A stretch of DNA of 64,000 bases from Halorientalis salina (GTDB lineage Archaea > Halobacteriota > Halobacteria > Halobacteriales > Haloarculaceae), in the NCBI RefSeq assembly GCF_005049285.1, contig NZ_SOSC01000002.1, forward strand, positions 62,001-126,000. The letters run 5' to 3'. Below are positions 1 through 64,000 of the stretch, in pieces. The stretch's first letter is position 1. Every line of letters starts with the position of its first letter. Position numbers and translations under genes: made by a program. The notes beneath the pieces were generated by a model that made no database searches, had not been told where the DNA came from, and saw nothing but the letters and a program-made list of their open reading frames with translations.

Positions 1-2
1 AC

Positions 3-557
3 GCCTCCATCGAGGCCGCCCGTGCGGGCGAAGCCGGCGAAGGGTTCGCCGTCGTCGCCGACGAGGTCAAACAACTCGCCGAGGAGACCAAGGACGCGGC
101 CGGGGACATCGAGGACCGGATCGAGCGCATCCAGGCACAGGCGGGCGACACCGTCGACACGATGGAGACGACACAGGCCCGCATCACCGACGGCGTCGAG
201 ACCGTCGAGAACACGGTCGACGCGCTGGAAACCATCGTCGAGCACACGGAAGAACTCGACACGGGCATCCAGGAGATCGACGAGGCGACGGCCGAACAGG
301 CCCGTACGTCCCAGGAGGTGATGCAGGTGATCGATCACCTGACGGCGATCAGCCAGCAGACCTCGACGGAGGCCAACACGGTCGCGGAGGCGGCCGACGA
401 ACAGACCGACTCCATCTCGGAGGTCTCGGGCAACGCCGAGGCGCTCCGGGCGCGAGCCACCGAGCTGTCGAACCTGCTCGAACGGTTCGATGCCGAAGCG
501 GCCCACGCCGCGGGAACGGACGATCGAACGACGGCTGCGACTACTGACGACGACTAA
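3..557 (+). CDS. Phototaxis transducer (methyl-accepting protein), C-terminal part
   Basis: Truncated at the left edge; the reading frame is open from base 3 and 184 residues are visible. The visible part opens with the conserved hairpin tip of chemotaxis transducers (EAARAGEAGEGFAVVADEVK), the site that docks CheA and CheW. It continues as a long Glu/Gln/Thr-rich coiled coil with likely methylation sites and ends in a short acidic Thr-rich tail. It stops 2 nt before the start of a sensory rhodopsin gene, so it is almost certainly that receptor's Htr partner, relaying light signals to the flagellar switch. The membrane and HAMP parts lie outside the window, so the Htr subtype cannot be read. 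Confidence 0.9.
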   Translation, partial: ASIEAARAGEAGEGFAVVADEVKQLAEETKDAAGDIEDRIERIQAQAGDTVDTMETTQARITDGVETVENTVDALETIVEHTEELDTGIQEIDEATAEQARTSQEVMQVIDHLTAISQQTSTEANTVAEAADEQTDSISEVSGNAEALRARATELSNLLERFDAEAAHAAGTDDRTTAATTDDD

Positions 558-559
558 CT

Positions 560-1285
560 ATGGTAGATATCACGACCTGGTTCCAACTGGGCACGATCGG
601 AATGGTCCTGGGAACGTTGGCGATGGTCTGGGCCACGCGCTACGTTCCCCGGGAGAAGTATCGAGAGAGCGGCCTGCTGATCGCAGTCGGGGCGATCGCG
701 GCGGTCGCGTACGCCCTCATGTCGGTCGGCATCGGGACGATCCGGGCCGTCGACGGCCACACGGTCTACCTGGCGCGATACATCGACTGGCTGCTGACGA
801 CCCCGCTGCACGTCGTCTACCTCGGACTGCTGGCGGAAGCGACGCGGCGACAGCTCGGCGAACTCGCGGTCTGGCAGGCGCTCACCATCGCGTTCGGTCT
901 CGTCGGGGCCTACCTCGCCCCGCCGATGAAGTGGGTGCTGTTCCTGGCCGGCGGGCTGGCGTTCGTTCGCGTGCTCTATCTGCTCTACCGGCCGATCTAC
1001 GCCCGGGTCGCGGAGCGCCGGTCCGACAACATCTCGGAACTCTATCAGAAACTGCTCAACTTCATCGCCGTGCTGTGGCTGATGTATCCGATCATCTGGA
1101 TACTGGCACAGAGCGGCCTCGGACTGTTGGACCTAGAGACCCAGTCGCTCGTCGTCTCGTACATCGACGTGGTCGCGAAGGTCGGCTTCGGCCTCATCGC
1201 CCTGAACGGCCAGGCGATCGCGGCGTCGCTCGGCTCGGACGAGGAGGAAGCGGCGGCGACCGCTGGCGCTGCGTCGACTGACTGA
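560..1285 (+). CDS. Sensory rhodopsin (SRII/middle-rhodopsin-like)
   Basis: A 241-residue, seven-helix retinal protein. The Schiff-base lysine is K207 in DVVAKVGFG. The counter-ion region is RYIDWLLTTP (R73, D76, T80). The proton-donor position of pumps is Y87 rather than Asp/Glu, which argues for a sensor. Similarity is greatest to sensory rhodopsin II; the SRII residues Tyr174 and Tyr199 appear to correspond to Y176 and Y201. The SRII positions Thr204 and Thr189 are A206 and D191 by my hand alignment. The Ala is more like bacteriorhodopsin or SRI and may shift colour and signalling. It follows its transducer directly, in the htr-sop order known from Halobacterium. The short acidic C-terminal tail is typical. 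The exact spectral class is uncertain. Confidence 0.9.
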   Translation: MVDITTWFQLGTIGMVLGTLAMVWATRYVPREKYRESGLLIAVGAIAAVAYALMSVGIGTIRAVDGHTVYLARYIDWLLTTPLHVVYLGLLAEATRRQLGELAVWQALTIAFGLVGAYLAPPMKWVLFLAGGLAFVRVLYLLYRPIYARVAERRSDNISELYQKLLNFIAVLWLMYPIIWILAQSGLGLLDLETQSLVVSYIDVVAKVGFGLIALNGQAIAASLGSDEEEAAATAGAASTD

Positions 1286-1306
1286 CGCGAAAAAGAGATC
1301 GGGCGT

Positions 1307-2275
1307 CTATCGGACGCCGATCGCTTCGATCTGTTCCTGATACCGGTTCCGGATGGTGACCTCGGTCACCTGGGCCACGTCCGCGACCTCGCGCTGAGTC
1401 TTCTTCTCGTTACAGAGCAGCGACGCGGCGTAGATGGCAGCGGCCGCGTACCCGGTCGGGGACTTCCCGGAGAGCAGCCCCTTCTCGGCGGTCTCGTCGA
1501 TGATCTCGTTGGCCTTCGACTGGACCTCTTCGGAGAGGTCTAGATCGGAGGCAAAGCGGGGCACGTACTGCTTGGGGTCGACCGGCTCCATCTTCAGGCT
1601 GAGCTCCTGGGCGACGTACCGATAGGTGCGGCCGATCTCCTTCTGTTCGACCCGGGAGACGTCAGAGACCTCTTCTAAGCTGCGCGGGATCCCCTCCTGT
1701 CGACAGGCGGCGTACAGACAGCTCGTCGCGACGCCCTCGATGGAGCGGCCACGGATGAGGTCCTCGTTCAGCGCCCGGCGATAGATCACGGAGGCGACCT
1801 CCCGAACCGACCGCGGGACGCCCAGCGCCGAGGCCATGCGGTCGATCTCGGAGAGGGCGAACTGGAGGTTGCGCTCGCCGGCGTCTTTCGTCCGGATGCG
1901 CTCCTGCCACTTCCGGAGCCGGTGCATCTGGCTCCGCTTCTCCGAGGACAGCGACTGGCCGTACGCGTCCTTGTCCTTCCAGTCGATCTGGGTGGTGAGC
2001 CCCTTGTCGTGCATCGTCTGGGTGGTCGGCGCGCCGACGCGCGACTTGCTCTGGCGCTCGCTGTGATTGAACGCGCGCCACTCCGGCCCCCGATCGATGT
2101 TCTCCTCTTCGATGACGAGCCCACAGTCGTCACAGACGATTTCACCCCCGTCAGCGCTTGATACCAGGTTATCTGAGTTACATTCGGGACAGTTTCGTAC
2201 CTCCTGATCTTCCCCGCTTTCTTCTTCATCAGCTCGTTCCTGCTCGCGCTCCCGCTGACGACTCGGACGAACCAT
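1307..2275 (-). CDS. tfb: Transcription initiation factor IIB (TFB), copy 1
   Basis: A 322-residue TFB that bridges TATA-bound TBP and RNA polymerase. The N-terminal zinc ribbon is CPEC...CDDC, followed by the B-reader/linker ([20 protein letters not shown]) and two cyclin folds (about residues 120-215 and 220-310). The second fold contains the helix-turn-helix that reads the BRE ([20 protein letters not shown]). A start 10 codons further upstream is open, but the ATG at 2275 is preferred: it gives the usual N terminus and sits about 30 nt after a TTTAAA box, as expected for a leaderless mRNA. A second TFB lies at 29610. Haloarchaea usually carry several TFBs with partly divided regulons. Confidence 0.96.
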
Positions 2276-2304
2276 CGTTCTTATATAGAAAAAGCACACT
2301 CTCA

Positions 2305-2310
2305 TTTAAA
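2305..2310 (-). promoter_or_regulatory. TATA box of tfb copy 1
   Basis: TTTAAA on the minus strand, about 30 nt upstream of the ATG at 2275. This spacing fits a leaderless transcript and supports the chosen start. Confidence 0.6.
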
Positions 2311-2475
2311 CCCTTTGCATCGAATTTCAGGTGCGTTGACGTGACTGCGGCCGGACATCCATATACGGACGGTAGGAGCTCCGTACCGCCCGGTACGATC
2401 GATGTAAGGGGTCGTTCGAGCCTGTTGTTCTCACGAAAGGTTTACGTCCGCTTGCGCGGAATTCCTTCCAACGAG

Positions 2476-3414
2476 ATGAACGATCATCGGGTTCTGGGGG
2501 GAGTACTGCTAGTATTAGCGGTACTACTCGCGGCGAATCCGCTCTATATATTTCAACACCCCGACGAGGTAAACGAGGTCAAGGTCGGGAACAGCTACGA
2601 CAGGACGCCGACGGCCAACTACACGTACGAGGAACTCTCGCCGCGCGCACAGGAGTTGGTCCGCCAGGCGATCGAGTCCGAGGACGACACGACGCGGTTT
2701 CGGGGCGACCGCAATCGCCCGGACGAGTTCAGGTTCGAGGCCGCCTCGAACGGGACGCGCGAGGTGGCCGGTTCCCTCTACCGCATCGCTTCCAACGGGA
2801 CCAACTACACGCTCGCGTACACCTACCGGTATTCGAACGAGTCGAGTCGAGTGACCGTCGACGGTCCCGACGACAGGATACCCAGGGCGAACTACAGTTA
2901 CGAGGAACTGTCCCCGAGGGCCAGAACGGTGTTCGACGAGGCAATGAGCGCTGAGAACAACACGACACAGTTCCAGGGTGCGGAGAACCGGCCCGACGAG
3001 TTCGAGGTTCCGCCCCAGTCGAACACGTCAGGTGGGGTCGTCGTGGGTGCGGTGTACCGCGTCGAGTACAACGGGACGAACTACACGATCGAGACGTTCA
3101 TGCCGCCACGCGTCAGCAACACCGAGACCCAGCGATCACAGGCCCTCATCGGCTTCGGCGTCGTCCTCGGCGTGATCGGTGCGCTGTTCGTCTGGCGTGC
3201 GCAACCACAGATGCTGGGGCTGACGTTCGGGTCCCTCGGGGTCGCGTTCCTCGTGTTGAACCTTGGATACCGGTACGCCCCGGACCTGTTCGGCTGGCTG
3301 ACAGTCTTCGGGTCGTCGATATTCGTCTCCCTCGCCCTGTTGGCCGGAATCGTCAGTGCCGGTTACCTCCTCTATAAGACCAATCGAGAACGGCAGCTCG
3401 CACGCAGCGCCTGA
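2476..3414 (+). CDS. Membrane protein with duplicated extracytoplasmic domain
   Basis: A 312-residue protein of unknown function. An N-terminal hydrophobic segment (VLGGVLLVLAVLLAANPLYI) is followed by two tandem copies of one outer domain. Each copy has a YEELSPRA motif, a (D/N)RPDEF motif and a final NGTNYT motif. Three to four hydrophobic helices follow. Several N-X-S/T sequons suggest N-glycosylation outside the cell. The frame is open far upstream of 2476, but that stretch lies opposite tfb and lacks a membrane signal, so the ATG at 2476 is chosen. It is divergent from tfb. I do not recognise a catalytic motif. Confidence 0.8.
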   Translation: MNDHRVLGGVLLVLAVLLAANPLYIFQHPDEVNEVKVGNSYDRTPTANYTYEELSPRAQELVRQAIESEDDTTRFRGDRNRPDEFRFEAASNGTREVAGSLYRIASNGTNYTLAYTYRYSNESSRVTVDGPDDRIPRANYSYEELSPRARTVFDEAMSAENNTTQFQGAENRPDEFEVPPQSNTSGGVVVGAVYRVEYNGTNYTIETFMPPRVSNTETQRSQALIGFGVVLGVIGALFVWRAQPQMLGLTFGSLGVAFLVLNLGYRYAPDLFGWLTVFGSSIFVSLALLAGIVSAGYLLYKTNRERQLARSA

Positions 3415-3536
3415 GTCAGACGCCGTCTACGGGACGGTAGTCGACGACTATACTCCCCGTCCCTTGAACGTGCAAGCCATTAGTGGGACATTAACTAAAC
3501 AGGTAGGCACCGTTAGCGAAAACAGGGGAACGTAGG

Positions 3537-3704
3537 ATGCAAACAACAGACGACCACGACGCAGGCGGGTCACGGACGGGAAACTCGTCGATCTCGTATT
3601 TCCGGTGTGCGTACTGCGGCGCGAGCGAGCGGTCGACGGAGATCGAGTACAGTCCGCTCGGGTTTCCACAGTGTCCGGTGTGTCGGACCGACCACGGACC
3701 CTAG
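3537..3704 (+). CDS. Micro zinc-ribbon protein (55 aa)
   Basis: A short ORF starting at an ATG after a purine-rich stretch (AGGGGAACGTAGG). It encodes a polar N terminus followed by two Cys-X2-Cys knuckles (CAYC and CPVC) about 20 residues apart, the typical treble of a one-domain haloarchaeal zinc ribbon. Such micro-proteins are common in haloarchaea and mostly uncharacterised; roles in regulation or RNA binding are possible but not shown. The spacing of the cysteines and haloarchaeal codon use make it more than a chance ORF. Confidence 0.75.
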   Translation: MQTTDDHDAGGSRTGNSSISYFRCAYCGASERSTEIEYSPLGFPQCPVCRTDHGP

Positions 3705-3794
3705 CGGGGCCGGGCCGGACGGCGGGTCCTGCCGGAACTGTTATGTCGGCTGTCACGCATAGGCCAACACACGATACGCACCGGGGGGTGCAGT

Positions 3795-4967
3795 ATGACA
3801 GGGGACAGGCTCTCGAGACGCCGTGTACTCGCGATCGCTGCCGCGACCGTCACGGCCGGCTGTGGCGCACAGAACAACTCAGACAGTGACGCTGGCGGTC
3901 GGTTCGAGGAGGACAGCGGGAACGCCAGTGCGACGGCGACAGCGACTGCGACGAGCACCGAGGAAGGGAGTTCGATCGAGATCAACCGCGAGGGGACGCC
4001 GACCGAGACCGAAACGGAGTCCACGGCACGGGAGCCAGAGACGACCGAACAGCCGGAAGAGACGCCAGAGCGAACCGAGACCGAGATGCCGACCGGGGCC
4101 GAACGGCTGGAGCGGGCCGAGCAGGCGCTGAACGAGAGTATCACCGTTTACACGGACGTAGGGGGCGCTGATTCGATACTTGACGTGGACGCGTCAGCGA
4201 CTGCGTTCGACGAGGCGGCGGTCCGCGAGCGACTCTCGGCGGCGACGACCGAACTAGATGCGGCAGCGGACGTGCCGGCTGTCGACCAGGGGGACGTCGA
4301 CGAGTTGCGAGCGGTCGGGGCTGCCATCGAGGAACTGGTCGCCTGTCAGGTCGCAGTGATCGACGCGTACCGGGAGTTCGACAGGGCAGAGACTGCGCTC
4401 TTCGACGAGGAGTTCGACACCGTCAGCGACGCATTGAGCAAACTGGAATTGAACACCTCGAAGGCCGCGTCACAACTGAGTTCGTTCGAGCGAAACGTAG
4501 AGACCGAGGACCTGGCCGCCGTCGACGGGATCACCGAACGGGAATACCAGGTGAAAGTCGACCAGTTCTCGGGCGAGGTCGACGCGTTCGAGGAGGTGGG
4601 ATCGCCCATCGACGAGTTCAATCAGGGACTCGAAGGGTTCAACGACGGCGTCGACAGTTACGTCGGAAAGGACTACGGGAGTGCGAGACAGCGACTGCTT
4701 GACTCCCAGAACGGGTTCGAGATCCCCGCAAACGACCTCAGCGGGATCGCGAGGCCGCGGTCACTGAACGGCCGGATAGAGGGACTGATCGGCGCTGCGG
4801 AGGCGCTCGCGGCCGGGACGGATCACCTGATCGACAGCAGCAAGGCGGGGAACGAAGACAAAGAACAGGAGCGCCAGTCAGATTTCAACGACGCCATCCA
4901 GGAGTACCAGCGCTCCGGTGCGGTCACGAACCTGGAGAGTTACGATCAGTTATTGAGCGAAAGCTGA
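3795..4967 (+). CDS. Tat-exported lipoprotein, helical, unknown function
   Basis: A 390-residue secreted protein. The signal contains the twin-arginine motif SRRRVLAIAAATVTAGC, with a lipobox cysteine at about residue 23, so it should be Tat-exported and lipid-anchored on the outer face of the membrane. Next comes a low-complexity linker of Thr, Glu and Ser to about residue 95. The rest is predicted to be mainly alpha-helical, with alternating acidic and hydrophobic residues. No enzyme motif is visible. It appears to be a single-gene unit; the next gene, sucC, has its own promoter. Confidence 0.82.
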   Translation: MTGDRLSRRRVLAIAAATVTAGCGAQNNSDSDAGGRFEEDSGNASATATATATSTEEGSSIEINREGTPTETETESTAREPETTEQPEETPERTETEMPTGAERLERAEQALNESITVYTDVGGADSILDVDASATAFDEAAVRERLSAATTELDAAADVPAVDQGDVDELRAVGAAIEELVACQVAVIDAYREFDRAETALFDEEFDTVSDALSKLELNTSKAASQLSSFERNVETEDLAAVDGITEREYQVKVDQFSGEVDAFEEVGSPIDEFNQGLEGFNDGVDSYVGKDYGSARQRLLDSQNGFEIPANDLSGIARPRSLNGRIEGLIGAAEALAAGTDHLIDSSKAGNEDKEQERQSDFNDAIQEYQRSGAVTNLESYDQLLSES

Positions 4968-5148
4968 ACGCCAGTCGGGGTGTGTCCGGGTCGGCCGCCC
5001 ACAACGGCAAAGTTGTTCGAAAGGGCGTTCGGCCTCGAGCGACTGGGTGATAAATTCCGACATAGGGAGCCTCTATCGGCCGATTCGTGGCTCACGTCTG
5101 AACAAGGGGTTCGGGGATAGCCCGGCGACGTGGGAGCGGATGGCAGGG

Positions 5149-5155
5149 ATTTAAG
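5149..5155 (+). promoter_or_regulatory. TATA box of sucCD
   Basis: ATTTAAG centred about 31 nt before the sucC ATG; it implies a very short leader. The remaining 180 nt between the lipoprotein gene and this box show no gene or clear repeat. Confidence 0.55.
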
Positions 5156-5182
5156 CGCTTACCGGACGCCGTCTACGGCCGT

Positions 5183-6328
5183 ATGAAGCTTCACGAATAT
5201 CAGGCCAAACAGGTCTTCGCGGACGCCGGGATCCCGACCCCGTCGTCGCAACTCGCCGAGACTGTCGATGCGGCAGTCGATGCGGCCGACGATATCGGGT
5301 ATCCGGTCGCGATCAAGGCGCAGGTACAGGTCGGTGGCCGCGGCAAGGCAGGCGGTATCAAACTCGTCGACGACGCCGAGGAAGCCCGGGCGGCGGCTGA
5401 AGACATCCTCGGGATGGACCTCAAGGGGTACACCGTCGACCGCGTCCTGGTCGAGGAAGCCGTCGACTTCACGAACGAACTCTACGTCGGCGTGACGATG
5501 GACCGCGGCGAGGGCAAACCGGTCGCTATGGTCTCGACGCGCGGCGGCGTCAACATCGAGGAGGTCGCCGCCGAGGACCCCGACGCCATCGCTCGCGAGC
5601 ACATCGACCCCTCCTTCGGGATGCATCCCTATCAGGCTCGCAAGGCCGTCTACGACGCCGGGGTCGACCGCGAGGTAGCCGGCGACGTGGCCTCGGTCCT
5701 GACGACGCTGTACGAGCTCTGGACCGAGAAGGACGGCAGCGACGCCGAGATCAACCCGCTGATGGTCACGAGCGACGACGAAGTCATCGCGGCCGACGCC
5801 GTGATGAACATCGACGAGGACGCGCTGTTCCGCCATCCCGACCTCGCGGAGATGCAGGACGAGGCCGCCGAGGACGACCTCGAAGCCAAGGCCAACGAGT
5901 ACGGCTTCGACTACGTCCGACTGGACGGCAACGTCGGCATCATCGGCAACGGTGCGGGCCTCGTGATGACGACGCTCGACCTCGTCGACTACTACGGCGG
6001 GGAGCCGGCGAACTTCCTGGACATCGGTGGCGGCGCGAAAGCCGAACGCGTCACCAACGCCCTGGACATGGTCTTCTCCGACGAGAACGTCGACGCCGTC
6101 GTCTTCAACATCTTCGGCGGCATCACGCGCGGCGACGAGGTCGCGAAGGGCATCAACACGGCCTTGGAGCAGTTCGACGAGATCCCCAAGCGCGTCGTGG
6201 TCCGACTCGCCGGGACCAACGCCGAGGAGGGCATGGAGATTCTCAACACCGACCTCGTGACCGTCGAGGCGACGCTGGAGGACGCCGTCCAGCGTGCGGT
6301 CGAATACGCAGAGGAGGACTCACAATGA
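5183..6328 (+). CDS. sucC: Succinyl-CoA synthetase beta subunit (ADP-forming)
   Basis: A 381-residue ATP-grasp subunit of the TCA-cycle enzyme that converts succinyl-CoA to succinate with substrate-level phosphorylation. It starts MKLHEYQAK as in bacterial SucC. The ATP-grasp lysine/glycine loop is [15 protein letters not shown], and the nucleotide-binding DAEINPL region lies near residue 195. The C-terminal flavodoxin-like domain holds [13 protein letters not shown]. Its length is normal for the family. Its stop overlaps the sucD start (ATGA), indicating translational coupling into a two-subunit complex. Confidence 0.98.
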
Positions 6329-7194
6329 GCGTTCTAGTCGACGAGGACACCCGCGTCGTTGTACAGGGCATCACCGGTGGGGAAGGGAAGTTCCACACCG
6401 AGCAGATGATGGAGTACGGCACGAACGTCGTCGCCGGTGCGGTCCCCGGCAAGGGCGGCCAGGAGGTAGCCGGCGTGCCGGTCTACGACACCGTCGACCA
6501 GGCCGCACGCGAGGAGGACGCCAACGCCTCCGTCGTGTTCGTCCCGCCAGCCTTTGCGGGCGACGCGCTGTTCGAGGCGCTCGACGCACCGGTCGATCTG
6601 GTCGTGGCGATCACCGAAGGCATTCCGACCCAGGACATGAGCCGGGTCTACAAGCGCCTCTCGGAGACCGACACGCACCTCGTCGGTCCGAACTGTCCCG
6701 GCGTCATCACGCCTGGGGTCGCCAAGCTCGGCATCCTGCCGGGGAACATCTTCTCCTCGGGGAACGTCGGACTGGTCTCCCGCTCGGGAACGCTCACCTA
6801 CCAGGTGGTCGACAACCTCACCGAGCGCGGCCTGGGCCAGACGACCGCCATCGGCATCGGTGGCGACCCCATCATCGGGACGGACTTCACCGACGCCCTC
6901 GAACTGTTCGAGGCCGACGAGGAGACCGAAGCCGTCGTCATGTGCGGTGAGATCGGTGGCGAAGACGAGGAGGAAGCCGCCCAGTTCATCGCCGAGAACA
7001 TGGACACGCCGGTCGTCGGCTTCATCGCCGGCCGGACCGCACCGCCAGGCAAGCGCATGGGCCACGCCGGTGCCATCGTCTCCGGGTCCGGAACCGGGAC
7101 CGCCGAGTCCAAGATCAGCGCACTGGAGGACGCCGGAACGCCCGTCGGCGACACGCCCGAGGAAGTCGCCGATCACATCGAAGAGATCCTGTAG
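6325..7194 (+). CDS. sucD: Succinyl-CoA synthetase alpha subunit
   Basis: A 289-residue CoA-binding subunit. The N-terminal Rossmann domain begins [18 protein letters not shown] and binds Co[12 protein letters not shown] lies mid-protein, and the phosphohistidine loop [18 protein letters not shown] carries the catalytic His (H247). Length and motif order are standard. It overlaps sucC by 4 nt and forms the alpha2beta2 or alpha-beta enzyme with it. Confidence 0.98.
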
Positions 7195-7263
7195 GAAACG
7201 GTTGTTTCCTTCGAGCGTATTTTTCGCCCCGACGCCGCCCTAATTTCGCGTTTCGACGGGAAA

Positions 7264-7271
7264 GATTAAAC
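7264..7271 (+). promoter_or_regulatory. TATA-like box of the histidine kinase gene
   Basis: GATTAAAC centred about 28 nt before the ATG at 7296, the spacing of leaderless haloarchaeal promoters. Confidence 0.5.
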
Positions 7272-7295
7272 ACGATTGCACGATATTCGGACACA

Positions 7296-9719
7296 ATGAC
7301 CGCGTCAGTGGACGGTCCGATTTCGGTCCTGTACGTCGACGGCGACGCCGACCAGCAGGATCGAGTCGTTGCCGGTCTCGAAGACGGGGGCGGGGATCTG
7401 GCAGTCACGGCGGTGGCGACCGGTGAAGACGCGATCTCTCGGTTCGACGCTGGCGCGTTCGACTGTCTGGTAAGCGAGTACGCGTTACCCGACACGGACG
7501 GACTGACGGTACTGGAGCGGGTTCGCGAGCGTGACGGAACCGTGCCGTTCGTGCTCTACACCGATGCCGGCGACGAGCGAGTGGCCAGCGACGCCTTCTC
7601 GGCCGGTGCGACCGATTACCTGCGGAAAGACGGGACCGACCAGGGCGACCTGACGGCGGCGATCGAGGCGGCCGTCGATGAGTACCGAACCGAGCGCGCA
7701 CTCGAAGAGAGCGAGGAGCGATATCGGACGTTAGTCGAGGGGAGTCACGACGGCATCTACATCTATCAGGACGCCGAGTTCGTCTTCGTCAACGACCGGA
7801 TCTGTGAGATCACCGGCTACAGCGAAGCGGAACTGGCCGACATGGAGATCTGGGAACTCGTCCATCCGGCCGATCGGGATCGGGTACGTGCCATCGGCGA
7901 ACGCAGAGCGCGCGGTGAAAACCCGCCCCAGACCTACGACTCCCGAATCCTGACGAAAGACGGGGAGACGCGATACCTCGAATTCAGCGTGGCGTCGATC
8001 ACCCACGAAGGCAACTGGGCGGCGCTCGGCTCGGTCCGCGACGTCACCGAGCACCGGGAGCGCGAACGAGAACTGCGGGCCGAACAGGAGTTCGTCCGGA
8101 CGATACTCGACACGCTCGACGACGTCATCTTCGTGAGTTCCCTCGACGGTGAGATACTGCGGTGGAACGACCGGCTCTGTGATGTCACCGGGTACAGTGA
8201 CGACGAACTCGCCGACATGGTCGTATTCGACATCGTGCCCGAAGAGTACGAGACGGACATGGTCGGCGTCATCCGCGACGTGTTGTCGACGGGCACCGCG
8301 AGCGTCGAAGGGGAAGCTCTCACCAGAACGGGCGAGCGGATTCCATTCGAGTTCCGCGGGTCGGAACTGCAAAACAGCGAGGGGGAAGTCATCGGAGTCG
8401 CGGGCGTCGCCCGTGACGTAAGCGAGCGCCGGGCACGCGAACAGGAGCTCGCGCAGTACCGAACGATCGTCGAGGCCGTCGGCGATCCGGTGTACACCCT
8501 CGATACGGACGGGAACTTCACGCTGGTCAACGAGGCGCTGGCCGAGATGACCGGCCACGAGGGCGACGAACTCGTCGGGGAGCACGTCTCGACAGTCATG
8601 CGCGACCAGGACGTCGAGACGGCGACGGAACTCATCGAGGAGTTGCTGAAAAGCGACGAGCGGCGCAACGCCACCTTCGAGATGCAGACCGTCACGGCCG
8701 AGGGCGACCGCGTCTCCTGCGAGGACCACATCGCACTCCTGCCCTCCAAAGAGGGGTTCCAGGGGACGGCGGGCGTCGTCCGCGACATCACGGACCGCAA
8801 GGAGCGCGAAGAGACGCTGCGGCGGCAAAACGAGCGCCTGGATCAGTTCGCCGGCGTCGTCAGCCACGACCTGCGAAACCCGCTCAACGTCATGTTGAGC
8901 AGGCTGGAACTCGCACGGCAAAGCGGGGACGAAGAGCACTTCGCGGCGATCGAGGCGGCCGGCGAGCGAATGGAGCGACTGATCGACGACCTGCTGACGC
9001 TGGCTCGCGACGGGCAGACCGTCGGCGAGGTCGAACCGGTCGCCCTCGGTCCGGCAGTCGAATCCGCCTGGAAGAACGTCGAGACGACGGCGGCGACGCT
9101 GTCGGTCCAGGCCGACGATGCACAGTTCCTCGCCGACAGCGATCGCCTCGCCTCGCTGCTGGAGAACCTCTTCCGGAACGCCGTGGAACACGGTTCCACG
9201 AGTCCTGACTCGCAAACTCGTCAGGACGCAGTCGAGCACGGCTCGACAAGCAATCGGATTTCGTCCGATGACGCCGTGGAACACGGTTCCACGAGCCCTG
9301 ACTCGCAAACTCGTCAGGACGCTGTCGAGCACGGCTCGACAGGCGACCGAACCGCGACACGTTCCAAAAGACCGACCGACCCGTGTGCACCGGGTAGCGA
9401 AGCGGGCCTCTCCGGTAGTGGGGGCGGGCCCGCGGAAGCGGCCGAGCAGCGTTCCGAAAGTGTTCGGGTTCGCGTCGGTCGCATCGAGTCAACCGGGACG
9501 ACCGGGTTCTACGTCGCCGACGATGGTCCCGGAATTCCCCCATCGGAACGCGCTGACGTGTTCCAGCACGGGTACTCGAACAGCGAGAACGGGACCGGGC
9601 TCGGACTGGTCATCGTCGAAGGGATCGCCGAGGCCCACGACTGGTCGGTGTCGGTCACCGAGAGCGAAACCGGCGGGGCGAGGTTCGAGGTGACCGGCGT
9701 CGAGCCGTTCGGCGGCTGA
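7296..9719 (+). CDS. Receiver-PAS-PAS-PAS histidine kinase with internal palindromic repeats
   Basis: An 807-residue soluble signalling kinase with no membrane helix. Residues 1-125 form a response-regulator receiver with acidic residues D15 and D17, T89 and K111, but Glu (E61 in VSEYALPDTDG) at the usual phospho-acceptor Asp. Three PAS domains follow (about 140-260, 262-385 and 388-505). The HisKA domain carries the autophosphorylated H524 in VVSHDLRNPLN. The ATPase domain has its N box at N628 (LFRNAVEHG), then DGPGIPPSE and GTGLGL. Between the N box and the next motif about 70 extra residues are inserted, with three further copies of AVEHGST. No partner regulator is adjacent. The signal sensed is unknown. 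Confidence 0.92.
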   Translation: MTASVDGPISVLYVDGDADQQDRVVAGLEDGGGDLAVTAVATGEDAISRFDAGAFDCLVSEYALPDTDGLTVLERVRERDGTVPFVLYTDAGDERVASDAFSAGATDYLRKDGTDQGDLTAAIEAAVDEYRTERALEESEERYRTLVEGSHDGIYIYQDAEFVFVNDRICEITGYSEAELADMEIWELVHPADRDRVRAIGERRARGENPPQTYDSRILTKDGETRYLEFSVASITHEGNWAALGSVRDVTEHRERERELRAEQEFVRTILDTLDDVIFVSSLDGEILRWNDRLCDVTGYSDDELADMVVFDIVPEEYETDMVGVIRDVLSTGTASVEGEALTRTGERIPFEFRGSELQNSEGEVIGVAGVARDVSERRAREQELAQYRTIVEAVGDPVYTLDTDGNFTLVNEALAEMTGHEGDELVGEHVSTVMRDQDVETATELIEELLKSDERRNATFEMQTVTAEGDRVSCEDHIALLPSKEGFQGTAGVVRDITDRKEREETLRRQNERLDQFAGVVSHDLRNPLNVMLSRLELARQSGDEEHFAAIEAAGERMERLIDDLLTLARDGQTVGEVEPVALGPAVESAWKNVETTAATLSVQADDAQFLADSDRLASLLENLFRNAVEHGSTSPDSQTRQDAVEHGSTSNRISSDDAVEHGSTSPDSQTRQDAVEHGSTGDRTATRSKRPTDPCAPGSEAGLSGSGGGPAEAAEQRSESVRVRVGRIESTGTTGFYVADDGPGIPPSERADVFQHGYSNSENGTGLGLVIVEGIAEAHDWSVSVTESETGGARFEVTGVEPFGG
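9183..9340 (+). repeat. Tandem array of seven palindromes inside the kinase gene
   Basis: Four palindrome types occur in the order A-B-C-D-A-B-C. A is GTGGAAC-acg-GTTCCAC (9183-9199, 9276-9292). B has CCTGAC and GTCAGG arms around a 10-nt loop (9204-9225, 9297-9318). C is GTCGAGC-acg-GCTCGAC (9231-9247, 9324-9340). D has ATCGGA and TCCGAT arms (9253-9269). The A-B-C block repeats with a 93-nt period (31 codons), so the frame is kept. A and C both encode VEHGST, a copy of the kinase's own N box. Confidence 0.9.
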
Positions 9720-10016
9720 GGTCGACGCGATGTGCTCCCCGGCCGTGGGGTGACTCACCGGGAACACCCCGAAAAAAGGGGCCGAAACGGATCCATACCG
9801 CGGCGTAATCAGCCATTTCCGTAACGTGTCCCGCGAATCGTTAGTCGATTGAACGGTGGAGCGGGGCCGTCTCCCGTCCCCTCGGCGTGCGTTGATTTCT
9901 CGCGACCGGTCGACCGACAGGTGACCGAGCGGGGGACGATTCGCGCCGGTCGTTGTGATTATCATCGGGAAAGGAGTCGGCTAGGTAGGGATACAAGGAA
10001 TGAACGTTCCGGTGCA
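9720..10016. other. Intergenic region without recognised gene
   Basis: About 300 nt between the kinase and the small zinc-finger gene. It contains a C4/G4 hairpin around an A-rich loop just after the kinase (near 9767-9782) that could end its transcript. No coding frame with a credible start was seen. Confidence 0.5.
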
Positions 10017-10024
10017 GATATAAG
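10017..10024 (+). promoter_or_regulatory. TATA box of the small zinc-finger gene
   Basis: GATATAAG centred about 27 nt before the ATG at 10048; this decides the start in favour of 10048 over the TTG at 10027 and the ATG at 10036. Confidence 0.55.
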
Positions 10025-10047
10025 GATTGATTCGAATGGTATTTACT

Positions 10048-10284
10048 ATGGCCCACACCTGCAGGAACTGCAAGCGGACGTTCGCCACGGAACTCGAACT
10101 CGAACTTCACCGGGACACGTGCGAGGAAGGGCAGCTCTTCTGTGACAAATGCGGCGAGCGGTTCGCCGAGCGAACCGCCACGACCGACGGCTGGCACTAT
10201 CGATGCCCGACGGAGGACTGTGACGGCACCGGTATCGGCGAGGACATCTATCAGGTAGAGAACGTACGCGTCGCGAAACAGTAA
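10048..10284 (+). CDS. Small two-finger zinc protein (78 aa)
   Basis: The protein starts MAHTCRNCKRTF. The first finger is of the C2H2/C2HC kind (C-X2-C-X12-H-X4-C). The second part has CDKC, then CPTEDC, forming a second metal site. It ends in a short basic tail. This looks like one of the many haloarchaeal micro zinc-finger proteins; a regulatory or nucleic-acid-binding role is a guess. It is transcribed alone, and its end is convergent with the SRPBCC gene across a strong hairpin. Confidence 0.82.
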   Translation: MAHTCRNCKRTFATELELELHRDTCEEGQLFCDKCGERFAERTATTDGWHYRCPTEDCDGTGIGEDIYQVENVRVAKQ

Positions 10285-10307
10285 CACCGCTCACTCGCGA
10301 GCGGTGT
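10284..10307. terminator. Hairpin between convergent genes
   Basis: Arms ACACCGCTC and GAGCGGTGT (9 bp, 6-nt loop). It starts at the last base of the zinc-finger stop codon and contains the stop codon of the opposite gene, so it could act in both directions. No U-tract follows, so the terminator role is inferred. Confidence 0.45.
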
Positions 10308-10731
10308 CACCCGTCGAGAGGACAGCTAGCTCCTGCAGGGCTTTCAGGCAGACCACCACGTACGGCGCGGCGACGAGTGGTATCTCGAACTCGATGGTCG
10401 TCGGCGGTCCGGCCCGAACGCGGTGACCAGTCGCGGGAATCCGAGCCACCCGCCACGTCCACCGCCGTTCGCGACAGCTCGTCACCTCGAACGGGAGCCA
10501 GATGCCCCCCACGGTCCGAACGCGGCCGGTCGTTCCGTTCTCGATAACCCGCTGGTCGCAGTCGACGGCACGGACTGACGGTCCCCACGCCGGCCAGTGG
10601 GTGGTATCGACGAGGAGGTCCCAGCACCGATCCGCCGGTGCGTCTACCTCGCGTGCGGCCACGAAGCGTCGACCGTCGGGCGTGCGTTCGAGGCGCACCG
10701 AACTCCGGTCGGACCCGCCTGGACAATCCAT
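10291..10731 (-). CDS. SRPBCC-fold protein (START/polyketide-cyclase-like)
   Basis: A 146-residue protein. The motif AAREVDAPADRCWDLLVDTTHWPAWGPSV is the start of an SRPBCC helix-grip fold, which makes a hydrophobic ligand pocket. The middle GRVRTVGGIWLPFEVTSC and WTWRVARIPATGHRV fit the sheet strands. The ligand is unknown; members bind lipids, polyketides or act in stress responses. It is a single-gene unit between the zinc-finger gene and the divergent ABC operon. Confidence 0.8.
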   Translation of the reverse strand: MDCPGGSDRSSVRLERTPDGRRFVAAREVDAPADRCWDLLVDTTHWPAWGPSVRAVDCDQRVIENGTTGRVRTVGGIWLPFEVTSCRERRWTWRVARIPATGHRVRAGPPTTIEFEIPLVAAPYVVVCLKALQELAVLSTGDTARE

Positions 10732-10824
10732 ATCCCATCAACGGGCGGAAGTGCCAAAGTCCTTTCCAGCTTCTGATAATCGGGTACCAACTTATACGGT
10801 GGGTGGTTACCAAGCCACGCTCGA

Positions 10825-11700
10825 ATGATCGAGGTCCGGGACCTGCGCAAGGAGTACGGTGGGTTCACAGCGGTTTCAGGGAGTAGTTTCACCGTCGACA
10901 GCGGCGAGGTGTTCGGCATCATCGGACCGAACGGTGCCGGGAAGACGACGACCCTGAAGATGCTCGCTGGCCTGCTGGAACCGACCGACGGCACGGTGAG
11001 CGTCGCGGGCTACGACGCCGGCGACAGTGAGATGCGCCGGCGGCTCGGCTTTCTCCCCGAGGAATCGCCGCTGTACGAGGAGATGACACCGCTGTCGTAT
11101 CTCCACTTCTTCGCCGACCTCTACGACGTGCCCGAGGACGTCGCCGAGGAGCGGATTCACGAGACACTGGACCAACTGGACCTCGAACACCGAGACCGAC
11201 AGCTCGGAGACATGTCGAAGGGGATGAAACGGAAAGTCGCCATCTCCCGGTCGCTCATCAACGACCCGGACGTGTTGATCTACGACGAGCCGGCCAGCGG
11301 CCTCGATCCGCTGACGACCAACTACGTCATCGACTTCACGAGCCGGCTGAGCGACGAGGGCAAAACAATCGTGTTCAGCGCCCACAACCTCTATCACGTC
11401 GAGAGCATCTGCGACCGGGTCGCCATCATGAACGAGGGGGACATCGTCGCCCAGGGCGGCCTCGCCGAGTTGCGCGAGGAACACGGCGAGACCGAGTACC
11501 ACGTCTACACGACCGTCGAAGTCCCAGGAAGCGTCCAGGAGAACGGTCGATACCACCGCATCGTCGACTCGATGGACGACGTCGAGACGACGCGCGAGGC
11601 CGCACAGGACGCCGGCGGGTCGGTCGTGGACATCCGAACGGAGGAGTCGAGTCTCGAAGAGGTGTTCCTCGATCTGGCCGATCCGGAGGTCGAGGCGTGA
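10825..11700 (+). CDS. ABC transporter ATP-binding protein (ABC-2/NatA type)
   Basis: A 291-residue ATPase. Walker A is GPNGAGKTT, the signature is LGDMSKGMKRK, Walker B is VLIYDEPASGLDP and the switch His lies in VFSAHNLYHVE. A C-terminal extension follows the core, as in NatA-like export ATPases. It overlaps the first permease gene by 4 nt and is the energy unit of a three-gene exporter. The substrate is unknown; the NatA/NatB resemblance suggests Na+ or hydrophobic compound efflux, but this is inference. Confidence 0.94.
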   Translation: MIEVRDLRKEYGGFTAVSGSSFTVDSGEVFGIIGPNGAGKTTTLKMLAGLLEPTDGTVSVAGYDAGDSEMRRRLGFLPEESPLYEEMTPLSYLHFFADLYDVPEDVAEERIHETLDQLDLEHRDRQLGDMSKGMKRKVAISRSLINDPDVLIYDEPASGLDPLTTNYVIDFTSRLSDEGKTIVFSAHNLYHVESICDRVAIMNEGDIVAQGGLAELREEHGETEYHVYTTVEVPGSVQENGRYHRIVDSMDDVETTREAAQDAGGSVVDIRTEESSLEEVFLDLADPEVEA

Positions 11701-13586
11701 AGCTCCGGAAAGTCCTCCGGATCGCCCGGTGGGAGGTGACCAAGAACGCCGGCGGGGTCGACAAGAAAACCGTCGCCGTCGCCGCCGTCGCGCTGCTGGT
11801 GGCCGGACTCGTCGCTCCCTACGCCGCCAGCCAGGGTATCGCGCTCGACAGGGGTATCTACCGCGTCGGCGTGACCGAGGAGAGTCCCTACTATCAGGTC
11901 GTCGCGGACGACCCGACGTTCGTCGCCCGCGAGCCGAGCGAGGACGCGCTCGAGGCGGGTCGGATCGACGTGCTCATCGAGCCGGGTGAGCCGCCGGACG
12001 CGGCCAGCAGCGCGAAAGGCGACGCGGCGCTGGCCGAGCTCCGGTCGACGGTCGACGACTACAACGACCAGCAGATGCGCAAGGAGACGAACCAGTCAGC
12101 TGCGTTCCCCATCGCCGTGACGCTCCGATACGTCGAGCGTGAGAACGTCCAGGAGGTCCTCGATCCCGGTGCGACCGGTGGGACGGACACCGACGACGAG
12201 TCCGACGAATCCGATGGGGAGACGGGAACCGACACCAGCGGGAGCGACGACGGGAGCAGCGACGGAAGCGGTGATGGGACCGGAGACGAGACGGAGGCCG
12301 GTGACGGGACGGGCCAGTCCGGTGACGGAGACACGGCCGCCGGCGGTGGCGGCGGGAACGTCGGCGGGCTGGCCGGGAGTCTGGCGAGCGGGAACGCCTC
12401 GGGAACGCCCGCGGACATCTCGCCGCCCTTCCCGTTCCAGTCACTCGTGCTCGCCTTCCTGTTCGTCCTGCCGCTGAACTTCATCATCCAGGCCTACGGG
12501 AGCACGATGCTGTCCGAGCGGTTGAATCGCCGGGGTGAACTCCTGCTGGTCTCGCCGGTCACCCGGTTCGACATCATCGGCGGGAAGACCCTGCCGTACT
12601 TCGGGGCCGCGATCACGATGGCGGCCCTGATCGGGGCGGGACTGCAGTTCCCGGACATCTCGCCGCTCTCGGTCGGGATATCCGTGCTCGCGATCACGCC
12701 GATCGCCCTCCTCTTCCTCGCCGCGACGTTCGTCGGCGCGATGTTCGCCCGGTCGTTCAAGGAACTGACGTTCGTGACGGTGACGGTGACGGTCTCGCTG
12801 ACGACCTACGCGTTCGTGCCCGCCATCTTCACCGACGTGGGTGCGGTCGCGCTCATCTCGCCGCTGACCATCGTCGTCCGGGACCTCCAGGGCCAGGCGG
12901 TGACGCTCGGCGAGTTCACGTTCTCGACGCTGCCGCCGACGCTCACGGCCGGGGTACTGTTCGCCCTCGGTGCCGGTATCTACCGCGAGGAGGACATGTT
13001 CACCCAGCGTTCGATCCCGCTGAAGACGTTGGACGCACTGGCGGCACGGGTCCACGGCAAGTGGAGCGTCGCCGCGGTGAGCGCCATCCTGCTCCCGTTC
13101 GTCTTCGTCGCCGAACTGGTCGGCGTCGCGATGCTCTTTGCCATCCCGGAGGCGCTGTCGATCCCGGCAATCCTCGTCATCGTCGTCGTCGTCGAGGAGA
13201 TCGCAAAGAGTCTGCACATCTACGCCGGCTACGCACACAGCCGCTTCGAGGCGGGACTGAAACCTGCGCTCGTCGTCGGCGCGTTCAGCGGCGCGGGCTT
13301 TTTCGTCGGCGAGAAGTTCACGCTGCTGGCCCAGTTGGTCGGCCTCCCCGAGCAGGTGGTGGTCGGTCAGGCCGCGCTAGCGACTGGCACGGGAGCGGGC
13401 AGTCCCTCGATTCCGGTCGTCATCGCGTTCCTGCTCGCGCCGCTCGTGTTACACGTGGTGACCGCCGCCATCTCGGCGGTCGGCGCGAGTCGGGACCGCG
13501 AGTCGTACGTGCTCGCGGTGGTACTGGCGATGATCATTCACTTCGGCTACAACTTCACGGTGGTGAGTGCAAGTGGCGCTATCTGA
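11697..13586 (+). CDS. ABC-2 permease fused to PrsW-like intramembrane protease
   Basis: A 629-residue membrane protein. Residues 1-430 form an ABC-2 permease: one N-terminal helix, a large outer loop with a low-complexity Asp/Ser/Gly stretch (about 160-225), then five or six helices including the SERLNRRGELLLVSPVTR coupling region. Residues about 445-629 form a second helical bundle with the motif set of PrsW/CAAX-type glutamic proteases: E500-E501-X2-K504, F535-X3-E539, H586 and H615-X3-N619. It starts by overlapping the ATPase gene (GTG at 11697) and overlaps the next permease gene. A maturation role for an exported peptide, or self-regulation, is inference. Confidence 0.85.
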   Translation: MKLRKVLRIARWEVTKNAGGVDKKTVAVAAVALLVAGLVAPYAASQGIALDRGIYRVGVTEESPYYQVVADDPTFVAREPSEDALEAGRIDVLIEPGEPPDAASSAKGDAALAELRSTVDDYNDQQMRKETNQSAAFPIAVTLRYVERENVQEVLDPGATGGTDTDDESDESDGETGTDTSGSDDGSSDGSGDGTGDETEAGDGTGQSGDGDTAAGGGGGNVGGLAGSLASGNASGTPADISPPFPFQSLVLAFLFVLPLNFIIQAYGSTMLSERLNRRGELLLVSPVTRFDIIGGKTLPYFGAAITMAALIGAGLQFPDISPLSVGISVLAITPIALLFLAATFVGAMFARSFKELTFVTVTVTVSLTTYAFVPAIFTDVGAVALISPLTIVVRDLQGQAVTLGEFTFSTLPPTLTAGVLFALGAGIYREEDMFTQRSIPLKTLDALAARVHGKWSVAAVSAILLPFVFVAELVGVAMLFAIPEALSIPAILVIVVVVEEIAKSLHIYAGYAHSRFEAGLKPALVVGAFSGAGFFVGEKFTLLAQLVGLPEQVVVGQAALATGTGAGSPSIPVVIAFLLAPLVLHVVTAAISAVGASRDRESYVLAVVLAMIIHFGYNFTVVSASGAI

Positions 13587-14655
13587 TCTCCTCTCGGACC
13601 CGCGAGCGGCCATCGCCCGCCGGGATCTGGCGTCGCTCTCCCGGGAGAAGACCATCGTCCTCGCCCTGCTCATCCAGCTGTTCGTGGCGGCGTTCTCGTC
13701 GTTCCTGGTGGTCGGCCTCACCTCGCTGTACGACCCGAGTTCGGTCTCGGGCGAGGTGAACGTCGGCGTCACCGGCAACGCCAGCGACAGCCTTATCGCG
13801 GCGACGGAGGAGATGGACGGAATCGACACCGTCCAGCTCCCGAACGAGGCGACGGCGGCACGCGCCTTTCAGGACGGTGGTATCCGTGGCACCAGGGTCG
13901 ACACCGTGATCGTGGCGAATCACGGGGCGGACAGACGCATCAACGTCACAGCGACAGCGCCCGACGGGAGTCTGCAAACGACGCTGATCGTCGTGCAGAT
14001 CCGGGAGACCCTAGAGCAGTTCGAGCGCCAGGAGCGCCAGGACCGGTCGGCTCACATCGACCGGGAACTGGTGCCGCTTCCCGACGACGTGGCCGCGAGC
14101 CCGTACTTCGGCTTTACGTACACGATCCTCATTCCGCTCTTGCTGTTCCTGCCGCCGTTCATCAGCGGCTCCGTGGCGGTCGACGCCATCACCGAGGAGA
14201 TCGAACGCGGGACGCTCGAACTCCTGCGGGTCGCGCCGGTCACGCTGGTCGACATCGTCGACGGCAAGTCGGTGGCCATGGCGATGCTCGCGCCGCTGCA
14301 GGCGCTCCTGTGGATCCTCCTGCTCGGTGCCAACGGCATCAGTGTCTCGAACGTTCCGCTCCTCATGCTCACCGTCGCGTCGATGGCGACCGTGGTGGTG
14401 GTCATCGGCGTGGTGCTCGGCCTCGTCATGGGCGAGCGAAAGAGCGCACAGCTCGTCTACTCGGTGGGCGTCCTCGGGCTCTTCGCCTCGGCGGTGTTCC
14501 TCCCAGAACACCCGGCCACGACGGTCGCCAAACTGGCCGTCGACAGTCCCACGAACACGACGTACGCGCTCGTCGCGCTCTACGCGGCGGTCGCCGTGGG
14601 GCTCTACGCGCTCGCGAGGGCGTACGTCGACCGGGTCGACGTCGAATCGCTGTAG
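13567..14655 (+). CDS. Second ABC-2 permease subunit
   Basis: A 362-residue permease with one N-terminal helix, a large outer domain (residues about 45-175), then five helices. The cytoplasmic motif EEIERGTLELLRVAPVTLVDIV is the coupling helix of ABC-2 permeases and resembles the one in the preceding fusion, so the two probably form a heterodimer with the ATPase. The start is either GTG at 13567 or GTG at 13573; both overlap the end of the upstream gene, which points to coupled translation. Confidence 0.9.
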   Translation: MQVALSDLLSDPRAAIARRDLASLSREKTIVLALLIQLFVAAFSSFLVVGLTSLYDPSSVSGEVNVGVTGNASDSLIAATEEMDGIDTVQLPNEATAARAFQDGGIRGTRVDTVIVANHGADRRINVTATAPDGSLQTTLIVVQIRETLEQFERQERQDRSAHIDRELVPLPDDVAASPYFGFTYTILIPLLLFLPPFISGSVAVDAITEEIERGTLELLRVAPVTLVDIVDGKSVAMAMLAPLQALLWILLLGANGISVSNVPLLMLTVASMATVVVVIGVVLGLVMGERKSAQLVYSVGVLGLFASAVFLPEHPATTVAKLAVDSPTNTTYALVALYAAVAVGLYALARAYVDRVDVESL

Positions 14656-14693
14656 CCACCTGGTTTTTTCTCCGGGCCGGGCACAGGGCTCGT

Positions 14694-15668
14694 ATGGAAT
14701 ACACGACACTCGGCGACACCGGCATGGAAGTCAGCCGGCTCTGTCTCGGCTGCATGAGTTTCGGCGACCCCGACTGGCGCGAGTGGGTCCTCGACGAAGC
14801 AGAGTCTCAGCCCATCATCGACCGGGCCATCGATCTCGGTATCAACTTCTTCGACACCGCCAACATGTACTCGACGGGCGAGTCCGAGCGGATCATCGGC
14901 AACGCCCTAGAGGGGCGCCGCGAGGAGAGCATCGTCGCGACGAAGGTGTACTTCCAGATGGACGAGGACGACCCGAACTCGGGCGGCCTTTCGCGAAAGA
15001 CCATCGAGCAGGAACTCGACGCGAGCCTCGACCGGCTCGGCATGGACACGGTCGACCTCTACCAGATCCACCGCTACGACTACGACACGCCGATGGAGGG
15101 GACGCTCAGGGCACTCGACGACGCCGTCCGTCGCGGGAAAACACGGTACATCGGCGCGAGTTCGATGTGGACTCACCAGTTCGCCGACGCGCTCCACACC
15201 AGCGAGCGCCTCGGACTCGACCGGTTCGCGACGATGCAGAACCACTACAACCTGGTCTATCGCGAGGAAGAACGGGAAATGTTGCCCTTCTGCCAGAAAG
15301 AGGGGATCGGGACCATGCCGTGGAGTCCGATGGCCCGCGGGTATCTCACCCGGCCACACGACGAGGTCGACAGCACCGCACGGGGCGCGAGCGAGGAGTA
15401 CCTCTACGAGCACCCGTATCTCGACGGGGGCGGACCGGCAGTCAACGAGCGAGTCGAGGAACTGGCCGACGAGTACGACGCCTCGATGGCCCAGATCGCC
15501 CTGGCGTGGGTCCTGGACAAGGAGTGGGTCGACGCGCCCATCGTCGGGACGACCAGCGTCGAACATCTGGAGGAGGCCGTCGAAGCGCTGGACATCGACC
15601 TCGCCGAAAGCGACGTCGAGTATCTCGAAGAACCCTACGAGCCAGTCCCAGTCTCCGGCCACGAGTAG
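14694..15668 (+). CDS. Aldo/keto reductase
   Basis: A 324-residue NADPH-dependent oxidoreductase of the (beta/alpha)8 barrel family. The catalytic tetrad is visible: Asp and Tyr in FFDTANMYSTGESE, Lys in IVATKVYF and His in YQIHRYD. The cofactor end is APIVGTTSVEHLEEAVEALD. It starts MEYTTLGDTGMEVSRLCLG, typical of the YajO/general stress 69-like branch. Substrate not known. It lies 38 nt after the ABC operon and may be read through with it. Confidence 0.94.
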   Translation: MEYTTLGDTGMEVSRLCLGCMSFGDPDWREWVLDEAESQPIIDRAIDLGINFFDTANMYSTGESERIIGNALEGRREESIVATKVYFQMDEDDPNSGGLSRKTIEQELDASLDRLGMDTVDLYQIHRYDYDTPMEGTLRALDDAVRRGKTRYIGASSMWTHQFADALHTSERLGLDRFATMQNHYNLVYREEEREMLPFCQKEGIGTMPWSPMARGYLTRPHDEVDSTARGASEEYLYEHPYLDGGGPAVNERVEELADEYDASMAQIALAWVLDKEWVDAPIVGTTSVEHLEEAVEALDIDLAESDVEYLEEPYEPVPVSGHE

Positions 15669-15727
15669 GAACGACTGCCTGTTACACACGCAACATCTAT
15701 TATCAGGGATGTCATGGGTACTGACAC

Positions 15728-16600
15728 ATGAAGCGTCGAGCGCTTCTCACGTCGATGGGGGTTGGGATGGCCGGTATGGCCGGTTGTCTCAACGGGAACT
15801 CGAACAGTGGGGGGAACACACCGCAGGAGAACGCGGGAACGCCGGTCGCGGTCTCGACACCGGACGGCAAGAAGGCGAGCTTCGAAACGGCGATCAATCT
15901 CAGCCAGGAGGAGGTCGCCCAGGTCGGCACGGAATACGAGTTCGAGATCACGGTCAAGAACACGGGCGGACAGCCCGGCGTCTATCGGGCACCGGTGAAG
16001 ACGCGGACGGGCAGCGATGTCGAGTACGAGGAACAGTCCACCGCGATGGTGTACGTCGAAGCCGGCGAGTCGAAGACGGCAGCGATTACCGTCCCACCGT
16101 TCGAGTCAGTCGGCTCGGCGGACGTTCGGTTCGGCGGTCCCAAGAACACCTGGTCGGTGGAGATCATCGGACCGGACCTGGCGATGGGGGAATCCTTCGA
16201 GGTCGACGGGTTCGAGATCACCGTCGAGTCCGTCGAGTTCCAGGACACGTTCACCTACACCGTGAGTGGCTACGAGAACGAGGATACGCCGTCGATTTCG
16301 AACGGAAAGTTCGCTGTGGTCACCATCAAGTTAGAGAGCATCGGCAGCAGCAGCTGGATGGCAGACTCACACGACTACAAGATGCTGATCGACGGGAGCG
16401 AGCGAACGGCCTGGACGGACGCGAGATACAACAAACGGAGCCTGGCAGCAGGCCAGACAAAGCGCGTCCAGTTGCCCTACGAGGTCGCCGGCGGAACGGC
16501 CAAATCCGACCTGATATTCAAGTACGAGGGCGTCCGCGAGGACAAGTACGCCCGCTGGAGTCCCGGGTTCTCGGCTACCACGTCCGGCGACGGGTCCTGA
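15728..16600 (+). CDS. Secreted lipoprotein with DUF4352-like domain
   Basis: A 290-residue protein. The signal MKRRALLTSMGVGMAGMAGC has the lipobox cysteine at position 20 and a basic pair, suggesting Tat export and lipid anchoring. An immunoglobulin-like region (about 45-150) is followed by a domain resembling DUF4352 (about 155-275: an FEITVESVEF strand, then FAVVTIKLE and a late KSDLIFKYE). These are beta-sandwich domains found on cell surfaces. No catalytic residues are seen. Confidence 0.8.
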   Translation: MKRRALLTSMGVGMAGMAGCLNGNSNSGGNTPQENAGTPVAVSTPDGKKASFETAINLSQEEVAQVGTEYEFEITVKNTGGQPGVYRAPVKTRTGSDVEYEEQSTAMVYVEAGESKTAAITVPPFESVGSADVRFGGPKNTWSVEIIGPDLAMGESFEVDGFEITVESVEFQDTFTYTVSGYENEDTPSISNGKFAVVTIKLESIGSSSWMADSHDYKMLIDGSERTAWTDARYNKRSLAAGQTKRVQLPYEVAGGTAKSDLIFKYEGVREDKYARWSPGFSATTSGDGS

Positions 16601-16654
16601 GATGGGTGGGCAAAGCCGAATTAGCAGGGCGGCGGGCTGTTCCCGTTCGACAGG

Positions 16655-19483
16655 TCAGTCCCAGAACGACTGAGTGCGAGCGTACTGGCGTTCCTGGGAC
16701 AGGATGTCCCGGTAGAACTCGTCTTCGTCCTCGCGGAGTTTGCTGATGATCCGGGCCGCGTTGTGCGGGCCGACGCCGCGCGCCGCCAGCGCGACGACGG
16801 CCTGTTTGCCGTGGCTCTGAACGAGGTTCGCCGACTGGTAGGCCCGGCGCGTCTGTTTCTCCTGTTCGTCGTCTTTTTGTTCGGCTCTGACTGCCGTGAC
16901 CACCTCGTCGGCCCAGGGGTTGAGCGCGGCGATGCGCGTCGATCCGCAGCCCGGACATTCGGGTTGCTCGTCGACCCGCTCGACGGTCTGTTTGCGCTCC
17001 CAGTCCTGACAGTGGAGACAGAAGAGAATGACCCGGTCGCTCTGGATGCGCTCGCGAACGGTCTCGATGACGCTGGCATCGGCGTTCTCCGGCGCGAGCA
17101 GTTCTTTCCCCGAAGAGCGCCCACCCAGTCCGATCGGCGTTCGCTCGCTGACGGTCTCGATGGAGAGTTCGCCGGCCTGGATCCGTGCCAGCACGTCGCT
17201 GGCCGCCTCGACGGCGAGTTCCTCGTGGAGCAACTCCCGCAGCGCCTCGTCGTAGACGGGTGTGCCTTCGAGGGCATCGAGCAGCCGGCCGCGGCCGAAC
17301 CCGCCGGCGCTGCCCTTTCGCCAGTTTTTGAGCGTGCCGAACTTCGCGGCGACCTGTGCGAGTTTGAACTTCAGCGCGTCGGCGTGTTTGAGACTGAGTT
17401 CGATGATCCCGGCGACGTGTTCGGGGTCGGTCTCGCGGAGCGTCTCGAGCACGTCGTTGACGGTGATTCCCTGGGGGACCTCCAGTTCGATGCGGTAGGG
17501 GTCGATCTCCATCCCGACCGAGGAACCGGTTCGCTGACCGATCAGCGCCGAGAGGACGCGCCCGAGCGTCTCGTTGATGGTATGGCCGAAATGCGCTGTC
17601 AGAACGACCTCGCGGCCGTGGGACTCGACCAGGATCGTGTCGTCAGTGGGCATCGGCGCGTGGTGGCGGTCGAGTTGCTCCAGGGCTTCGCCGATAGTGT
17701 GTTCGTCGGCCGGATAGCGTCGGCTGAGATCTCGGGCGACGGCGTCCACGTCGACGGCCCCGTCCAGTTGCGCGCCGGCGACTTTTCGGATGTCGCCGAC
17801 CTCCTGGGCGACCTCGTAGGGGACGGGAATCTCCTGGCCGACCCACGAGGGGACTTCACCGGCCGGGTCCTCGACGGGCGTGACTAGCACTTCCTCGTCG
17901 TCTTCCTCTACCTCGGTGATGCGCCACATCTCGCCGCGCTGAATGAAGATCTCGCCCGGCGAGGCGAAGTTGACAACGAACTTCTCGTCTAAGGTCCCGA
18001 CCTGGCGACCGCTGGCCATGTCTTTGACGTCGTAGGTTGCCTCGTCGGGGATCATCGAGAGGTTGTGATAGAAGTACTGCCACGTCCCGCGGCGCTTCTC
18101 GATCATGTCCTCGCCTTCTTCGAGCCAGACGACGCGGTTGTCCCCGAGTTCGCGGACCACCTGCTTGAACTCGCCTTCCGTGACGTTCCGGAACGGGTAG
18201 GCCCGAGTGACGATGTGGTAGGCCGCCATCGCGGAGATCTCGCCGAAGTCCATGACGAGCCCGGCGATCTGGTTGGCGACGGTGTCGAGACTGCCGTGGT
18301 GGATGTTCGCCGGTTCCACGTCGCCGTCGACGGCCTGGCGGGCGATCGCCAGCGCCTCGAACGTGTCGTCGGGCCTGGTCGTGATGACGGTCCCCGAGGA
18401 GACCTCGTCTCGACGATGGCCGGCGCGGCCGATCCGCTGGAGGAGTCTGGAGACCTGGCGGGGACTCTGGTACTGGACGACGTGGTCGATGCTCCCCACG
18501 TCGATGCCCAGTTCCATCGAGGACGTACAGAGCAACCCCGAGAGGTCGCCGTCCTTGAAACTGTCCTCGACCTCGATGCGGGCCTCCTTCGAGAGCGAGC
18601 CGTGGTGGACCTCGATGTCGGTCCCGAGTTCCTTGAACCGCGAGCCCAGCGCCTCGGCGGTCTGGCGCGTGTTGACGAACACGAGCGTCGACTCGTGCTC
18701 GCTGACGAGGTCATCGATGGCCCGGACGTGACTCGCCACGTCGACGTTGGTCATCAGCTCGTTTGCGAGTCGCTCGTCCTCGTCGGTGACACGGGGCTCG
18801 CGAACGGCGATGTCGATCTCGCTGCCCACGTCGACCTCGATGATCGCACAGCCCCTGTCGCCGGTGAGGAACCGGCCGACCTCCGCGGGGTCGCCGACCG
18901 TCGCCGAGAGCCCGATGCGCTGGAACGGGCCGGACAGCTCCCGGATTCGTTCGAGACCGACCGTCAGCTGTGCGCCGCGCTTCGAGGCCGCGAGTTCGTG
19001 GACTTCGTCGACGACGACGTGTTCGACGTCTTCGAGCGCCCGCCGGAGTTTCTTCCCAGTCAGCATCGCCTGGAGCGTCTCGGGCGTCGTCACGAGCACG
19101 TCCGGCGGGTCGTCGGCCTGTTTCCCCCGCTGGTAGTCGGTCGTATCCCCGTGACGAACGTCGACGTCGAGCCCGAGCGTCTCGCCCCACCAGTCCAGCC
19201 GCTCGCGCATGTCGCGGTTCAGCGCTCGCAGCGGTGTCACGTACAGCGCACCGATCCCGAACCGATCGGTGCCTTCGAGGGCATCGAATACGGGAAGCAT
19301 GGCGGTCTCGGTCTTGCCGGTGCCGGTCGGCGCGACGATGAGGCCGTTCCGCCCGTCGACGAGCGGTGGAATCGCGCGGCGCTGTGGCTCGGTGGGACTC
19401 GTGAATCCGCGCTCGGAGAGCGCCGACCGGACCGCCGCGCCGAGTTCGGCGAAGGCGGCCGCTGAACCCGCTTCTGGCATCAC
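16655..19483 (-). CDS. lhr: Lhr-family ATP-dependent helicase
   Basis: A 942-residue superfamily 2 helicase. Motif I is APTGTGKTETA, motif II DEVHELA, motif III SATVGDP and motif VI QRIGRAGHR. Then come the winged-helix and beta-barrel Lhr core and a C-terminal segment with a zinc site (CLHC...CPGC). It unwinds branched DNA and RNA-DNA hybrids and is linked to repair. The start can be either of two adjacent Met codons. It lies 66 nt downstream of the rpa1-rpap1-rpe set in the same direction, so co-expression with ssDNA-binding proteins is possible. Length is normal for archaeal Lhr. Confidence 0.95.
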   Translation of the reverse strand: MMPEAGSAAAFAELGAAVRSALSERGFTSPTEPQRRAIPPLVDGRNGLIVAPTGTGKTETAMLPVFDALEGTDRFGIGALYVTPLRALNRDMRERLDWWGETLGLDVDVRHGDTTDYQRGKQADDPPDVLVTTPETLQAMLTGKKLRRALEDVEHVVVDEVHELAASKRGAQLTVGLERIRELSGPFQRIGLSATVGDPAEVGRFLTGDRGCAIIEVDVGSEIDIAVREPRVTDEDERLANELMTNVDVASHVRAIDDLVSEHESTLVFVNTRQTAEALGSRFKELGTDIEVHHGSLSKEARIEVEDSFKDGDLSGLLCTSSMELGIDVGSIDHVVQYQSPRQVSRLLQRIGRAGHRRDEVSSGTVITTRPDDTFEALAIARQAVDGDVEPANIHHGSLDTVANQIAGLVMDFGEISAMAAYHIVTRAYPFRNVTEGEFKQVVRELGDNRVVWLEEGEDMIEKRRGTWQYFYHNLSMIPDEATYDVKDMASGRQVGTLDEKFVVNFASPGEIFIQRGEMWRITEVEEDDEEVLVTPVEDPAGEVPSWVGQEIPVPYEVAQEVGDIRKVAGAQLDGAVDVDAVARDLSRRYPADEHTIGEALEQLDRHHAPMPTDDTILVESHGREVVLTAHFGHTINETLGRVLSALIGQRTGSSVGMEIDPYRIELEVPQGITVNDVLETLRETDPEHVAGIIELSLKHADALKFKLAQVAAKFGTLKNWRKGSAGGFGRGRLLDALEGTPVYDEALRELLHEELAVEAASDVLARIQAGELSIETVSERTPIGLGGRSSGKELLAPENADASVIETVRERIQSDRVILFCLHCQDWERKQTVERVDEQPECPGCGSTRIAALNPWADEVVTAVRAEQKDDEQEKQTRRAYQSANLVQSHGKQAVVALAARGVGPHNAARIISKLREDEDEFYRDILSQERQYARTQSFWD

Positions 19484-19549
19484 CCCGGCTAGCGGATTGA
19501 ACCGATTAAGCGCACCGCTTGCGGCCGACGCACTGTCACCACCGACGCC

Positions 19550-20305
19550 TCAGATCCGGTCGTAGGCACCGAGCCGCGTGCCGTCGAGCAGGTACGCCTC
19601 CCCGTCCGCCAGTCCGTCGGGGAGGAACGGCGCGAGAAAGCCCTGCCCCTCGACGTTGACCCAGGTCCCCCCCGAGAGGTCGTTGAACCCCGGAAAGACG
19701 ACGAGTTCACCGTCGATAGCCAGGTCGTCGTCGAAGAATCCCTCGAACGGAGCAGGGTCGAGCGCCCCGCGCAGCCACGCCCGCTCAACGCGAGCGCCGC
19801 CGACCTCGTCCTCCAGTCTGACCGCCGGGTGTTCGTGCCCGACACAGACCACGTCAGCCGCCAGCACGTCAGGCGAGGGCCAGGTGTGACCGTGCGCGAA
19901 GCCAACATCCCCCAATCGAACACCATGTCCCGGCGAGATGTCGATGTCGAAGCCGTTCGTCTCGACGACGGACCCGATGTCACCGTCGTGGTTCCCCTTC
20001 ACGACGGTCACCGCGGCGCGGTCGGTGACGGCGTCCAGCAGGTCCACCAGTTCCGCGCGCTCCTCGTCGCCGGGGTCGCCGATGGCGTGGGCGAGATCGC
20101 CGAGGAAGAGCAGTTGGGAGACGTCAGTTCGGTCCAGCAGGTCGAGCACGGCAGTTCGGCGCTCGTCGGCGTGGCTGGCGAGTTCGACGCCGTCGTACCG
20201 GAGGCCGACCTCCAACCCGGCGTGGTAATCCGCGACGACGAGCGCCCGCCCGTCGGGGAGGTCCGCGACGGCCGCGGGCTCGCCGGGGACGGGTTCGACC
20301 GACAT
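19550..20305 (-). CDS. rpe: Calcineurin-like phosphoesterase of the RPA operon
   Basis: A 251-residue metallophosphoesterase. Metal-binding motifs are ADYHAGLE, LGDLAHAIGD, KGNHDGD, AHGHTWPS and GHEHPAV. In Haloferax volcanii the rpa1 operon contains rpa1, the associated rpap1 and a calcineurin-like phosphoesterase (rpe); gene order here is the same. The start ATG shares a base with the stop of rpap1 (overlap at 20305), showing tight coupling. The substrate is unknown; a nuclease or nucleotide phosphodiesterase role is a family-based inference. Confidence 0.93.
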   Translation of the reverse strand: MSVEPVPGEPAAVADLPDGRALVVADYHAGLEVGLRYDGVELASHADERRTAVLDLLDRTDVSQLLFLGDLAHAIGDPGDEERAELVDLLDAVTDRAAVTVVKGNHDGDIGSVVETNGFDIDISPGHGVRLGDVGFAHGHTWPSPDVLAADVVCVGHEHPAVRLEDEVGGARVERAWLRGALDPAPFEGFFDDDLAIDGELVVFPGFNDLSGGTWVNVEGQGFLAPFLPDGLADGEAYLLDGTRLGAYDRI

Positions 20306-22050
20306 CAGATGGGCTTGAGCGTCGCGTCGTCGGGCTCGTAGCAGCGGCCGTCCATCAGCGCGTCCTGGATCGCGTCCTCGACCGCGTCAGGGTCCGCGCC
20401 GTACTGGTCGACCACGCTCGCGATAATCTCCTCGCGGTCGGCACCGTCGCCGCCGTTTAGCTCCCGCATCGCCTCCATGACGGCGTCCCCGAGGTCGACG
20501 TCTGCTGCGTCCTCGGCCGGTTCTTCGGTTGCGTCGTCGCCACCCTCGTCGTCCTCGGATTCCGCGGTCGGCTCGGGGTCCGGTTCCGCCGTCGACCCGG
20601 CTTCGGACTCCGTCGCCGTCGCTGCGTCCGGTTCCGACGCCGCGTCGGGTTCCGTCGTTGGCTCGGGATCGGACGCCGATTCGGGTTCCGGCTCCGCGTC
20701 CGGCTCAGGTTCGGGATCGGGATCGGGCGTCTCGATGTCGGCTTCGCCCGGTTCCTCGACTTCGGTCCCGGTCGAGAAGTCCGTGCCGAACTCCTCCTCG
20801 ATGCGCTCGCGCTCGTCGTCCTCCATCTCGAACTCGCCGGGCTCGAAGTCGCCGATGTCCTCCTCGTCCGAGTCCCCGGCATCGACGTCTGTCCCCGAGT
20901 CACTGACCGGTCGGTCTTCGACCGTCGGTTCCGTTTCCGCGTTCGTCGCGGTCTCGACAGCGGCGTCCGAGGACGTACCGGGTTCGGCCGTCGGAGACTC
21001 GCCACCCGAGTCGACTGCCGGTTCGGAGTCCGTCTCCGTCGATGTGGCCTCGGCCGGTTCCGGTTCGGAGTCCGTCGTGACCTCGGCCGATTCGTCCTCG
21101 CCCGTTACGGCGTCGTCGGTGGTCGCTTCCGCGTCCGCTGTCTCCGTTTCGGCGGTCGAGACCGCATCGTCTGTCGCTTCGGTGGTACCTGTTTCTGTCG
21201 ACACCGACTCGCTCGCCGACTCCGTCGCCTCCGCCGTCGACTGCTCGGCCGACGATGGCGTCGTGGTCGGCTCCGTCGCCTCCTCGCCCCCGGCGTTCGG
21301 GGTACCTGCGATCTCGGTGTCGATCAAGTCCGAAAGCGTCGCACTCCCGCTCGCGTCCGGACGGACTGACAGCGAGTCGACCTCGTCGCGGTCGCCGGCG
21401 ACGACGCGGGCGGCGTCGAGTGCCGTTCCCTGCAGTGCCTGCAGGTACGTCGGCGTCGTCCCGTAGTGTTCGATGGCCATCGCGGTGCCGGAGGCGAGGC
21501 CCTCGTCGACCCCCGAGGCTTCCAGCACCTCGCGCAACTCGTCGCCGCGCTCCTCGCGTCCCAGCGCCCCGGCCATCGTCGCGATGCGGTCCAGCGTCCG
21601 CTCAGCCGTCGTGACGGTCCAGCGGTCGCGCGTCTCCGCGTCGACCTCGTTGATGCTCTCCGGGCGGACCGAGGTGTAGACGACGTCCGAATCGTCCGGC
21701 TGGAAGGTTCGGGCTTTCCCGGTGACCGAGACGAACAGGGGCGGGTCGGCCCGTTCGAGGAAAGCCATCTCGTCGGGCTGGTACTGGCCGGCGTAGACCA
21801 CGAACGCGCCCGTCGGGTCGACGATGCGCGCCCGCAGCACGTCGTCGTTGACCTGTTCGAGTTCGGTCAGAACGCCGACGACGAACAGCCGGTTGACGCG
21901 TGCGCCCGTGGGCGTGACCACGTAGTTCGGTGCCCGCTCCTCGTCGCTCTCGGAGTAGGAGAAGTCCGCGTCCTCGTACTCGGCGGCGAACAGTCGGTAG
22001 GCGACCTCGCGGCGACCCGCACCGCCCTGGTCGGACTCGCTTTCGCTCAC
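20305..22050 (-). CDS. rpap1: RPA-associated protein (COG3390)
   Basis: About 581 residues. The N-terminal OB-fold region (to about residue 110) contains NYVVTPTGARVNRLFVVGV and DPTGAFVVYAGQYQPDEM. A helical part follows, then some 230 residues of Glu/Thr/Ser/Pro/Asp low complexity, and a C-terminal winged-helix-like domain ending in CYEPDDATLKPI. It is the partner of Rpa1 in ssDNA binding. I take GTG at 22050 as start because it overlaps the stop of a preceding micro-ORF (GTGA); a GTG three codons earlier is also open. The long acidic linker is variable in this family. Confidence 0.92.
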   Translation of the reverse strand: MSESESDQGGAGRREVAYRLFAAEYEDADFSYSESDEERAPNYVVTPTGARVNRLFVVGVLTELEQVNDDVLRARIVDPTGAFVVYAGQYQPDEMAFLERADPPLFVSVTGKARTFQPDDSDVVYTSVRPESINEVDAETRDRWTVTTAERTLDRIATMAGALGREERGDELREVLEASGVDEGLASGTAMAIEHYGTTPTYLQALQGTALDAARVVAGDRDEVDSLSVRPDASGSATLSDLIDTEIAGTPNAGGEEATEPTTTPSSAEQSTAEATESASESVSTETGTTEATDDAVSTAETETADAEATTDDAVTGEDESAEVTTDSEPEPAEATSTETDSEPAVDSGGESPTAEPGTSSDAAVETATNAETEPTVEDRPVSDSGTDVDAGDSDEEDIGDFEPGEFEMEDDERERIEEEFGTDFSTGTEVEEPGEADIETPDPDPEPEPDAEPEPESASDPEPTTEPDAASEPDAATATESEAGSTAEPDPEPTAESEDDEGGDDATEEPAEDAADVDLGDAVMEAMRELNGGDGADREEIIASVVDQYGADPDAVEDAIQDALMDGRCYEPDDATLKPI

Positions 22051-22175
22051 GCGAACCACCCCTGGATGGTGAGGGAAAGGTCGTCAGTCGCAGCCAGGGA
22101 GGGACCGAAGGTCCCTCTTGCAGCCGGCGCCGATGGCGCCGGCGACCGCCTGCTGGAACGTCTGACGGCACTCAT
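22047..22175 (-). CDS. Micro-ORF (42 aa) between rpa1 and rpap1
   Basis: A short frame that starts in ATGA overlap with the rpa1 stop and ends in GTGA overlap with the likely rpap1 start, so translation could pass through all three genes. The peptide is Arg/Ser/Ala/Pro-rich, then SLAATDDLSLTIQGWFA. Two perfect palindromes fall within it. It may be a coding remnant created when a palindromic element inserted between rpa1 and rpap1, or merely a coupling leader. Protein function is doubtful. Confidence 0.4.
   Translation of the reverse strand: MSAVRRSSRRSPAPSAPAARGTFGPSLAATDDLSLTIQGWFA
22099..22143. repeat. Two adjacent perfect palindromes
   Basis: GAGGGACC-gaa-GGTCCCTC (22099-22117, 8-bp arms) and GCCGGCGCC-gat-GGCGCCGGC (22123-22143, 9-bp arms), separated by 5 nt. 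Both have 3-nt loops, like the A and C palindromes in the kinase gene. Confidence 0.85.
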
Positions 22176-23449
22176 GCGTCCACCTCCGAGAGCAGGGCGC
22201 GAGCGCGTTCAGCCGGGTCGTCCTCGCTCCGAGAGAACTCCGTGGCATCGAGGTTCGCGCCGTACTCGTCGACCGACAGCGATCCGCGGACGCGGTACTC
22301 GTGGCCGACGATGCGGCCGGCGATGGTCTCGGCGACGACGGACTGGTCCATCTCGTCGCGGGCGTGTTCTTTGGCGTCGGACAGGTCGCCGCCGTACACC
22401 TGGGCCGTGAGTTCGTCGCCCAGTACTGCGGTGACTGTCCCGGTGCCGTCGTCGACGATGGCCTTCGTGCGAAGGTCGTCCTCGCCGTCGACCTCGCCGT
22501 GGCTACGACACTGCCCCTTCTGGATGACGCGACCGCAGTCGGGACAGCGCTCGATGAGGCCCGACCCGTCCCGGATCGAGATGACGTTCCCGACGACGGC
22601 CACGTCGTAGGCCCCGCCGCGCTCGACGGCCTCGTTGATCGGCAACTGTTCGGGTTCGTCCCGCGCCTCGACCGGTTGGTCCCTGGTCGACACGGTCGTG
22701 AACTCCGAGAAGTTGACCGAGGGAACGCCGCGGAACTCCCGGACGTAGGCGTTCTCGACCCGGATCGAGGCGTCGGTCTCGATCCCCGCTCGCGGTTCCC
22801 AGTCGGTGAAGGGGAGCCGTGCCGTCTCGTCGGCCAGGGTCCCCGAGAGGATCTCGGTCTCCCCGTCGCGGCCGTCGATGACCTTCGACTCGCATTCGAC
22901 GACTCGCACGTCGAGGTTCACGCCGCGGTCCCCCGGTGAGAGGTCGGCCAGCGACGCGTCGCCGCCGACCTCGTAGTCGAGGGCGAGGGTCTCGTCGACG
23001 CGTTCGACGTCCGTGCTCTCGCCGAGGTTCAACTCGGGGTTGCCCTCCCACTCTCGGACGCCGGCGTTACCGATCTGGACCGTTTCGCCGGGCTGGAGGG
23101 AGAAGTCCTCCCAGGCGGTGTAGGATATCTTGCCGGTCTCGTCGGCGAGTTGGCCCTCGAAGATGACGTGGTTCTCGCCGCGGTAGTGGATCGGTCGTTT
23201 CCCGACGGAGAGGATCGTCGCCGTGACGGTCACCGAGGAGTCCTCGGTCGACACCTCGGCCACGTCGACGGCACTGGGTGCGCCGCCGCCGCTGCTCGTT
23301 CCGTCGCCGTACTTCCGGCGGAGGCTCTGTTTGGCCTCGTCGATCGGGACGCTGTACGACACCAGGTTCTCCAGGTCGGATCTGACCTCCTCTTTGTCAA
23401 CACCGAGGTCGGAGGCGAGTTCCTCGGCATGATCGTCTAACTCCATCAC
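22172..23449 (-). CDS. rpa1: Single-stranded DNA-binding protein RPA, three OB folds
   Basis: A 425-residue replication protein A. An N-terminal helical segment is followed by three OB folds (about 70-165, 175-270 and 280-400), recognisable by repeats such as ETGKISYTAWEDF and DETARLPFTDWEPR. The third contains a zinc site, CPDCGRVIQKGQCRSH. It coats ssDNA in replication and repair. The start may be the first or second Met. It heads a minus-strand operon with rpap1 and rpe, as in Haloferax. Length matches haloarchaeal Rpa1. Confidence 0.94.
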   Translation of the reverse strand: MMELDDHAEELASDLGVDKEEVRSDLENLVSYSVPIDEAKQSLRRKYGDGTSSGGGAPSAVDVAEVSTEDSSVTVTATILSVGKRPIHYRGENHVIFEGQLADETGKISYTAWEDFSLQPGETVQIGNAGVREWEGNPELNLGESTDVERVDETLALDYEVGGDASLADLSPGDRGVNLDVRVVECESKVIDGRDGETEILSGTLADETARLPFTDWEPRAGIETDASIRVENAYVREFRGVPSVNFSEFTTVSTRDQPVEARDEPEQLPINEAVERGGAYDVAVVGNVISIRDGSGLIERCPDCGRVIQKGQCRSHGEVDGEDDLRTKAIVDDGTGTVTAVLGDELTAQVYGGDLSDAKEHARDEMDQSVVAETIAGRIVGHEYRVRGSLSVDEYGANLDATEFSRSEDDPAERARALLSEVDA

Positions 23450-23544
23450 CGTGGCCTTCGAGGGGCCGTGGTAAAATGCTGTCGCGACCCCCGAATCCGG
23501 AGCCCATCGTAAGAGCGTTACCAGCGGGACCGAAACCGTCGGAC

Positions 23545-24207
23545 ATGCGCGTCGTCGTCAACGCAGCGATGAGTGCCGACGGGAAGATCTCCTCCCGCGA
23601 GCGGACCCAGATCGAGATCAGCGGGCCGGACGATTTCGACCGCGTCGACCGGCTCCGGGCCGAGAGCGACGCCGTCATGGTCGGCGTCGGGACCGTCCTC
23701 GCCGACGATCCCTCGCTGACCCTCGACAGCGAACAGCGACAGTCCGAGCGCGAGGCGAACGGCAAGTCCTCGAATCCGGCCCGCGTCGTGGCCGATTCAC
23801 GCATCCGGACGACCCCCGACGCGACGGTGCTCGACGACGCCGCCCCCACCTACCTGCTCGTCAGCGAAGCCGCGCCGACCGACTTCGTCGAGCAGATGGA
23901 GGAAGCCGGCGCGACCGTCATCGCCACCGGCGACGACAGGGTAGACCTGGTCGACGCTCTCGGGGAACTCGAAGCCGAGGGGATCGACCAGCTCATGGTC
24001 GAAGGCGGTGGCGAACTCATCTTCTCGCTGTTCGCGGCCGGCCTGGTCGACGAGTGTTCGGTGTTCGTCGGCCCCAAGATCATCGGCGGGCGGGACGCTC
24101 CGACGCTCGCGGACGGCGACGGCTTCACCGAGGAGTTCCCGGAACTGTCGCTGGAGGCGGTCGAGCGACTCGACGACGGCGTCCTGTTGCAGTGGCAGGT
24201 TCCCTAG
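23545..24207 (+). CDS. 2,5-diamino-6-(ribosylamino)pyrimidinone phosphate reductase
   Basis: A 220-residue RibD-C/dihydrofolate-reductase-fold enzyme of archaeal riboflavin (and F420) synthesis; it reduces the ribosyl side chain to ribityl using NADPH. Motifs are VVVNAAMSADGKISS at the N terminus, VMVGVGTVLADDPSLT, the nucleotide-binding MVEGGGELIFSLF and VGPKIIGG. An in-frame start 23 codons earlier exists, but the ATG at 23545 gives the family N terminus. It diverges from rpa1 and is convergent with the next small gene. Confidence 0.94.
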   Translation: MRVVVNAAMSADGKISSRERTQIEISGPDDFDRVDRLRAESDAVMVGVGTVLADDPSLTLDSEQRQSEREANGKSSNPARVVADSRIRTTPDATVLDDAAPTYLLVSEAAPTDFVEQMEEAGATVIATGDDRVDLVDALGELEAEGIDQLMVEGGGELIFSLFAAGLVDECSVFVGPKIIGGRDAPTLADGDGFTEEFPELSLEAVERLDDGVLLQWQVP

Positions 24208-24228
24208 AAAAGCGGACCGAGTACCGAG

Positions 24229-24519
24229 TTAGTGGTCGTGGCCGGTCATCTCGCCGAACGTCTCGCCGAACCGCTCCTCGAAGAGATCCAGCGTGTGTTC
24301 TTCGGCCGCTTTGACTTCCTGCTGGGGTTCGCCCTGACTGTGGTGGACCGCACCGTGGATCCGCTGGGCCAGCCCGATCATCGCGATGTCGCCGACGATC
24401 TCCGGGTCAGTCTCGGCTTCCTGTCGGAGCATGTCGAGCAGGCCCGTTGGAACCGTCAGTTCGTCGGCCGTTCCGTCCTCGTCTTCGATGGTGAGCGTCA
24501 CCGTCTCCTGATTTGCCAT
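24229..24519 (-). CDS. Conserved haloarchaeal small acidic protein (96 aa)
   Basis: The protein starts MANQETVTLTIED. It is acidic and helical, with IVGDIAMIGLAQRIHGAVHHSQG in the centre and a His-containing C terminus (FGEMTGHDH). I recognise it as a type common in haloarchaea but with no known function. An in-frame extension to 24684 is open, yet it covers a duplicated DNA motif and lacks family-like sequence, so the ATG at 24519 is chosen. Confidence 0.75.
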   Translation of the reverse strand: MANQETVTLTIEDEDGTADELTVPTGLLDMLRQEAETDPEIVGDIAMIGLAQRIHGAVHHSQGEPQQEVKAAEEHTLDLFEERFGETFGEMTGHDH

Positions 24520-24536
24520 GCCCGGTCCTTGGCGGA

Positions 24537-24615
24537 CCACCTTGAAGCATCTGTTGGGTCCGTGTTCGTCGACCGACGGACCGCCTGCCACCATATTGAA
24601 CACCCTGTTCGGCCC
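24537..24615 (-). repeat. Direct repeat of a promoter-like motif
   Basis: On the minus strand the pattern GGRCCSAACAG-N4-TTCAA, followed soon by GGTGG, occurs twice: near 24561-24537 and near 24615-24587. The copy nearer the gene places TTCAAG about 24 nt before the ATG at 24519, where a TATA box would be expected. This could be a duplicated promoter or a paired operator. Confidence 0.45.
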
Positions 24616-24674
24616 AATACGTCTCAATAGCCCTCCTAGCGAGCTATTTACTGTCGCGGCCGGACGACGGTGAC

Positions 24675-24812
24675 ATGGTGGCAACCGATCTGCTCACGGT
24701 CGTGACGGTCCTGCTGACGCTCGGATGGATGGCCGACCTGGTCGTCGATACCACACGGATGTCCGCTGTCACCGACGTTTGGAGCCAACCAGAGAAGGAC
24801 ATGGACGCATAG
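24675..24812 (+). CDS. Small single-helix membrane protein (45 aa)
   Basis: The ATG follows a purine-rich GACGACGGTGAC. The first 25 residues (LLTVVTVLLTLGWMADLVV) form one hydrophobic helix; the rest is a polar tail ending EKDMDA. It lies alone between divergent and same-strand genes. Function unknown; small size makes the call tentative, though codon use fits the genome. Confidence 0.5.
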   Translation: MVATDLLTVVTVLLTLGWMADLVVDTTRMSAVTDVWSQPEKDMDA

Positions 24813-24871
24813 CCGAAGGAAGTGTCATACCCAGAACTATTTTGTGAACGTCGGTCACAGGGGCGACTGTC

Positions 24872-25951
24872 ATGGTCCCCCGAACGCGCCCCCTCCCCAC
24901 TGCGATAGCGATAGCCGTGTTGGCGGTCACGGTGATCGCCGTCGGAAGCGCTGCGCCCCCACCACAGTCGGTCTGTGAGCCGTGCGTCGAAGACCTCGAG
25001 TGGAGCGGCTATCGACACGGCGTCGCACTGCAGGTCACCGAGAGCAACGCGACGATGCGAGTCCACGAGAACGGGAGCGCGACCTGGACGGTTACCAGCC
25101 GATTCACTCGGGCAGCGGGCGTCGAGCGGTCCCGCCCGAACACGACGCTCCGGGACCCGTCCACACTCCAGCAGAACCGAACGCTCCGTCGAACCGTCGT
25201 CCGGGAGGTCATCGGTGCCGACCGAGGAGACACGCGGCTTCAGTCGCTTCGGGTCAACGATTCGACGATACGCTTCACCTACCACGAATCGGATGTCGCC
25301 AGACGAACGCCCGGGGGTGTCCTCCTCGTCGAGAGGTACTACACGCGGAGCATGGGGAGCGGGTGGTACGTCGACGTGGACCGACTGACCGTGGTCGGCC
25401 CGCCGGGAACAGTGGTGTCGAACGACGTTACCGACGCCGTCGGATCGAGCGTCGCGACGACGGATGGACGGCGGTTCGTCCTGCGAGGCGAGACGCGGCA
25501 GAACTCGTCGATGAATCGGCCCATTCCGGACTCGCCATCGCTCGATCGAAGCGACTTCTTCGTCGCTTTCGCCGACCCCGGACCGACGGCCGGCGTGGCG
25601 ACCGCGCTCGGCATCGCGAGTGTGACACTCCCATTTGTGGTCGTGAATTTCGTCGCGTACCGCTGGGTGGGGACCGGCATCCTGCTGGTGGCACTCGGAG
25701 CCGTGGCGACGGTCCGGACCCGGCGCGGGAACCCCCTCGGCAAGCGGACACTGGCCCTCTGGGCCGGCGGGACGCTGGGCAGCTATCTCCTCCTGACGCT
25801 GTTCCTGTTACCCCCGTCCGACGCCCCACCGTTCGTTTCGTTCATGACGGGCGTCTTCTCAGCGCTCGCCGTGCTGTTCGGTTTCGGCAGTTGGTTCAGC
25901 TACGGGTGGCTCTCGTCGAACGACGGTAAATCGACCGGGGCGGAGAACTAG
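24872..25951 (+). CDS. Membrane protein with extracytoplasmic domain, unknown
   Basis: A 359-residue protein. A signal-anchor (PTAIAIAVLAVTVIAVGSAA) leads into a beta-rich outer domain of about 200 residues with paired cysteines (CEPC) and several N-glycosylation sequons (NAT, NGS, NRT). The C-terminal third holds four hydrophobic helices. The architecture resembles other haloarchaeal surface proteins of unknown role. The last 4 nt overlap the end of the convergent thioredoxin reductase-like gene. Confidence 0.78.
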   Translation: MVPRTRPLPTAIAIAVLAVTVIAVGSAAPPPQSVCEPCVEDLEWSGYRHGVALQVTESNATMRVHENGSATWTVTSRFTRAAGVERSRPNTTLRDPSTLQQNRTLRRTVVREVIGADRGDTRLQSLRVNDSTIRFTYHESDVARRTPGGVLLVERYYTRSMGSGWYVDVDRLTVVGPPGTVVSNDVTDAVGSSVATTDGRRFVLRGETRQNSSMNRPIPDSPSLDRSDFFVAFADPGPTAGVATALGIASVTLPFVVVNFVAYRWVGTGILLVALGAVATVRTRRGNPLGKRTLALWAGGTLGSYLLLTLFLLPPSDAPPFVSFMTGVFSALAVLFGFGSWFSYGWLSSNDGKSTGAEN

Positions 25952-27000
25952 TCGTCGGCCTCGGCGTCGGCCGTCGCACTCTCGGCGGACTCCGCAGTCG
26001 CGTGTTCTTCGAGGTACTCGTCGGCGTCCAGTGCCGCCTTACAGCCCATGCCGCCCGCGGTGATCGCCTGCTGGTAGTGGAAGTCCACCACGTCGCCCGC
26101 GCCGAAGATGCCGTCGACGGCAGTTTTCGTCTGGCCGCCGTCGGTGCCGCCCTGCGTCTTGAGGTACCCGGCCTCGTCCATCTCGACGCCCGTGCCTTCG
26201 AGGTACTCCGTGTTCGGCGTGTGACCGATGGCGAGGAACACCGCGCCGACGTCGAACTCGATCTCCTCGGTGTCGGGGTCGTCGAGTTTCTCAGTCGGGT
26301 GGCCCTCGGGATGGCGGACGAGCGAGACGTGGTCGACGCCGTCCTCGGGGGTCCCGTGGATCTCGGTCGCCTCGGTGTTTTTCATGATCTCGATGTCGCC
26401 GTCCTCGACCTTCTCGTGGACGCGGTCGATCCAGTAGTCCTCGGCACGGAACTCCTCGCGGCGGTGAGCGATGTAGACGGTGTCGGCGAACTTCGTCAGG
26501 AAGGTCGCTTCCTCCATCGCGGCGTCGCCGCCGCCGATGACGAGCATGTCCTCGTCGCGGAAGAACGCGCCGTCACAGGTCGCACACGTCGAGACGCCGT
26601 AGCCCATGAGTTCGTCCTCGCCGGGAATGCCGAGGGTCCGGGCGCTCGCGCCCGAGGCAGCGATGACGGCGTCGGCAGTGTAAACGGTGCCGTCACGGAG
26701 TTCGACGCGGAACGGGCGGTCGCTCGCATCGATGTCGGTGACGATGCCGTGGTCGATGTCGGTCCCGAACTGCTCGGCCTGCTCTTTCATGTTGTTGACC
26801 AGGTCGGGACCGCTGATTCCGTCCGGAAAGCCCGGGTAGTTTGCCACGTCGGTCGTCAGCGTCAGCTGGCCACCGGGTTCGTCACCCTCCAGGACGAGCG
26901 GGTCGTTGTTCGAGCGAGCGGCGTAGATCGCCGCGGTCAGTCCCGCGATTCCCGTGCCTGCAATGATGAGCCTCCGGTGTTCGACGGCCTCGTCAGTCAT
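25948..27000 (-). CDS. trxB: Thioredoxin reductase-like FAD/NAD(P) oxidoreductase
   Basis: A 350-residue flavoprotein. FAD-binding GTGIAGLTAAIYAAR, the redox-active CATC disulfide (STCATCDGAFF), the NAD(P)-binding GGGDAAMEEATFL and the C-terminal FAD motif GIFGAGDVVDFHYQQAITA are present in order. It reduces thioredoxin-like proteins. The ATG at 27000 (MTDEAVEHRRLIIAGTG) is chosen over an in-frame start 26 codons upstream because it gives the normal N terminus. The acidic Ala/Glu/Asp C-terminal tail is a haloarchaeal addition. Thioredoxin itself is not adjacent. Confidence 0.94.
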   Translation of the reverse strand: MTDEAVEHRRLIIAGTGIAGLTAAIYAARSNNDPLVLEGDEPGGQLTLTTDVANYPGFPDGISGPDLVNNMKEQAEQFGTDIDHGIVTDIDASDRPFRVELRDGTVYTADAVIAASGASARTLGIPGEDELMGYGVSTCATCDGAFFRDEDMLVIGGGDAAMEEATFLTKFADTVYIAHRREEFRAEDYWIDRVHEKVEDGDIEIMKNTEATEIHGTPEDGVDHVSLVRHPEGHPTEKLDDPDTEEIEFDVGAVFLAIGHTPNTEYLEGTGVEMDEAGYLKTQGGTDGGQTKTAVDGIFGAGDVVDFHYQQAITAGGMGCKAALDADEYLEEHATAESAESATADAEADD

Positions 27001-27109
27001 GGCTGTAATTAGCTGCGGCGCAGACATTAAGCCTACGCTGTCCCGTCCAGCCTGCACAACCGGCGGTCGCGCCGACAACGCTTAGGGGCGTGCCGCCAGT
27101 GCTACCGCT

Positions 27110-27394
27110 ATGGCCGCTGACATCGAGGAGAAGACCGACCGGTACGAGGGACTGCTCGCCGAAGCGCTCGACGAAGCCGAGTGCGGGGTCCCGCCGGACA
27201 CACCGCTCGGCGACGCCGCAGCCGAATACGAGGAGATGGCGCGGTCGTACCTGGAGGACGGACGCCACTTCCGCGAAGAGGACGACCTCGTGAATGCCCT
27301 GGCGTCGTTTTCCTACGGGCACGCGTGGCTGGACGCGGGCGCACGCATGGGGCTGTTCGACGTGCCTGAAGAAGGGCACCTGTTCACCGTCTAA
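27110..27394 (+). CDS. DUF357 family protein
   Basis: A 94-residue helical protein. The pattern YEEMARSYLEDGRHFREEDDLVNALASFSYGHAWLDAGARMG, read in parts, matches the archaeal DUF357 family, a small tetratricopeptide-like helical bundle of unknown role. Length fits. It is divergent from trxB, with a short intergenic region of 109 nt holding both promoters. Confidence 0.88.
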   Translation: MAADIEEKTDRYEGLLAEALDEAECGVPPDTPLGDAAAEYEEMARSYLEDGRHFREEDDLVNALASFSYGHAWLDAGARMGLFDVPEEGHLFTV

Positions 27395-27469
27395 CCGTCG
27401 CAGTGGGGCGCTTTCCAGGTCCGAAACTCCCCACCTGCCTTTTTCGGCTTCCGGCGACGACGTGTGGGT

Positions 27470-27655
27470 ATGCCCGGTGTTTCCAGCGGAGATCGGAGAG
27501 TGCAACTGATCGGCCTCGCCTTCTTCGTCGTCGCGGCGGTCGGGACAGTCGTGTACGACTGGGACTTCAGCGGCGATTCGGGGGCCGTTCCGACCGCGCT
27601 GGCGCTGGTCGCCGTCGCAGTTGCGATCGCGGTGACGTTACTTCGGCGGCGGTAG
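27470..27655 (+). CDS. Small two-helix membrane protein (61 aa)
   Basis: The protein starts MPGVSSGDRRVQLIGLAFF and contains two hydrophobic helices separated by a short DWDFSGDSG loop, ending in a basic LLRRR that should stay in the cytoplasm. A GTG 2 codons earlier is possible. It probably follows DUF357 in a unit. Function unknown. Confidence 0.65.
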   Translation: MPGVSSGDRRVQLIGLAFFVVAAVGTVVYDWDFSGDSGAVPTALALVAVAVAIAVTLLRRR

Positions 27656-27764
27656 GGGGCCAAGCCGGTTGCTGGGTCGGCCGATCGATCACGGTCCCGA
27701 CCCCGAGAGAGCCCACTGCCGGTGCCGGTGCTATTAACTCGGTCTGTCGCTTCTTGTCGGCCGA

Positions 27765-28040
27765 ATGGAGGGGATCCTCTGGTACGTGCTGACGGGCACG
27801 CGGGGTGGGACCAACCGGGCACGGATTCTCCGAGCGCTCGACGATCGCCCGCGGAACGCCAACCAGCTCGCGGCGGATCTCGACCTCGATTACAAGACGA
27901 TCCGCCACCATCTCGACGTGCTGGTGGACAACGACGTCGTCGAGTCTACCGGCGACGACTACGGCGCCGTTTACCTCCTGACGGACCGGACCGAGCACAA
28001 CTGGGAGACGGTCGAGGACATCATCGCGGAGGTCGAGTGA
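27765..28040 (+). CDS. Winged-helix transcription regulator (ArsR-like)
   Basis: A 91-residue DNA-binding protein. Its helix-turn-helix is NANQLAADLDLDYKTIRHHLDVL, with the wing at VESTGDDYGAVYLLTD. No metal-binding cysteines are present. It is followed at 56 nt by a small membrane protein; the pairing of a bare winged helix with a membrane protein is frequent in haloarchaea, and the two are likely co-transcribed. Target genes are unknown. Confidence 0.88.
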   Translation: MEGILWYVLTGTRGGTNRARILRALDDRPRNANQLAADLDLDYKTIRHHLDVLVDNDVVESTGDDYGAVYLLTDRTEHNWETVEDIIAEVE

Positions 28041-28095
28041 GTATGGTCGAATTTGGGAAAGAGTATATTTCAGGCGTGTTCGAAGGGAGGCACAG

Positions 28096-28398
28096 ATGGG
28101 TATCTGGCTAGATGCCGCCAGCGCGGCGACGGCACTGAACGTGTGCATGCTCGTCGTGCTGACGGGCATCTGGCTCCGGAACTACGGCGAGTTCCGGTCG
28201 AAGCACACGCTCGGGTTCGTCGTCTTCGGCGTCCTGCTGCTCGCCGAGAACCTCCTGTCGTTTTACTACTACGTCCTCGACCCGCAGGTCGCGACGCTGT
28301 TGTCCTCGGCGGCCCCGGTCGCCGGCCGGGCGATGATGTTCGTCCAGTTACTGGAGTTCGGTGCGCTCGTCTTTCTCACCTGGATCACGCTCGATTAG
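28096..28398 (+). CDS. Small membrane protein paired with regulator (100 aa)
   Basis: Three hydrophobic helices: TALNVCMLVVLTGIWL, LGFVVFGVLLLAENLLSFYYY and MMFVQLLEFGALVFLTWITL. No soluble domain. It follows the winged-helix gene in the same direction, so it may sense a membrane signal for that regulator; this is inference from context only. Confidence 0.78.
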   Translation: MGIWLDAASAATALNVCMLVVLTGIWLRNYGEFRSKHTLGFVVFGVLLLAENLLSFYYYVLDPQVATLLSSAAPVAGRAMMFVQLLEFGALVFLTWITLD

Positions 28399-28517
28399 TC
28401 CAGGACGCGATTCCCGCCGTACCGAGGCGATTTCGGAGAGAATTGGGTGAGAACCTGGCCGCGGTGTGGTGACACCTGGGAAAATCGTCTTTTAGACAGT
28501 CGTGGAGCGTTCTCACG

Positions 28518-29315
28518 ATGGTCGACAGAACTCGGCGAACGGTACTCGCGACGGTCGGTGGAACGGTTGCGCTCGGACTGGCCGGCTGCAGTCAAAACGA
28601 GGGTGCGGGCGGAACCGAGACGAACGGCACCACGACCGACGAAATGACAGAGGGAGAGACGACAGAGGAGGAGACGACCACGACGGAGACGATGTCCGAT
28701 GAGATGGCGAACGTCCGCGTCGCGCACATGTCCCCGGACGCGCCGAACGTCGACGTGTACGTCGACGGCGACCCGGTGCTGACTGACGTTCCCTTTCGGA
28801 CCACGAGCGACTACCTCGAACTCGCGCCCGGGACGTACACGGTGATGATCACGGCCGCGGGCGACGAGAGCACCGTCGTCTTCGAGGACGACCTGACGGT
28901 CGAAGCGGCCGACTACACGGTCGTCGCAGCCGGGGAACTCGCCGACGACGGCGAAGCCTTCGAAGTACTCGTACTGGAAGACGATACGAGCGACCCCGGT
29001 GGCGACAGCGCGCGAGTCAGGCTGGTTCACGTCGCACCCGACGCGCCGGCCGTCGACGTCACCAGCGGCGGCACGACGGTGTTCGACGGGGCTGCGTACG
29101 GTGAAACCGCGACTCAGACCGTCCCGGCCAACGACTACACGCTGGAGATCCGACCGGACTCGGACGGGGACGACGCCGAGGTCGTCGCCGACTACGACGT
29201 GTCGCTGAACGGTAGAACGGCCTACACGGTCTTCGCTGCCGGGTACCTCTCCCCCGACGACGAACCGACTGACGAGTCCTTCGACCTGCTCGTCGAACAG
29301 GACGCGAGCTATTGA
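28518..29315 (+). CDS. Lipoprotein with two DUF4397 domains
   Basis: A 265-residue surface protein. The signal RTRRTVLATVGGTVALGLAGC has a Tat-type twin arginine and a lipobox cysteine. A Thr/Glu-rich linker follows (about 30-65), then two copies of DUF4397: VRVAHMSPDAPNVDVYVDG and VRLVHVAPDAPAVDVTSGG. DUF4397 is a beta-sandwich found on surfaces of bacteria and archaea; its ligand is unknown. It is probably transcribed alone. Confidence 0.9.
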   Translation: MVDRTRRTVLATVGGTVALGLAGCSQNEGAGGTETNGTTTDEMTEGETTEEETTTTETMSDEMANVRVAHMSPDAPNVDVYVDGDPVLTDVPFRTTSDYLELAPGTYTVMITAAGDESTVVFEDDLTVEAADYTVVAAGELADDGEAFEVLVLEDDTSDPGGDSARVRLVHVAPDAPAVDVTSGGTTVFDGAAYGETATQTVPANDYTLEIRPDSDGDDAEVVADYDVSLNGRTAYTVFAAGYLSPDDEPTDESFDLLVEQDASY

Positions 29316-29525
29316 GGCCGGCTCCGGATTCCCACGAAAACGGTCCCCCTGACGCACGACGCGATGACGGTCCCGGGCGGGAAGAGTCCGAACCCCCGTT
29401 CTGTCATCGAACCAGTTCCGGCCCTTCTCGCAATGAGTCCGACAACGAACGGACCGCTCGCAATCGCGGTGACGTGTCGATAACCCTATCAAAAATCATC
29501 ATTCGTTATAAAGTGGCGCGAAAGG

Positions 29526-29533
29526 TTTAAATA
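29526..29533 (+). promoter_or_regulatory. TATA box of tfb copy 2 with nearby dyad
   Basis: TTTAAATA preceded by a purine-rich BRE-like AAAGG. The expected transcription start is near 29557, giving a leader of about 50 nt, unlike most genes here. Just downstream, CTATC and GATAG (about 29535-29553) and GCTAT/ATAGC form a weak dyad that could be an operator. The stretch 29316-29525 shows no gene. Confidence 0.5.
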
Positions 29534-29609
29534 GCTATCGCACTTACTGATAGTTAGCAATAGCCGGAGATTTCTTAAGGTTTCCGCCGCCGGCAACGCA
29601 GGACATCCA

Positions 29610-30611
29610 ATGAGCGACACAACAATCAGAACCTCGGACGCGGAACAGACGCGGGAACGACAGTCGATCGAGTCGACGCCGGAGGCCGTTTCGACGGACG
29701 AACAGGAGGCAAACGAGAACGAAGTCTGCCCGGAGTGCAGCGGCAGCCTCGTCACTGACAGCGAACACGGCGAGACAGTCTGTCGTGACTGCGGGCTCGT
29801 CGTCGAGGAAAACGAGATCGACCGCGGACCGGAGTGGCGCGCGTTCAACGCCTCCGAGAAGGACAACAAGAGCCGGGTCGGAGCCCCGACGACCAACATG
29901 ATGCACGACAAGGGGCTCTCGACCAACATCGGCTGGCAGGACAAGGACGCCTACGGGCGGTCGCTGTCCTCCAGCCAGCGCGAGAAGATGCAGCGACTCC
30001 GCACCTGGAACGAGCGGTTCCGGACCCGGAACTCCAAAGAGCGCAACCTGAAACAGGCGCTGGGCGAGATCGACCGCATGGCCTCGGCGCTCGGCCTGCC
30101 CGAGAACGTCCGCGAGACCGCCAGCGTCATCTATCGCCGCGCGCTCGACGAGGACCTCCTTCCCGGACGGTCCATCGAAGGCGTCGCCACCGCGTCGCTG
30201 TACGCCGCCGCACGGCAGACGGGAACGCCCCGAAGCATCGACGAGATGATCGCCGTCTCCCGGGTCGACGACATGGAGATGACCCGGACCTACCGGTACA
30301 TCATCCGGGAACTGAAACTCGAGATCAAGCCGGCCGACCCGGAGAGTTACGTCCCCCGATTCGTCTCGGACCTTGACCTCTCCGAGGAGGTCGAACGCGG
30401 AGCTCGCGAACTCATCGAGGACGGCCGCCAGGCCGGACTCCTCAGCGGCAAGTCGCCGGTCGGCCTCGCGGCCGCCGCGGTGTACGCCGCCTCCCTGCTG
30501 GCCAACGAGAAGGTCACCCAGTCCGAGGTCAGCGAAGTCGCGAGCATCAGCGAGGTCACCATCCGCAACCGGTACAAAGAGCTACTGGAAGCCAAACAGG
30601 TCGCGGCCTGA
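29610..30611 (+). CDS. tfb: Transcription initiation factor IIB (TFB), copy 2
   Basis: A 333-residue TFB. The zinc ribbon is CPEC...CRDC; the B-reader is PEWRAFNASEKDNKSRVGAP; two cyclin folds follow. The second ends with the helix-turn-helix [21 protein letters not shown] Glu/Thr-rich N-terminal extension precedes the ribbon. It is strongly similar to copy 1 in the core but differs in the BRE-reading helix and N terminus, so the two may prefer different promoters or TBPs. Unlike copy 1, the mRNA seems to have a leader. Confidence 0.96.
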   Translation: MSDTTIRTSDAEQTRERQSIESTPEAVSTDEQEANENEVCPECSGSLVTDSEHGETVCRDCGLVVEENEIDRGPEWRAFNASEKDNKSRVGAPTTNMMHDKGLSTNIGWQDKDAYGRSLSSSQREKMQRLRTWNERFRTRNSKERNLKQALGEIDRMASALGLPENVRETASVIYRRALDEDLLPGRSIEGVATASLYAAARQTGTPRSIDEMIAVSRVDDMEMTRTYRYIIRELKLEIKPADPESYVPRFVSDLDLSEEVERGARELIEDGRQAGLLSGKSPVGLAAAAVYAASLLANEKVTQSEVSEVASISEVTIRNRYKELLEAKQVAA

Positions 30612-30678
30612 TTCCGGACTCTCGGGGTGTGAACTCTTGGCAACCTTTTTCTGCCTGCCGTATGTGAACAATAACCAC

Positions 30679-30858
30679 ATGAAGGAGACATACGTCCGGT
30701 TGCTCTGCCCGGAGTGTAAGAAGGGATGGGAGTCGACGCCCAGCGACCTCCCGTCACACAAGCGGACGTTCCACTGTCCGAACTGTCACGCGAGCCGGCG
30801 GCTCGCCGAGTTCACGCGAACGGAACACGATCTGGAGACGCTGAAGTCGGTGCAATAG
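30679..30858 (+). CDS. Small zinc-binding protein (59 aa)
   Basis: MKETYVRLLCPECKKGWE opens the protein; CPEC and CPNC form a zinc ribbon and a helical tail EHDLETLKSV follows. It is a conserved-looking haloarchaeal micro-protein. An upstream in-frame stretch overlaps tfb and is rejected as its start. It lies 67 nt after tfb and ends 19 nt before the convergent aIF2-beta gene. Function unknown. Confidence 0.8.
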   Translation: MKETYVRLLCPECKKGWESTPSDLPSHKRTFHCPNCHASRRLAEFTRTEHDLETLKSVQ

Positions 30859-30877
30859 AACCCGACTCGGCGGCGGT

Positions 30878-31282
30878 TCAGTCGCTCGTCGGCGACAGTG
30901 CGCCACAGGCCTCACAGCGGAGCATCAGTGCTCCTTGCTCGCGCTCGAACTTGGTGTCGGGGAGCCCACACTCCGAACAGAGGACGTACTCCTCGACGTA
31001 CTCGTCGAGGGCGTCCTGAACGCGTCGTTGTCCGAACTCGCCGGTCAGTCTGGCACGGCCGCTCTCGTCGATGTGCCCGCTCGTCCCGAGTTCGCTCTGG
31101 AGGAACTTCATCACGTGGTCGTCTTCGCGGTCGAGTCGCTTCGTCGTGGACTGGAAGTTCTCGTAGACCGTGACGTTGCCTTCCTGTCGGACCTCGGGGT
31201 CCGGCACGTCGAACCGGTCGGTGCTGCCCTCGATCTCCGGGGTGTGCTCCATCGCCCGGTCGAGTTGGTCTTCGTAGTCCAT
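30878..31282 (-). CDS. Translation initiation factor 2 subunit beta (aIF2-beta)
   Basis: A 134-residue subunit of the heterotrimeric GTPase that brings initiator tRNA to the ribosome. The alpha-beta core holds VMKFLQSELGTSGHIDESGRARLTG in part, and the C-terminal zinc ribbon is CSEC...CEAC. The ATG at 31282 (MDYEDQLDRA) is chosen; a frame extending to 31411 is open but unlike the family. An upstream T-rich AAACTTTTTTG about 32 nt before the start may be its TATA region. Confidence 0.95.
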   Translation of the reverse strand: MDYEDQLDRAMEHTPEIEGSTDRFDVPDPEVRQEGNVTVYENFQSTTKRLDREDDHVMKFLQSELGTSGHIDESGRARLTGEFGQRRVQDALDEYVEEYVLCSECGLPDTKFEREQGALMLRCEACGALSPTSD

Positions 31283-31480
31283 ATCTGGACTCAACCGCGC
31301 ACGAGACAAAAAAGTTTCAGCCGGCGCGCGCGACGTATATGGGTGTCGATCGACGATGATTCCGAACGTACCGAGTATGAAACAACTCTGTTTAGATTGA
31401 TTGACGACCACAAATCACTTGAAAACCCCCTTATTGCCGGCTCTCCGGCAGGGTCGTGTGTTAACGGTCCTCAGAGTAAT

Positions 31481-31488
31481 ACTATAAC
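31481..31488 (+). promoter_or_regulatory. TATA box of the UPF0058 gene
   Basis: ACTATAAC centred about 30 nt before the ATG at 31515, consistent with leaderless transcription and with that start. Confidence 0.5.
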
Positions 31489-31514
31489 CCTTGAGTGGTT
31501 ACGCTCGGGTGACC

Positions 31515-31751
31515 ATGAAGAAGCAGGAACTCATCCATCTCCACGGCCTGCTTGCACAGGTACAGAACCACTACGAAGAGCGCACAGGGAACACCGTCGA
31601 GCACGACGAGTACGCGCGAATCAACGTCCGACCGACGTCGATTCACAAGTCCAAGGACGACCACAAGGAAGCCGTCTTCGCGCTGGCGGACGGCATCAAC
31701 TCCGAGATGTCCGAGGAGAAGACCGAACAGATTCCTGCTGCGGCCGACTGA
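31515..31751 (+). CDS. UPF0058 family protein
   Basis: A 78-residue protein starting MKKQELIHLHGLLAQVQNHYEE, the hallmark of the archaeal UPF0058 family. It is helical with conserved His, Glu and Tyr residues that could bind metal; function is unknown. The in-frame GTG 8 codons upstream is less likely because of the TATA spacing. It diverges from aIF2-beta. Confidence 0.9.
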   Translation: MKKQELIHLHGLLAQVQNHYEERTGNTVEHDEYARINVRPTSIHKSKDDHKEAVFALADGINSEMSEEKTEQIPAAAD

Positions 31752-31882
31752 GCGGACTCTTTGCGTCGTTTTCTCTCTTGCAGTCCGAGTCTTCACTTTC
31801 TCTGACGGCTCTCACCGACAGCAAGCGACGGGTAATGAGCCGCAAGTCCTAACAGAACTGTTGTCGTGAAAACCGGCGAGCG

Positions 31883-32365
31883 TTACTTGTCGATGAGTTC
31901 CTCGAACTCGGGGAGAACCTCGTCGTCGGCCGACTGGTCGCCCGCCGCATCGTCGACCGTCTCGTCGGCCGTCGTCTCCTCGGACGCCTCCGCGTCCGAG
32001 TCCGTCTCGGTCTCCTCGTCGTCGTCCTCTTTGACTTCCTCGATTTCCAGCACGTCGAGCGGGATGTTCTCGAGCCGTTGACCGATCTCCTTCCGGGCGA
32101 TGCGGGCGGCGTGTTCCTCGCGTTCGACGTTGAACACGGTCATCTCCAGTTCGAGGGCGACGAGGCTCTCGTCGGCCGCAATAAAGGCCGGCTCCAACCC
32201 CTCACCGCAGTGTGGACAGGACCGCTCGCCCATGTTGATCTCGACGTAGTTGAGATCGGGATTGAGCATTTCACCCGTTTTCGAGATGGCGATGCGGACG
32301 GCTTCGTCCGGTGTCTCGACGTCGTACACCGGAACTGCGGCCTCCACGACAACTCTGCAGTTCAT
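31883..32365 (-). CDS. DUF555/UPF0212 family protein
   Basis: A 160-residue protein of an archaeal family of unknown role. It starts MNCRVVVEAAVPVYDVETPDEAVRIAISK (in part) and has a zinc-type CPHC pair in GERSCPHCGEGLEPAF. The conserved domain ends near residue 115; the remainder is an acidic Asp/Glu/Thr tail typical of halophiles. A CTTCTTACC stretch about 30 nt upstream may be its TATA region. Confidence 0.9.
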   Translation of the reverse strand: MNCRVVVEAAVPVYDVETPDEAVRIAISKTGEMLNPDLNYVEINMGERSCPHCGEGLEPAFIAADESLVALELEMTVFNVEREEHAARIARKEIGQRLENIPLDVLEIEEVKEDDDEETETDSDAEASEETTADETVDDAAGDQSADDEVLPEFEELIDK

Positions 32366-32536
32366 GCCAACTGATTGGCGAGCCAGTGGTAAGAAGGTTA
32401 GCGTCCGTTCAACCGGTATCGGGAGCCTTCACGCGTTACGGACTGCCTGTTTCCGAACTCGACACCGACCGGGAACACCGGGAACCGCTGTAGCGACTCG
32501 TAACCCCCAAGCGTGTCCACCCCCTCCCACCCATCG

Positions 32537-33445
32537 ATGGAACAGGGCGTCATCCCCGTCGAGTCGCTGTCCGGTGGCTTCGATCTGCAGTCGACCATCG
32601 AGAGCGGGCAGTCCTACCTCTGGCACCGCGAGGACGGGACGACCTACGAGACCGACCGGGCCTACGGCGACGACGGCTGGTACTGGACCACGTTCCGACC
32701 CGCCGACCGCACTGACCCCGCAGTGGTCCGCGTTCGCCAACTCGACGGCCGCCTGGAGTGGGAATCGGGCGTCGACGCCGAGGCCCACCTCCGTCAGCGC
32801 CTCCGACTCGACGACGACCTCGACGCGATTCTCGACGCGACACCCGACGACCGACTGCTCGCGGACGCCTACGAGACCTATCGCGGAATGCGACTCGTTC
32901 GCGACCCGCCGTTCGGGACACTCGTCTCGTTTATCTGCTCGGCACAGATGCGCGTCGCCCGCATCCACGGGATGCAAGCGGCGCTCCGCCGGACCTATGG
33001 CCAGGAGGTTACCTTCAAGGGTAACTCTTACCGGGCGTACCCGACGCCGGAGGCGCTCGCGGGAGCGACTGAGGCGGAACTCCGGGAGTTAGGACTCGGC
33101 TACCGTGCGCCCTACGTCCAGCGCAGCGCCGAACTGGTGGCGACGGGCGACCGCGACCCGGTCGACGCGACGGGTCGCCCCTACGAGGCGGCCCGCGAGT
33201 TCCTCACCGGGTTCGTCGGCGTCGGGCAGAAGGTGGCCGACTGCATCCTGTTGTTCTCGCTGGGCTACCTCGAAGCGGTGCCCCTGGACACCTGGATCCG
33301 GTCGACGATCGAGGAGTACTATCCCGAGTGTGACCGGGGGAACTACGACGAGACCTCACGAGCGATCCGAGCGGCCTTCGGCGGGGAGTACGCGGGCTAC
33401 GCCCAGACGTACGTCTTCCACTATTTGCGCAACGGCGATGATTGA
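32537..33445 (+). CDS. ogg: 8-oxoguanine-type DNA glycosylase (OGG1 family)
   Basis: A 302-residue base-excision repair enzyme that removes oxidised purines. The N-terminal domain has FDLQSTIESGQSYLWH as in OGG1. The helix-hairpin-helix GFVGVGQKVADCILLF carries catalytic Lys K232, and the downstream VPLDTWI carries the conserved Asp D251. CSAQMRVARI corresponds to the Asn/Ser-rich segment of the fold. The ATG at 32537 is preferred to a GTG 8 codons earlier. Could also act on alkylated bases (AlkA-like), but the GVGQKVAD motif favours OGG. Confidence 0.92.
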   Translation: MEQGVIPVESLSGGFDLQSTIESGQSYLWHREDGTTYETDRAYGDDGWYWTTFRPADRTDPAVVRVRQLDGRLEWESGVDAEAHLRQRLRLDDDLDAILDATPDDRLLADAYETYRGMRLVRDPPFGTLVSFICSAQMRVARIHGMQAALRRTYGQEVTFKGNSYRAYPTPEALAGATEAELRELGLGYRAPYVQRSAELVATGDRDPVDATGRPYEAAREFLTGFVGVGQKVADCILLFSLGYLEAVPLDTWIRSTIEEYYPECDRGNYDETSRAIRAAFGGEYAGYAQTYVFHYLRNGDD

Positions 33446-33491
33446 GGCGGGAGTCACGTACCTTTTGAGCGGCGCGAGTCAAGATCCAGCC

Positions 33492-33770
33492 ATGAGCGAC
33501 AGTGGCCGCGCCCACGTGTTCGTCACCGGCAAGGTGCAGGGAGTGTACTATCGAGCGAACACCCGGGATACAGCGCGTGAACACGGCGTCGACGGCTGGG
33601 TCCGGAATCTCGACGACGGCCGCGTCGAAGCCGTCTTCGAGGGACCGGAAGCCGACGTCGAGGCGCTCGTCGAGTGGTGCCACGAGGGCAGCCCCCGGGC
33701 ACGCGTCGACGGCGTCGAAGTCGAGTACGAGGACCCCGAGGGGATCGACGGGTTCGAGATTCGGTACTGA
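33492..33770 (+). CDS. acyP: Acylphosphatase
   Basis: A 92-residue enzyme hydrolysing acyl phosphates. The signature VFVTGKVQGVYYRANTRDTA includes the catalytic Arg of the phosphate loop, and GWVRNLDDGRVEAVFEG carries the catalytic Asn. Length is standard. It is 46 nt after ogg and 41 nt before nnr, in a likely co-directional unit. Confidence 0.97.
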   Translation: MSDSGRAHVFVTGKVQGVYYRANTRDTAREHGVDGWVRNLDDGRVEAVFEGPEADVEALVEWCHEGSPRARVDGVEVEYEDPEGIDGFEIRY

Positions 33771-33811
33771 ACTCCCGCAGGCTTAACGGTCGGCCCCTCG
33801 AAGCCAGGCCC

Positions 33812-35251
33812 ATGATGCGGATACAGGATCAGGCCGTCCTCGACGAGAACGCCGCGGCACTGGGGGTGCCACGAAAGCAGTTGATGGAGTCCTCCGGGCA
33901 CGCCGTCGCCCGCGTCGTCCGCGAGGTGGCCGACGCCGACAGCGAGGTCGCGATCGTCGCCGGCCGCGGGAACAACGGCGGCGATGCCTTCGTCACCGCC
34001 CGTTTCCTGGACGACTACGACGGTAGCGTCCACCTCCTCGGCCGTGCCGAGACCATCACCACGGATATCGCCAGGGAAAACTGGGACGCCCTCCAGCGAG
34101 CGGAACTCGACGCCCGTGAAGTCCGGGACTCAGCCGACCTCGACCTGGGGAGTCCCGACGTGATTATCGACGCCATGCTCGGCACCGGCGTCACGGGCGC
34201 GCTCCGGGAGCCCGAGGCGACGGCCGCCCAGCGAATCAACGACGCCGACGCGACGGTCGTCGCCGTGGACGTGCCTTCGGGGGTCAACGCCGACACGGGC
34301 GAGGCCGCCGGCGTGGCCGTCGAAGCCGACCACGTCGTCACGTTCCACGAAACCAAGCCCGGACTCGCGGCTGTCGACGCCGACGTGACGGTCGCCGACA
34401 TCGGCATCCCCGAAACCGCCGAACGGTTCGTCGAACGCGGCGACCTCCTGCGCCTCTCCCGGGACCCGGCGAGTCACAAGGGCGACCACGGCGAAGTGCT
34501 GGTCGTCGGCGGCGGCCCCTACACCGGCGCGCCGGCGCTCGCGGCCCAGTCGGCGTTTCGGGCCGGCGCGGACCTCGTTCGCGTCGCCTGTCCAGAGTCC
34601 GTCGCCAGCGAAGTGCAGAGCTTCGAGGAGGGGATCATCACCCGCGCCTTCGCCGGCGAGATGCTCCAGCCAACCCACGTCGACCAGCTCCTCGATCGCG
34701 CCGTCCAACACGACGTGGTCGTGTTCGGCCCCGGACTCGGCGACGCCAACGGGACGCTCGAAGCCGTCGGGGAGTTCCTCGAGGCGTTCGACGGCCGGGC
34801 CGTCGTCGACGCCGACGCGCTCCAGGTCGTCCCCGACGTGGAGACCGATGCGACGCTGCTGTGTACGCCCCACCAGGGCGAACTCCAGGCGATGGGCGGC
34901 GAGACCGACGAGGACTGGCGCGAACGGAACGACCTCGTGGCAGGGTTCGCCGACGACATCGGCCACACCCTGCTCGTCAAAGGTGCCTACGACGTGATCT
35001 CCGACGGAGAAATGACGCGCGTCAACCGCACCGGAAACCCGGGAATGACGGTCGGCGGCACCGGCGACGTGCTGGCGGGCGCGGCCGGGGCGCTGCTCTG
35101 TACCCAGGACCCGGTCGACGCCGGTGCCATCGCGGCCTACGCGAACGGCCGCGCCGGCGACATCGTCGTCGAGGATCGCGGGTTCGGCCTGACGGCCGCG
35201 GACCTGCTCGATGCACTCCCCACGGCACTCTGGGGTGATCAGGATGAGTGA
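33812..35251 (+). CDS. nnr: Bifunctional NAD(P)H-hydrate epimerase/dehydratase
   Basis: A 479-residue metabolite-repair enzyme. The N-terminal YjeF_N epimerase (to about 210) has AIVAGRGNNGGDAFVTARFL and IIDAMLGTGVTG; the C-terminal ribokinase-like ADP/ATP-dependent dehydratase (about 220-475) has GHEG-like HKGDHGEVLVVGG, HQGE and NPGMTVGGTGDVLAGAAGAL. It converts damaged NAD(P)HX back to NAD(P)H. The start may be either of two ATGs (33812 or 33815). It overlaps moaC by 8 nt. Confidence 0.96.
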   Translation: MMRIQDQAVLDENAAALGVPRKQLMESSGHAVARVVREVADADSEVAIVAGRGNNGGDAFVTARFLDDYDGSVHLLGRAETITTDIARENWDALQRAELDAREVRDSADLDLGSPDVIIDAMLGTGVTGALREPEATAAQRINDADATVVAVDVPSGVNADTGEAAGVAVEADHVVTFHETKPGLAAVDADVTVADIGIPETAERFVERGDLLRLSRDPASHKGDHGEVLVVGGGPYTGAPALAAQSAFRAGADLVRVACPESVASEVQSFEEGIITRAFAGEMLQPTHVDQLLDRAVQHDVVVFGPGLGDANGTLEAVGEFLEAFDGRAVVDADALQVVPDVETDATLLCTPHQGELQAMGGETDEDWRERNDLVAGFADDIGHTLLVKGAYDVISDGEMTRVNRTGNPGMTVGGTGDVLAGAAGALLCTQDPVDAGAIAAYANGRAGDIVVEDRGFGLTAADLLDALPTALWGDQDE

Positions 35252-35750
35252 AGATCCCGCAGAGACGAGCGACCGGGACGACCTCACCCACACCGACGAC
35301 ACTGGGTCGGTCCAGATGGTCGACGTGGGCGACAAACCCGACACGGCTCGTCGAGCGACGGCCCGCGGCGAGATACACCTGCAGGAATCGACGGTGGCGG
35401 CCATTCGCGAGGACGGTATCGAGAAGGGCGACGTGCTGGCGACGGCCCGCGTCGGCGCAGTCCAGGCCGTCAAACACACCTGGGAGACGATCCCGATGTG
35501 TCACCAGATCCCGATCACGAACGTCGACACCGACTTCGAACTCGACGACGACCGCGTCGTCCTGACGGTCGCTGTCGAGACAACGGGAAAGACCGGGTGC
35601 GAGATGGAGGCCCTGGAGGGCGTCACGACCGGGCTGAACGTCGTCTGGGACATGGTCAAGGCCGCGGAGAAGGACGCCGACGGGGGGTACCCGGACACGG
35701 CGATTCGTTCGGTCGAGGTCGTCGAGAAGGAAAAGCGCTCTCTCGCGTGA
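35244..35750 (+). CDS. moaC: Cyclic pyranopterin monophosphate synthase MoaC
   Basis: A 168-residue molybdenum cofactor enzyme that makes cPMP with MoaA. MVDVGDKPDTARRATARGEIHL opens the core; KHTWETIPMCHQIPIT and TTGKTGCEMEALEGVTTGLN hold the active site. The ATG at 35244 lies inside the end of nnr, giving coupled translation; a start 11 codons earlier is rejected. Other moa genes are not in the window. Confidence 0.97.
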   Translation: MSEDPAETSDRDDLTHTDDTGSVQMVDVGDKPDTARRATARGEIHLQESTVAAIREDGIEKGDVLATARVGAVQAVKHTWETIPMCHQIPITNVDTDFELDDDRVVLTVAVETTGKTGCEMEALEGVTTGLNVVWDMVKAAEKDADGGYPDTAIRSVEVVEKEKRSLA

Positions 35751-35841
35751 GAATCGACCCCCGGGTTAGGCCGTTGTGAGTTTTGTGGTCGATACCTAAC
35801 CGCGAAACATAAGTTCTGGAACGGCTTACATAGGACTACAC

Positions 35842-36660
35842 ATGAGAAACATCGGACTGAAAGCCCGAATGGCGGTAGTGGGGTCGATACTGTTCGCCTT
35901 CTACACGCTGGGTATTTCGTTCTTCTACGCGGTGTTCGGCGTCCCGATACCGATACTTGTCGGACTGAGCGTCGTCTTCGTCGTCTTCCAGTACAAGCTC
36001 AGCAAATGGTTCACGCTCCGGTCGCTCAAGGGCCAGGAGTTACCCGAGGACAAGTATCCCGAGATCCATCGGTTCGTCGAGCAAACCAGCAGGGACATGG
36101 GTATCGACAAGCCGACGCTGTACCTCGTCGAAATGGGGGTTCCCAACGCCTTCGCGCTCGGTCGCCGGGGCAACGGGACCGTCGCGGTCTCCCGTGAACT
36201 GATCCAGTTGCTCGAACGCGACGAACTCGAAGGCGTCGTCGCTCACGAGCTGGCCCACCTCCAGAACCGCGACTCCATCGTCATGCAACTGGGGCAGGGC
36301 GTCGCCTCGGTCATCGGCTTCGCCGCCTACTTCGCGGTCATTCTCTCGGGCGACAACGATCTCGTCGACATCTTCATCGGGATGATCGTGAGCAACATCG
36401 CCCAGATGCTGGTGATGGTGTTCGTCTTCGCCATCTCCCGACACCGCGAGTACGTCGCCGACAGGGACGCCGCGACGGCGATCGGTCGCGGTGACCCGCT
36501 CGCGCGTGCCCTGGAGAAGATCTCCGCCGGTGCCCAGCGGAGTCAGCCGACCGATGCAGCCAAAGAGGTCAACGCCCTCTGTATCTTCGGCGGCGGCGCG
36601 AGCCTCCTGTCGACGCACCCGCCGACCGAAAAGCGCATCGAACGGCTCCGCAGTTACTGA
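35842..36660 (+). CDS. htpX: HtpX-type membrane zinc metalloprotease
   Basis: A 272-residue M48 protease in the cytoplasmic membrane, which degrades damaged membrane proteins. Two N-terminal helices (residues 9-50), zinc motif HELAH (135-139), two further helices (about 150-200), then the third ligand Glu in HREYVADRDAA. It ends STHPPTEKRIERL as in HtpX. The next gene starts within its stop codon (base 36660), so both are coupled. Confidence 0.96.
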   Translation: MRNIGLKARMAVVGSILFAFYTLGISFFYAVFGVPIPILVGLSVVFVVFQYKLSKWFTLRSLKGQELPEDKYPEIHRFVEQTSRDMGIDKPTLYLVEMGVPNAFALGRRGNGTVAVSRELIQLLERDELEGVVAHELAHLQNRDSIVMQLGQGVASVIGFAAYFAVILSGDNDLVDIFIGMIVSNIAQMLVMVFVFAISRHREYVADRDAATAIGRGDPLARALEKISAGAQRSQPTDAAKEVNALCIFGGGASLLSTHPPTEKRIERLRSY

Positions 36661-36896
36661 TGGTCGCTCGCGAACTGATCGCGGCCGTCCTCGGCGTGGG
36701 ATTCGGACTCTTCCTCGTCGCCTTTCCGCAGGCGTTCGTCCGGTCGTGGACCGCCGGCCGCGGCCGGCCGGACCCCTCCCGCGGCGAGTACGGTGCGGAC
36801 GGGTCCACGCCCGAGAAGTGGCTGTGGGTCGTCCGCGGTGCCGGCGTCCTCGTCGCCGCTATCGGAATCGGGTTCGGCGCGTCGCTGTACCTCTAG
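36660..36896 (+). CDS. Small membrane protein coupled to htpX (78 aa)
   Basis: Two hydrophobic helices (LIAAVLGVGFGLFLVAFPQAF and the C-terminal VVRGAGVLVAAIGIGFGASL, read in parts) are joined by a hydrophilic loop. Its start ATG shares a base with the htpX stop. It may assist HtpX or simply be an orphan; no motif informs this. Confidence 0.75.
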   Translation: MVARELIAAVLGVGFGLFLVAFPQAFVRSWTAGRGRPDPSRGEYGADGSTPEKWLWVVRGAGVLVAAIGIGFGASLYL

Positions 36897-36917
36897 AAGA
36901 AACAGAACCGAACGACG

Positions 36918-38234
36918 TCACGCGGACTCGGCCGGCACCAGTTCGCCGGCTTTCGACCGGGACTGCTCGACGACGGCCGGACGAGCCTCGAACTCGATGA
37001 CGACTTCGTCGCCGTAGTCGACGGTGTCGACGTGTGCGTGGTCGTGGATCCAGGAGACGACGCTCATCGTGTCGTCGGTCATCGGGAGCACGAGCCGTTC
37101 TTCCACCAGTTCGGGTAGTTCGCCGTCGATACGCTCACGGAGTTCCGCGACGTTCTCGCCAGTCTTGGCGCTCACAGCGACCGGGTTGGGCGCGAGCGCC
37201 GACAACGCCTCGCGTTTCTCCTGTAGTTCCGCGTCGCTGACGGCGTCCGTTTTGTTGAGCACCGTCACGATGGGCGCTTCGTTGCGCTCGTAGAGCGTGT
37301 CGTGACAGGTGACGAGTTTCTCGCGGATCTCGTCGATCGGTTCGCTCACGTCGACGACCAACAGGACGAGATCGGCGCGGTACACGGCGTCCAGCGTCGA
37401 CTTGAACGACTCGACGAGCCAGTGGGGCAGGTCCGTGATGAACCCGACCGTGTCGGTGACGAGCACGTCCCGCCGGTCCATGTCGACGCGGCGAGTCGTC
37501 GTGCCGAGCGTGGTGAACAGTCGGTCCTCGCTCTCGGCGGTCGTGTCCAGGTCCGGATGGAGGTCGACGTTCTCGTCGACATCGAGGTCCTCGGCGAGGC
37601 GGCGCAACAGCGTCGATTTCCCGGCGTTCGTGTAGCCGGCCAGCGCCACCAGGTCGAACCCGGACTCCCGGCGCTGCTCGCGGCGGTGTTGCTCGGTCTG
37701 CTCGATGTTTTCGAGTTCGTCCCGGATGTTGGAGATCTGTTTCTTGATGTCACGCTCGCGGGACTCGTCGTACTCGCCCAGCCCCATGAACCCCGGGCGC
37801 TCCTCGCGCTTGGCGAGACTGGCCTTGGCCTCCGCTCTGGGGAGTTCGTACCGGAGTTGTGCGAGTTCGACCTGGAGTTGCGCCTTCCGGGTCTGGGCCC
37901 GCTGGCCGAAGATCTCCAGGATGAGCCGGAAGCGGTCGATGATCCGCGTGTCCTCGGGGAGCTTGTTCCCGAGGTTGTAGGTCTGATAGGGGCCGAGCTG
38001 GTTGTCGAAGATCACGACACTCGCGTCGGTCGCGGCGACCGTTTCCGCCAGCGTCTCGGCTTTCCCCTCGCCGATGTGGTGTGCCGGATCCTCGGTACGT
38101 GTCTGGGTCAGTTCGCCGACGACCTCGTACCCGGCCGCGCGTGCCAGATCACGAACCTCCTCGGTGCTCGCCGTCCCCGAGTCCACCCGCTTCGCGACGA
38201 CCGCTCGCTCCGTGTGTGTTTCTGTCTCCGTCAC
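36918..38234 (-). CDS. hflX: Ribosome-associated GTPase HflX
   Basis: A 438-residue GTPase. The N-terminal HflX domain contains VVIFDNQLGPYQTYNL, then a coiled coil (about 160-205), then the G domain: G1 GYTNAGKSTLL, G3 DTVGFI and G4 NKTD. It splits or rescues stalled ribosomes in stress. The acidic C-terminal domain continues to EFEARPAVVEQS. A TTTAAA box 29 nt upstream supports the start and a leaderless mRNA. Confidence 0.96.
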   Translation of the reverse strand: MTETETHTERAVVAKRVDSGTASTEEVRDLARAAGYEVVGELTQTRTEDPAHHIGEGKAETLAETVAATDASVVIFDNQLGPYQTYNLGNKLPEDTRIIDRFRLILEIFGQRAQTRKAQLQVELAQLRYELPRAEAKASLAKREERPGFMGLGEYDESRERDIKKQISNIRDELENIEQTEQHRREQRRESGFDLVALAGYTNAGKSTLLRRLAEDLDVDENVDLHPDLDTTAESEDRLFTTLGTTTRRVDMDRRDVLVTDTVGFITDLPHWLVESFKSTLDAVYRADLVLLVVDVSEPIDEIREKLVTCHDTLYERNEAPIVTVLNKTDAVSDAELQEKREALSALAPNPVAVSAKTGENVAELRERIDGELPELVEERLVLPMTDDTMSVVSWIHDHAHVDTVDYGDEVVIEFEARPAVVEQSRSKAGELVPAESA

Positions 38235-38260
38235 TTACCCCCCGATAGGGGACCTGCCTA

Positions 38261-38266
38261 TTTAAA
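38261..38266 (-). promoter_or_regulatory. TATA box of hflX
   Basis: TTTAAA on the minus strand about 29 nt before the ATG at 38234. Confidence 0.55.
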
Positions 38267-38323
38267 CATCTGGCCGCCTCCCGTCGGTCGGTTCCGTCTG
38301 ACGCGCGGCAGACGGGCACAAAA

Positions 38324-38331
38324 GCCTTAAC
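38324..38331 (+). promoter_or_regulatory. TATA-like box of the FUN14 gene
   Basis: GCCTTAAC centred about 31 nt before the ATG at 38359; it shares the 124-nt divergent region with the hflX promoter. Confidence 0.4.
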
Positions 38332-38358
38332 CTAACGTCCTCGGTTTCCTTATGTGAC

Positions 38359-38670
38359 ATGGTCGATATAACACCCCAGCAGATCGGGCTCGAAGTCGGC
38401 GGTGGCGCGCTGGTCGGGGCGATCATCGGCTTCGCGGCCAAGAAGATCGCCAAGATCATCGCGATCATCGTCGGCCTCGAGCTGATGCTGTTCAAGTTCC
38501 TCGAAACGAAGGGCATCCTGATCGTCGACTGGAGCGCCATCTCCGGCGCGGCCAGTGACGGGGCCGACACCGCGGCCCAGGCCCCGGGCTGGGTCATGAG
38601 CTTCCTGGCGGCGCTCCCGGTCGGCGTCGGCTTCACCGGCGGCTTCGTGGTCGGATTCAAGAAAGGATAA
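38359..38670 (+). CDS. FUN14 family membrane protein
   Basis: A 103-residue protein with hydrophobic segments GGALVGAIIGFAAKKIAKII, AIIVGLELMLFKFLETKG and a C-terminal FLAALPVGVGFTGGFVVGF. The Gly/Ala-rich pattern GGGALVGAIIGFAAKK and the final GFKKG match FUN14 (FUNDC1 in eukaryotes). Archaeal function unknown. Divergent from hflX. Confidence 0.9.
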   Translation: MVDITPQQIGLEVGGGALVGAIIGFAAKKIAKIIAIIVGLELMLFKFLETKGILIVDWSAISGAASDGADTAAQAPGWVMSFLAALPVGVGFTGGFVVGFKKG

Positions 38671-38707
38671 GACGGCTGGTTTCTGCGGACTGTTTCTGTG
38701 ACTGCTC

Positions 38708-39715
38708 TCACGGAGCGGTCTCGCCGCTCGGTGGCGTGAACTCGCCGGTCCCGCCGTTCGGGGTCGTCGGCTCTTCTGGTTCGGGTTTGGGCTGTTTGTC
38801 CCCGCCCGTGAGGAACTCGATCACGTTACCGATCAGGACCTCGTTGTCCGCGTCCCGGTAGTACGACGGTTCGAGGAACGTCGAGTCCCCGATGACGGTG
38901 GCGTTCCCGTTGCGGGCCGCGACGCCGTAAGCCTCGTTCGACCGCGTCGTCGAGAGGTGAGTGCGGTCGGTCGCAGTCAGTAGCGTCTCGGCCGTTCCGT
39001 TGTTGGCCGCGACGGGCGTCACGCGCTGGAACACGGCCCGGTCGACGCCGTCGGTCAGGTTCGTTCCGCCGGACGGCGTCGCGTAGACGTGCTGGAAGTT
39101 GTTGGCGTTGTCGTGCATGTTGTACAGGTAGCCGGTGCCGACCGACATCCCGAACTGCGAGGACAGCGCCGTCAGCTCCGTCGAGACGCGCTGGGCACTC
39201 AGTCCACCGAGCAGGCCGCCCGAGACCTGCGTGCTAGCCGGTTCCGCGACCAGCAACACCCGACCGCCGCGGTCGGCGAAGTCGGCGACGCCCCGGACCT
39301 CCGGGGCCCGATACGGTTGCCGGGGCGCGACGACGACGAAAGCGTCGGCACCGCGCAGCGACGCGTTGAGTTCCGGTGCCCGGCCCTGCTGGCTCCCGGA
39401 GCCGTGGAACCGGACCTCGTGACCGGCTTCGACGAGCGACTGGACGAGCGGCTGGAGTTCCTCGCGAGTGAACCCGTTCGCGTGGGCCCGGTCGATGACG
39501 ATTACCTTCGACTCGCCGTCAGAATCGGTCGTGACGGTTCCGTTCTCGGACGGAACGTCGACGAGGTTCGTCGCCGAGTCGAGCGTGCTCGCGTTTGCCG
39601 CCGTCCGGGCCTCCGACCCGGTCGACGCCCCGAGCAGTGGACTGACGGCCGCGACGAGCACGACGAGGGCGACGATGCCGACGAACGCGCCCGCGAGCTT
39701 CGAGGCGTTACTCAT
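38708..39715 (-). CDS. DUF4350 domain membrane protein
   Basis: A 335-residue protein. An N-terminal anchor (LAGAFVGIVALVVLVAAVSPLLG) is followed by an outer domain resembling DUF4350, a glutamine-amidotransferase-like fold (IVIDRAHANGFTREELQPLVQSLVEAGHEV and ADRGGRVLLVAEPAS, read in parts). It ends in a Pro/Glu/Thr tail. DUF4350 proteins often sit near MoxR/DUF58 genes; here the start overlaps the end of sppA by 8 nt, suggesting joint expression with that peptidase. Confidence 0.82.
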   Translation of the reverse strand: MSNASKLAGAFVGIVALVVLVAAVSPLLGASTGSEARTAANASTLDSATNLVDVPSENGTVTTDSDGESKVIVIDRAHANGFTREELQPLVQSLVEAGHEVRFHGSGSQQGRAPELNASLRGADAFVVVAPRQPYRAPEVRGVADFADRGGRVLLVAEPASTQVSGGLLGGLSAQRVSTELTALSSQFGMSVGTGYLYNMHDNANNFQHVYATPSGGTNLTDGVDRAVFQRVTPVAANNGTAETLLTATDRTHLSTTRSNEAYGVAARNGNATVIGDSTFLEPSYYRDADNEVLIGNVIEFLTGGDKQPKPEPEEPTTPNGGTGEFTPPSGETAP

Positions 39716-40625
39716 CGGTGATCACCTCCCGGTCCTCGACGCTGCCGTAGAGTGCGAGGTACTGGTAGGTCTCGACGCCGCGATAGCCGAAGGTGTCCTC
39801 CTCGACGACGACCGTCGTGTTCCCGTCACCGGTCTGGACCTGGCCGAGTAGCGAGATGCCCTGCTGTTGCGGGGGCTCTTTCTCGACGACGGCGTAGTCG
39901 TCGAGGTCAGCACGGGAGGCGGCGTGGGCGATCGCAGTATCCTGATCACCGATTCGGTCGGCGATACCGTTCTCGACCGCCCGTGAGCCCAGATACACCT
40001 TCGCGTAGGAGACCTGTTCGCGGGTCAGATCGAGTTCGCTTCCGCGTTCTTCCATCACGGTCCCGACGAACTCGCTCCGAAGCGTCTCGGCCTGTGCGAG
40101 CGCTTCTTCCCGGGTGAAGCCCGAGCCCTTGTCGGGGCCGGAGGTGATCGCACCCGGTGGCTGGGCACCGGTCGGTGCGGTCGCGACGACGCCGACGCTT
40201 CCGATCAGCGAGCCGGGCGTGACGTAGATCCGGTCCGCCGGGAGCATGCCGAAGTAGCCCCCGGAGGCACCGACGCCTTCGACGCTGGCGACGACCGGCA
40301 TCTCCGCGGCGGTCCGGTTGACCGCCAGGTAGAGGGATTCACTGGCAGGGACCGATCCCCCGGGGCTGTTGACCTCGAGGACCACTGCCTGGATCGATTC
40401 GTTCTGACGCGCTTCGCGGAGGTCGTCTCGGACCCTGTCGACCGAGCCGCTCGTGATCGGCCCTTCGATCGTGACGACCGCGACCGCGTCCGGTGAGCTC
40501 TGGCCCAGGCCGCGCGTGACACCCGCGGCATACGGAGCCATCACCGCACCGATCAGGACGGCGACGACCGCGACGACCGCGTACTGCCAGGCGGCCGGCC
40601 CAGTCGTCTCGTTCTCTCGTGACAT
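39708..40625 (-). CDS. sppA: Signal peptide peptidase SppA (S49)
   Basis: A 305-residue membrane serine protease that digests leftover signal peptides. An N-terminal helix (YAVVAVVAVLIGAVMAPYAA) anchors it. The nucleophile is S121 in VGASGGYF and the base is K166 in TSGPDKGSG, as in the half-length SppA of Bacillus. NSPGGSVPASE lies near residue 90. The ATG at 40625 is chosen over one 10 codons upstream (better N terminus). It is followed directly by the DUF4350 gene. Confidence 0.93.
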   Translation of the reverse strand: MSRENETTGPAAWQYAVVAVVAVLIGAVMAPYAAGVTRGLGQSSPDAVAVVTIEGPITSGSVDRVRDDLREARQNESIQAVVLEVNSPGGSVPASESLYLAVNRTAAEMPVVASVEGVGASGGYFGMLPADRIYVTPGSLIGSVGVVATAPTGAQPPGAITSGPDKGSGFTREEALAQAETLRSEFVGTVMEERGSELDLTREQVSYAKVYLGSRAVENGIADRIGDQDTAIAHAASRADLDDYAVVEKEPPQQQGISLLGQVQTGDGNTTVVVEEDTFGYRGVETYQYLALYGSVEDREVITDE

Positions 40626-40729
40626 GACGCAGGCGGGTCCACACGGTGACAGCAAAGAAGAGTTTCCAAACTCGTAACTGATTTATCGGAATTCACGGCG
40701 ACGGGAGACCGAGTGCAGGGAAGACGTGG

Positions 40730-41455
40730 TTACCGAGTCGAAATCTCGTCCTCGTCGGAGATGATCCGGGTCTCGGCCTCGCCGCTCGTGTGTTCGTTGA
40801 CCAGATTGTAGAAGTCGTTTTGCATGCCAGCCGGGAACTGGATGACGCCGACCCAGGAGCCGTCGCCCTGCCACTCCTCGCTTTGCAGGTCGCCGAACTG
40901 GCGGATATGCGATTGGGCCTTCCCGGCGTAGTCGGCCGGCACCTGCACCGCCACGGTCATCTCGTCGAACCTGATCGGGATCACCGGGCGGAGCATGTCG
41001 AGTGCCTCGTCGACCTGGTTCTCGACGGGCTCCATCGGATCGATCTTGAACCCGGCTTCCTCCAGCGCCGACTCGATGCGGTCCGGAGGGTGGGGCGCGT
41101 CGTCCATCTGCGGGTTGACCGCGTTCCGGGTGATGTGGTTGACGAGTTGCTTGTGTTTCTGTTCCTGCATCTCGCGGCGCTGTTCGGCCGTGATCTGGAT
41201 CTCACCCCGTTTGATGACCTCCGGGATGACCTCCAACGGATCCGTCGTGTCGAACACCTCTTCGAGTGCGTCCTCGGGCGGGCGGTCACCGCGGGAGGCG
41301 TCCTCGAAGACGTCCTCGGCGGCGATGACGTCCTCCAGTTCGCCGTCGAACTCCTCGCGTTTGATCGTGAGCGCCGCGTCCGGATCGACCAACACCTCGA
41401 ACCGCTGCCCGTGAGACTCCAGGCGGGCCGTCACCGCCTCGTCGAGCGAAATCAT
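40730..41455 (-). CDS. Ribosome maturation protein SBDS
   Basis: A 241-residue protein. The FYSH domain (VLVDPDAALTIKREEFDGEL), the central helical domain (ITAEQRREMQEQKHKQLVNHI in parts; NPQMDDAPHPPDRIESAL) and the C-terminal ferredoxin-like domain are in order. SBDS, with EF-2-like GTPase, frees aIF6 from the large subunit. Here it neighbours psmA and rnp2, part of the known archaeal exosome/proteasome gene neighbourhood. It has its own promoter. Confidence 0.97.
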   Translation of the reverse strand: MISLDEAVTARLESHGQRFEVLVDPDAALTIKREEFDGELEDVIAAEDVFEDASRGDRPPEDALEEVFDTTDPLEVIPEVIKRGEIQITAEQRREMQEQKHKQLVNHITRNAVNPQMDDAPHPPDRIESALEEAGFKIDPMEPVENQVDEALDMLRPVIPIRFDEMTVAVQVPADYAGKAQSHIRQFGDLQSEEWQGDGSWVGVIQFPAGMQNDFYNLVNEHTSGEAETRIISDEDEISTR

Positions 41456-41478
41456 AGCTGAGGGTTACACCGGCACGC

Positions 41479-41484
41479 ATATAA
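41479..41484 (-). promoter_or_regulatory. TATA box of the SBDS gene
   Basis: TTATAT on the minus strand about 26 nt before the ATG at 41455, so SBDS is probably transcribed separately from psmA. Confidence 0.55.
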
Positions 41485-41569
41485 GGTGTTTCCCGCTCGA
41501 ACTCGATAACCCGCGACAGAGTTGCTGGTTGGCGTCGTTAGGTCGGCTCGAAAAACAGATTCGCCGGAA

Positions 41570-42382
41570 TTACTCCGTGTCGTCGGCGCCCTCGTCCGCG
41601 TCGGCGGCCTCGTCGTCCGCGTCGGCGGTCGAGTCCGCTTCGTCTTCAGGGGCGAGCAGATCGAGATCGACCAGGTACTCCTCGACTTCTTCGTCGGTGA
41701 GCATCCGGTAGCGTCCGGTTTCGGCGTCGATCGTCGCGAGGCCGACGCCTTCGGGTCGGAGCTGGTCGTCGTTGACCGAGGCCAGCGAGCGCAGCGCCAG
41801 TCCGACGGCCTCGACCAGATCGATGTCCTCGCTGTAGTGTTCTTCCAAGTGGTCCCGGATCTCGCCGCGGTCGGCACCGACGGCCAGTGCCTTCCACTCG
41901 TAGGGGGTCCCCGAGGGATCCGTCTCGAAGAGGCGAGGTTCGCCGTTCTTGTCGACGCCGCCGACGATGAGCGCGACGCCGAACGGTCGGGCACCGCCGA
42001 TCTGCGTGTACTGCTGGATGTGGTCGGTGACCTCCTTGGTGAGCGTCTCGACGCCGATGGGGTCGCCGTACCGGAGCTGATTGACCTGTGCGCGTCGTCG
42101 GGCGAAATCGATCAACTGTCGGGCGTCGGCGACGTGACCGGCGCTGGCGACGCCGATGTGGTCGTCGGCCTTGTGAATCTTCTCGACGGAGGAGCGCTCC
42201 ATCAGCGGCGACCGGATGCGTTTGTCCACCGCGAGAACGACGCCGTCCTCCGCGCGGATGCCGATGGAGGCGGTCCCCCGTTTGACGGCCTCGCGAGCGT
42301 ACTCGACCTGATAGAGGCGTCCGTCCGGGGAGAAGATGGTGATCCCCCGGTCGTAGGCCTGCTGTTGTGATTGTCCCTGCAT
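41570..42382 (-). CDS. psmA: Proteasome alpha subunit
   Basis: A 270-residue subunit of the 20S proteasome outer ring. The N-terminal gate helix (QQAYDRGITIFSPDGRLYQV) and VEYAREAVKRGTASIGI are signatures. It lacks the propeptide and Thr of beta subunits. The acidic Ala/Asp tail after residue 240 is typical of haloarchaeal alphas. It starts 2 nt after rnp2, so these two are co-transcribed. Confidence 0.97.
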   Translation of the reverse strand: MQGQSQQQAYDRGITIFSPDGRLYQVEYAREAVKRGTASIGIRAEDGVVLAVDKRIRSPLMERSSVEKIHKADDHIGVASAGHVADARQLIDFARRRAQVNQLRYGDPIGVETLTKEVTDHIQQYTQIGGARPFGVALIVGGVDKNGEPRLFETDPSGTPYEWKALAVGADRGEIRDHLEEHYSEDIDLVEAVGLALRSLASVNDDQLRPEGVGLATIDAETGRYRMLTDEEVEEYLVDLDLLAPEDEADSTADADDEAADADEGADDTE

Positions 42383-42384
42383 AG

Positions 42385-42864
42385 TTACTCGAAATCGAGC
42401 TCCGTCGCCCCCGCGAACGCCGAGTCGACTGTCACGTCGTACCGGCCGTCCCGCACGACGGCAGTCCGTTCGCCGCCCTCGAAGGTGACTGTTCTCTGGT
42501 CAGGTGCTTCCGGGTCTGCTCCTAAATACTTTTCTTCACAGGCACGTACCGTCCCGCTCACGCCCCGCACTCTGAGGCCCAGTTCCTGTCCGTCGATCCC
42601 GTCGAGACAGGCCACGGCCGCCCGCGCCCGGTCGACCTCGTCTCGTCGCGTTCGAACGATCGCGTACCCGCACCCGTCGTCCAGCTCGAACCCGATGACG
42701 GTCAGGTCGAGGTCGGCGCTGGCGGCGTCACCGAAGAGGTTCTGGGCGGCGTACCACAGGTGTCGCTGGAACTCACTGCGGCCCACGGCTGTGTCGGGCC
42801 AGCTCTCGATGCCCACCGCCAGATACCGCCAGCGCGGTCGCAGGTGTTTCGGCAGGTGTTTCAT
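42385..42864 (-). CDS. rnp2: RNase P protein component 2 (Pop5)
   Basis: A 159-residue protein. It starts MKHLPKHLRPRWRYLAVGIE, as archaeal Pop5 does, with the RRM-like fold following (DLTVIGFELDDGCGYAIVRTRRDE in parts). It supports tRNA 5'-end processing with Rnp3. It overlaps the methyltransferase gene upstream by 4 nt and precedes psmA. Confidence 0.93.
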   Translation of the reverse strand: MKHLPKHLRPRWRYLAVGIESWPDTAVGRSEFQRHLWYAAQNLFGDAASADLDLTVIGFELDDGCGYAIVRTRRDEVDRARAAVACLDGIDGQELGLRVRGVSGTVRACEEKYLGADPEAPDQRTVTFEGGERTAVVRDGRYDVTVDSAFAGATELDFE

Positions 42865-43499
42865 GGGTCGATCTCGGCTGCTTCCGCCACCGGGACGCGT
42901 TCCGCGACGAGAACGCCGACCTGGTCGTGGACCCGCTCGACCGCGGTCAGCGTGAATCCCGCATCGGTCAGTGCGTCAGCTAACAGTCCGACCGTCGAGG
43001 GATCGTCGACCTCGGGCGTGTAGAACGGCTCCTCGGGGTCCGGTTCGCCGAAGAACATCACGTCTCCGAGGACGAATCGCTGCGGTTCCAGTGCCGCGAT
43101 CCCGTCGATCGCGTCGCGTTTCTCCGCGTCGCTCAGGTGGTGCATCGCGAAGTTCGAGACCACGACGTCGACGTCGGCGTCGTCCGGCACGTTCGGCTCG
43201 CGAAAGCGCCCCTCACCGAACTCGACGTTGTCGAGACCCTCGGCGTCGGCTTTCGACCGCGCCTGGTCGAGCATCCCCTCGCTGATGTCGCGCCCGACGA
43301 CGCGACCGGCGTCGGGAGCCAGCGCGAGCGCGATCGCGCCGGTTCCGGTCCCGAGGTCGAGGACCACGTCGTCCGAACTCGGGTCGGCGTGGTCGACGAC
43401 GAGTCCGGCACAGGCGCGATACTCCGCGGACTGGTCCTCGTCGTAGTCGTCGGCGACCTCGTCGAACCGAGCGGCGTGTTCGTCCAGGCTCCGTTTCAT
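42861..43499 (-). CDS. SAM-dependent methyltransferase (class I)
   Basis: A 212-residue Rossmann methyltransferase. SAM motif I is VLDLGTGTGAIALALA, followed by VVGRDISEGMLDQAR and VVVSNFAMHHLSD. It probably methylates a small molecule or RNA; substrate unknown. The ATG at 43499 is chosen; a frame extending to 43934 is open but opposite the next gene. Its position between rnp2 and rnp3 in the superoperon is characteristic of haloarchaea. Confidence 0.92.
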   Translation of the reverse strand: MKRSLDEHAARFDEVADDYDEDQSAEYRACAGLVVDHADPSSDDVVLDLGTGTGAIALALAPDAGRVVGRDISEGMLDQARSKADAEGLDNVEFGEGRFREPNVPDDADVDVVVSNFAMHHLSDAEKRDAIDGIAALEPQRFVLGDVMFFGEPDPEEPFYTPEVDDPSTVGLLADALTDAGFTLTAVERVHDQVGVLVAERVPVAEAAEIDP

Positions 43500-43599
43500 A
43501 TCCGTTCCTGTGTTGCCAGCCCAAAGAAGGACTCGGAACGACGGGACGGGACCGTGAAACACCCCCAAAACCAAAGATGACCCCGTTCGGACAGGAACT

Positions 43600-44556
43600 A
43601 TGCAACGGCAGGTACAGGGGGCGGTCATCGCGGTGAGCGGACTCCTCTTGACAGGCATCCAGATCGTCCACGCGACCAGTCGGACGCGGACGACGGTCGG
43701 ACTGCTCATCGACGCGGCCCCGTTCGTTCTGATGGCGCTGGCGATCTCCTTTACGGGGTACTGGATGCTCCGGGGCGACGACGGTGAGCACACGACCGTC
43801 GTCGGAGCGTGGGTCGTCGGCGGTGCGGTCGGCTTCGCCGCAATCGCCGCGCTCCTCCTGACCAGCATGAACGTCGCGCTCGATACGTTCCCGGTCTTCG
43901 AGTCGGCACCCGCCATCGCGATCGACCTCATCACGGTCGGGGCGCTCGCGGGTGTCCTCGTCGGCGTCTACGACGCGCGGAGTCGGACGCGCCTGACCGA
44001 ACTCGAACGCCAGCGCGACCGCATCGAGGGCTTTGCCAACCGCGCCGCGGACGTGAACAACTACGGCCGGGCGCTCAACCAGTCGGCCACCATGGAGGAG
44101 GTGTCGGCTCTCTGTATCGAAGCCGTCGCGACCCTCGCCGACATCAGCGACACCGCCTTCGTGGAACACCGTGGCGACCTGGCGACGGTCGTCGACAGCA
44201 CCATCGTCGGCGTTCCCGACGAGACCGTCGCGCAACTGTCGGCGCGGGGCGAGGACGCCGACCTGGCGACCGTCGTCTCTCACACCGACAGGCTCCCCGA
44301 CACGCTCGACGAGAGCGTCGAATCGGTCCTGACGATCCGCGTCACGCAGACCGAACACAGTGCGATCACGATCGTCGCGCTCACCCGCGGCACGGAGACC
44401 ATCACCGAAGAGACACAAGCGCTCCTGGAGATGCTCGTCTCCCACGCCGGCACCGCATTGAACAACATCTACACTCCCGGCAGTCAGACGGCCAGTGCCG
44501 ACGACGACCACGTCGACATCGAAGTCGAATCAGGTACCGACGAGGACCGCAACTAG
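43600..44556 (+). CDS. Membrane GAF-like sensory protein without kinase domain
   Basis: A 318-residue protein. Four hydrophobic helices (to about residue 130) are followed by a coiled coil (LTELERQRDRIEGFANRAADV) and a GAF-like domain (EEVSALCIEAVATLADISDTAFV to SHAGTALNNIY). The coiled coil resembles the linker before haloarchaeal histidine kinases, but H box and ATPase motifs are missing. It points against its neighbours and ends overlapping rnp3 in a shared CTAG. It may be a truncated or degenerate sensor or a stand-alone ligand-binding protein. Confidence 0.8.
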   Translation: MQRQVQGAVIAVSGLLLTGIQIVHATSRTRTTVGLLIDAAPFVLMALAISFTGYWMLRGDDGEHTTVVGAWVVGGAVGFAAIAALLLTSMNVALDTFPVFESAPAIAIDLITVGALAGVLVGVYDARSRTRLTELERQRDRIEGFANRAADVNNYGRALNQSATMEEVSALCIEAVATLADISDTAFVEHRGDLATVVDSTIVGVPDETVAQLSARGEDADLATVVSHTDRLPDTLDESVESVLTIRVTQTEHSAITIVALTRGTETITEETQALLEMLVSHAGTALNNIYTPGSQTASADDDHVDIEVESGTDEDRN

Positions 44557-45275
44557 TCGCCCGATCCGTCGTCCAGCCCCGACCCCTCGTACTCCCCGCG
44601 CCGGACGCCGGGTTCGACGAACGCGTCCGACTGTCGGTCCCGGTTGCGATCCGCCAGTCGTCCCCACTCGGCGAGTCCCGCGTCGATCTGCTCGCCGGTG
44701 AACCCGACGGCCTCACCGACAGCCCGGAGCTCCCGAGGCGCTCGCAGGTGCAGGTGTGAGCGCGCATCGCCGGTCACGACGAAGGGCACGTCGTAGTGGT
44801 CGACCAGTTCGCGAAGTTTCCGGAGGTCCTGGATGGCCTGGACACGTCGACCGCCCTCCACGCGGAGCACGCGAGCGAGCGAGAACTCGACGCGAACGCC
44901 GTTCCGCGCGGCTTCCTTCGCGAGGACGTGATTGAAATCGCCACCGTCCATCGGGTGAGCCAGCACGTCCACCGCTGATTGCTCGACGGCAAAGCGGTTC
45001 ATCCGATTGCTCCCGCCGTGCACGCAGACGACGGTCCGCTCGGGGCGATAGTTGCCCACGTAGCCGCTGGCTCGCGAGGGATCGTCCGCTCGAACCTCGA
45101 CCCCGTTGACGATGTCGATGTCGTACCTGTCCCGGACGCGGTCGAGGTCCGCGTCGTGTCGGCTGTCACCGTGATTGCGGACGACCAGCCCCGAAAAGCC
45201 GTACTCGCTAGCGGTTCGCGCCAGCCGAGAGACCGTACTCGCTCCATCCGGCCGCGCGTGAACCGCCTCGTACAT
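44553..45275 (-). CDS. rnp3: RNase P protein component 3 (Rpp30)
   Basis: A 240-residue TIM-barrel protein of RNase P. YEAVHARPDG opens it; DIVNGVEVRADD, VCVHGGSNRMNRFAVEQ, VLAHPMDGGDFNHVLAKEA and the C-terminal VTGDARSHLHLRAPREL are typical. It pairs with Pop5. In many archaea rnp3 directly precedes rnp2; here an oppositely oriented GAF gene and the methyltransferase separate them. Confidence 0.93.
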   Translation of the reverse strand: MYEAVHARPDGASTVSRLARTASEYGFSGLVVRNHGDSRHDADLDRVRDRYDIDIVNGVEVRADDPSRASGYVGNYRPERTVVCVHGGSNRMNRFAVEQSAVDVLAHPMDGGDFNHVLAKEAARNGVRVEFSLARVLRVEGGRRVQAIQDLRKLRELVDHYDVPFVVTGDARSHLHLRAPRELRAVGEAVGFTGEQIDAGLAEWGRLADRNRDRQSDAFVEPGVRRGEYEGSGLDDGSGD

Positions 45276-45407
45276 ACCTCATCGGTGTCCCCGGCCGCCT
45301 CTTTGGCGTTTCGAATACCTGTGGGGAGCAGTATGGTCGGCCCAGGAATACCAGCAGATTGATTGCCAGGACTGCGGTCTTTAGCTTCGAATCGTGTAGA
45401 AACGGCA

Positions 45408-45482
45408 TGGGCGCTGCAGGATTTGAACCCGCGACAGCTTGGTCCGAAGCCAAGTACTCTGTCCAGACTGAGCTAAGCGCCC
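45408..45482 (-). tRNA. tRNA-Arg (anticodon TCG)
   Basis: A 75-nt cloverleaf on the minus strand. Acceptor stem GGGCGCT pairs with AGCGCCC, discriminator A. The D arm contains AGCTCAG, the anticodon stem is CTTGG/CCAAG with loop CTTCGGA (anticodon TCG, reading CGA), and the T arm is GCGGGTTCAAATCCTGC. CCA is not encoded; no intron. Confidence 0.93.
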
Positions 45483-45617
45483 TCGGTCCGTCGTATTCGG
45501 TGTGCCCTGTTAAACGCCTCGGTTCGCCCCAACCGTGTAACCCCCTCACGGGAGAGACACCGACACACGATAACCCGTATCGGGTGCTTTATCAGTCACA
45601 CCTCGGAGACTCCACGC

Positions 45618-46463
45618 ATGGCGACGGTCGAGCGCGTTCGTGGGCTGATCGAGCTGACGCGACCCGTGAACTCGGTAGCGGCCGGGGTACTGACGTTCAT
45701 CGGGTCGTTCGTCGCGGCGGCGGGCGGACTCCCCGTAGCACCGGTCGTCGGAGCGATCGGTGCGACCGTGCTCGCAACGGGGGCCGGCAACGCCATCAAC
45801 GATTACTTCGACCGCGAGATCGACCGAATCAACAACCCGGACCGTCCGATCCCTCGCGGGGCCGTCTCACCGCGGGACGGGCTCTGGTTCAGCATCGGCC
45901 TGTTCGGACTGGCAGTCGTATTGGTGCTGGCACTCCTCCCGCCGCTGGCGATCGCCATTGCGGTACTCAACCTGCTCGCGCTGGTCACCTACACGGAACT
46001 GTTCAAGGGCTTGCCCGGGGTCGGGAACGCGCTGGTGGCATATCTCGGGGGAAGCACGTTCCTGTTCGGGGGCGCTGCGATCGGAAATATCGAACCGACG
46101 GTCGTGCTCTTCGTCCTGGCAGCGCTGTCGACGCTCGCCCGGGAGATCATCAAGGACGTCGAGGACATCGCCGGCGACCGGGAGGAGGGCCTGAACACGT
46201 TACCGATCGCGGTCGGAGAGCGGCGGGCGATGTGGCTGGCAGCGGCCATGCTGGTCGTCGCCGCGCTGGCCAGCCCACTCCCGTATCTGACCGAAACCTT
46301 CGGCGTCGCGTATCTGGTCGTGGTCCTCCCGGCGGATCTCATCATGTTGTACGCTGGGTACGAGGGGTTCACCGATCCGACGGCGGGACAGTCCCATCTG
46401 AAGTACGGAATGTTCCTCGCGGCGGTGGCGTTCATCGTCGGCCGGGCCGCGACGCTGGCCTGA
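45618..46463 (+). CDS. UbiA prenyltransferase, DGGGP synthase type
   Basis: A 281-residue membrane prenyltransferase with eight or nine helices. The two Asp-rich sites are NAINDYFDREID and DVEDIAGDREEG. The archaeal branch attaches the second geranylgeranyl chain to GGGP in ether-lipid synthesis; family resemblance supports this role, though menaquinone-type activity cannot be excluded. The start ATG (MATVERVRGLIELTRPVN) is standard. Confidence 0.92.
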   Translation: MATVERVRGLIELTRPVNSVAAGVLTFIGSFVAAAGGLPVAPVVGAIGATVLATGAGNAINDYFDREIDRINNPDRPIPRGAVSPRDGLWFSIGLFGLAVVLVLALLPPLAIAIAVLNLLALVTYTELFKGLPGVGNALVAYLGGSTFLFGGAAIGNIEPTVVLFVLAALSTLAREIIKDVEDIAGDREEGLNTLPIAVGERRAMWLAAAMLVVAALASPLPYLTETFGVAYLVVVLPADLIMLYAGYEGFTDPTAGQSHLKYGMFLAAVAFIVGRAATLA

Positions 46464-46588
46464 GAATTACCTGGGAATCGACCGCAGCCAAAAGCATATA
46501 TGCGTTCCCGAACCACTGTACGGTAAAGATAATTCGACCGCGAGAGGGGGCTATTCCCGCGGTCTGAGTCTTTCAGCGAGGACCTTCC

Positions 46589-47224
46589 ATGTATGATCTC
46601 GGTTCGGAGTTCGGCGAGGCGACGGTGGATCCCGGCACGAACATCCTCATTGCCGGGCCACCGCTGAGCGGCAAGCGCCAGCTGGCGATGCGGGCGCTCG
46701 AACGGGGGTCGGAGGCGGGCGACGGGTCGATCATCGTGACGACGCGGGACAACGCCGAGCGAGTGCAGGAGGACTTCCGCTCGATACTGACCGCACCCGA
46801 GGAGGCGAATCTCGGGATCGTCGACTGCGTCACGAAACACCAGGGCCAGTCGGTGCAGGATTCGAACGTCGTCAAGTACGCCTCCTCGCCGATGGACATG
46901 ACCGGCATCGGGATCAAGTTCTCCGAGTTCGTCGAGGAGTTCTACCGCAACCGGAACGTCAAGCGAAACCGCGTCATGCTGGACTCGCTGTCGACGCTAT
47001 TGCTGTACTCGGACCTCCAGACGGTTTTTCGGTTCATGCACGTGTTTACGAGCCGGATCGAGAACGCCGACGCCGTCGGCATCCACGTCATCGAATCGAC
47101 GGCCCACGACGAGGAGACGATGAACACCCTCAAGCAGTTGTACGACGGCATCGTCAGGACCGACGAGGACCGCAACGTCAGCCTGCAACTCCCGGGCGTC
47201 GACACCGGTGCCGTTGGCCACTGA
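46589..47224 (+). CDS. RecA/KaiC-fold ATPase-like protein
   Basis: A 211-residue protein with Walker A GPPLSGKR (K29) and Walker B-like VMLDSLSTLLLY. It resembles the haloarchaeal RAD55/KaiC-like single-domain family often near signalling genes. A CATATATGC element near 46494 suggests a leader of about 65 nt. The catalytic Glu typical of KaiC is not obvious. Function unknown. Confidence 0.85.
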   Translation: MYDLGSEFGEATVDPGTNILIAGPPLSGKRQLAMRALERGSEAGDGSIIVTTRDNAERVQEDFRSILTAPEEANLGIVDCVTKHQGQSVQDSNVVKYASSPMDMTGIGIKFSEFVEEFYRNRNVKRNRVMLDSLSTLLLYSDLQTVFRFMHVFTSRIENADAVGIHVIESTAHDEETMNTLKQLYDGIVRTDEDRNVSLQLPGVDTGAVGH

Positions 47225-47267
47225 GCCCGGCAGTATCCTTTTGTCTCGGCGTGGCCACTCTCCACGT

Positions 47268-47678
47268 ATGCCCGTCGAAAGCGACGCGGAGATCGGCGAG
47301 ATACTCGACTACGACACCATCGCCGTCGTCGGCTGTTCGGCCTCGCCCGGCAAGGAGGCCCACGAGATCCCGAAGTACATGCAGGCCCACGGCTACGAGA
47401 TCGTGCCGGTAAACCCGTACGCTGACGAGGTCCTCGGGCGGGAGGCGTACGACTCGCTGACCGACGTCGAGGAGTCCGTCGACATCGTCAACGTGTTCCG
47501 GCCGAGCGAGGAGGTGGCCGGTATCGTCGACGAGGCCGTAGAACGCGACGACGTCCAGGTCATCTGGACACAACTGGGGATCACGGACGATCAGGCAGCC
47601 GAACGGGCCGAAGACGACGGCCGCCGGGTCGTCCAGGACCGGTGTCTCAAAGTCGAACACCAGCGGTTGAAACCCTGA
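47268..47678 (+). CDS. CoA-binding domain protein
   Basis: A 136-residue protein of the YccU-like CoA-binding family. The Rossmann start is TIAVVGCSASPGKEAHEIPKYM and the C-terminal part is VIWTQLGITDDQAAERAEDDG. Length is normal. Ligand is presumed CoA or a nucleotide; its cellular role is unclear. Confidence 0.92.
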   Translation: MPVESDAEIGEILDYDTIAVVGCSASPGKEAHEIPKYMQAHGYEIVPVNPYADEVLGREAYDSLTDVEESVDIVNVFRPSEEVAGIVDEAVERDDVQVIWTQLGITDDQAAERAEDDGRRVVQDRCLKVEHQRLKP

Positions 47679-47690
47679 ACGGCGCTTCGA

Positions 47691-48020
47691 TCAGTCTTCC
47701 GGCTCCGCCGCGGTACCGCCGGCGGCGTCGCTCGCTTCCGTCGCGGTGTCGGTCCCAGTCCCGTCCGTTTCGGCCTCTTCGATGGCCGCGTCGGCGAGGA
47801 CCTGTTCGACGTCGATCCCCTGCTCGTCGGCGAGCGCGTCGAGGAGGGCCCGCTGTTCGTCGAGTTCGTGATCCATGCGGTCGACCTGTTCGCTGGTTCG
47901 GTCGACTTTCTCCCGCAGGTCCTCGATCTGTCCGCGGAGTTCGTTGATCTTGGCGTAGGTCTTCTCCGCCGAGTCGACCATCTTCTGAATCTTCTTTTTC
48001 GTGTCGCCGAGTCCGACCAT
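47691..48020 (-). CDS. Coiled-coil protein (109 aa), haloarchaeal
   Basis: The protein starts MVGLGDTKKKIQKMVDSAEK and holds a long coiled coil (about 15-65; KINELRGQIEDLREKVDRTSE) followed by a short helical hairpin and an acidic Ala/Thr tail. It resembles DUF5798-type haloarchaeal proteins, but this is from memory. Convergent with the CoA-binding protein gene. Confidence 0.72.
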   Translation of the reverse strand: MVGLGDTKKKIQKMVDSAEKTYAKINELRGQIEDLREKVDRTSEQVDRMDHELDEQRALLDALADEQGIDVEQVLADAAIEEAETDGTGTDTATEASDAAGGTAAEPED

Positions 48021-48110
48021 ACGGGCCGTTCACTGCGAAGGTTTGTGGCCGTTTCGGCTGGCACCGAGGAGAACGCCGCGATTAAGTCCGATGGCTCCGG
48101 ACGTCGAGGC

Positions 48111-48506
48111 ATGGACGACCTGCGGCTCGCGCCACTCGTCGGAATCGTCGCCTCGCTGGGGTTTCTCGTCACGCTGGGTGTGCCGTACGTGCTGGCTGAT
48201 TCGGCGTCCGCGGTGGGCGCGTACTACACGTCCGGCGCGGTCAACCCGCTGTTGGCGGGTCTGTTCGCACTCGTCACGATCATCGTCTTCGCCGCAGGCC
48301 GCGAGGGACGAACGGATCCCGAACTCGCGGCCGGCGTCGCGCTCGCGCTGGGTGCGTTCATGACCATCGTGGCCGTCGCGTGGGCGCTGACGGTTCGCGT
48401 CGACGTCATCGCCATCCAGACGAGCCATCGCTGGATCGTGGTCGCGGTATCGGCGATCGTTCCCGTGAGCGGTGCGTGGTTCGCGCGTGCCCTCGGAGTC
48501 TTGTAA
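48111..48506 (+). CDS. Four-helix membrane protein (131 aa)
   Basis: The protein starts MDDLRLAPLVGIVASLGFLV. Four hydrophobic helices span nearly all of it, with an outer loop ADSASAVGAYYTSGAVN and a cytoplasmic GREGRTDPE. An in-frame start far upstream overlaps the coiled-coil gene and is rejected. Function unknown. It lies just before the SRP RNA gene. Confidence 0.78.
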   Translation: MDDLRLAPLVGIVASLGFLVTLGVPYVLADSASAVGAYYTSGAVNPLLAGLFALVTIIVFAAGREGRTDPELAAGVALALGAFMTIVAVAWALTVRVDVIAIQTSHRWIVVAVSAIVPVSGAWFARALGVL

Positions 48507-48540
48507 GTGGGGGACGGGAGGGTACTGTTCCGAAAGGTCC

Positions 48541-48547
48541 TTAAGTT
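48541..48547 (+). promoter_or_regulatory. TATA box of the SRP RNA gene
   Basis: TTAAGTT within TCCTTAAGTTAC, about 25 nt upstream of the inferred 5' end of the RNA. Confidence 0.5.
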
Positions 48548-48567
48548 ACTCCGGATTAGTGATGAAT

Positions 48568-48871
48568 GGACTAGGCCGGGCAGTTAGGCCCTGCTCGTCA
48601 CCCGTGGTATGGTCTTTAGCGGGGGCCGAATCTCGGGGGCGTACGGTCAGACGGCCGTGGGCCCCGCAAGCCAACGTCGAAGCCTCGTCCTGCGGGGGCG
48701 GCGGTCCACGATGGCTCACCTGCAGGGGTGACCTGTCGTGGTTAGCCGGAGACAGCCCGTCAGGCGCGGAAGCGAGCAGCGGATCTCTGGACACCCGTCG
48801 CTCGTAGGGTCGCGGGGTGGAGGAGGTGCGCGGGCTTACCCACGTCCGAACGCCGGGCAACCTCGAGGTCC
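48568..48871 (+). ncRNA. ffs: 7S RNA of the signal recognition particle
   Basis: About 304 nt, the length known for the halobacterial 7S RNA. The strongest evidence is the helix 8 loop GGCGCGGAAGCGAGCAGC near 48763-48780, which binds SRP54. Near-complementary ends (GGACTAGG near the 5' end, CCTCGAGGTCC at the 3' end) form helix 1, and GGCCGGGC/GCCGGGC segments lie close inside. Ends are inferred and may be off by several bases. No protein fits this stretch. Confidence 0.88.
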
Positions 48872-48992
48872 ATTCCATTCATCCGATATTGTTACGTCGA
48901 GGAGTATCCTCGCTCGCGAGTGCTCGGTGCGGGAACCACGTTTTTCGAGAAGGGGTTCGCGCTCCACGCGAATCCGACGAAGAAAACGGTAG

Positions 48993-49898
48993 TTAGTCGT
49001 CGGTCGCCGGTTCGGCCACACCCTCGACGTTCGCGAGTTCGAGGTCGCCGCCGATAGTGCGGTTCGGGTAGGGCATGTTGATGTCCTCGGCGTCGAAGCG
49101 CTCCTTGACGGCCTTGACGTACTCGGCACGGGTCTTGACGAAGTCGCCGCGCGAGGGGTTATCGATCCAGATGCGGGACTGCAGTCCGACAGAGGAATCG
49201 CCGAGTTCGACGAGGCGGACCGACGGCGCGGGGTCGTCGAGGATCTCCTCGTGGGCTTCGGCCTCCTCGACGATGATCTCGGTGGCTTCGTCGATGTCGT
49301 CGTCGTAGCCGATGCCGAACAGGAACTTCAGACGGAGTTGGTCCTTGGCGACGGGGTTCTTGATGACGCCGTCGGTGAGGTTGGAGTTCGGGACGGTCAG
49401 CAGTTCGTTGTCGAAGGTACGGACTCGCGTCACGCGGAGGCTGATGTCCTCGACGACGCCGGACTGGTCGTCCCACTCGATCCAGTCGCCGATGCGGAAC
49501 GGCCTGTCGGTGAAGATGAAGATGCCGGCGACGAAGTTCCTGATGACCTCCTGCATGGCGAAACCGATGGCCAGCGTCGCGGCGGCGGCGACCGTCGCGA
49601 GCGACTGGAGGAAGTTACCGAAGCCGGCCAGCCCGAAGGCGACGGCGATGGCGACGAAGACGATCAGGATCCGGGTGATCTTGATCAGCGGTTTCCGGGC
49701 GTGAGCGTCGAGACCACGGGCGTTCAGCACGCGGTTGACGAGCGGACTGACGGTGAGGCGGCCGACGAAATAGAGGGCCAGAAAGGCCACGACGAAGGTA
49801 ATCGTCGCGCCGGCGGCCCCGGCGAACTCACCGGGAACGCCGCCCCGGGTGAGCAGTTCAGCGACGAACGACGCCCCCGACTGGAGCGGTACCGTCAC
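48993..49898 (-). CDS. mscS: Mechanosensitive ion channel MscS family
   Basis: A 301-residue channel with three N-terminal helices; the third, AATLAIGFAMQEVIRNFVAGIFIF, is the Gly/Ala-rich pore helix. The beta domain follows (IGDWIEWDDQSGVVEDISLRVTRVRTFDNELLTVPNS in parts), then the alpha/beta C-terminal domain. It vents solutes on osmotic downshock. It overlaps the upstream YhbY gene by 4 nt, forming a unit rnp4-yhbY-mscS on the minus strand. Confidence 0.94.
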   Translation of the reverse strand: MTVPLQSGASFVAELLTRGGVPGEFAGAAGATITFVVAFLALYFVGRLTVSPLVNRVLNARGLDAHARKPLIKITRILIVFVAIAVAFGLAGFGNFLQSLATVAAAATLAIGFAMQEVIRNFVAGIFIFTDRPFRIGDWIEWDDQSGVVEDISLRVTRVRTFDNELLTVPNSNLTDGVIKNPVAKDQLRLKFLFGIGYDDDIDEATEIIVEEAEAHEEILDDPAPSVRLVELGDSSVGLQSRIWIDNPSRGDFVKTRAEYVKAVKERFDAEDINMPYPNRTIGGDLELANVEGVAEPATDD

Positions 49899-50143
49899 CG
49901 CTCTAGCACCGCCGTATGGCCGCGTGTTTCGACGAGGTCAGCGTTCACGTCATCGGCGAGTTCGTCGGCCAACGCCTCGGTCGTCGTCCCGCCGCGGGCC
50001 GCCCGGAGGAACTTCACCTTCACGAGGTTGCGCTCGGCGAGTTGGTCCGAGAGTTCGTCGACGACGGCTTCGATCCCGTTCTTGCCGACCCACACTGTCA
50101 CGTCGAGGTCGTGAATCCGCTGACGGCGGTTATCGTTGGTCAT
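49895..50143 (-). CDS. YhbY/CRM-domain RNA-binding protein
   Basis: An 82-residue protein. VTVWVGKNGIEAVVDELSDQL and VKVKFLRAARGG match the CRM domain, with a GxxG-like loop, found in YhbY, which associates with pre-50S ribosomes. Archaeal homologues are likely to help rRNA maturation. Overlaps mscS and lies 88 nt after rnp4. Confidence 0.93.
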   Translation of the reverse strand: MTNDNRRQRIHDLDVTVWVGKNGIEAVVDELSDQLAERNLVKVKFLRAARGGTTTEALADELADDVNADLVETRGHTAVLER

Positions 50144-50231
50144 GATATCGATACTTGGGAGGTACGACCGTTAAAGGCTGTCCCAACTGGTTCGGTGTCC
50201 GTTGCGTCCGCGGAAACCGACGGGCGACAGC

Positions 50232-50516
50232 TCAGTACGGGTATCGCGCGTGCCCACCGCAGTCACAGGTGATCACGACGTGCCCGTCTCGCGTTCGCAC
50301 CCGCGCGTTCACGCCGGGCACGAGAGACACGTCACAGCGGTCGCAGGTGAAGCGCTTGAACTCCCGGGGAAGCGAGAGCCGGTTCCGTTCCGCGACGCGG
50401 CGTGCGCGACGCACGTACTCCCTGGCCCGGTCGAACTCGCCGTCGGCGGCGGCGTCACGCGCCAGTTCCTGCAGGCGTTCGATGCGCTCGGCCGCGATAG
50501 TCTCCTCGGTGGACAT
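50232..50516 (-). CDS. rnp4: RNase P protein component 4 (Rpr2/Rpp21)
   Basis: A 94-residue protein. Two N-terminal helices (ERIERLQELARDAAAD and REYVRRARRVAERNRL) and a zinc ribbon (CDRC...CDC) fit Rnp4; LPREFKRFTCDRC is the usual lead-in. The ATG at 50516 (MSTEETIAAERI) is chosen; the in-frame extension to 50588 is atypical. With rnp2 and rnp3 also present, three RNase P proteins lie in this window. Confidence 0.92.
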   Translation of the reverse strand: MSTEETIAAERIERLQELARDAAADGEFDRAREYVRRARRVAERNRLSLPREFKRFTCDRCDVSLVPGVNARVRTRDGHVVITCDCGGHARYPY

Positions 50517-50608
50517 TCGGGATAGCCGGAACTGGGAGGCCGGGGCCGGTATAGGTTGCGCTCGGCCGTTCCGGTAGGATTTTGCCACGAGGGTGTATCG
50601 GCCCGCCT

Positions 50609-51670
50609 GTGCGCGCGCTCAACTACCTCGAACTCGAATCCCGCCTCAACCGTAGCGGTATCGGCACGTCGGTCGACCAGCAACGCGCCGCGCTCGCCGA
50701 AACCGACGTCGAGGTGCTGACCTCGCCCTGGACCGGCGGGAGCGCCAGCGACGGACTCGAACGAGCGCTCATGGGCCACGATCCGATCGCGGACTTCGAC
50801 GTGGCTCACTGCAACATGATCGGTCCGGGAACGGTCGCCGTGGCACGGTACGCGCGCCGCAACGACATCCCGCTGGTCCTCCATTCCCACGTCACGAAGG
50901 AGGACTTCGCGGAGAGTTTCCGCGGGTCGACGTACCTCGCCGGCTCGCTCGGGCGCTACCTCCGGTGGTTCTACTCGCAGGCCGACCTCGTCCTCTGTCC
51001 CAGCGAGTACACGAAACGCACCATCGAAGCCTATCCCGTCGACGCCCCCATCCGACCCATCAGCAACGGCGTGGACCTCGACTCGCTGGAGGGGTACGAG
51101 GACTGCAGGACGGAGTACCGCGAGCGGTTCGATCTGGAAGGGATGGTCGTCTTCGCGGTCGGCAACGTCTTCGAGCGGAAGGGTCTGACGACCTTTTGCC
51201 GGCTGGCCCAGGAGACCGACTACGAGTTCGCCTGGTTCGGTCCCTACGACTCGGGGCCACACGCCTCGAAGACGGTCAAGCGGTGGACCGGGAACCCGCC
51301 GGAGAACGTCACGTTCACCGGGTGGGTCAACGACAAGCGCGGGGCCTTCGGCGCGGGGGACGTGTACCTGTTCCCGACGAAAGCCGAGAACCAGGGCATC
51401 GCCGTCCTGGAGGCAATGGCCTGCCGGAAGGCCGTCGTGCTCCGCGACATCCCCGTCTTCGAGGAGTTCTACACGCACGGCGAGGACTGTCTGAAATGCG
51501 AGACGAGGGACGAATTCAGGGACGCGCTGGCGGAACTGGAGGCGAACCCGGATCTCCGCGAACGACTGGGTGAGAACGCCCGGGCGACGGCCGAGGAGCA
51601 CGGTCTGGAACGAGTCGGTGAGCGACTGGCGAGTATCTATCGGGAACTCGATGACAACGCAACGCATTAA
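50609..51670 (+). CDS. Glycosyltransferase, GT4-like
   Basis: A 353-residue GT-B enzyme. The start is GTG at 50609 (VRALNYLELESRLNRSGIGT). The sugar-nucleotide domain shows ISNGVDLDSL, VFAVGNVFERKGL and the catalytic EAMACRKAVVL region preceded by PTKAENQGIAVLE, with an EX7E-type motif. Acceptor and donor are unknown; roles in glycolipid or surface glycan synthesis are plausible. It lies directly upstream of a second GT4. Confidence 0.9.
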   Translation: MRALNYLELESRLNRSGIGTSVDQQRAALAETDVEVLTSPWTGGSASDGLERALMGHDPIADFDVAHCNMIGPGTVAVARYARRNDIPLVLHSHVTKEDFAESFRGSTYLAGSLGRYLRWFYSQADLVLCPSEYTKRTIEAYPVDAPIRPISNGVDLDSLEGYEDCRTEYRERFDLEGMVVFAVGNVFERKGLTTFCRLAQETDYEFAWFGPYDSGPHASKTVKRWTGNPPENVTFTGWVNDKRGAFGAGDVYLFPTKAENQGIAVLEAMACRKAVVLRDIPVFEEFYTHGEDCLKCETRDEFRDALAELEANPDLRERLGENARATAEEHGLERVGERLASIYRELDDNATH

Positions 51671-51698
51671 CCACAGGTCTGTCAACAGGGGGACACCG

Positions 51699-52802
51699 AT
51701 GCCCACCGTCGCCGTCTTCACGGACACGTATCTGCCGACGGTCAACGGCGTCACCTACACCGTCCAGACCTGGCAGAAGCAGTGGGCCGAACGCGGGGGG
51801 TCGATGCCGGTCGTCTATCCCGGTGCCGAGGACTACGATCCGACACCGGACGAGTATCCGGTCCAATCCGTCTCCTTTCCGTTCTACGACGGGTACCACG
51901 CCGCGATGCCCCAGATTCCCGACGAGATCGAGGCGATGGATCCCGATCTCATCCACACCCACACGCCGTTTCTGATGGGGCTCGCCGGTCTCCACTACGC
52001 CCGGCGACACAACGTCCCGCTCGTCGCCTCGTATCACACGCCCACGGCCGAGTACGCCGACTACATCGCCGAGGGGTGGCTCCGTCCACCCGTCGAGAAG
52101 GCGGCCAAGGCATACGAGAAGTGGTACATGAACCGCGCGGAGATGGTCGTCGTCCCGAGCGAACCCGCACGCCACCACCTCCGGGAGATGGGCGTCCGGA
52201 CGGCCATCGAAGTGGTCCCCAACGGCGTCGACATCGACCGGTTCCGCCCGGTCGACACCGAGGCGTTCCGTCGCGAGCACGACCTGAACACCGGGAAGCC
52301 GCTCGTCGGCTACACGGGTCGACACGGGTACGAAAAGCAACTGGATCTCATCGTCGAGGCCACCGACGGGATGGACGTGACCGTGGTGTTCGGTGGTGAC
52401 GGGCCGGCGCGGGACCGCCTGGAGGAACTGGCCGCCGACGCGGACGTGGATATCCGGTTCCTCGGCTTCCTCGACCGGGAGCACCTCCCGGCGTTTTACG
52501 CCTCGCTCGACGCGTTCGCGTTCCCGAGCCCCGTCGAGACGCAGGGACTGGTCGCGCTGGAGGCCAACGCCTGCGGGACGCCCATCGCCGGCGTCGACGC
52601 CGGCGCACTCTCGGATACGGTCGTCACGGGCGTCACGGGCTACCGCGCGCCGCCGGGCGACGCCGACGCCTTCGCCGAGGTCATCCAGCGGACGCTCGAC
52701 GAGCGCGACGAACTCAGCGAGAACTGTCTCGACCGCCGGGAGTTGATCGGCGTCGACCACGCCGTCGACGTGCTGGAAGACGTCTACGACATGCTGCTGT
52801 AG
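51699..52802 (+). CDS. Glycosyltransferase, GT4 family
   Basis: A 367-residue enzyme. MPTVAVFTDTYLPTVNGVTY is the classic start of lipid GT4 enzymes such as diglucosyl-diacylglycerol synthases. The nucleotide site has VPNGVDIDRF, GYTGRHGYEKQLDLI and the EX7E motif in SPVETQGLVALEANACG. GGGGGACACC ahead of the ATG may be a ribosome-binding site. Starts at 51651 or further upstream are possible but atypical. Probably co-expressed with the preceding GT. Confidence 0.92.
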   Translation: MPTVAVFTDTYLPTVNGVTYTVQTWQKQWAERGGSMPVVYPGAEDYDPTPDEYPVQSVSFPFYDGYHAAMPQIPDEIEAMDPDLIHTHTPFLMGLAGLHYARRHNVPLVASYHTPTAEYADYIAEGWLRPPVEKAAKAYEKWYMNRAEMVVVPSEPARHHLREMGVRTAIEVVPNGVDIDRFRPVDTEAFRREHDLNTGKPLVGYTGRHGYEKQLDLIVEATDGMDVTVVFGGDGPARDRLEELAADADVDIRFLGFLDREHLPAFYASLDAFAFPSPVETQGLVALEANACGTPIAGVDAGALSDTVVTGVTGYRAPPGDADAFAEVIQRTLDERDELSENCLDRRELIGVDHAVDVLEDVYDMLL

Positions 52803-53107
52803 CTATCTGACGAACACCGAACAGTTTTTCTCGACGTTACGAAACGAGCGCCGAGAGCTCCGAGGAAGTGACCCGATCGAAACCGGACGTCGACCACTTT
52901 CGGAACCAGTAGGCCGGACCGGAGATTCGGTACTGACCAGTGAGCGTTCTAGCGAGAACCAGCAGTATGCGGTCGCAGGGCGCATCCGTGGCGCGGAGCG
53001 TCGCGGTTCACTGCTGGCGAGTGCTGTAGGCACGAGCCAGCAGCAGTTTTTTGCCCACGTTTTTGCGAGAGGGGTCGCCCCACCGACCCCTCGAAGTAAA
53101 AAGGTGG
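52803..53107. other. Intergenic region between convergent genes
   Basis: About 305 nt with no credible frame. It holds T-runs (GTTTTTC near 52820, TTTTTT near 53047, GTTTTTG near 53060) suited to end the plus-strand glycosyltransferase transcript, and a palindrome at its right end. Confidence 0.5.
53069..53092. repeat. Palindrome downstream of the Gly/Met-rich gene
   Basis: GAGGGGTCG-ccccac-CGACCCCTC, 9-bp arms. On the minus strand it lies 16 nt after the stop at 53108, so it may act as a terminator. Confidence 0.6.
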
Positions 53108-53581
53108 TTAGTTTTCGAGCGCTTCGGCGATCCGTTCGAGGGTCCGTCGCACGTCGTGGACCTCGTCTCGGAGCTTTCGCACTTCGCGGACCATCTCCTC
53201 GTTGCTGCCGCCGCCGGACTCCTCGCGACCGCGGCCTTCGCCGCCGGGGCCCATCCCACCGGGGCCGCCCGGACCCATGCCGCCGGGACCGCCGCCGCCC
53301 ATGCCACCGGGGCCGCCACCGCCGCCCATCATGCCGCCCATCATCTGCGCGAAGGGATTGCCGCCACCCATGCCGCCGGGGCCGCCACCGCCGCCCATCA
53401 TCTCTTCGAGTCGCTCCTCGCGGGACTGCTCGCCACCTTCGCCCTCCTCGCCTTCCTCGGCGCGCTGCTGGCGGATCTCCTCGACGCGCTCGCGGAAGGA
53501 CTTCCCTTCACCTTCGGTTTCCTCGCTACCACTGTCTGCCTCGGCCTCGGTGTCAGCGTCTGTAGAGTCGTCGTCTGCCAT
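53108..53581 (-). CDS. Gly/Met-rich low-complexity protein with coiled coil
   Basis: A 157-residue protein of unknown function. The acidic N-terminal third contains FRERVEEIRQQRAEEGEEGE. The middle (about 60-120) is made of repeats built from MGGGGGPGGM and GGMGPGGP units with almost no charge. The last 30 residues form a coiled coil (MVREVRKLRDEVHDVRRTLER). The architecture suggests an oligomerising or phase-separating scaffold, but nothing proves this. It follows a 2-helix membrane protein gene by 48 nt in the same operon. Confidence 0.72.
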   Translation of the reverse strand: MADDDSTDADTEAEADSGSEETEGEGKSFRERVEEIRQQRAEEGEEGEGGEQSREERLEEMMGGGGGPGGMGGGNPFAQMMGGMMGGGGGPGGMGGGGPGGMGPGGPGGMGPGGEGRGREESGGGSNEEMVREVRKLRDEVHDVRRTLERIAEALEN

Positions 53582-53629
53582 GGGACGGCGTTGGCGACGG
53601 CGTCTGAAAAGGGTTGTCGTGTCTGGCTG

Positions 53630-53944
53630 TCACTCACCCATTCGTCGGACCAGCAGGGAGAGCCCGACGCCACATCCCAGGACGACGGCGAGGTTGAACA
53701 CCGCCTGGAAGACGGGCACGAAGTCGGGGGCGACCCAGATGCCGATGGCGTTCGAGGCGGAGAGATAGAACCGCACCGTCGAAAGCAGTGCCAACAGCAA
53801 CAGCGTGGTGAAGGCACCCCAGTAGAGATAGTACGTCGCGTCCTCGCCGATCAGTCCGTCCTCCCCAGTAGAACTCGCGGTGCGCTGGTCGTCGGTCGAA
53901 GCTCGGTCCGTGTCGATTGTGGATTCGGATTCAGTGTCTGTCAT
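53630..53944 (-). CDS. Two-helix membrane protein (104 aa)
   Basis: An acidic Ser/Thr/Asp N terminus is followed by two hydrophobic helices (YYLYWGAFTTLLLLALLSTV and VFNLAVVLGCGVGLSLLV, with a charge-poor loop between) and a basic end. It overlaps the upstream PGF-CTERM gene by 4 nt. Function unknown. Confidence 0.75.
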   Translation of the reverse strand: MTDTESESTIDTDRASTDDQRTASSTGEDGLIGEDATYYLYWGAFTTLLLLALLSTVRFYLSASNAIGIWVAPDFVPVFQAVFNLAVVLGCGVGLSLLVRRMGE

Positions 53945-54969
53945 CGGGGATCACCTCGTCGGGCGAGGACGAACAGTCCACCAAGGATGCCGGCGAGCGC
54001 GAGGCCGGGACCGAACCCGGGGCCGTCCCCGGAGGAGTCTGGCATCGGTGTCTCGCCGGGTTCGCGGTCAGGGCCGTCGGCACTGCCGGACCCGCGCTGG
54101 AAGTCACCGACCTGGAGTCCGACTTCGCGTCTGGTCTGGTTGACTTCGATCGTCTCGGTGGGGTTCAGGTTCGCCGCCGAGCGAGCGGTCGTGACGATGA
54201 CGTCCTCCTTCCAGAGGACGGCATCGAGGTAGTAGTTGTACTCGCCTGGCACGGTCAGCGTCGTGGTGGGCGTCTCGGTCGAACCGGGCGAGATCTGGCC
54301 GACCCGGACCACCCGCTCGGAAGCCAGGATGTTCGAGTCGGCCTGCCGGGCCTTCAACACGAGTCGCATGTCCTCCGAGGGCGTGTCGCCGCCGTTCGTG
54401 AGGTACGTCGAGACGTTCAGCGTCGTCCGGTCGTCGGTCGTCGACTCGATCGAATACTCGATCGAGGGGAGCGCGTTCGGACCACCGGCGAACCGGTGGA
54501 AGTCGACGTTCGAGTCGGCGTACTGCGGGACCAGGTTCCCGACGCCGTCGACGGAGGTCGACCCCGACGAGCGCCGTTCACCGTCCCGGTAGACGACGGT
54601 GTCGATCCGGTACCCACCGGTTCGGTTGACCCTGAGGTCGGCGGTCACGGGCACCTCGCGGTCACCTTCGACCGTCCCGACGTCGACGGTGTCGGTCGTC
54701 TCGACCAGTCCGGATTCGATGCCGACCGCCCGGAACAGCACGGTGACGTTCTCGGACGGACCGCCGGCGTGCTGGACGCGCGCTTCGACCGAGAGCGGGA
54801 CTGTCTCGCCAGTGACTGTCCCGTGGGAGACCGAGAGGTCCCGAAGCTGGAGGGAATCGCGTTCGTCGGACTCCGGTTGGGCGATGACACCGGGGACGAC
54901 GGCGGCGACGAGGAGGGCGATCAGGACGACGGCGAGGAAGCCGCCGACGAGCGGCCATTCACGTTGCAC
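53941..54969 (-). CDS. Secreted PGF-CTERM protein
   Basis: A 342-residue surface protein. The signal peptide (FLAVVLIALLVAAVVPGVIA) is followed by two or three beta-sandwich repeats (SVSHGTVTGETVPLSVEARV; STYLTNGGDTPSEDMRLVLKA in parts) with N-glycosylation sequons. The C terminus has the archaeosortase tripartite signal: PGFG, then a hydrophobic helix (LALAGILGGLFVLA) and a basic end (RRGD). The protein should be cleaved and lipid-anchored by ArtA. It leads a three-gene operon. Confidence 0.85.
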   Translation of the reverse strand: MQREWPLVGGFLAVVLIALLVAAVVPGVIAQPESDERDSLQLRDLSVSHGTVTGETVPLSVEARVQHAGGPSENVTVLFRAVGIESGLVETTDTVDVGTVEGDREVPVTADLRVNRTGGYRIDTVVYRDGERRSSGSTSVDGVGNLVPQYADSNVDFHRFAGGPNALPSIEYSIESTTDDRTTLNVSTYLTNGGDTPSEDMRLVLKARQADSNILASERVVRVGQISPGSTETPTTTLTVPGEYNYYLDAVLWKEDVIVTTARSAANLNPTETIEVNQTRREVGLQVGDFQRGSGSADGPDREPGETPMPDSSGDGPGFGPGLALAGILGGLFVLARRGDPR

Positions 54970-55026
54970 GGCGATACCGACGAAACCGTCATATATGGGT
55001 CTTGTGTGTGAAATGGTACTTTCGGC

Positions 55027-55791
55027 CTACCCGAACGCGCCGAGGCTGGATTGCAACTCGCGGTCGGTTCCCCCCTCAGTACACTCGTAGCCGACCAGAT
55101 CGCGCATGTCCACGGCGTAGGTGCTGCCCCCGTTGTCGAGCACGAGGACCCGTCCCTGGGCCCCACGCACCGTTCCCGTAAGCACCGTCTCTTCGACCGG
55201 CCGGTCCGAGAGGGGTAGTCCGTAATCGAAGTCGAACCGTTCGAGTACGTCGAACTCCGCCAGCAAGTCCCGCCAGGCGGCCTCGTCCACGTCGCGGTGA
55301 AGTCCCGCGATCTTCGTCGGCACTCGGACCCGGTCGACCAGGTCGGTGGCGATTTCGGCCTCCAGTTGCCGGGCGATGCGGCCGTCCTTGACCGTTCGAA
55401 TGTGGGCCGCTCTGTCGGCCCCCTGCTCGCGGAGGCGGGTCCGGAGTCGCCACGAGCGGGTGACCCCGACCTTGAACGTCGCCGGGGCGAAGGCCGCCAG
55501 GTAGACCGCGTGTTCCTCCCGGCAGGCGGGCAGCGGGAGGTCGCAATTCCCAACGCACCGGGCACAGGCCCACCTGCTGGTGTGGTCGTCGCAGTAGGGC
55601 GCTGATTCGTTCGGACAGGACTCGTGACGACCATCCTGAACCGTTCCGGCGCAGTGACGCTCGCCGAGAGTGTAGGCCAGTTCGGCTCCGGACACGAGCG
55701 GCTGGCGGTCGAGTCCCTCCTCAGTCGAGAGCACGAGTGCGGGGTCGCTCTCGTCGTCGCCAGCACCGGTGTCGTACCCGACGATCTGCAC
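55027..55791 (-). CDS. DUF2797 family protein
   Basis: A 254-residue cytosolic protein. The N-terminal part contains cysteine knuckles (HCAGT..., CPNE, CDDH, CARC, CDLPLPAC), probably zinc sites. The core is VYLAAFAPATFKVGVTRSWRL with RLREQGADRAAHI, typical of DUF2797. The pattern of a short Y-L strand followed by KVG and R resembles GIY-YIG nucleases, but I cannot confirm catalytic residues. Function is unknown. Confidence 0.88.
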   Translation of the reverse strand: MQIVGYDTGAGDDESDPALVLSTEEGLDRQPLVSGAELAYTLGERHCAGTVQDGRHESCPNESAPYCDDHTSRWACARCVGNCDLPLPACREEHAVYLAAFAPATFKVGVTRSWRLRTRLREQGADRAAHIRTVKDGRIARQLEAEIATDLVDRVRVPTKIAGLHRDVDEAAWRDLLAEFDVLERFDFDYGLPLSDRPVEETVLTGTVRGAQGRVLVLDNGGSTYAVDMRDLVGYECTEGGTDRELQSSLGAFG

Positions 55792-55933
55792 GCCAAGCGG
55801 TTGGACCCCGCCCGATTTATCCTTGCTGTTCGGGTGCCGACCGCCACTCGGGACGCCCGGTCGTCTGCCGCCCGTACGCCGTCCGTCATCCTCGTCCGTG
55901 TTAGCTAAGTAGACAGGCGTGAGAAAGGGGCCT

Positions 55934-56062
55934 GTGCCGTTCGCGTACTGTCCCGAGTGTGGGTCGATCGAGTACTTCGATGCCCGCGCCGCGGACTACG
56001 TCTGTAAATCCTGTCTCTCCCACAGCGATGCGATCCAGCGAACGCTCCCCGAGTTCGAGTGA
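55934..56062 (+). CDS. Micro zinc-ribbon protein (42 aa)
   Basis: GTG start after a GAAAGGGG purine run. The peptide MPFAYCPECGSIEYFDAR is followed by CKSC 14 residues later and an acidic helix ending LPEFE. Two CXXC pairs define a single zinc ribbon. It is too short for many gene finders; a non-ATG start lowers certainty. Divergent from the DUF2797 gene. Confidence 0.68.
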   Translation: MPFAYCPECGSIEYFDARAADYVCKSCLSHSDAIQRTLPEFE

Positions 56063-56092
56063 GACCGGCCCCAGCGGCTACAGGGGTCCGAC

Positions 56093-57019
56093 TCAGTGTT
56101 CGTCGAGCAGTTCCCGCACGGCCTGCCGGACCGCGTCGTCGCTGGACTGTTCGGGATCCCAGCCGAGCGCCGAGAGCTTCTCGATGGAGAGACGCATTCG
56201 CGGTACGTCGCCCACCCACCCGCGATCGCCGCCGGTGAACTCGTACTCGGGGTCGAGATCCATTTCGTCGGCGACGATATCAGCGATGGTCGTGACCGAC
56301 GTGGTGGTTCGGGTCCCGAGGTTGTAGACGTTGAGGTCTTTCTCCGCGGTCTCGACGACGTGGCACATCGCGTCGATGCACTCGTCGATGTGCAGGTAGG
56401 ACTTCTCCTGGCGGCCGTCGCCCAGGATTTCGAGGGTGGCGGGGTCCTCGCGGAGTTTGTGGATGAAGTCGGGGATGACCGCGCCCTTCTGGAGGCGCGG
56501 GCCGACGATGTTGGCGAAGCGGTACACCCAGGCGGTCATGTCGTGGCTCTTGGCGTAGACCGAGATGAGGCTCTCCTCGCCGAGTTTGCTCGCGCCGTAG
56601 ATGCTGATGGGTTCCAGCGGCGCGAAGTCCTCCGGCGTGGGCCGCGGTGCTTCGCCGTACACCGTCGAGGACGACGTGAAGGCGATGTTGTCCACGCCGA
56701 CGGCGTCCATCCGTTCGAGGACGGTCTCGGTCAGTCGGTTGTTGAACCGGTACTGCTCGACGTCGTCGCGGGCGGCGTTCTTGTCGGCTGCGAAGTGAAA
56801 GACCATATCGAGGTCCCCGGTGATGGCGTCGGCGGCGACGGACGGGTCAGTGAGGTCGCCCTCGACGAACTCGACGCCGTCGGGAAGCCACGATCGATCC
56901 CCGTTCGAGAGGTCGTCAACCACCCGGACGTCGTTGTCCGCGACGAGTCGCTCACAGAGGTGCGAGCCGACGAACCCCGCGCCGCCGGTCACCAGGATGC
57001 GTTTTCCGGAGAGTTCCAT
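56093..57019 (-). CDS. NAD-dependent epimerase/dehydratase (extended SDR)
   Basis: A 308-residue nucleotide-sugar enzyme. NAD motif TGGAGFVGSHL, then FHFAADKNA, the catalytic Ser/Tyr/Lys set (SSSTVYG and YGASK) and a C terminus SIEKLSALGWDP. UDP-glucose 4-epimerase activity is most likely, but dTDP-glucose dehydratase-like or other epimerases cannot be excluded. The frame continues open upstream to 58273, opposite other genes; only the part from the ATG at 57019 is real. It may feed surface glycan synthesis together with the GT4 pair. Confidence 0.92.
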   Translation of the reverse strand: MELSGKRILVTGGAGFVGSHLCERLVADNDVRVVDDLSNGDRSWLPDGVEFVEGDLTDPSVAADAITGDLDMVFHFAADKNAARDDVEQYRFNNRLTETVLERMDAVGVDNIAFTSSSTVYGEAPRPTPEDFAPLEPISIYGASKLGEESLISVYAKSHDMTAWVYRFANIVGPRLQKGAVIPDFIHKLREDPATLEILGDGRQEKSYLHIDECIDAMCHVVETAEKDLNVYNLGTRTTTSVTTIADIVADEMDLDPEYEFTGGDRGWVGDVPRMRLSIEKLSALGWDPEQSSDDAVRQAVRELLDEH

Positions 57020-57232
57020 GCGTCGACTCCCACGCCGCTGGCCAAGTGCTTTTGGAAGGCGGACGATAGCATCGAGGAAGCGTGCCGGCGATCCTATCCA
57101 AGCCGCAAGTACACTGCAGGTACGGTTTTCAGTCCCCGACGAGCACGGACGATACCAGAAGACGCGACGGTGGGTGCAGCCTACCGGCGGTAAGCGGACC
57201 TTACCCGGTCGAACCGACGAGGTCGATGCCAA

Positions 57233-57838
57233 GTGATGAACCCCCTGACCCGACTCACCGAGTGGTTCGAGCGCCGATACACCAAGCAGGCGCTCGCGCA
57301 ATTGGTGGTCGTCCTCGTCGCCCTGCTGCTCCTCACCCAGGGGTTTTTCGTCTGGTATTTCGCATCGGTCGGCCTCTCGATGGGGACGACGGGGTACAAC
57401 AACGACGACCGCACGGTCGTCATCGACCAGTCGGCCGTCGAGCGGATCGAAGGCGGGTACGACCCGAACCACGAGGAGGGGTGGTGTCTCTACGGGACGA
57501 AAAACAGCACCCACATCCGCGTCACCGAGGTCGTTCAGGCACAGACGCTGTTCAAGCGGTCGGACCGCATCGCCTTCACCTGCGTCCCCGAGACCGCCGG
57601 ACAGGTGGCCGCCGGGAAGAACCCGCGACTGGTCGGGAACGTCCACAGCCACGTCGACCACAACGAGAGTCGATTGAGTCGACTCGACATCCTGTTGCTG
57701 GGCCGCGTGAGTCCGGTCGTCTCGGTGATGGGCGTCTACACCGAGCGGGACGGCGTCGAGTTCTTCACGACCGAGAGCCTGCGAGATCCCCTGAAAAAGG
57801 AGGTCACGGGGGAGTCCCGCGCTATCGAAACCCCCTAA
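57233..57838 (+). CDS. Membrane-anchored JAMM-like protein
   Basis: A 201-residue protein. One N-terminal helix (LAQLVVVLVALLLLTQGFFVW) anchors a domain whose core is LVGNVHSHVDHNESRLSRLD. This resembles the JAB1/MPN metalloprotease motif H-X-H-X7-S-X2-D, but here 8 residues separate the second His (H140) from S149. An upstream Glu pair (E81/E82 in EEGWCLYG) could be the acid/base. The end strand is VVSVMGVYTERDGV. Peptidase or deubiquitinase-like activity is inferred. A start at the second Met is equally possible. Confidence 0.72.
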   Translation: MMNPLTRLTEWFERRYTKQALAQLVVVLVALLLLTQGFFVWYFASVGLSMGTTGYNNDDRTVVIDQSAVERIEGGYDPNHEEGWCLYGTKNSTHIRVTEVVQAQTLFKRSDRIAFTCVPETAGQVAAGKNPRLVGNVHSHVDHNESRLSRLDILLLGRVSPVVSVMGVYTERDGVEFFTTESLRDPLKKEVTGESRAIETP

Positions 57839-57862
57839 CCGGGGACGGCCATTCGGGGTGGT

Positions 57863-58408
57863 ATGCACGAGGAACCCGAGGTCGCGGTGCTCCGACTCGG
57901 CCACCGTCCGGGCCGCGACGAGCGTATCACGACCCACGTGGGGCTGACCGCGCGGGCGCTGGGTGCCGACCGCGCGATTCTGGCGGGCCAGGCCAGCAGT
58001 CGCGCCGACACCGTCGAGGACATCACCGACCGGTTCGGCGGCCCCTTCGAGACCGAGACGGTCGAGTCCTGGCGGCCCGTCGTCCGGGACTGGGACGGCA
58101 ACGTCGTCCACCTCACGATGTACGGGCTGGAAGTCCAGAACGTCGAAGACGAGATCCGGGGGACCCTCCAGGCGGACCGCGACCCGCTGCTCGTCGTCGT
58201 CGGGGCCGAGAAGGTCCCCTTCGAGGTGTACGAGTGGGCCGACTGGAACGTCGCGGTGACGAACCAGCCCCACTCCGAGATCGCCTCGCTCGCGGTCTTC
58301 CTCGACCGGCTGTTCGAGGGCCGGGAACTCGACCGCGAGTGGGAAGACGCCCAGAAGACGGTGATCCCCCAGGCCATCGGCAAGCGGGTCGAAGAGCCCG
58401 ACGAGTAG
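57863..58408 (+). CDS. trm56: tRNA (cytidine-56-2'-O)-methyltransferase
   Basis: A 181-residue SPOUT-fold enzyme. EVAVLRLGHRPGRDERITTHVGLTARALGADRA, read in parts, is the Trm56 signature, and LLVVVGAEKVPFEVYEWADWNVAVTNQPHSEIASLAVFLDRLF in parts gives the knotted SAM site (GAEKVP, NQPHSE). It methylates the T-loop of archaeal tRNAs. Starts 24 nt after the JAMM-like gene. Confidence 0.96.
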   Translation: MHEEPEVAVLRLGHRPGRDERITTHVGLTARALGADRAILAGQASSRADTVEDITDRFGGPFETETVESWRPVVRDWDGNVVHLTMYGLEVQNVEDEIRGTLQADRDPLLVVVGAEKVPFEVYEWADWNVAVTNQPHSEIASLAVFLDRLFEGRELDREWEDAQKTVIPQAIGKRVEEPDE

Positions 58409-59062
58409 CTACGACGGGACGAACAGCCGGAACGGGCGCAGGAGGCGGGCGAGGAGGCGGCGCGCGTTATCGCGGACGAACGGCCAGGGACCGATTTTCG
58501 ATTCGTCCAGTATCCACAGGTCGCCCTCGCGAGAGGCCGTTCCGGCCTGCTCGTGATAGTCGAGCGCGTCACGGACGCGGGATTCGGTCATGTCACAGGC
58601 CTCGGCGAGTTCCGGGACCGTCTTCGGCCCAGTTTTCAGTTCCTCGGCGACGAGGTTCCCGACCTGCATCAGCAACATCAGTTCGCCGAATCCGGCTTCT
58701 TCGAGGTCGTCGTCGACCGCGCGAAGACCGGTCCGCAGGCTGTAGAGCGCGTCGAGCACGAGCCAGCCACCGACGACGAACCCGGCGACGGCGACGCCCG
58801 CGTCGGACTGGCCCCAGTACGCGACACCGCCGGCGGCCACGCCGATCAGTCCCAGGAGGAGTCGGAAGTGGCGCTCGTCCATACCCGGAATCGGTTCCGA
58901 CAGCTCCACGGACTCGCTCACGAGCAGGACAAGCGTGATGACGACGACCTGCGGCCAGGTGAACTCGAAGAGAAACCGGAAGAGGACGACGACTCCGACG
59001 GCAGAGAGCACGCGCCGGGCTGCGGAGCGACCCGGAAGGGAGTCTCTCAGCGTCGCGGTCAT
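58409..59062 (-). CDS. Membrane protein with C-terminal winged-helix domain
   Basis: A 217-residue protein. Three or four hydrophobic helices (to about residue 110) precede a helical linker and a winged-helix (TVPELAEACDMTESRVRDALDYHEQAGTASRE in parts). A basic C terminus (RRLLARLLRPFRLF) ends it. It may be a membrane-bound transcription regulator. The stop abuts that of trm56 directly (58408/58409). Confidence 0.8.
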   Translation of the reverse strand: MTATLRDSLPGRSAARRVLSAVGVVVLFRFLFEFTWPQVVVITLVLLVSESVELSEPIPGMDERHFRLLLGLIGVAAGGVAYWGQSDAGVAVAGFVVGGWLVLDALYSLRTGLRAVDDDLEEAGFGELMLLMQVGNLVAEELKTGPKTVPELAEACDMTESRVRDALDYHEQAGTASREGDLWILDESKIGPWPFVRDNARRLLARLLRPFRLFVPS

Positions 59063-59164
59063 GCGTCTCGGTTCGGCTTACGCCCATCTAAAACCACGTC
59101 CAGTCCTGCCGAGTCGGAGAACGGTCCGGTGGGTTTAAACGACTCACGCCCGGATTGACTGCCA

Positions 59165-59695
59165 ATGGCTTTTGAGGAACTCCTGGAGGACCCGGTTATA
59201 CAGAAGTACCTCCACGAACTGGTGGGACCGAAGGGAATGCCCGTCGCCGCGGCACCGCCTGACGGCGAGGTGACCGACGAGGAACTCGCGGAGGAACTCG
59301 GCCTCGAACTGAACGACGTCCGCCGGGCGCTTTTCATCCTCTACGAGAACGACCTGGCGACGTACCGACGCCTCCGCGACGAGGACTCCGGATGGCTCAC
59401 CTATCTCTGGACGTTCAAATACGAGCAGATCCCGGAGAAACTCGAAGAGGAGATGTATCGGCTGCTCGACGCCCTGGAACAGCGCCAGGACTACGAGCAC
59501 AACAACGAGTTCTACCTCTGTGAGGTCTGTGGCATCCGGTTCGAGTTCGACGAGGCGATGGACTTCGGCTTCGAGTGTCCGGAGTGTGGCTCGCCGGTCG
59601 ACGCGATGGAGAACACGGCGCTCGTCGAGTCGATGGACGAGCGCGTCGCGAACCTCCGAGACGAACTGAACGTGGAACGAGAGACCGAAGCCTGA
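59165..59695 (+). CDS. tfe: Transcription factor E (TFE alpha)
   Basis: A 176-residue factor that helps open promoters. The N-terminal extended winged helix has TDEELAEELGLELNDVRRALFILYENDLATYRR (in parts), and the C-terminal zinc ribbon is CEVC...CPEC. Length matches archaeal TFE. It shares its last base with the start of the DUF2110 gene, the usual archaeal neighbour. Confidence 0.97.
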   Translation: MAFEELLEDPVIQKYLHELVGPKGMPVAAAPPDGEVTDEELAEELGLELNDVRRALFILYENDLATYRRLRDEDSGWLTYLWTFKYEQIPEKLEEEMYRLLDALEQRQDYEHNNEFYLCEVCGIRFEFDEAMDFGFECPECGSPVDAMENTALVESMDERVANLRDELNVERETEA

Positions 59696-60360
59696 TGGTC
59701 GTCCTCGCAACGAAGCTGTACGTCGGTGGCGACGCACGGGACCGGGCGCTCGACAGTCTGCGGTCGATGGTGAACAACGAGGTCGGCGACCTCGACGTGA
59801 CGGTCGACATCGGGATCCGCGACGACGACTTCCCCTCGGTGACCATCGAGGGCGACGACGACGTCGTCGCGCGCAACCTCCTCCGCGAGGAGTGGGGCGA
59901 GATCACGCCTCACTTCGAGGCCGGCGAGACCTACGTCGGCACGCTGGAGGGGTGGGACGACGACGGGTTCGTCCTCGACGCGGGCGAAGAGGTACGGATT
60001 CCGGCCGACGAGCTCGGTCTCGGACAGGGGACTCCCGAGCAGATCCGGACGCGGTTCGGGCTGGTCCAGCACATGCCGCTCCGGTTCGTCTGGGACGACA
60101 CGCCGCGCCTGGCCGAGGACGAACAGGACCGGCTCTACGACTGGACGCGTGGCACGGGACGGGTCAACGTCAACAGCGCCACGCGCTCGGAGATTCGCGC
60201 GACGGTCAATCGGGCCGGACACGCTCAGGACATCGTCACGGTCGAGCGACTCGGCCTGCTGGAAGGGAGCATCGTCTGTCGCGAGGGGACTGACCCGCCG
60301 GGGCTGCTGGCCAGCATCGGCGAGTACCTGCCGGCGGAGCTGCTCGCCGTGGTACCGTGA
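59695..60360 (+). CDS. DUF2110 family protein
   Basis: A 221-residue archaeal protein found next to tfe in many euryarchaea. It starts MVVLATKLYVGGDARDRALD. A beta-barrel-like middle (GETYVGTLEGWDDDGFVLDAGEEVRIPADEL in parts) resembles an S1/OB segment, and the end DIVTVERLGLLEGSIVC is conserved. The ATG overlaps the tfe stop; a start inside tfe is rejected. A role in transcription or RNA handling is suggested only by context. Confidence 0.9.
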   Translation: MVVLATKLYVGGDARDRALDSLRSMVNNEVGDLDVTVDIGIRDDDFPSVTIEGDDDVVARNLLREEWGEITPHFEAGETYVGTLEGWDDDGFVLDAGEEVRIPADELGLGQGTPEQIRTRFGLVQHMPLRFVWDDTPRLAEDEQDRLYDWTRGTGRVNVNSATRSEIRATVNRAGHAQDIVTVERLGLLEGSIVCREGTDPPGLLASIGEYLPAELLAVVP

Positions 60361-61124
60361 CGCGGCGACGGCTCCTCGTCGGTGTGGGGCTACTCGCGCT
60401 CCTGGCCGCGCTGGCCGGTTGTTCGACCATCCTCGGGCCGGGCGAGCCGGACCCCGAAAAGATCGAACAGAACGTCAGTTACGACTGGAACACGTCGGCC
60501 AACGCGACGTTCGACATCACGAAAGACGAGTACACGGCCGTCTATGTCGTCGACAACCAGTCGGAGCTCGAACTCTACCAGCGTGACGCGCTGGGAACGA
60601 GACACCCCCTCGACATCGAGGGCGTGAAGTTCCGGTATCAGAACGGGACGGTCACGAACGTCTCGGCCGAGAACGTCGACCTCCAGCGAAAGCGAGCCGT
60701 CGTCAGTACGCCGGCCGAGGACGGCAAACTCGCCTTCCGGTCGCCGCGACGGGGCAAGCAGTTCGGAATGCCGACCTTCGTGAGCGGGAGCTACGAGGCG
60801 ACGCTGCCGCCTGGAGCCCGGGTCGACATCCCCATCCTCGCACAGGTCAGTCCGCGCGGGCACGAGACCAGCATCGACGACGACCGCGTGACCGTCTCGT
60901 GGGACGAGGTGGAGGCCCAGTCCGTCTCGATCCGGTGGTACCTCGCCCGGGACCTCCTGCTGTTCGGCGGGCTGTTCGCCCTCATGCTTGTGGTAGGGGC
61001 TATCGGGGCGATCTACTACCTCCGGCAGATCCGCGCACTCGAAGCACAGCGGGAGGAAGTGGGTCTCGACGTCGACACCGGCGACGACTCGGACGACGGG
61101 GGACCACCGCCGGGGATGCGGTGA
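60357..61124 (+). CDS. DUF5803 lipoprotein
   Basis: A 255-residue protein starting with GTG overlapping the DUF2110 stop. The signal LLVGVGLLALLAALAGCSTIL has a lipobox Cys at about 21; a beta-rich outer domain follows and a single helix (LLFGGLFALMLVVGAIGAIYYL) near the C terminus, so it may be anchored at both ends. The acidic Gly/Pro tail stays inside. Third gene of the tfe operon; function unknown. Confidence 0.84.
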   Translation: MTRRRLLVGVGLLALLAALAGCSTILGPGEPDPEKIEQNVSYDWNTSANATFDITKDEYTAVYVVDNQSELELYQRDALGTRHPLDIEGVKFRYQNGTVTNVSAENVDLQRKRAVVSTPAEDGKLAFRSPRRGKQFGMPTFVSGSYEATLPPGARVDIPILAQVSPRGHETSIDDDRVTVSWDEVEAQSVSIRWYLARDLLLFGGLFALMLVVGAIGAIYYLRQIRALEAQREEVGLDVDTGDDSDDGGPPPGMR

Positions 61125-61235
61125 CCACCATCCGTGGTACACCCCCGTTCCTGGGCCACGTTCGCTGACCGTTCGGGTTCGCGGAACTGAACGGCCCGAA
61201 ACCACTAATTGCGTCGGGCCGTTGGCTCGGACCGA

Positions 61236-61958
61236 ATGCCCCTGCTTATCGACGTTCGGAAGCTCCGTATCATCAACGTTTTGATGGAAAGCGGGGCGGG
61301 GAACGTCGCGAACTCGCTGGAATCGCTGGCGGGACTCAACGCCGAGGTCGCCGTCAAGAGCCTCTCGATGGTCACGCCCGGCGACATTCCCGACGACCTG
61401 GGCGACGACGAGGTGTTCTCGGCGACGATCAGCCTCACCGAACCGCCGTACGGCGACTTTATCATGACGTTCGACCAGGGAACCGCCGAGAGCATCGCCG
61501 AGGAGATGACCGGGACCGAGGTCGACGGCGAACTGACACAACTCCAGGAGAGCGCGCTCCAGGAGATGTGCAACATCTTCACCTCCGGGTTCATCGACGG
61601 GATGGCGAACACGCTCGGCTCGTCGATCGAGATGGCGACGCCCGAACTCGAACACGGGACCGGGCGGCAGTTGATGGTGGACAACCTCTCGCACGTCCGC
61701 ACCGACTCGCTGGCGATCGTTCTGGACTCGCAGGTGAACGTCACGGACCCCGGGACCGAGTTCCGGATCCGCATCTTCCTGGTCCCGGACCCCGGATCGT
61801 TCGTCAACCTGGTCGATCACATGGACATGGACGACATCCGGACCGAGGAGCTACAGATCGAGGACATCGAAACCGACGACGAGGGGGACGACGACGGTGA
61901 GGACGCGGACGATGGGGAGACCCTCGGAACCGATCACACGGCGTTCGAGGATCTCTGA
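61236..61958 (+). CDS. CheC-like chemotaxis phosphatase
   Basis: A 240-residue protein. Two CheC/FliN-type repeats: ESGAGNVANSLESLAG and ALQEMCNIFTSGFIDGMANTL. The second has the E-X2-N catalytic motif of CheY-P phosphatases; the first is altered by one residue and may be weak. It would speed removal of phosphate from CheY in taxis. An acidic Asp/Glu tail follows. ATG at 61236 chosen over a TTG 9 codons upstream. No che genes adjoin. Confidence 0.88.
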   Translation: MPLLIDVRKLRIINVLMESGAGNVANSLESLAGLNAEVAVKSLSMVTPGDIPDDLGDDEVFSATISLTEPPYGDFIMTFDQGTAESIAEEMTGTEVDGELTQLQESALQEMCNIFTSGFIDGMANTLGSSIEMATPELEHGTGRQLMVDNLSHVRTDSLAIVLDSQVNVTDPGTEFRIRIFLVPDPGSFVNLVDHMDMDDIRTEELQIEDIETDDEGDDDGEDADDGETLGTDHTAFEDL

Positions 61959-62023
61959 GCCGGTCCGGCCTTCTGGCCGGGGCACCTGATGGACTTTTAC
62001 CTGCGGGCCGCCAATCCCGGGTC

Positions 62024-62722
62024 ATGCGCGTCGCGCTGGTCACCGTGGGGGACGAGTTACTTGCAGGGGAGACAGTCAACACGAACGCGTCCTGGCTGGG
62101 GAAGCGGCTCTCCGAACAGGGTGCGACCGTCGAGCGGGTGTCGGTCGTCCCCGACCGGCTCGCCGACATCGCCCGCGTGGTCAACGAGTACCACGCGGAG
62201 TACGACGCCGTCGTGGTCACCGGCGGACTCGGGCCGACACACGACGACATCACGATGGACGGCGTCGCCGCCGCCTTCGGTCGCGAGGTCGTCCAGAGCG
62301 AGGAGGCGCTGGCCTGGATCGAGGAACACGGCGGCTACACCCGCGAGGACCTCGCGGAAGGCACCGCCGACATCCCCGCCGGCGCGCGGATGCTCCCGAA
62401 CCGTGCTGGGGTCGCGCCCGGCTGTGTCATCGGCTCCGTCTACGTCCTGCCGGGCGTCCCCGACGAGATGAAGGCCATGTTCGAGGACGTCGCCGACGAG
62501 TTCGAGGGAGCGCGTCGCTACGTCGAAACAGTCGAAGCGGACGAACCCGAGAGCGCGATGTTGGACCGGATTCGCGAGGTCCGTGAACGATTCGACGTGA
62601 AGGTCGGCAGCTATCCCGGCGACCCTGTTCGAATCAGGTTCGAGAGCACCGACGAGAACGCGGTCGAGTCGGCGGCCGCGTGGCTCCGCGATCGCGTCGA
62701 AGCGCCGGACCGGACGGAGTAG
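62024..62722 (+). CDS. CinA-type molybdopterin-binding domain protein
   Basis: A 232-residue protein. MRVALVTVGDELLAGETVNTN and VVVTGGLGPTHDD are the MoCF-binding signature shared by CinA N-terminal domains; the C-terminal CinA amidase is missing, as in archaeal homologues. Such proteins act on NAD/FAD-type pyrophosphates or bind molybdopterin; the exact substrate is unclear here. Confidence 0.92.
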   Translation: MRVALVTVGDELLAGETVNTNASWLGKRLSEQGATVERVSVVPDRLADIARVVNEYHAEYDAVVVTGGLGPTHDDITMDGVAAAFGREVVQSEEALAWIEEHGGYTREDLAEGTADIPAGARMLPNRAGVAPGCVIGSVYVLPGVPDEMKAMFEDVADEFEGARRYVETVEADEPESAMLDRIREVRERFDVKVGSYPGDPVRIRFESTDENAVESAAAWLRDRVEAPDRTE

Positions 62723-62727
62723 CGCGG

Positions 62728-62862
62728 TCAGCGGTAAAAGTACGCCCACCACGCCGCGACCAGCACCAGGCTGACGAGCCCGACCGCAGCCCCGGCGCTG
62801 TTGATGACGGCTTCCTGCACACCCGGCTCGGTCGCGTTTTGCGCTGCGAGTACGAGATTCAT
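62728..62862 (-). CDS. Small single-helix membrane protein (44 aa)
   Basis: MNLVLAAQNATEPGVQEAVI is followed by a hydrophobic helix (SAGAAVGLVSLVLVAAWWAY) and a basic end FYR. It lies between the CinA-type gene and the kinase-like gene, on the opposite strand. The family-like N-out topology (NAT sequon before the helix) supports it, but its size keeps it tentative. Confidence 0.55.
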   Translation of the reverse strand: MNLVLAAQNATEPGVQEAVINSAGAAVGLVSLVLVAAWWAYFYR

Positions 62863-62986
62863 AACCGGCCGTTCCGACCCCGCGGTCTTAAGAATCCCGG
62901 AGTGTCGCCGCCGGATCTCGACGAGCGGAAGGCGATACCGGGTCAGCCCGGACGCCTTTTCACGATGCCGCCAGTACGCATCGCTA

Positions 62987-64000
62987 ATGCGTCGTATCGG
63001 CGTCGTCGTGAATCCGATCGCCGGGATGGGCGGCCGCGTGGGACTGAAGGGAACCGACGGGAAAGTCGCGGAGGCCCGCGAAAAGGGCGCTGAGCCCCGG
63101 GCACCCGACCGCGCTCGCGAGGCCCTCGAACGCCTCCACGAACTCGGCCCCGAGACCGAACTCCTGACCTACGGCGGGCGGATGGGTGCCGAGCCGGCCC
63201 GCGAAGCCGGGTTCGATCCGACGGTCGTCGGCCGACCGAGCGGCGAGGAGACGACGGCCGAAGACACCAGAGCGGCGGTCCGTGCCCTCCTGGCCGAGGA
63301 CGTGGACCTGGTCCTGTTCGTCGGCGGCGACGGGACCGCCGTCGACGTGACAGAGACGCTCGACGAACTCGGCGACGAGACGCCGATCCTTGGCGTACCG
63401 GCCGGCGTGAAGGTCTACTCGGAGGTGTTCGGCGTCACGCCCCGGGCGGCGGGCCAGATCGCAGCGACCTTCTCGGAGACCGAGCGGGCGGAGGTCAACG
63501 ACATCGACGAGGACCAGTACCGCGAGGGCGAGGTCCACACGGAACTGCGCGGCGTCGTCAGCGTGCCGGCCGCCGAACAGCGCCAGGCCAGCAAACAGCT
63601 CGGTGGCGGCACCGTCGAGAGCCTCGCCGAGGGCGTGGCCAGGGAAACCGAACCCGGCGTGACTTACGTACTCGGTCCGGGCAGCACCGTCGGCGCTGTC
63701 GAGGAAGCGCTCGGGTTCGAGGGGTCACCGCTCGGCGTCGACGTCTGGCGCGACGGGACGGTCCTCGTCGAGGACGGCGGCGAGCAGGAGATCCTGAACG
63801 CGCTGGGCGAGGAGAACGTCATCGTCGTCTCTCCCATCGGCGGCCAGGGGTTCGTCTTCGGTCGCGGGAACCAGCAACTCTCTCCGGAAGTGATCCGGCA
63901 GTGTGACCTGGAAGTGGTCGCATCGAAGCGGAAACTTGACGAAATCGGCGTACTACGGGTCGATACCGGAGATCCGGAACTGGACGAGCAGCTCCGCGGC
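62987..64000 (+). CDS. ATP-NAD kinase-like protein (COG3199 type), 3' end missing
   Basis: The visible 338 residues run off the right edge. MRRIGVVVNPIAGMGGRVGLKG and VLFVGGDGTAVDV are the NAD-kinase/diacylglycerol-kinase fold motifs; LGVPAGVKVYSEVF and the later GFVFGRGNQQLSPEVI are typical of the ATP-NAD kinase-like AcoX group. It is longer than true NAD kinases and the substrate is uncertain. Almost the full family length is present, so few residues are missing. Confidence 0.9.
   Translation, partial: MRRIGVVVNPIAGMGGRVGLKGTDGKVAEAREKGAEPRAPDRAREALERLHELGPETELLTYGGRMGAEPAREAGFDPTVVGRPSGEETTAEDTRAAVRALLAEDVDLVLFVGGDGTAVDVTETLDELGDETPILGVPAGVKVYSEVFGVTPRAAGQIAATFSETERAEVNDIDEDQYREGEVHTELRGVVSVPAAEQRQASKQLGGGTVESLAEGVARETEPGVTYVLGPGSTVGAVEEALGFEGSPLGVDVWRDGTVLVEDGGEQEILNALGEENVIVVSPIGGQGFVFGRGNQQLSPEVIRQCDLEVVASKRKLDEIGVLRVDTGDPELDEQLRG

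What the first reader, a model, noticed from the sequence alone, without database searches (positions are those of the whole stretch)
9183..9340. In-frame array of palindromes copies the N box of a histidine kinase
Seven perfect palindromes of four types occur as A-B-C-D-A-B-C with an exact 93-nt period, wedged inside the ATPase domain between the N box and the DGPGIP motif. Types A and C both have a 3-nt acg loop and encode VEHGST, which mimics the true N box (NAVEHG); the first A copy lies on the true N box itself. The array thus adds three decoy N boxes. This could be a coding-compatible mobile palindrome family (REP-like) or a way to tune the ATP lid. I believe similar insertions occur in other haloarchaeal kinases but cannot verify it.
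Basis: partly seen in the sequence, partly recalled or inferred. Interest (0 to 1): 0.72.

Follow-up and report, generated by a model that had tools for sequence, protein, structure and literature searches.

The report
Palindromic DNA inserts mimicking kinase N-box
Many salt-loving archaea carry short hairpin-forming DNA inserts of about 15 codons, in frame, inside the ATP-binding motif of their sensor kinases; the insert appears to spell out the very motif it interrupts, so it looks like parasitic DNA that can hide in a protein's active site.

Summary
Observation confirmed: seven palindromes, order A-B-C-D-A-B-C, 93-nt period, start right after the catalytic Asn codon of a haloarchaeal (Halorientalis) histidine kinase. 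They are not local. VEHGST-coding palindromes occur in 199/292 Halobacteria genomes (54/77 genera), nearly always at the kinase N-box, and in 0/164 other genomes of the phylum (stricter pattern). Codon third positions covary to keep stems perfect (86%/84% against 45%/49% expected) and spacers are three classes of perfect palindromes. G·T mismatches are not favoured over A·C, which points to DNA rather than RNA. Arrays are hypervariable between orthologues and homogenised within genomes; five same-genus orthologues of this kinase lack the array. The same architecture without N-box coding, a 45-nt two-hairpin unit AGC-H1-NGGCA-H2-GAC, sits in frame in MutS, PolX, a molybdopterin oxidoreductase, an SDR and other kinases, and between genes. 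Best reading: a haloarchaeal family of palindromic insertion elements, like Rickettsia palindromic elements, one lineage of which has an H1 that encodes the N-box residues AVEHG. An empty/filled pair suggests the insert enters directly after the catalytic Asn and supplies the new N-box, displacing the host copy. The mobilising mechanism is not shown.

The parts
7296..9719 (+). Host gene: hybrid sensor histidine kinase, 807 aa (receiver, three PAS-type stretches, HisKA, HATPase_c)
   Evidence: HATPase_c matches only profile positions 23-106 because the array splits the domain
9177..9179 (+). Codon of the catalytic N-box Asn; the array begins immediately after it
   Evidence: (invariant N124 of the construct)
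9180..9227 (+). Unit 1 (48 nt, AVEHGSTSPDSQTRQD): palindrome A 9183-9199 plus palindrome B 9204-9225
9228..9272 (+). Unit 2 (45 nt, AVEHGSTSNRISSDD): palindrome C 9231-9247 plus palindrome D 9253-9269
   Evidence: CM R1 82.2 bits at the matching genome position
9273..9320 (+). Unit 3 (48 nt, AVEHGSTSPDSQTRQD): palindrome A 9276-9292 plus palindrome B 9297-9318; repeat of unit 1
9321..9341 (+). Terminal VEHGST copy: palindrome C 9324-9340, followed by an unrelated low-complexity linker
9519..9539 (+). G1 box DDGPGIP, downstream edge of the interrupted region
22099..22144 (.). Second, intergenic two-hairpin element in the window: GAGGGACC-GAA-GGTCCCTC, TTGCA, GCCGGCGCC-GAT-GGCGCCGGC, GAC, between an RPA-like gene and the next gene of the same strand

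Best explanation
The array is a head-to-tail run of a haloarchaeal palindromic insertion element. The general element is about 45 nt (15 codons): AGC, hairpin H1 (7-bp stem, 3-nt loop), NGGCA, hairpin H2 (7-3-7; variants 10-3-10 and 6-10-6), GAC. It occurs between genes and in frame inside unrelated genes. One lineage has an H1 that encodes VEHGST, so that inserted directly after the catalytic Asn of a histidine kinase it rebuilds the N-box (N-AVEHG) and leaves the kinase readable. The host's old AVEHG is pushed downstream and further units stack in tandem. The palindromes are kept at DNA level, by mutation bias (hairpin-templated correction), by the needs of the mobilising process, or both. 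Neighbouring H1 stems tend to differ at both variable base pairs, most simply because tandem copies with identical stems are lost by slippage or recombination. SHOWN: palindromes, covariation, family outside kinases, in-frame insertions, empty sites, array turnover, within-genome homogenisation. INFERRED: mobility as the cause, element supply of the functional N-box, the reason for alternating stems. UNKNOWN: the enzyme, if any.
For: Covariation at synonymous sites: V3-S3 Watson-Crick 86% (expected 45%), E3-G3 84% (49%), n=197. Spacers in three palindrome classes with compensatory and amino-acid-changing pair swaps. 51 arrays: 56% of bases in hairpin arms against 9% after codon redraw and 7% upstream. 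Same architecture outside N-boxes: MutS, PolX thumb, molybdopterin oxidoreductase, SDR, two other kinase positions, intergenic sites. An N-box-type unit inside an AMP-binding enzyme, L015. A general element nested inside an N-box array, L374 against L416. Empty sites: five same-genus orthologues NAVEHGG / NAVDHGG; L378 N|AVEHGSTSNRTSSDD|AIEHGGRDVTVRV against L166 N|AIEHGGRDVTVRV. In arrays found through a later copy the first copy reads VEH in 115 of 115 genuine N-boxes, empty sites in 16 of 25. 22 of 41 orthologue pairs with at least 85% upstream identity differ in segment length. Near-identical spacers (>=93%) in different kinases: 22.5% of pairs within a genome, 0.5% between genomes. Neighbouring boxes differ at both wobble pairs in 64%, 27% expected.
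Against: No transposition event or enzyme was seen; gene conversion and horizontal transfer could spread units without transposition. One genome rich in the general element (G006) has no Y1 transposase match, so a RAYT-like enzyme is not evidently required. Only one clean empty/filled pair identifies which VEHG copy is the host's; another (L403) lacks the second copy altogether. Gene conversion could also make the first copies uniform, and insertion might simply prefer VEH targets. Non-N-box elements were found with a model built on N-box units, with rough E-values, and only in two genomes in detail.
Confidence: 0.6

Rival explanations
1. Mutational origin without a mobile element: the VEHGST N-box is by chance palindrome-compatible, and hairpin-primed template switching and slippage during replication create, perfect and multiply palindromes there; gene conversion between the many paralogous kinases spreads them.
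For: Perfect stems with minimal 3-nt loops; no preference for G-T over A-C mismatches, 23 against 43; one inverted loop, VEPCST in G226; tandem duplication with chimeric broken boxes in G160; template switching proposed for Nematomorpha coding palindromes (PMC6649704); within-genome homogenisation.
Against: Does not explain the same 45-nt two-hairpin layout with the same NGGCA and GAC linkers in MutS, PolX and other unrelated genes, nor spacers whose stem sequences differ widely, nor precise in-frame gain at one codon boundary.
Confidence: 0.2
2. Selection for mRNA structure: the hairpins slow or pause translation or protect the transcript while the ATPase domain folds.
For: Very stable fold; conserved base pairing.
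Against: G-U pairs are no commoner than A-C mismatches, contrary to RNA selection. Orthologues differ in unit number or lack units. No Rfam match. The same units lie between genes.
Confidence: 0.07
3. Recombination hot-spot: the palindromes are retained because they promote recombination between paralogous kinases and shuffle sensor and ATPase modules.
For: Units are shared between paralogues within genomes and arrays are replaced between close orthologues, L373 against L422; haloarchaea recombine readily (PMC3988388 abstract).
Against: No phylogenetic test of module exchange was made; the same kind of unit also lies in genes that are not paralogous.
Confidence: 0.08
4. Ordinary protein-level linker or ATP-lid modifier, with palindromes as a by-product of the repeated amino-acid motif.
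For: The loop after the N-box helix tolerates inserts; the model shows a disordered loop there.
Against: Covariation at synonymous codon positions and codon-redraw controls; amino acids of the spacers change together with the stems; length is not conserved among orthologues.
Confidence: 0.03

Closest known systems
Rickettsia palindromic elements (RPE)
   Same: Short palindromic repeats inserted in frame into unrelated protein genes and also between genes, adding a peptide the host protein tolerates (PMC10969869).
   Different: RPEs are about 150 nt; here 45-nt two-hairpin units in tandem, in Archaea, with a lineage that sits in and re-encodes one catalytic motif. Rickettsial elements are described as losing repeat identity (PMC6649704), these stay perfect.
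REP elements, GTAG and CGTC families (PMC3733652)
   Same: Small stem-loops, often dimers, with heterodimers preferred in many families; some lie in genes.
   Different: No GTAG tag; 7-bp stem with 3-nt loop rather than 8-9 bp with 4-5 nt (CGTC families); mostly head-to-tail coding arrays; no Y1 transposase match in the element-rich genome G006.
Coding palindromes of Nematomorpha mitochondria (PMC6649704)
   Same: Perfect palindromes inside functional protein genes, maintained despite coding constraint, dynamic gain and loss.
   Different: Those are long, of many sequences, and not a repeat family with conserved linkers at a fixed site.
PARCELs (PMC2996958)
   Same: Tandem protein repeats whose DNA shows dyad symmetry and which appear mobile.
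   Different: 25-residue amphipathic repeats of proteins in bacteria and unicellular eukaryotes; here 15-17 residues, predicted disordered, in a catalytic domain.
PATEs of Haloquadratum (PMC3119063)
   Same: Non-coding mobile repeats with palindromes, in haloarchaea.
   Different: Palindromes lie near the termini and are related to IS605 ends; not described as coding 45-nt tandem units.

Membership tests
Rickettsia palindromic elements | Palindromic repeat inserted in frame in several unrelated genes | tested here: met
   MutS, PolX, molybdopterin oxidoreductase, SDR, AMP-binding enzyme, kinases
Rickettsia palindromic elements | Unit of about 150 nt | tested here: not met
   Unit is 45-51 nt
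Rickettsia palindromic elements | Sequence match to a described RPE family | not tested
   RPE sequences were not compared
REP (GTAG) elements with RAYT | Stem-loop tagged with GTAG | tested here: not met
   Flanks are AGC / NGGCA / GAC
REP (GTAG) elements with RAYT | Y1 transposase in the genome or next to elements | tested here: inconclusive
   G000 has three Y1_Tnp matches, G006 none though it has about 20 model matches; one element-like pair near a Y1 gene in L304
CGTC REP elements | CGTC tag, 8-9 bp stem, 4-5 nt loop, CCA-like tail | tested here: not met
   On the minus strand H2 reads YGTC-stem-TGCC, but the stem is 7 bp and the loop 3 nt
Curated structured RNA (Rfam) | Match to a curated RNA family | tested here: not met
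   No Rfam 15 match up to E = 1 over 9000-9500
PATE / IS605 derivative | Palindromes related to IS605 ends | not tested
   Terminal sequences of IS605-type elements were not compared; only flanks of Y1 genes were scanned for paired hairpins
Histidine kinase (host gene) | HisKA and HATPase_c domains over cut-off | tested here: met

The most novel reading that the evidence does not exclude
A selfish palindromic element that has evolved to encode the catalytic motif of its target: it inserts inside the N-box of histidine kinases, directly after the catalytic Asn, and its own hairpin supplies the functional AVEHG residues. Active-site residues of kinases across many haloarchaeal genera would thus be encoded by mobile DNA and replaced over and over.
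Probability: 0.45. Interest if true: 0.9.

Novelty: new variant of a known kind. Interest (0 to 1): 0.77.

Why it matters
It would show that mobile palindromic DNA can be tolerated inside a catalytic motif by imitating that motif, a strategy otherwise known from inteins and homing elements that restore their target, but here in 45 nt without any gene of its own. It also gives a large natural data set, hundreds of arrays with known orthologues, for testing whether DNA palindromes are kept by selection or by mutation, and it bears on the unexplained preference for heterodimers among REP elements. Practically, annotators should know that HATPase_c matches are broken by these units and that array length is not a stable marker.

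Tried and rejected
Rfam gave nothing. RNA-structure selection was tested through mismatch types and not supported. Flanks of Y1 transposases showed a few paired hairpins but no clear link. A general excess of 3-nt-loop hairpins over other loop sizes in the window and unselected loci was modest, so the signal is the family, not a genome-wide loop rule. Literature: ten searches of open-access full text found no description of these units in haloarchaea; subscription papers and preprints are mostly not held. An RNA-energy version of the shuffle test timed out and was replaced by an arm-counting test.

Full report
OBSERVATION. The seven palindromes are present as described, at 9183-9340, with a strict 93-nt period for types A, B and C. 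They lie in an 807-aa hybrid histidine kinase (7296-9719), begin one codon after the catalytic Asn (AAC, 9177-9179) and end well before the G1 box DDGPGIP (9519-9539). In coding units the array is 48 + 45 + 48 nt plus a last VEHGST: AVEHGSTSPDSQTRQD, AVEHGSTSNRISSDD, AVEHGSTSPDSQTRQD, AVEHGST. Of 174 bases, 104 are in perfect hairpin arms; synonymous codon redraws from the same gene gave a mean of 11.8 and a maximum of 59 in 2000 trials. The single strand folds with z = -7.3.

DISTRIBUTION. The codon-degenerate pattern GTNGARCAYGGNTCNAC has ten matches in the window's own genome: nine fall in five kinases at the N-box (four of them the array of this window) and one is elsewhere. It occurs in 199 of 292 genomes of the class, 54 of 77 genera, with almost no matches of the reversed control pattern. 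Nearly all fetched matches are N-boxes of histidine kinases. The window's genus probably is that of Halorientalis regularis (G168:C2 and NZ_JALJCL010000011.1 share the contig length 165,386), an inference from contig length.

DNA-LEVEL CONSERVATION. Among 197 VEHGST boxes the third positions of Val and Ser codons are complementary in 86% (45% expected from composition), those of Glu and Gly in 84% (49%). Spacers fall into three classes, 27 nt with 7-3-7, 33 nt with 10-3-10, and 30 nt with 6-10-6 hairpins; stem sequences differ but pairing is kept, so that residues change together, for example N-R-T-x-S-G-D with S-R-T-x-S-D-D. Over all stems A·C mismatches (43) are not rarer than G·T (23), which does not fit selection on RNA pairing and fits a strand-symmetric DNA process. 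The sequences are related, so these counts are not independent events.

ALTERNATION. Neighbouring boxes differ at both wobble pairs in 64% of 80 pairs, 27% expected; next-nearest boxes agree in 89-94%. The effect holds in arrays with only two boxes, 18 of 26 against 7.8 expected. One genome (G160, L134) shows the opposite: a run of near-identical units whose boxes are chimeric and no longer palindromic, as expected from unequal crossover at the shared CACGG. The simplest reading is that identical neighbours are unstable and are lost. A published survey notes an unexplained preference for heterodimers among REP elements and suggests protection from clearance (PMC3733652).

BEYOND KINASES. A covariance model built from N-box units gave its strong matches at N-boxes, and weaker ones (about 33-47 bits, rough E-values) elsewhere in the two genomes examined in detail. 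Reading these shows one layout: AGC, H1 (for example GAGGGAC-nnn-GTCCCTC), NGGCA, H2 (for example GTCGGAC-nnn-GTCCGAC), GAC, 45 nt in all. Copies are in frame, in the same frame (S-EGRSPS-G-SRTQSDD or similar), in PolX, MutS, a molybdopterin oxidoreductase, a short-chain dehydrogenase and two kinases away from the N-box, with Pfam domains confirmed around the insert. Others are intergenic, including one in this window at 22099-22144. An N-box-type unit sits in an AMP-binding enzyme (L015), and a general element is nested inside an N-box array in Halorubrum sodomense (L374 against L416).

GAIN, LOSS AND SPREAD. Five orthologues of the window kinase in the same genus (57-60% identity) have an empty N-box. 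Among 41 orthologue pairs with at least 85% identity upstream and 75% downstream (pairs not independent), 22 differ in the length of this segment, including 95% identical genes with four units against one. Spacers in different kinases of one genome are near-identical in 22.5% of pairs, against 0.5% between genomes.

WHICH COPY IS THE HOST'S. Halorientalis persicus L378 reads N-AVEHGSTSNRTSSDD-AIEHGGRDVTVRV, its relative in the window's genome, L166, N-AIEHGGRDVTVRV (76% DNA identity upstream). The right copy matches the empty site, so the 45-nt insert lies directly after the catalytic Asn and brings AVEHG with it. In arrays found through a later copy, the first copy reads VEH in 115 of 115 genuine N-boxes (one further row was a misread of an assembly gap); empty sites do so in 16 of 25, and last copies vary like empty sites. 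Gene conversion or target preference could also produce this, so the claim is inferred, not shown. In the predicted structure (mean pLDDT 77.5) the first VEHG ends the N-box helix with high confidence, and residues 131-210 of the construct, which hold all later copies, are low-confidence and mostly unstructured.

MECHANISM AND VERDICT. The layout, the in-frame copies in unrelated genes, empty sites, nested insertion and homogenisation make a palindromic insertion element the best account (0.6). Template switching with slippage and gene conversion, without a mobile element, remains the main rival (0.2); it probably contributes to keeping stems perfect in either case. No enzyme is identified; G006 holds many elements but no Y1 transposase match. 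Compared with known kinds, the element works like a Rickettsia palindromic element but is not a member by size; it also lacks the tags and dimensions that define GTAG and CGTC REPs. It is therefore filed as a new variant of a known kind, with mimicry of the target's catalytic motif as the new feature. No earlier description was found in the open-access library searched, which is incomplete.

Noticed in passing
window 22099-22144: A second two-hairpin element of the same family lies between an RPA-like gene and the next gene on the minus strand.
   Followed up: partly
L020 / L071 (G226): One array reads VEPCST where VEHGST is expected: the hairpin loop is inverted between its arms, as after strand switching at an inverted repeat.
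   Followed up: partly
L134 (G160:C49): A run of near-identical tandem units with chimeric, non-palindromic boxes (GTGGAGC-ACG-GTTCGAC), the signature of unequal crossover at the loop.
   Followed up: partly
L269, L271, L281 (G006) and L268, L270 (own genome C20): Arrays of several different 7-3-7 hairpins with the same GGGCA and GACAGC linkers outside kinases.
   Followed up: partly
L103, L104: Ambiguous bases (N) inside arrays suggest that array lengths in draft genomes may be misassembled or collapsed.
   Followed up: no
L304 position 166 (G058:C3): A two-hairpin element about 1.3 kb from a Y1 transposase gene; may be chance.
   Followed up: no
codons before the N-box (ENLFRN), window 9162-9179 and other kinases: The DNA CTCTTCCGGAAC before the array also looks unusually conserved at synonymous sites and contains the palindrome TTCCGGAA.
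   Followed up: no
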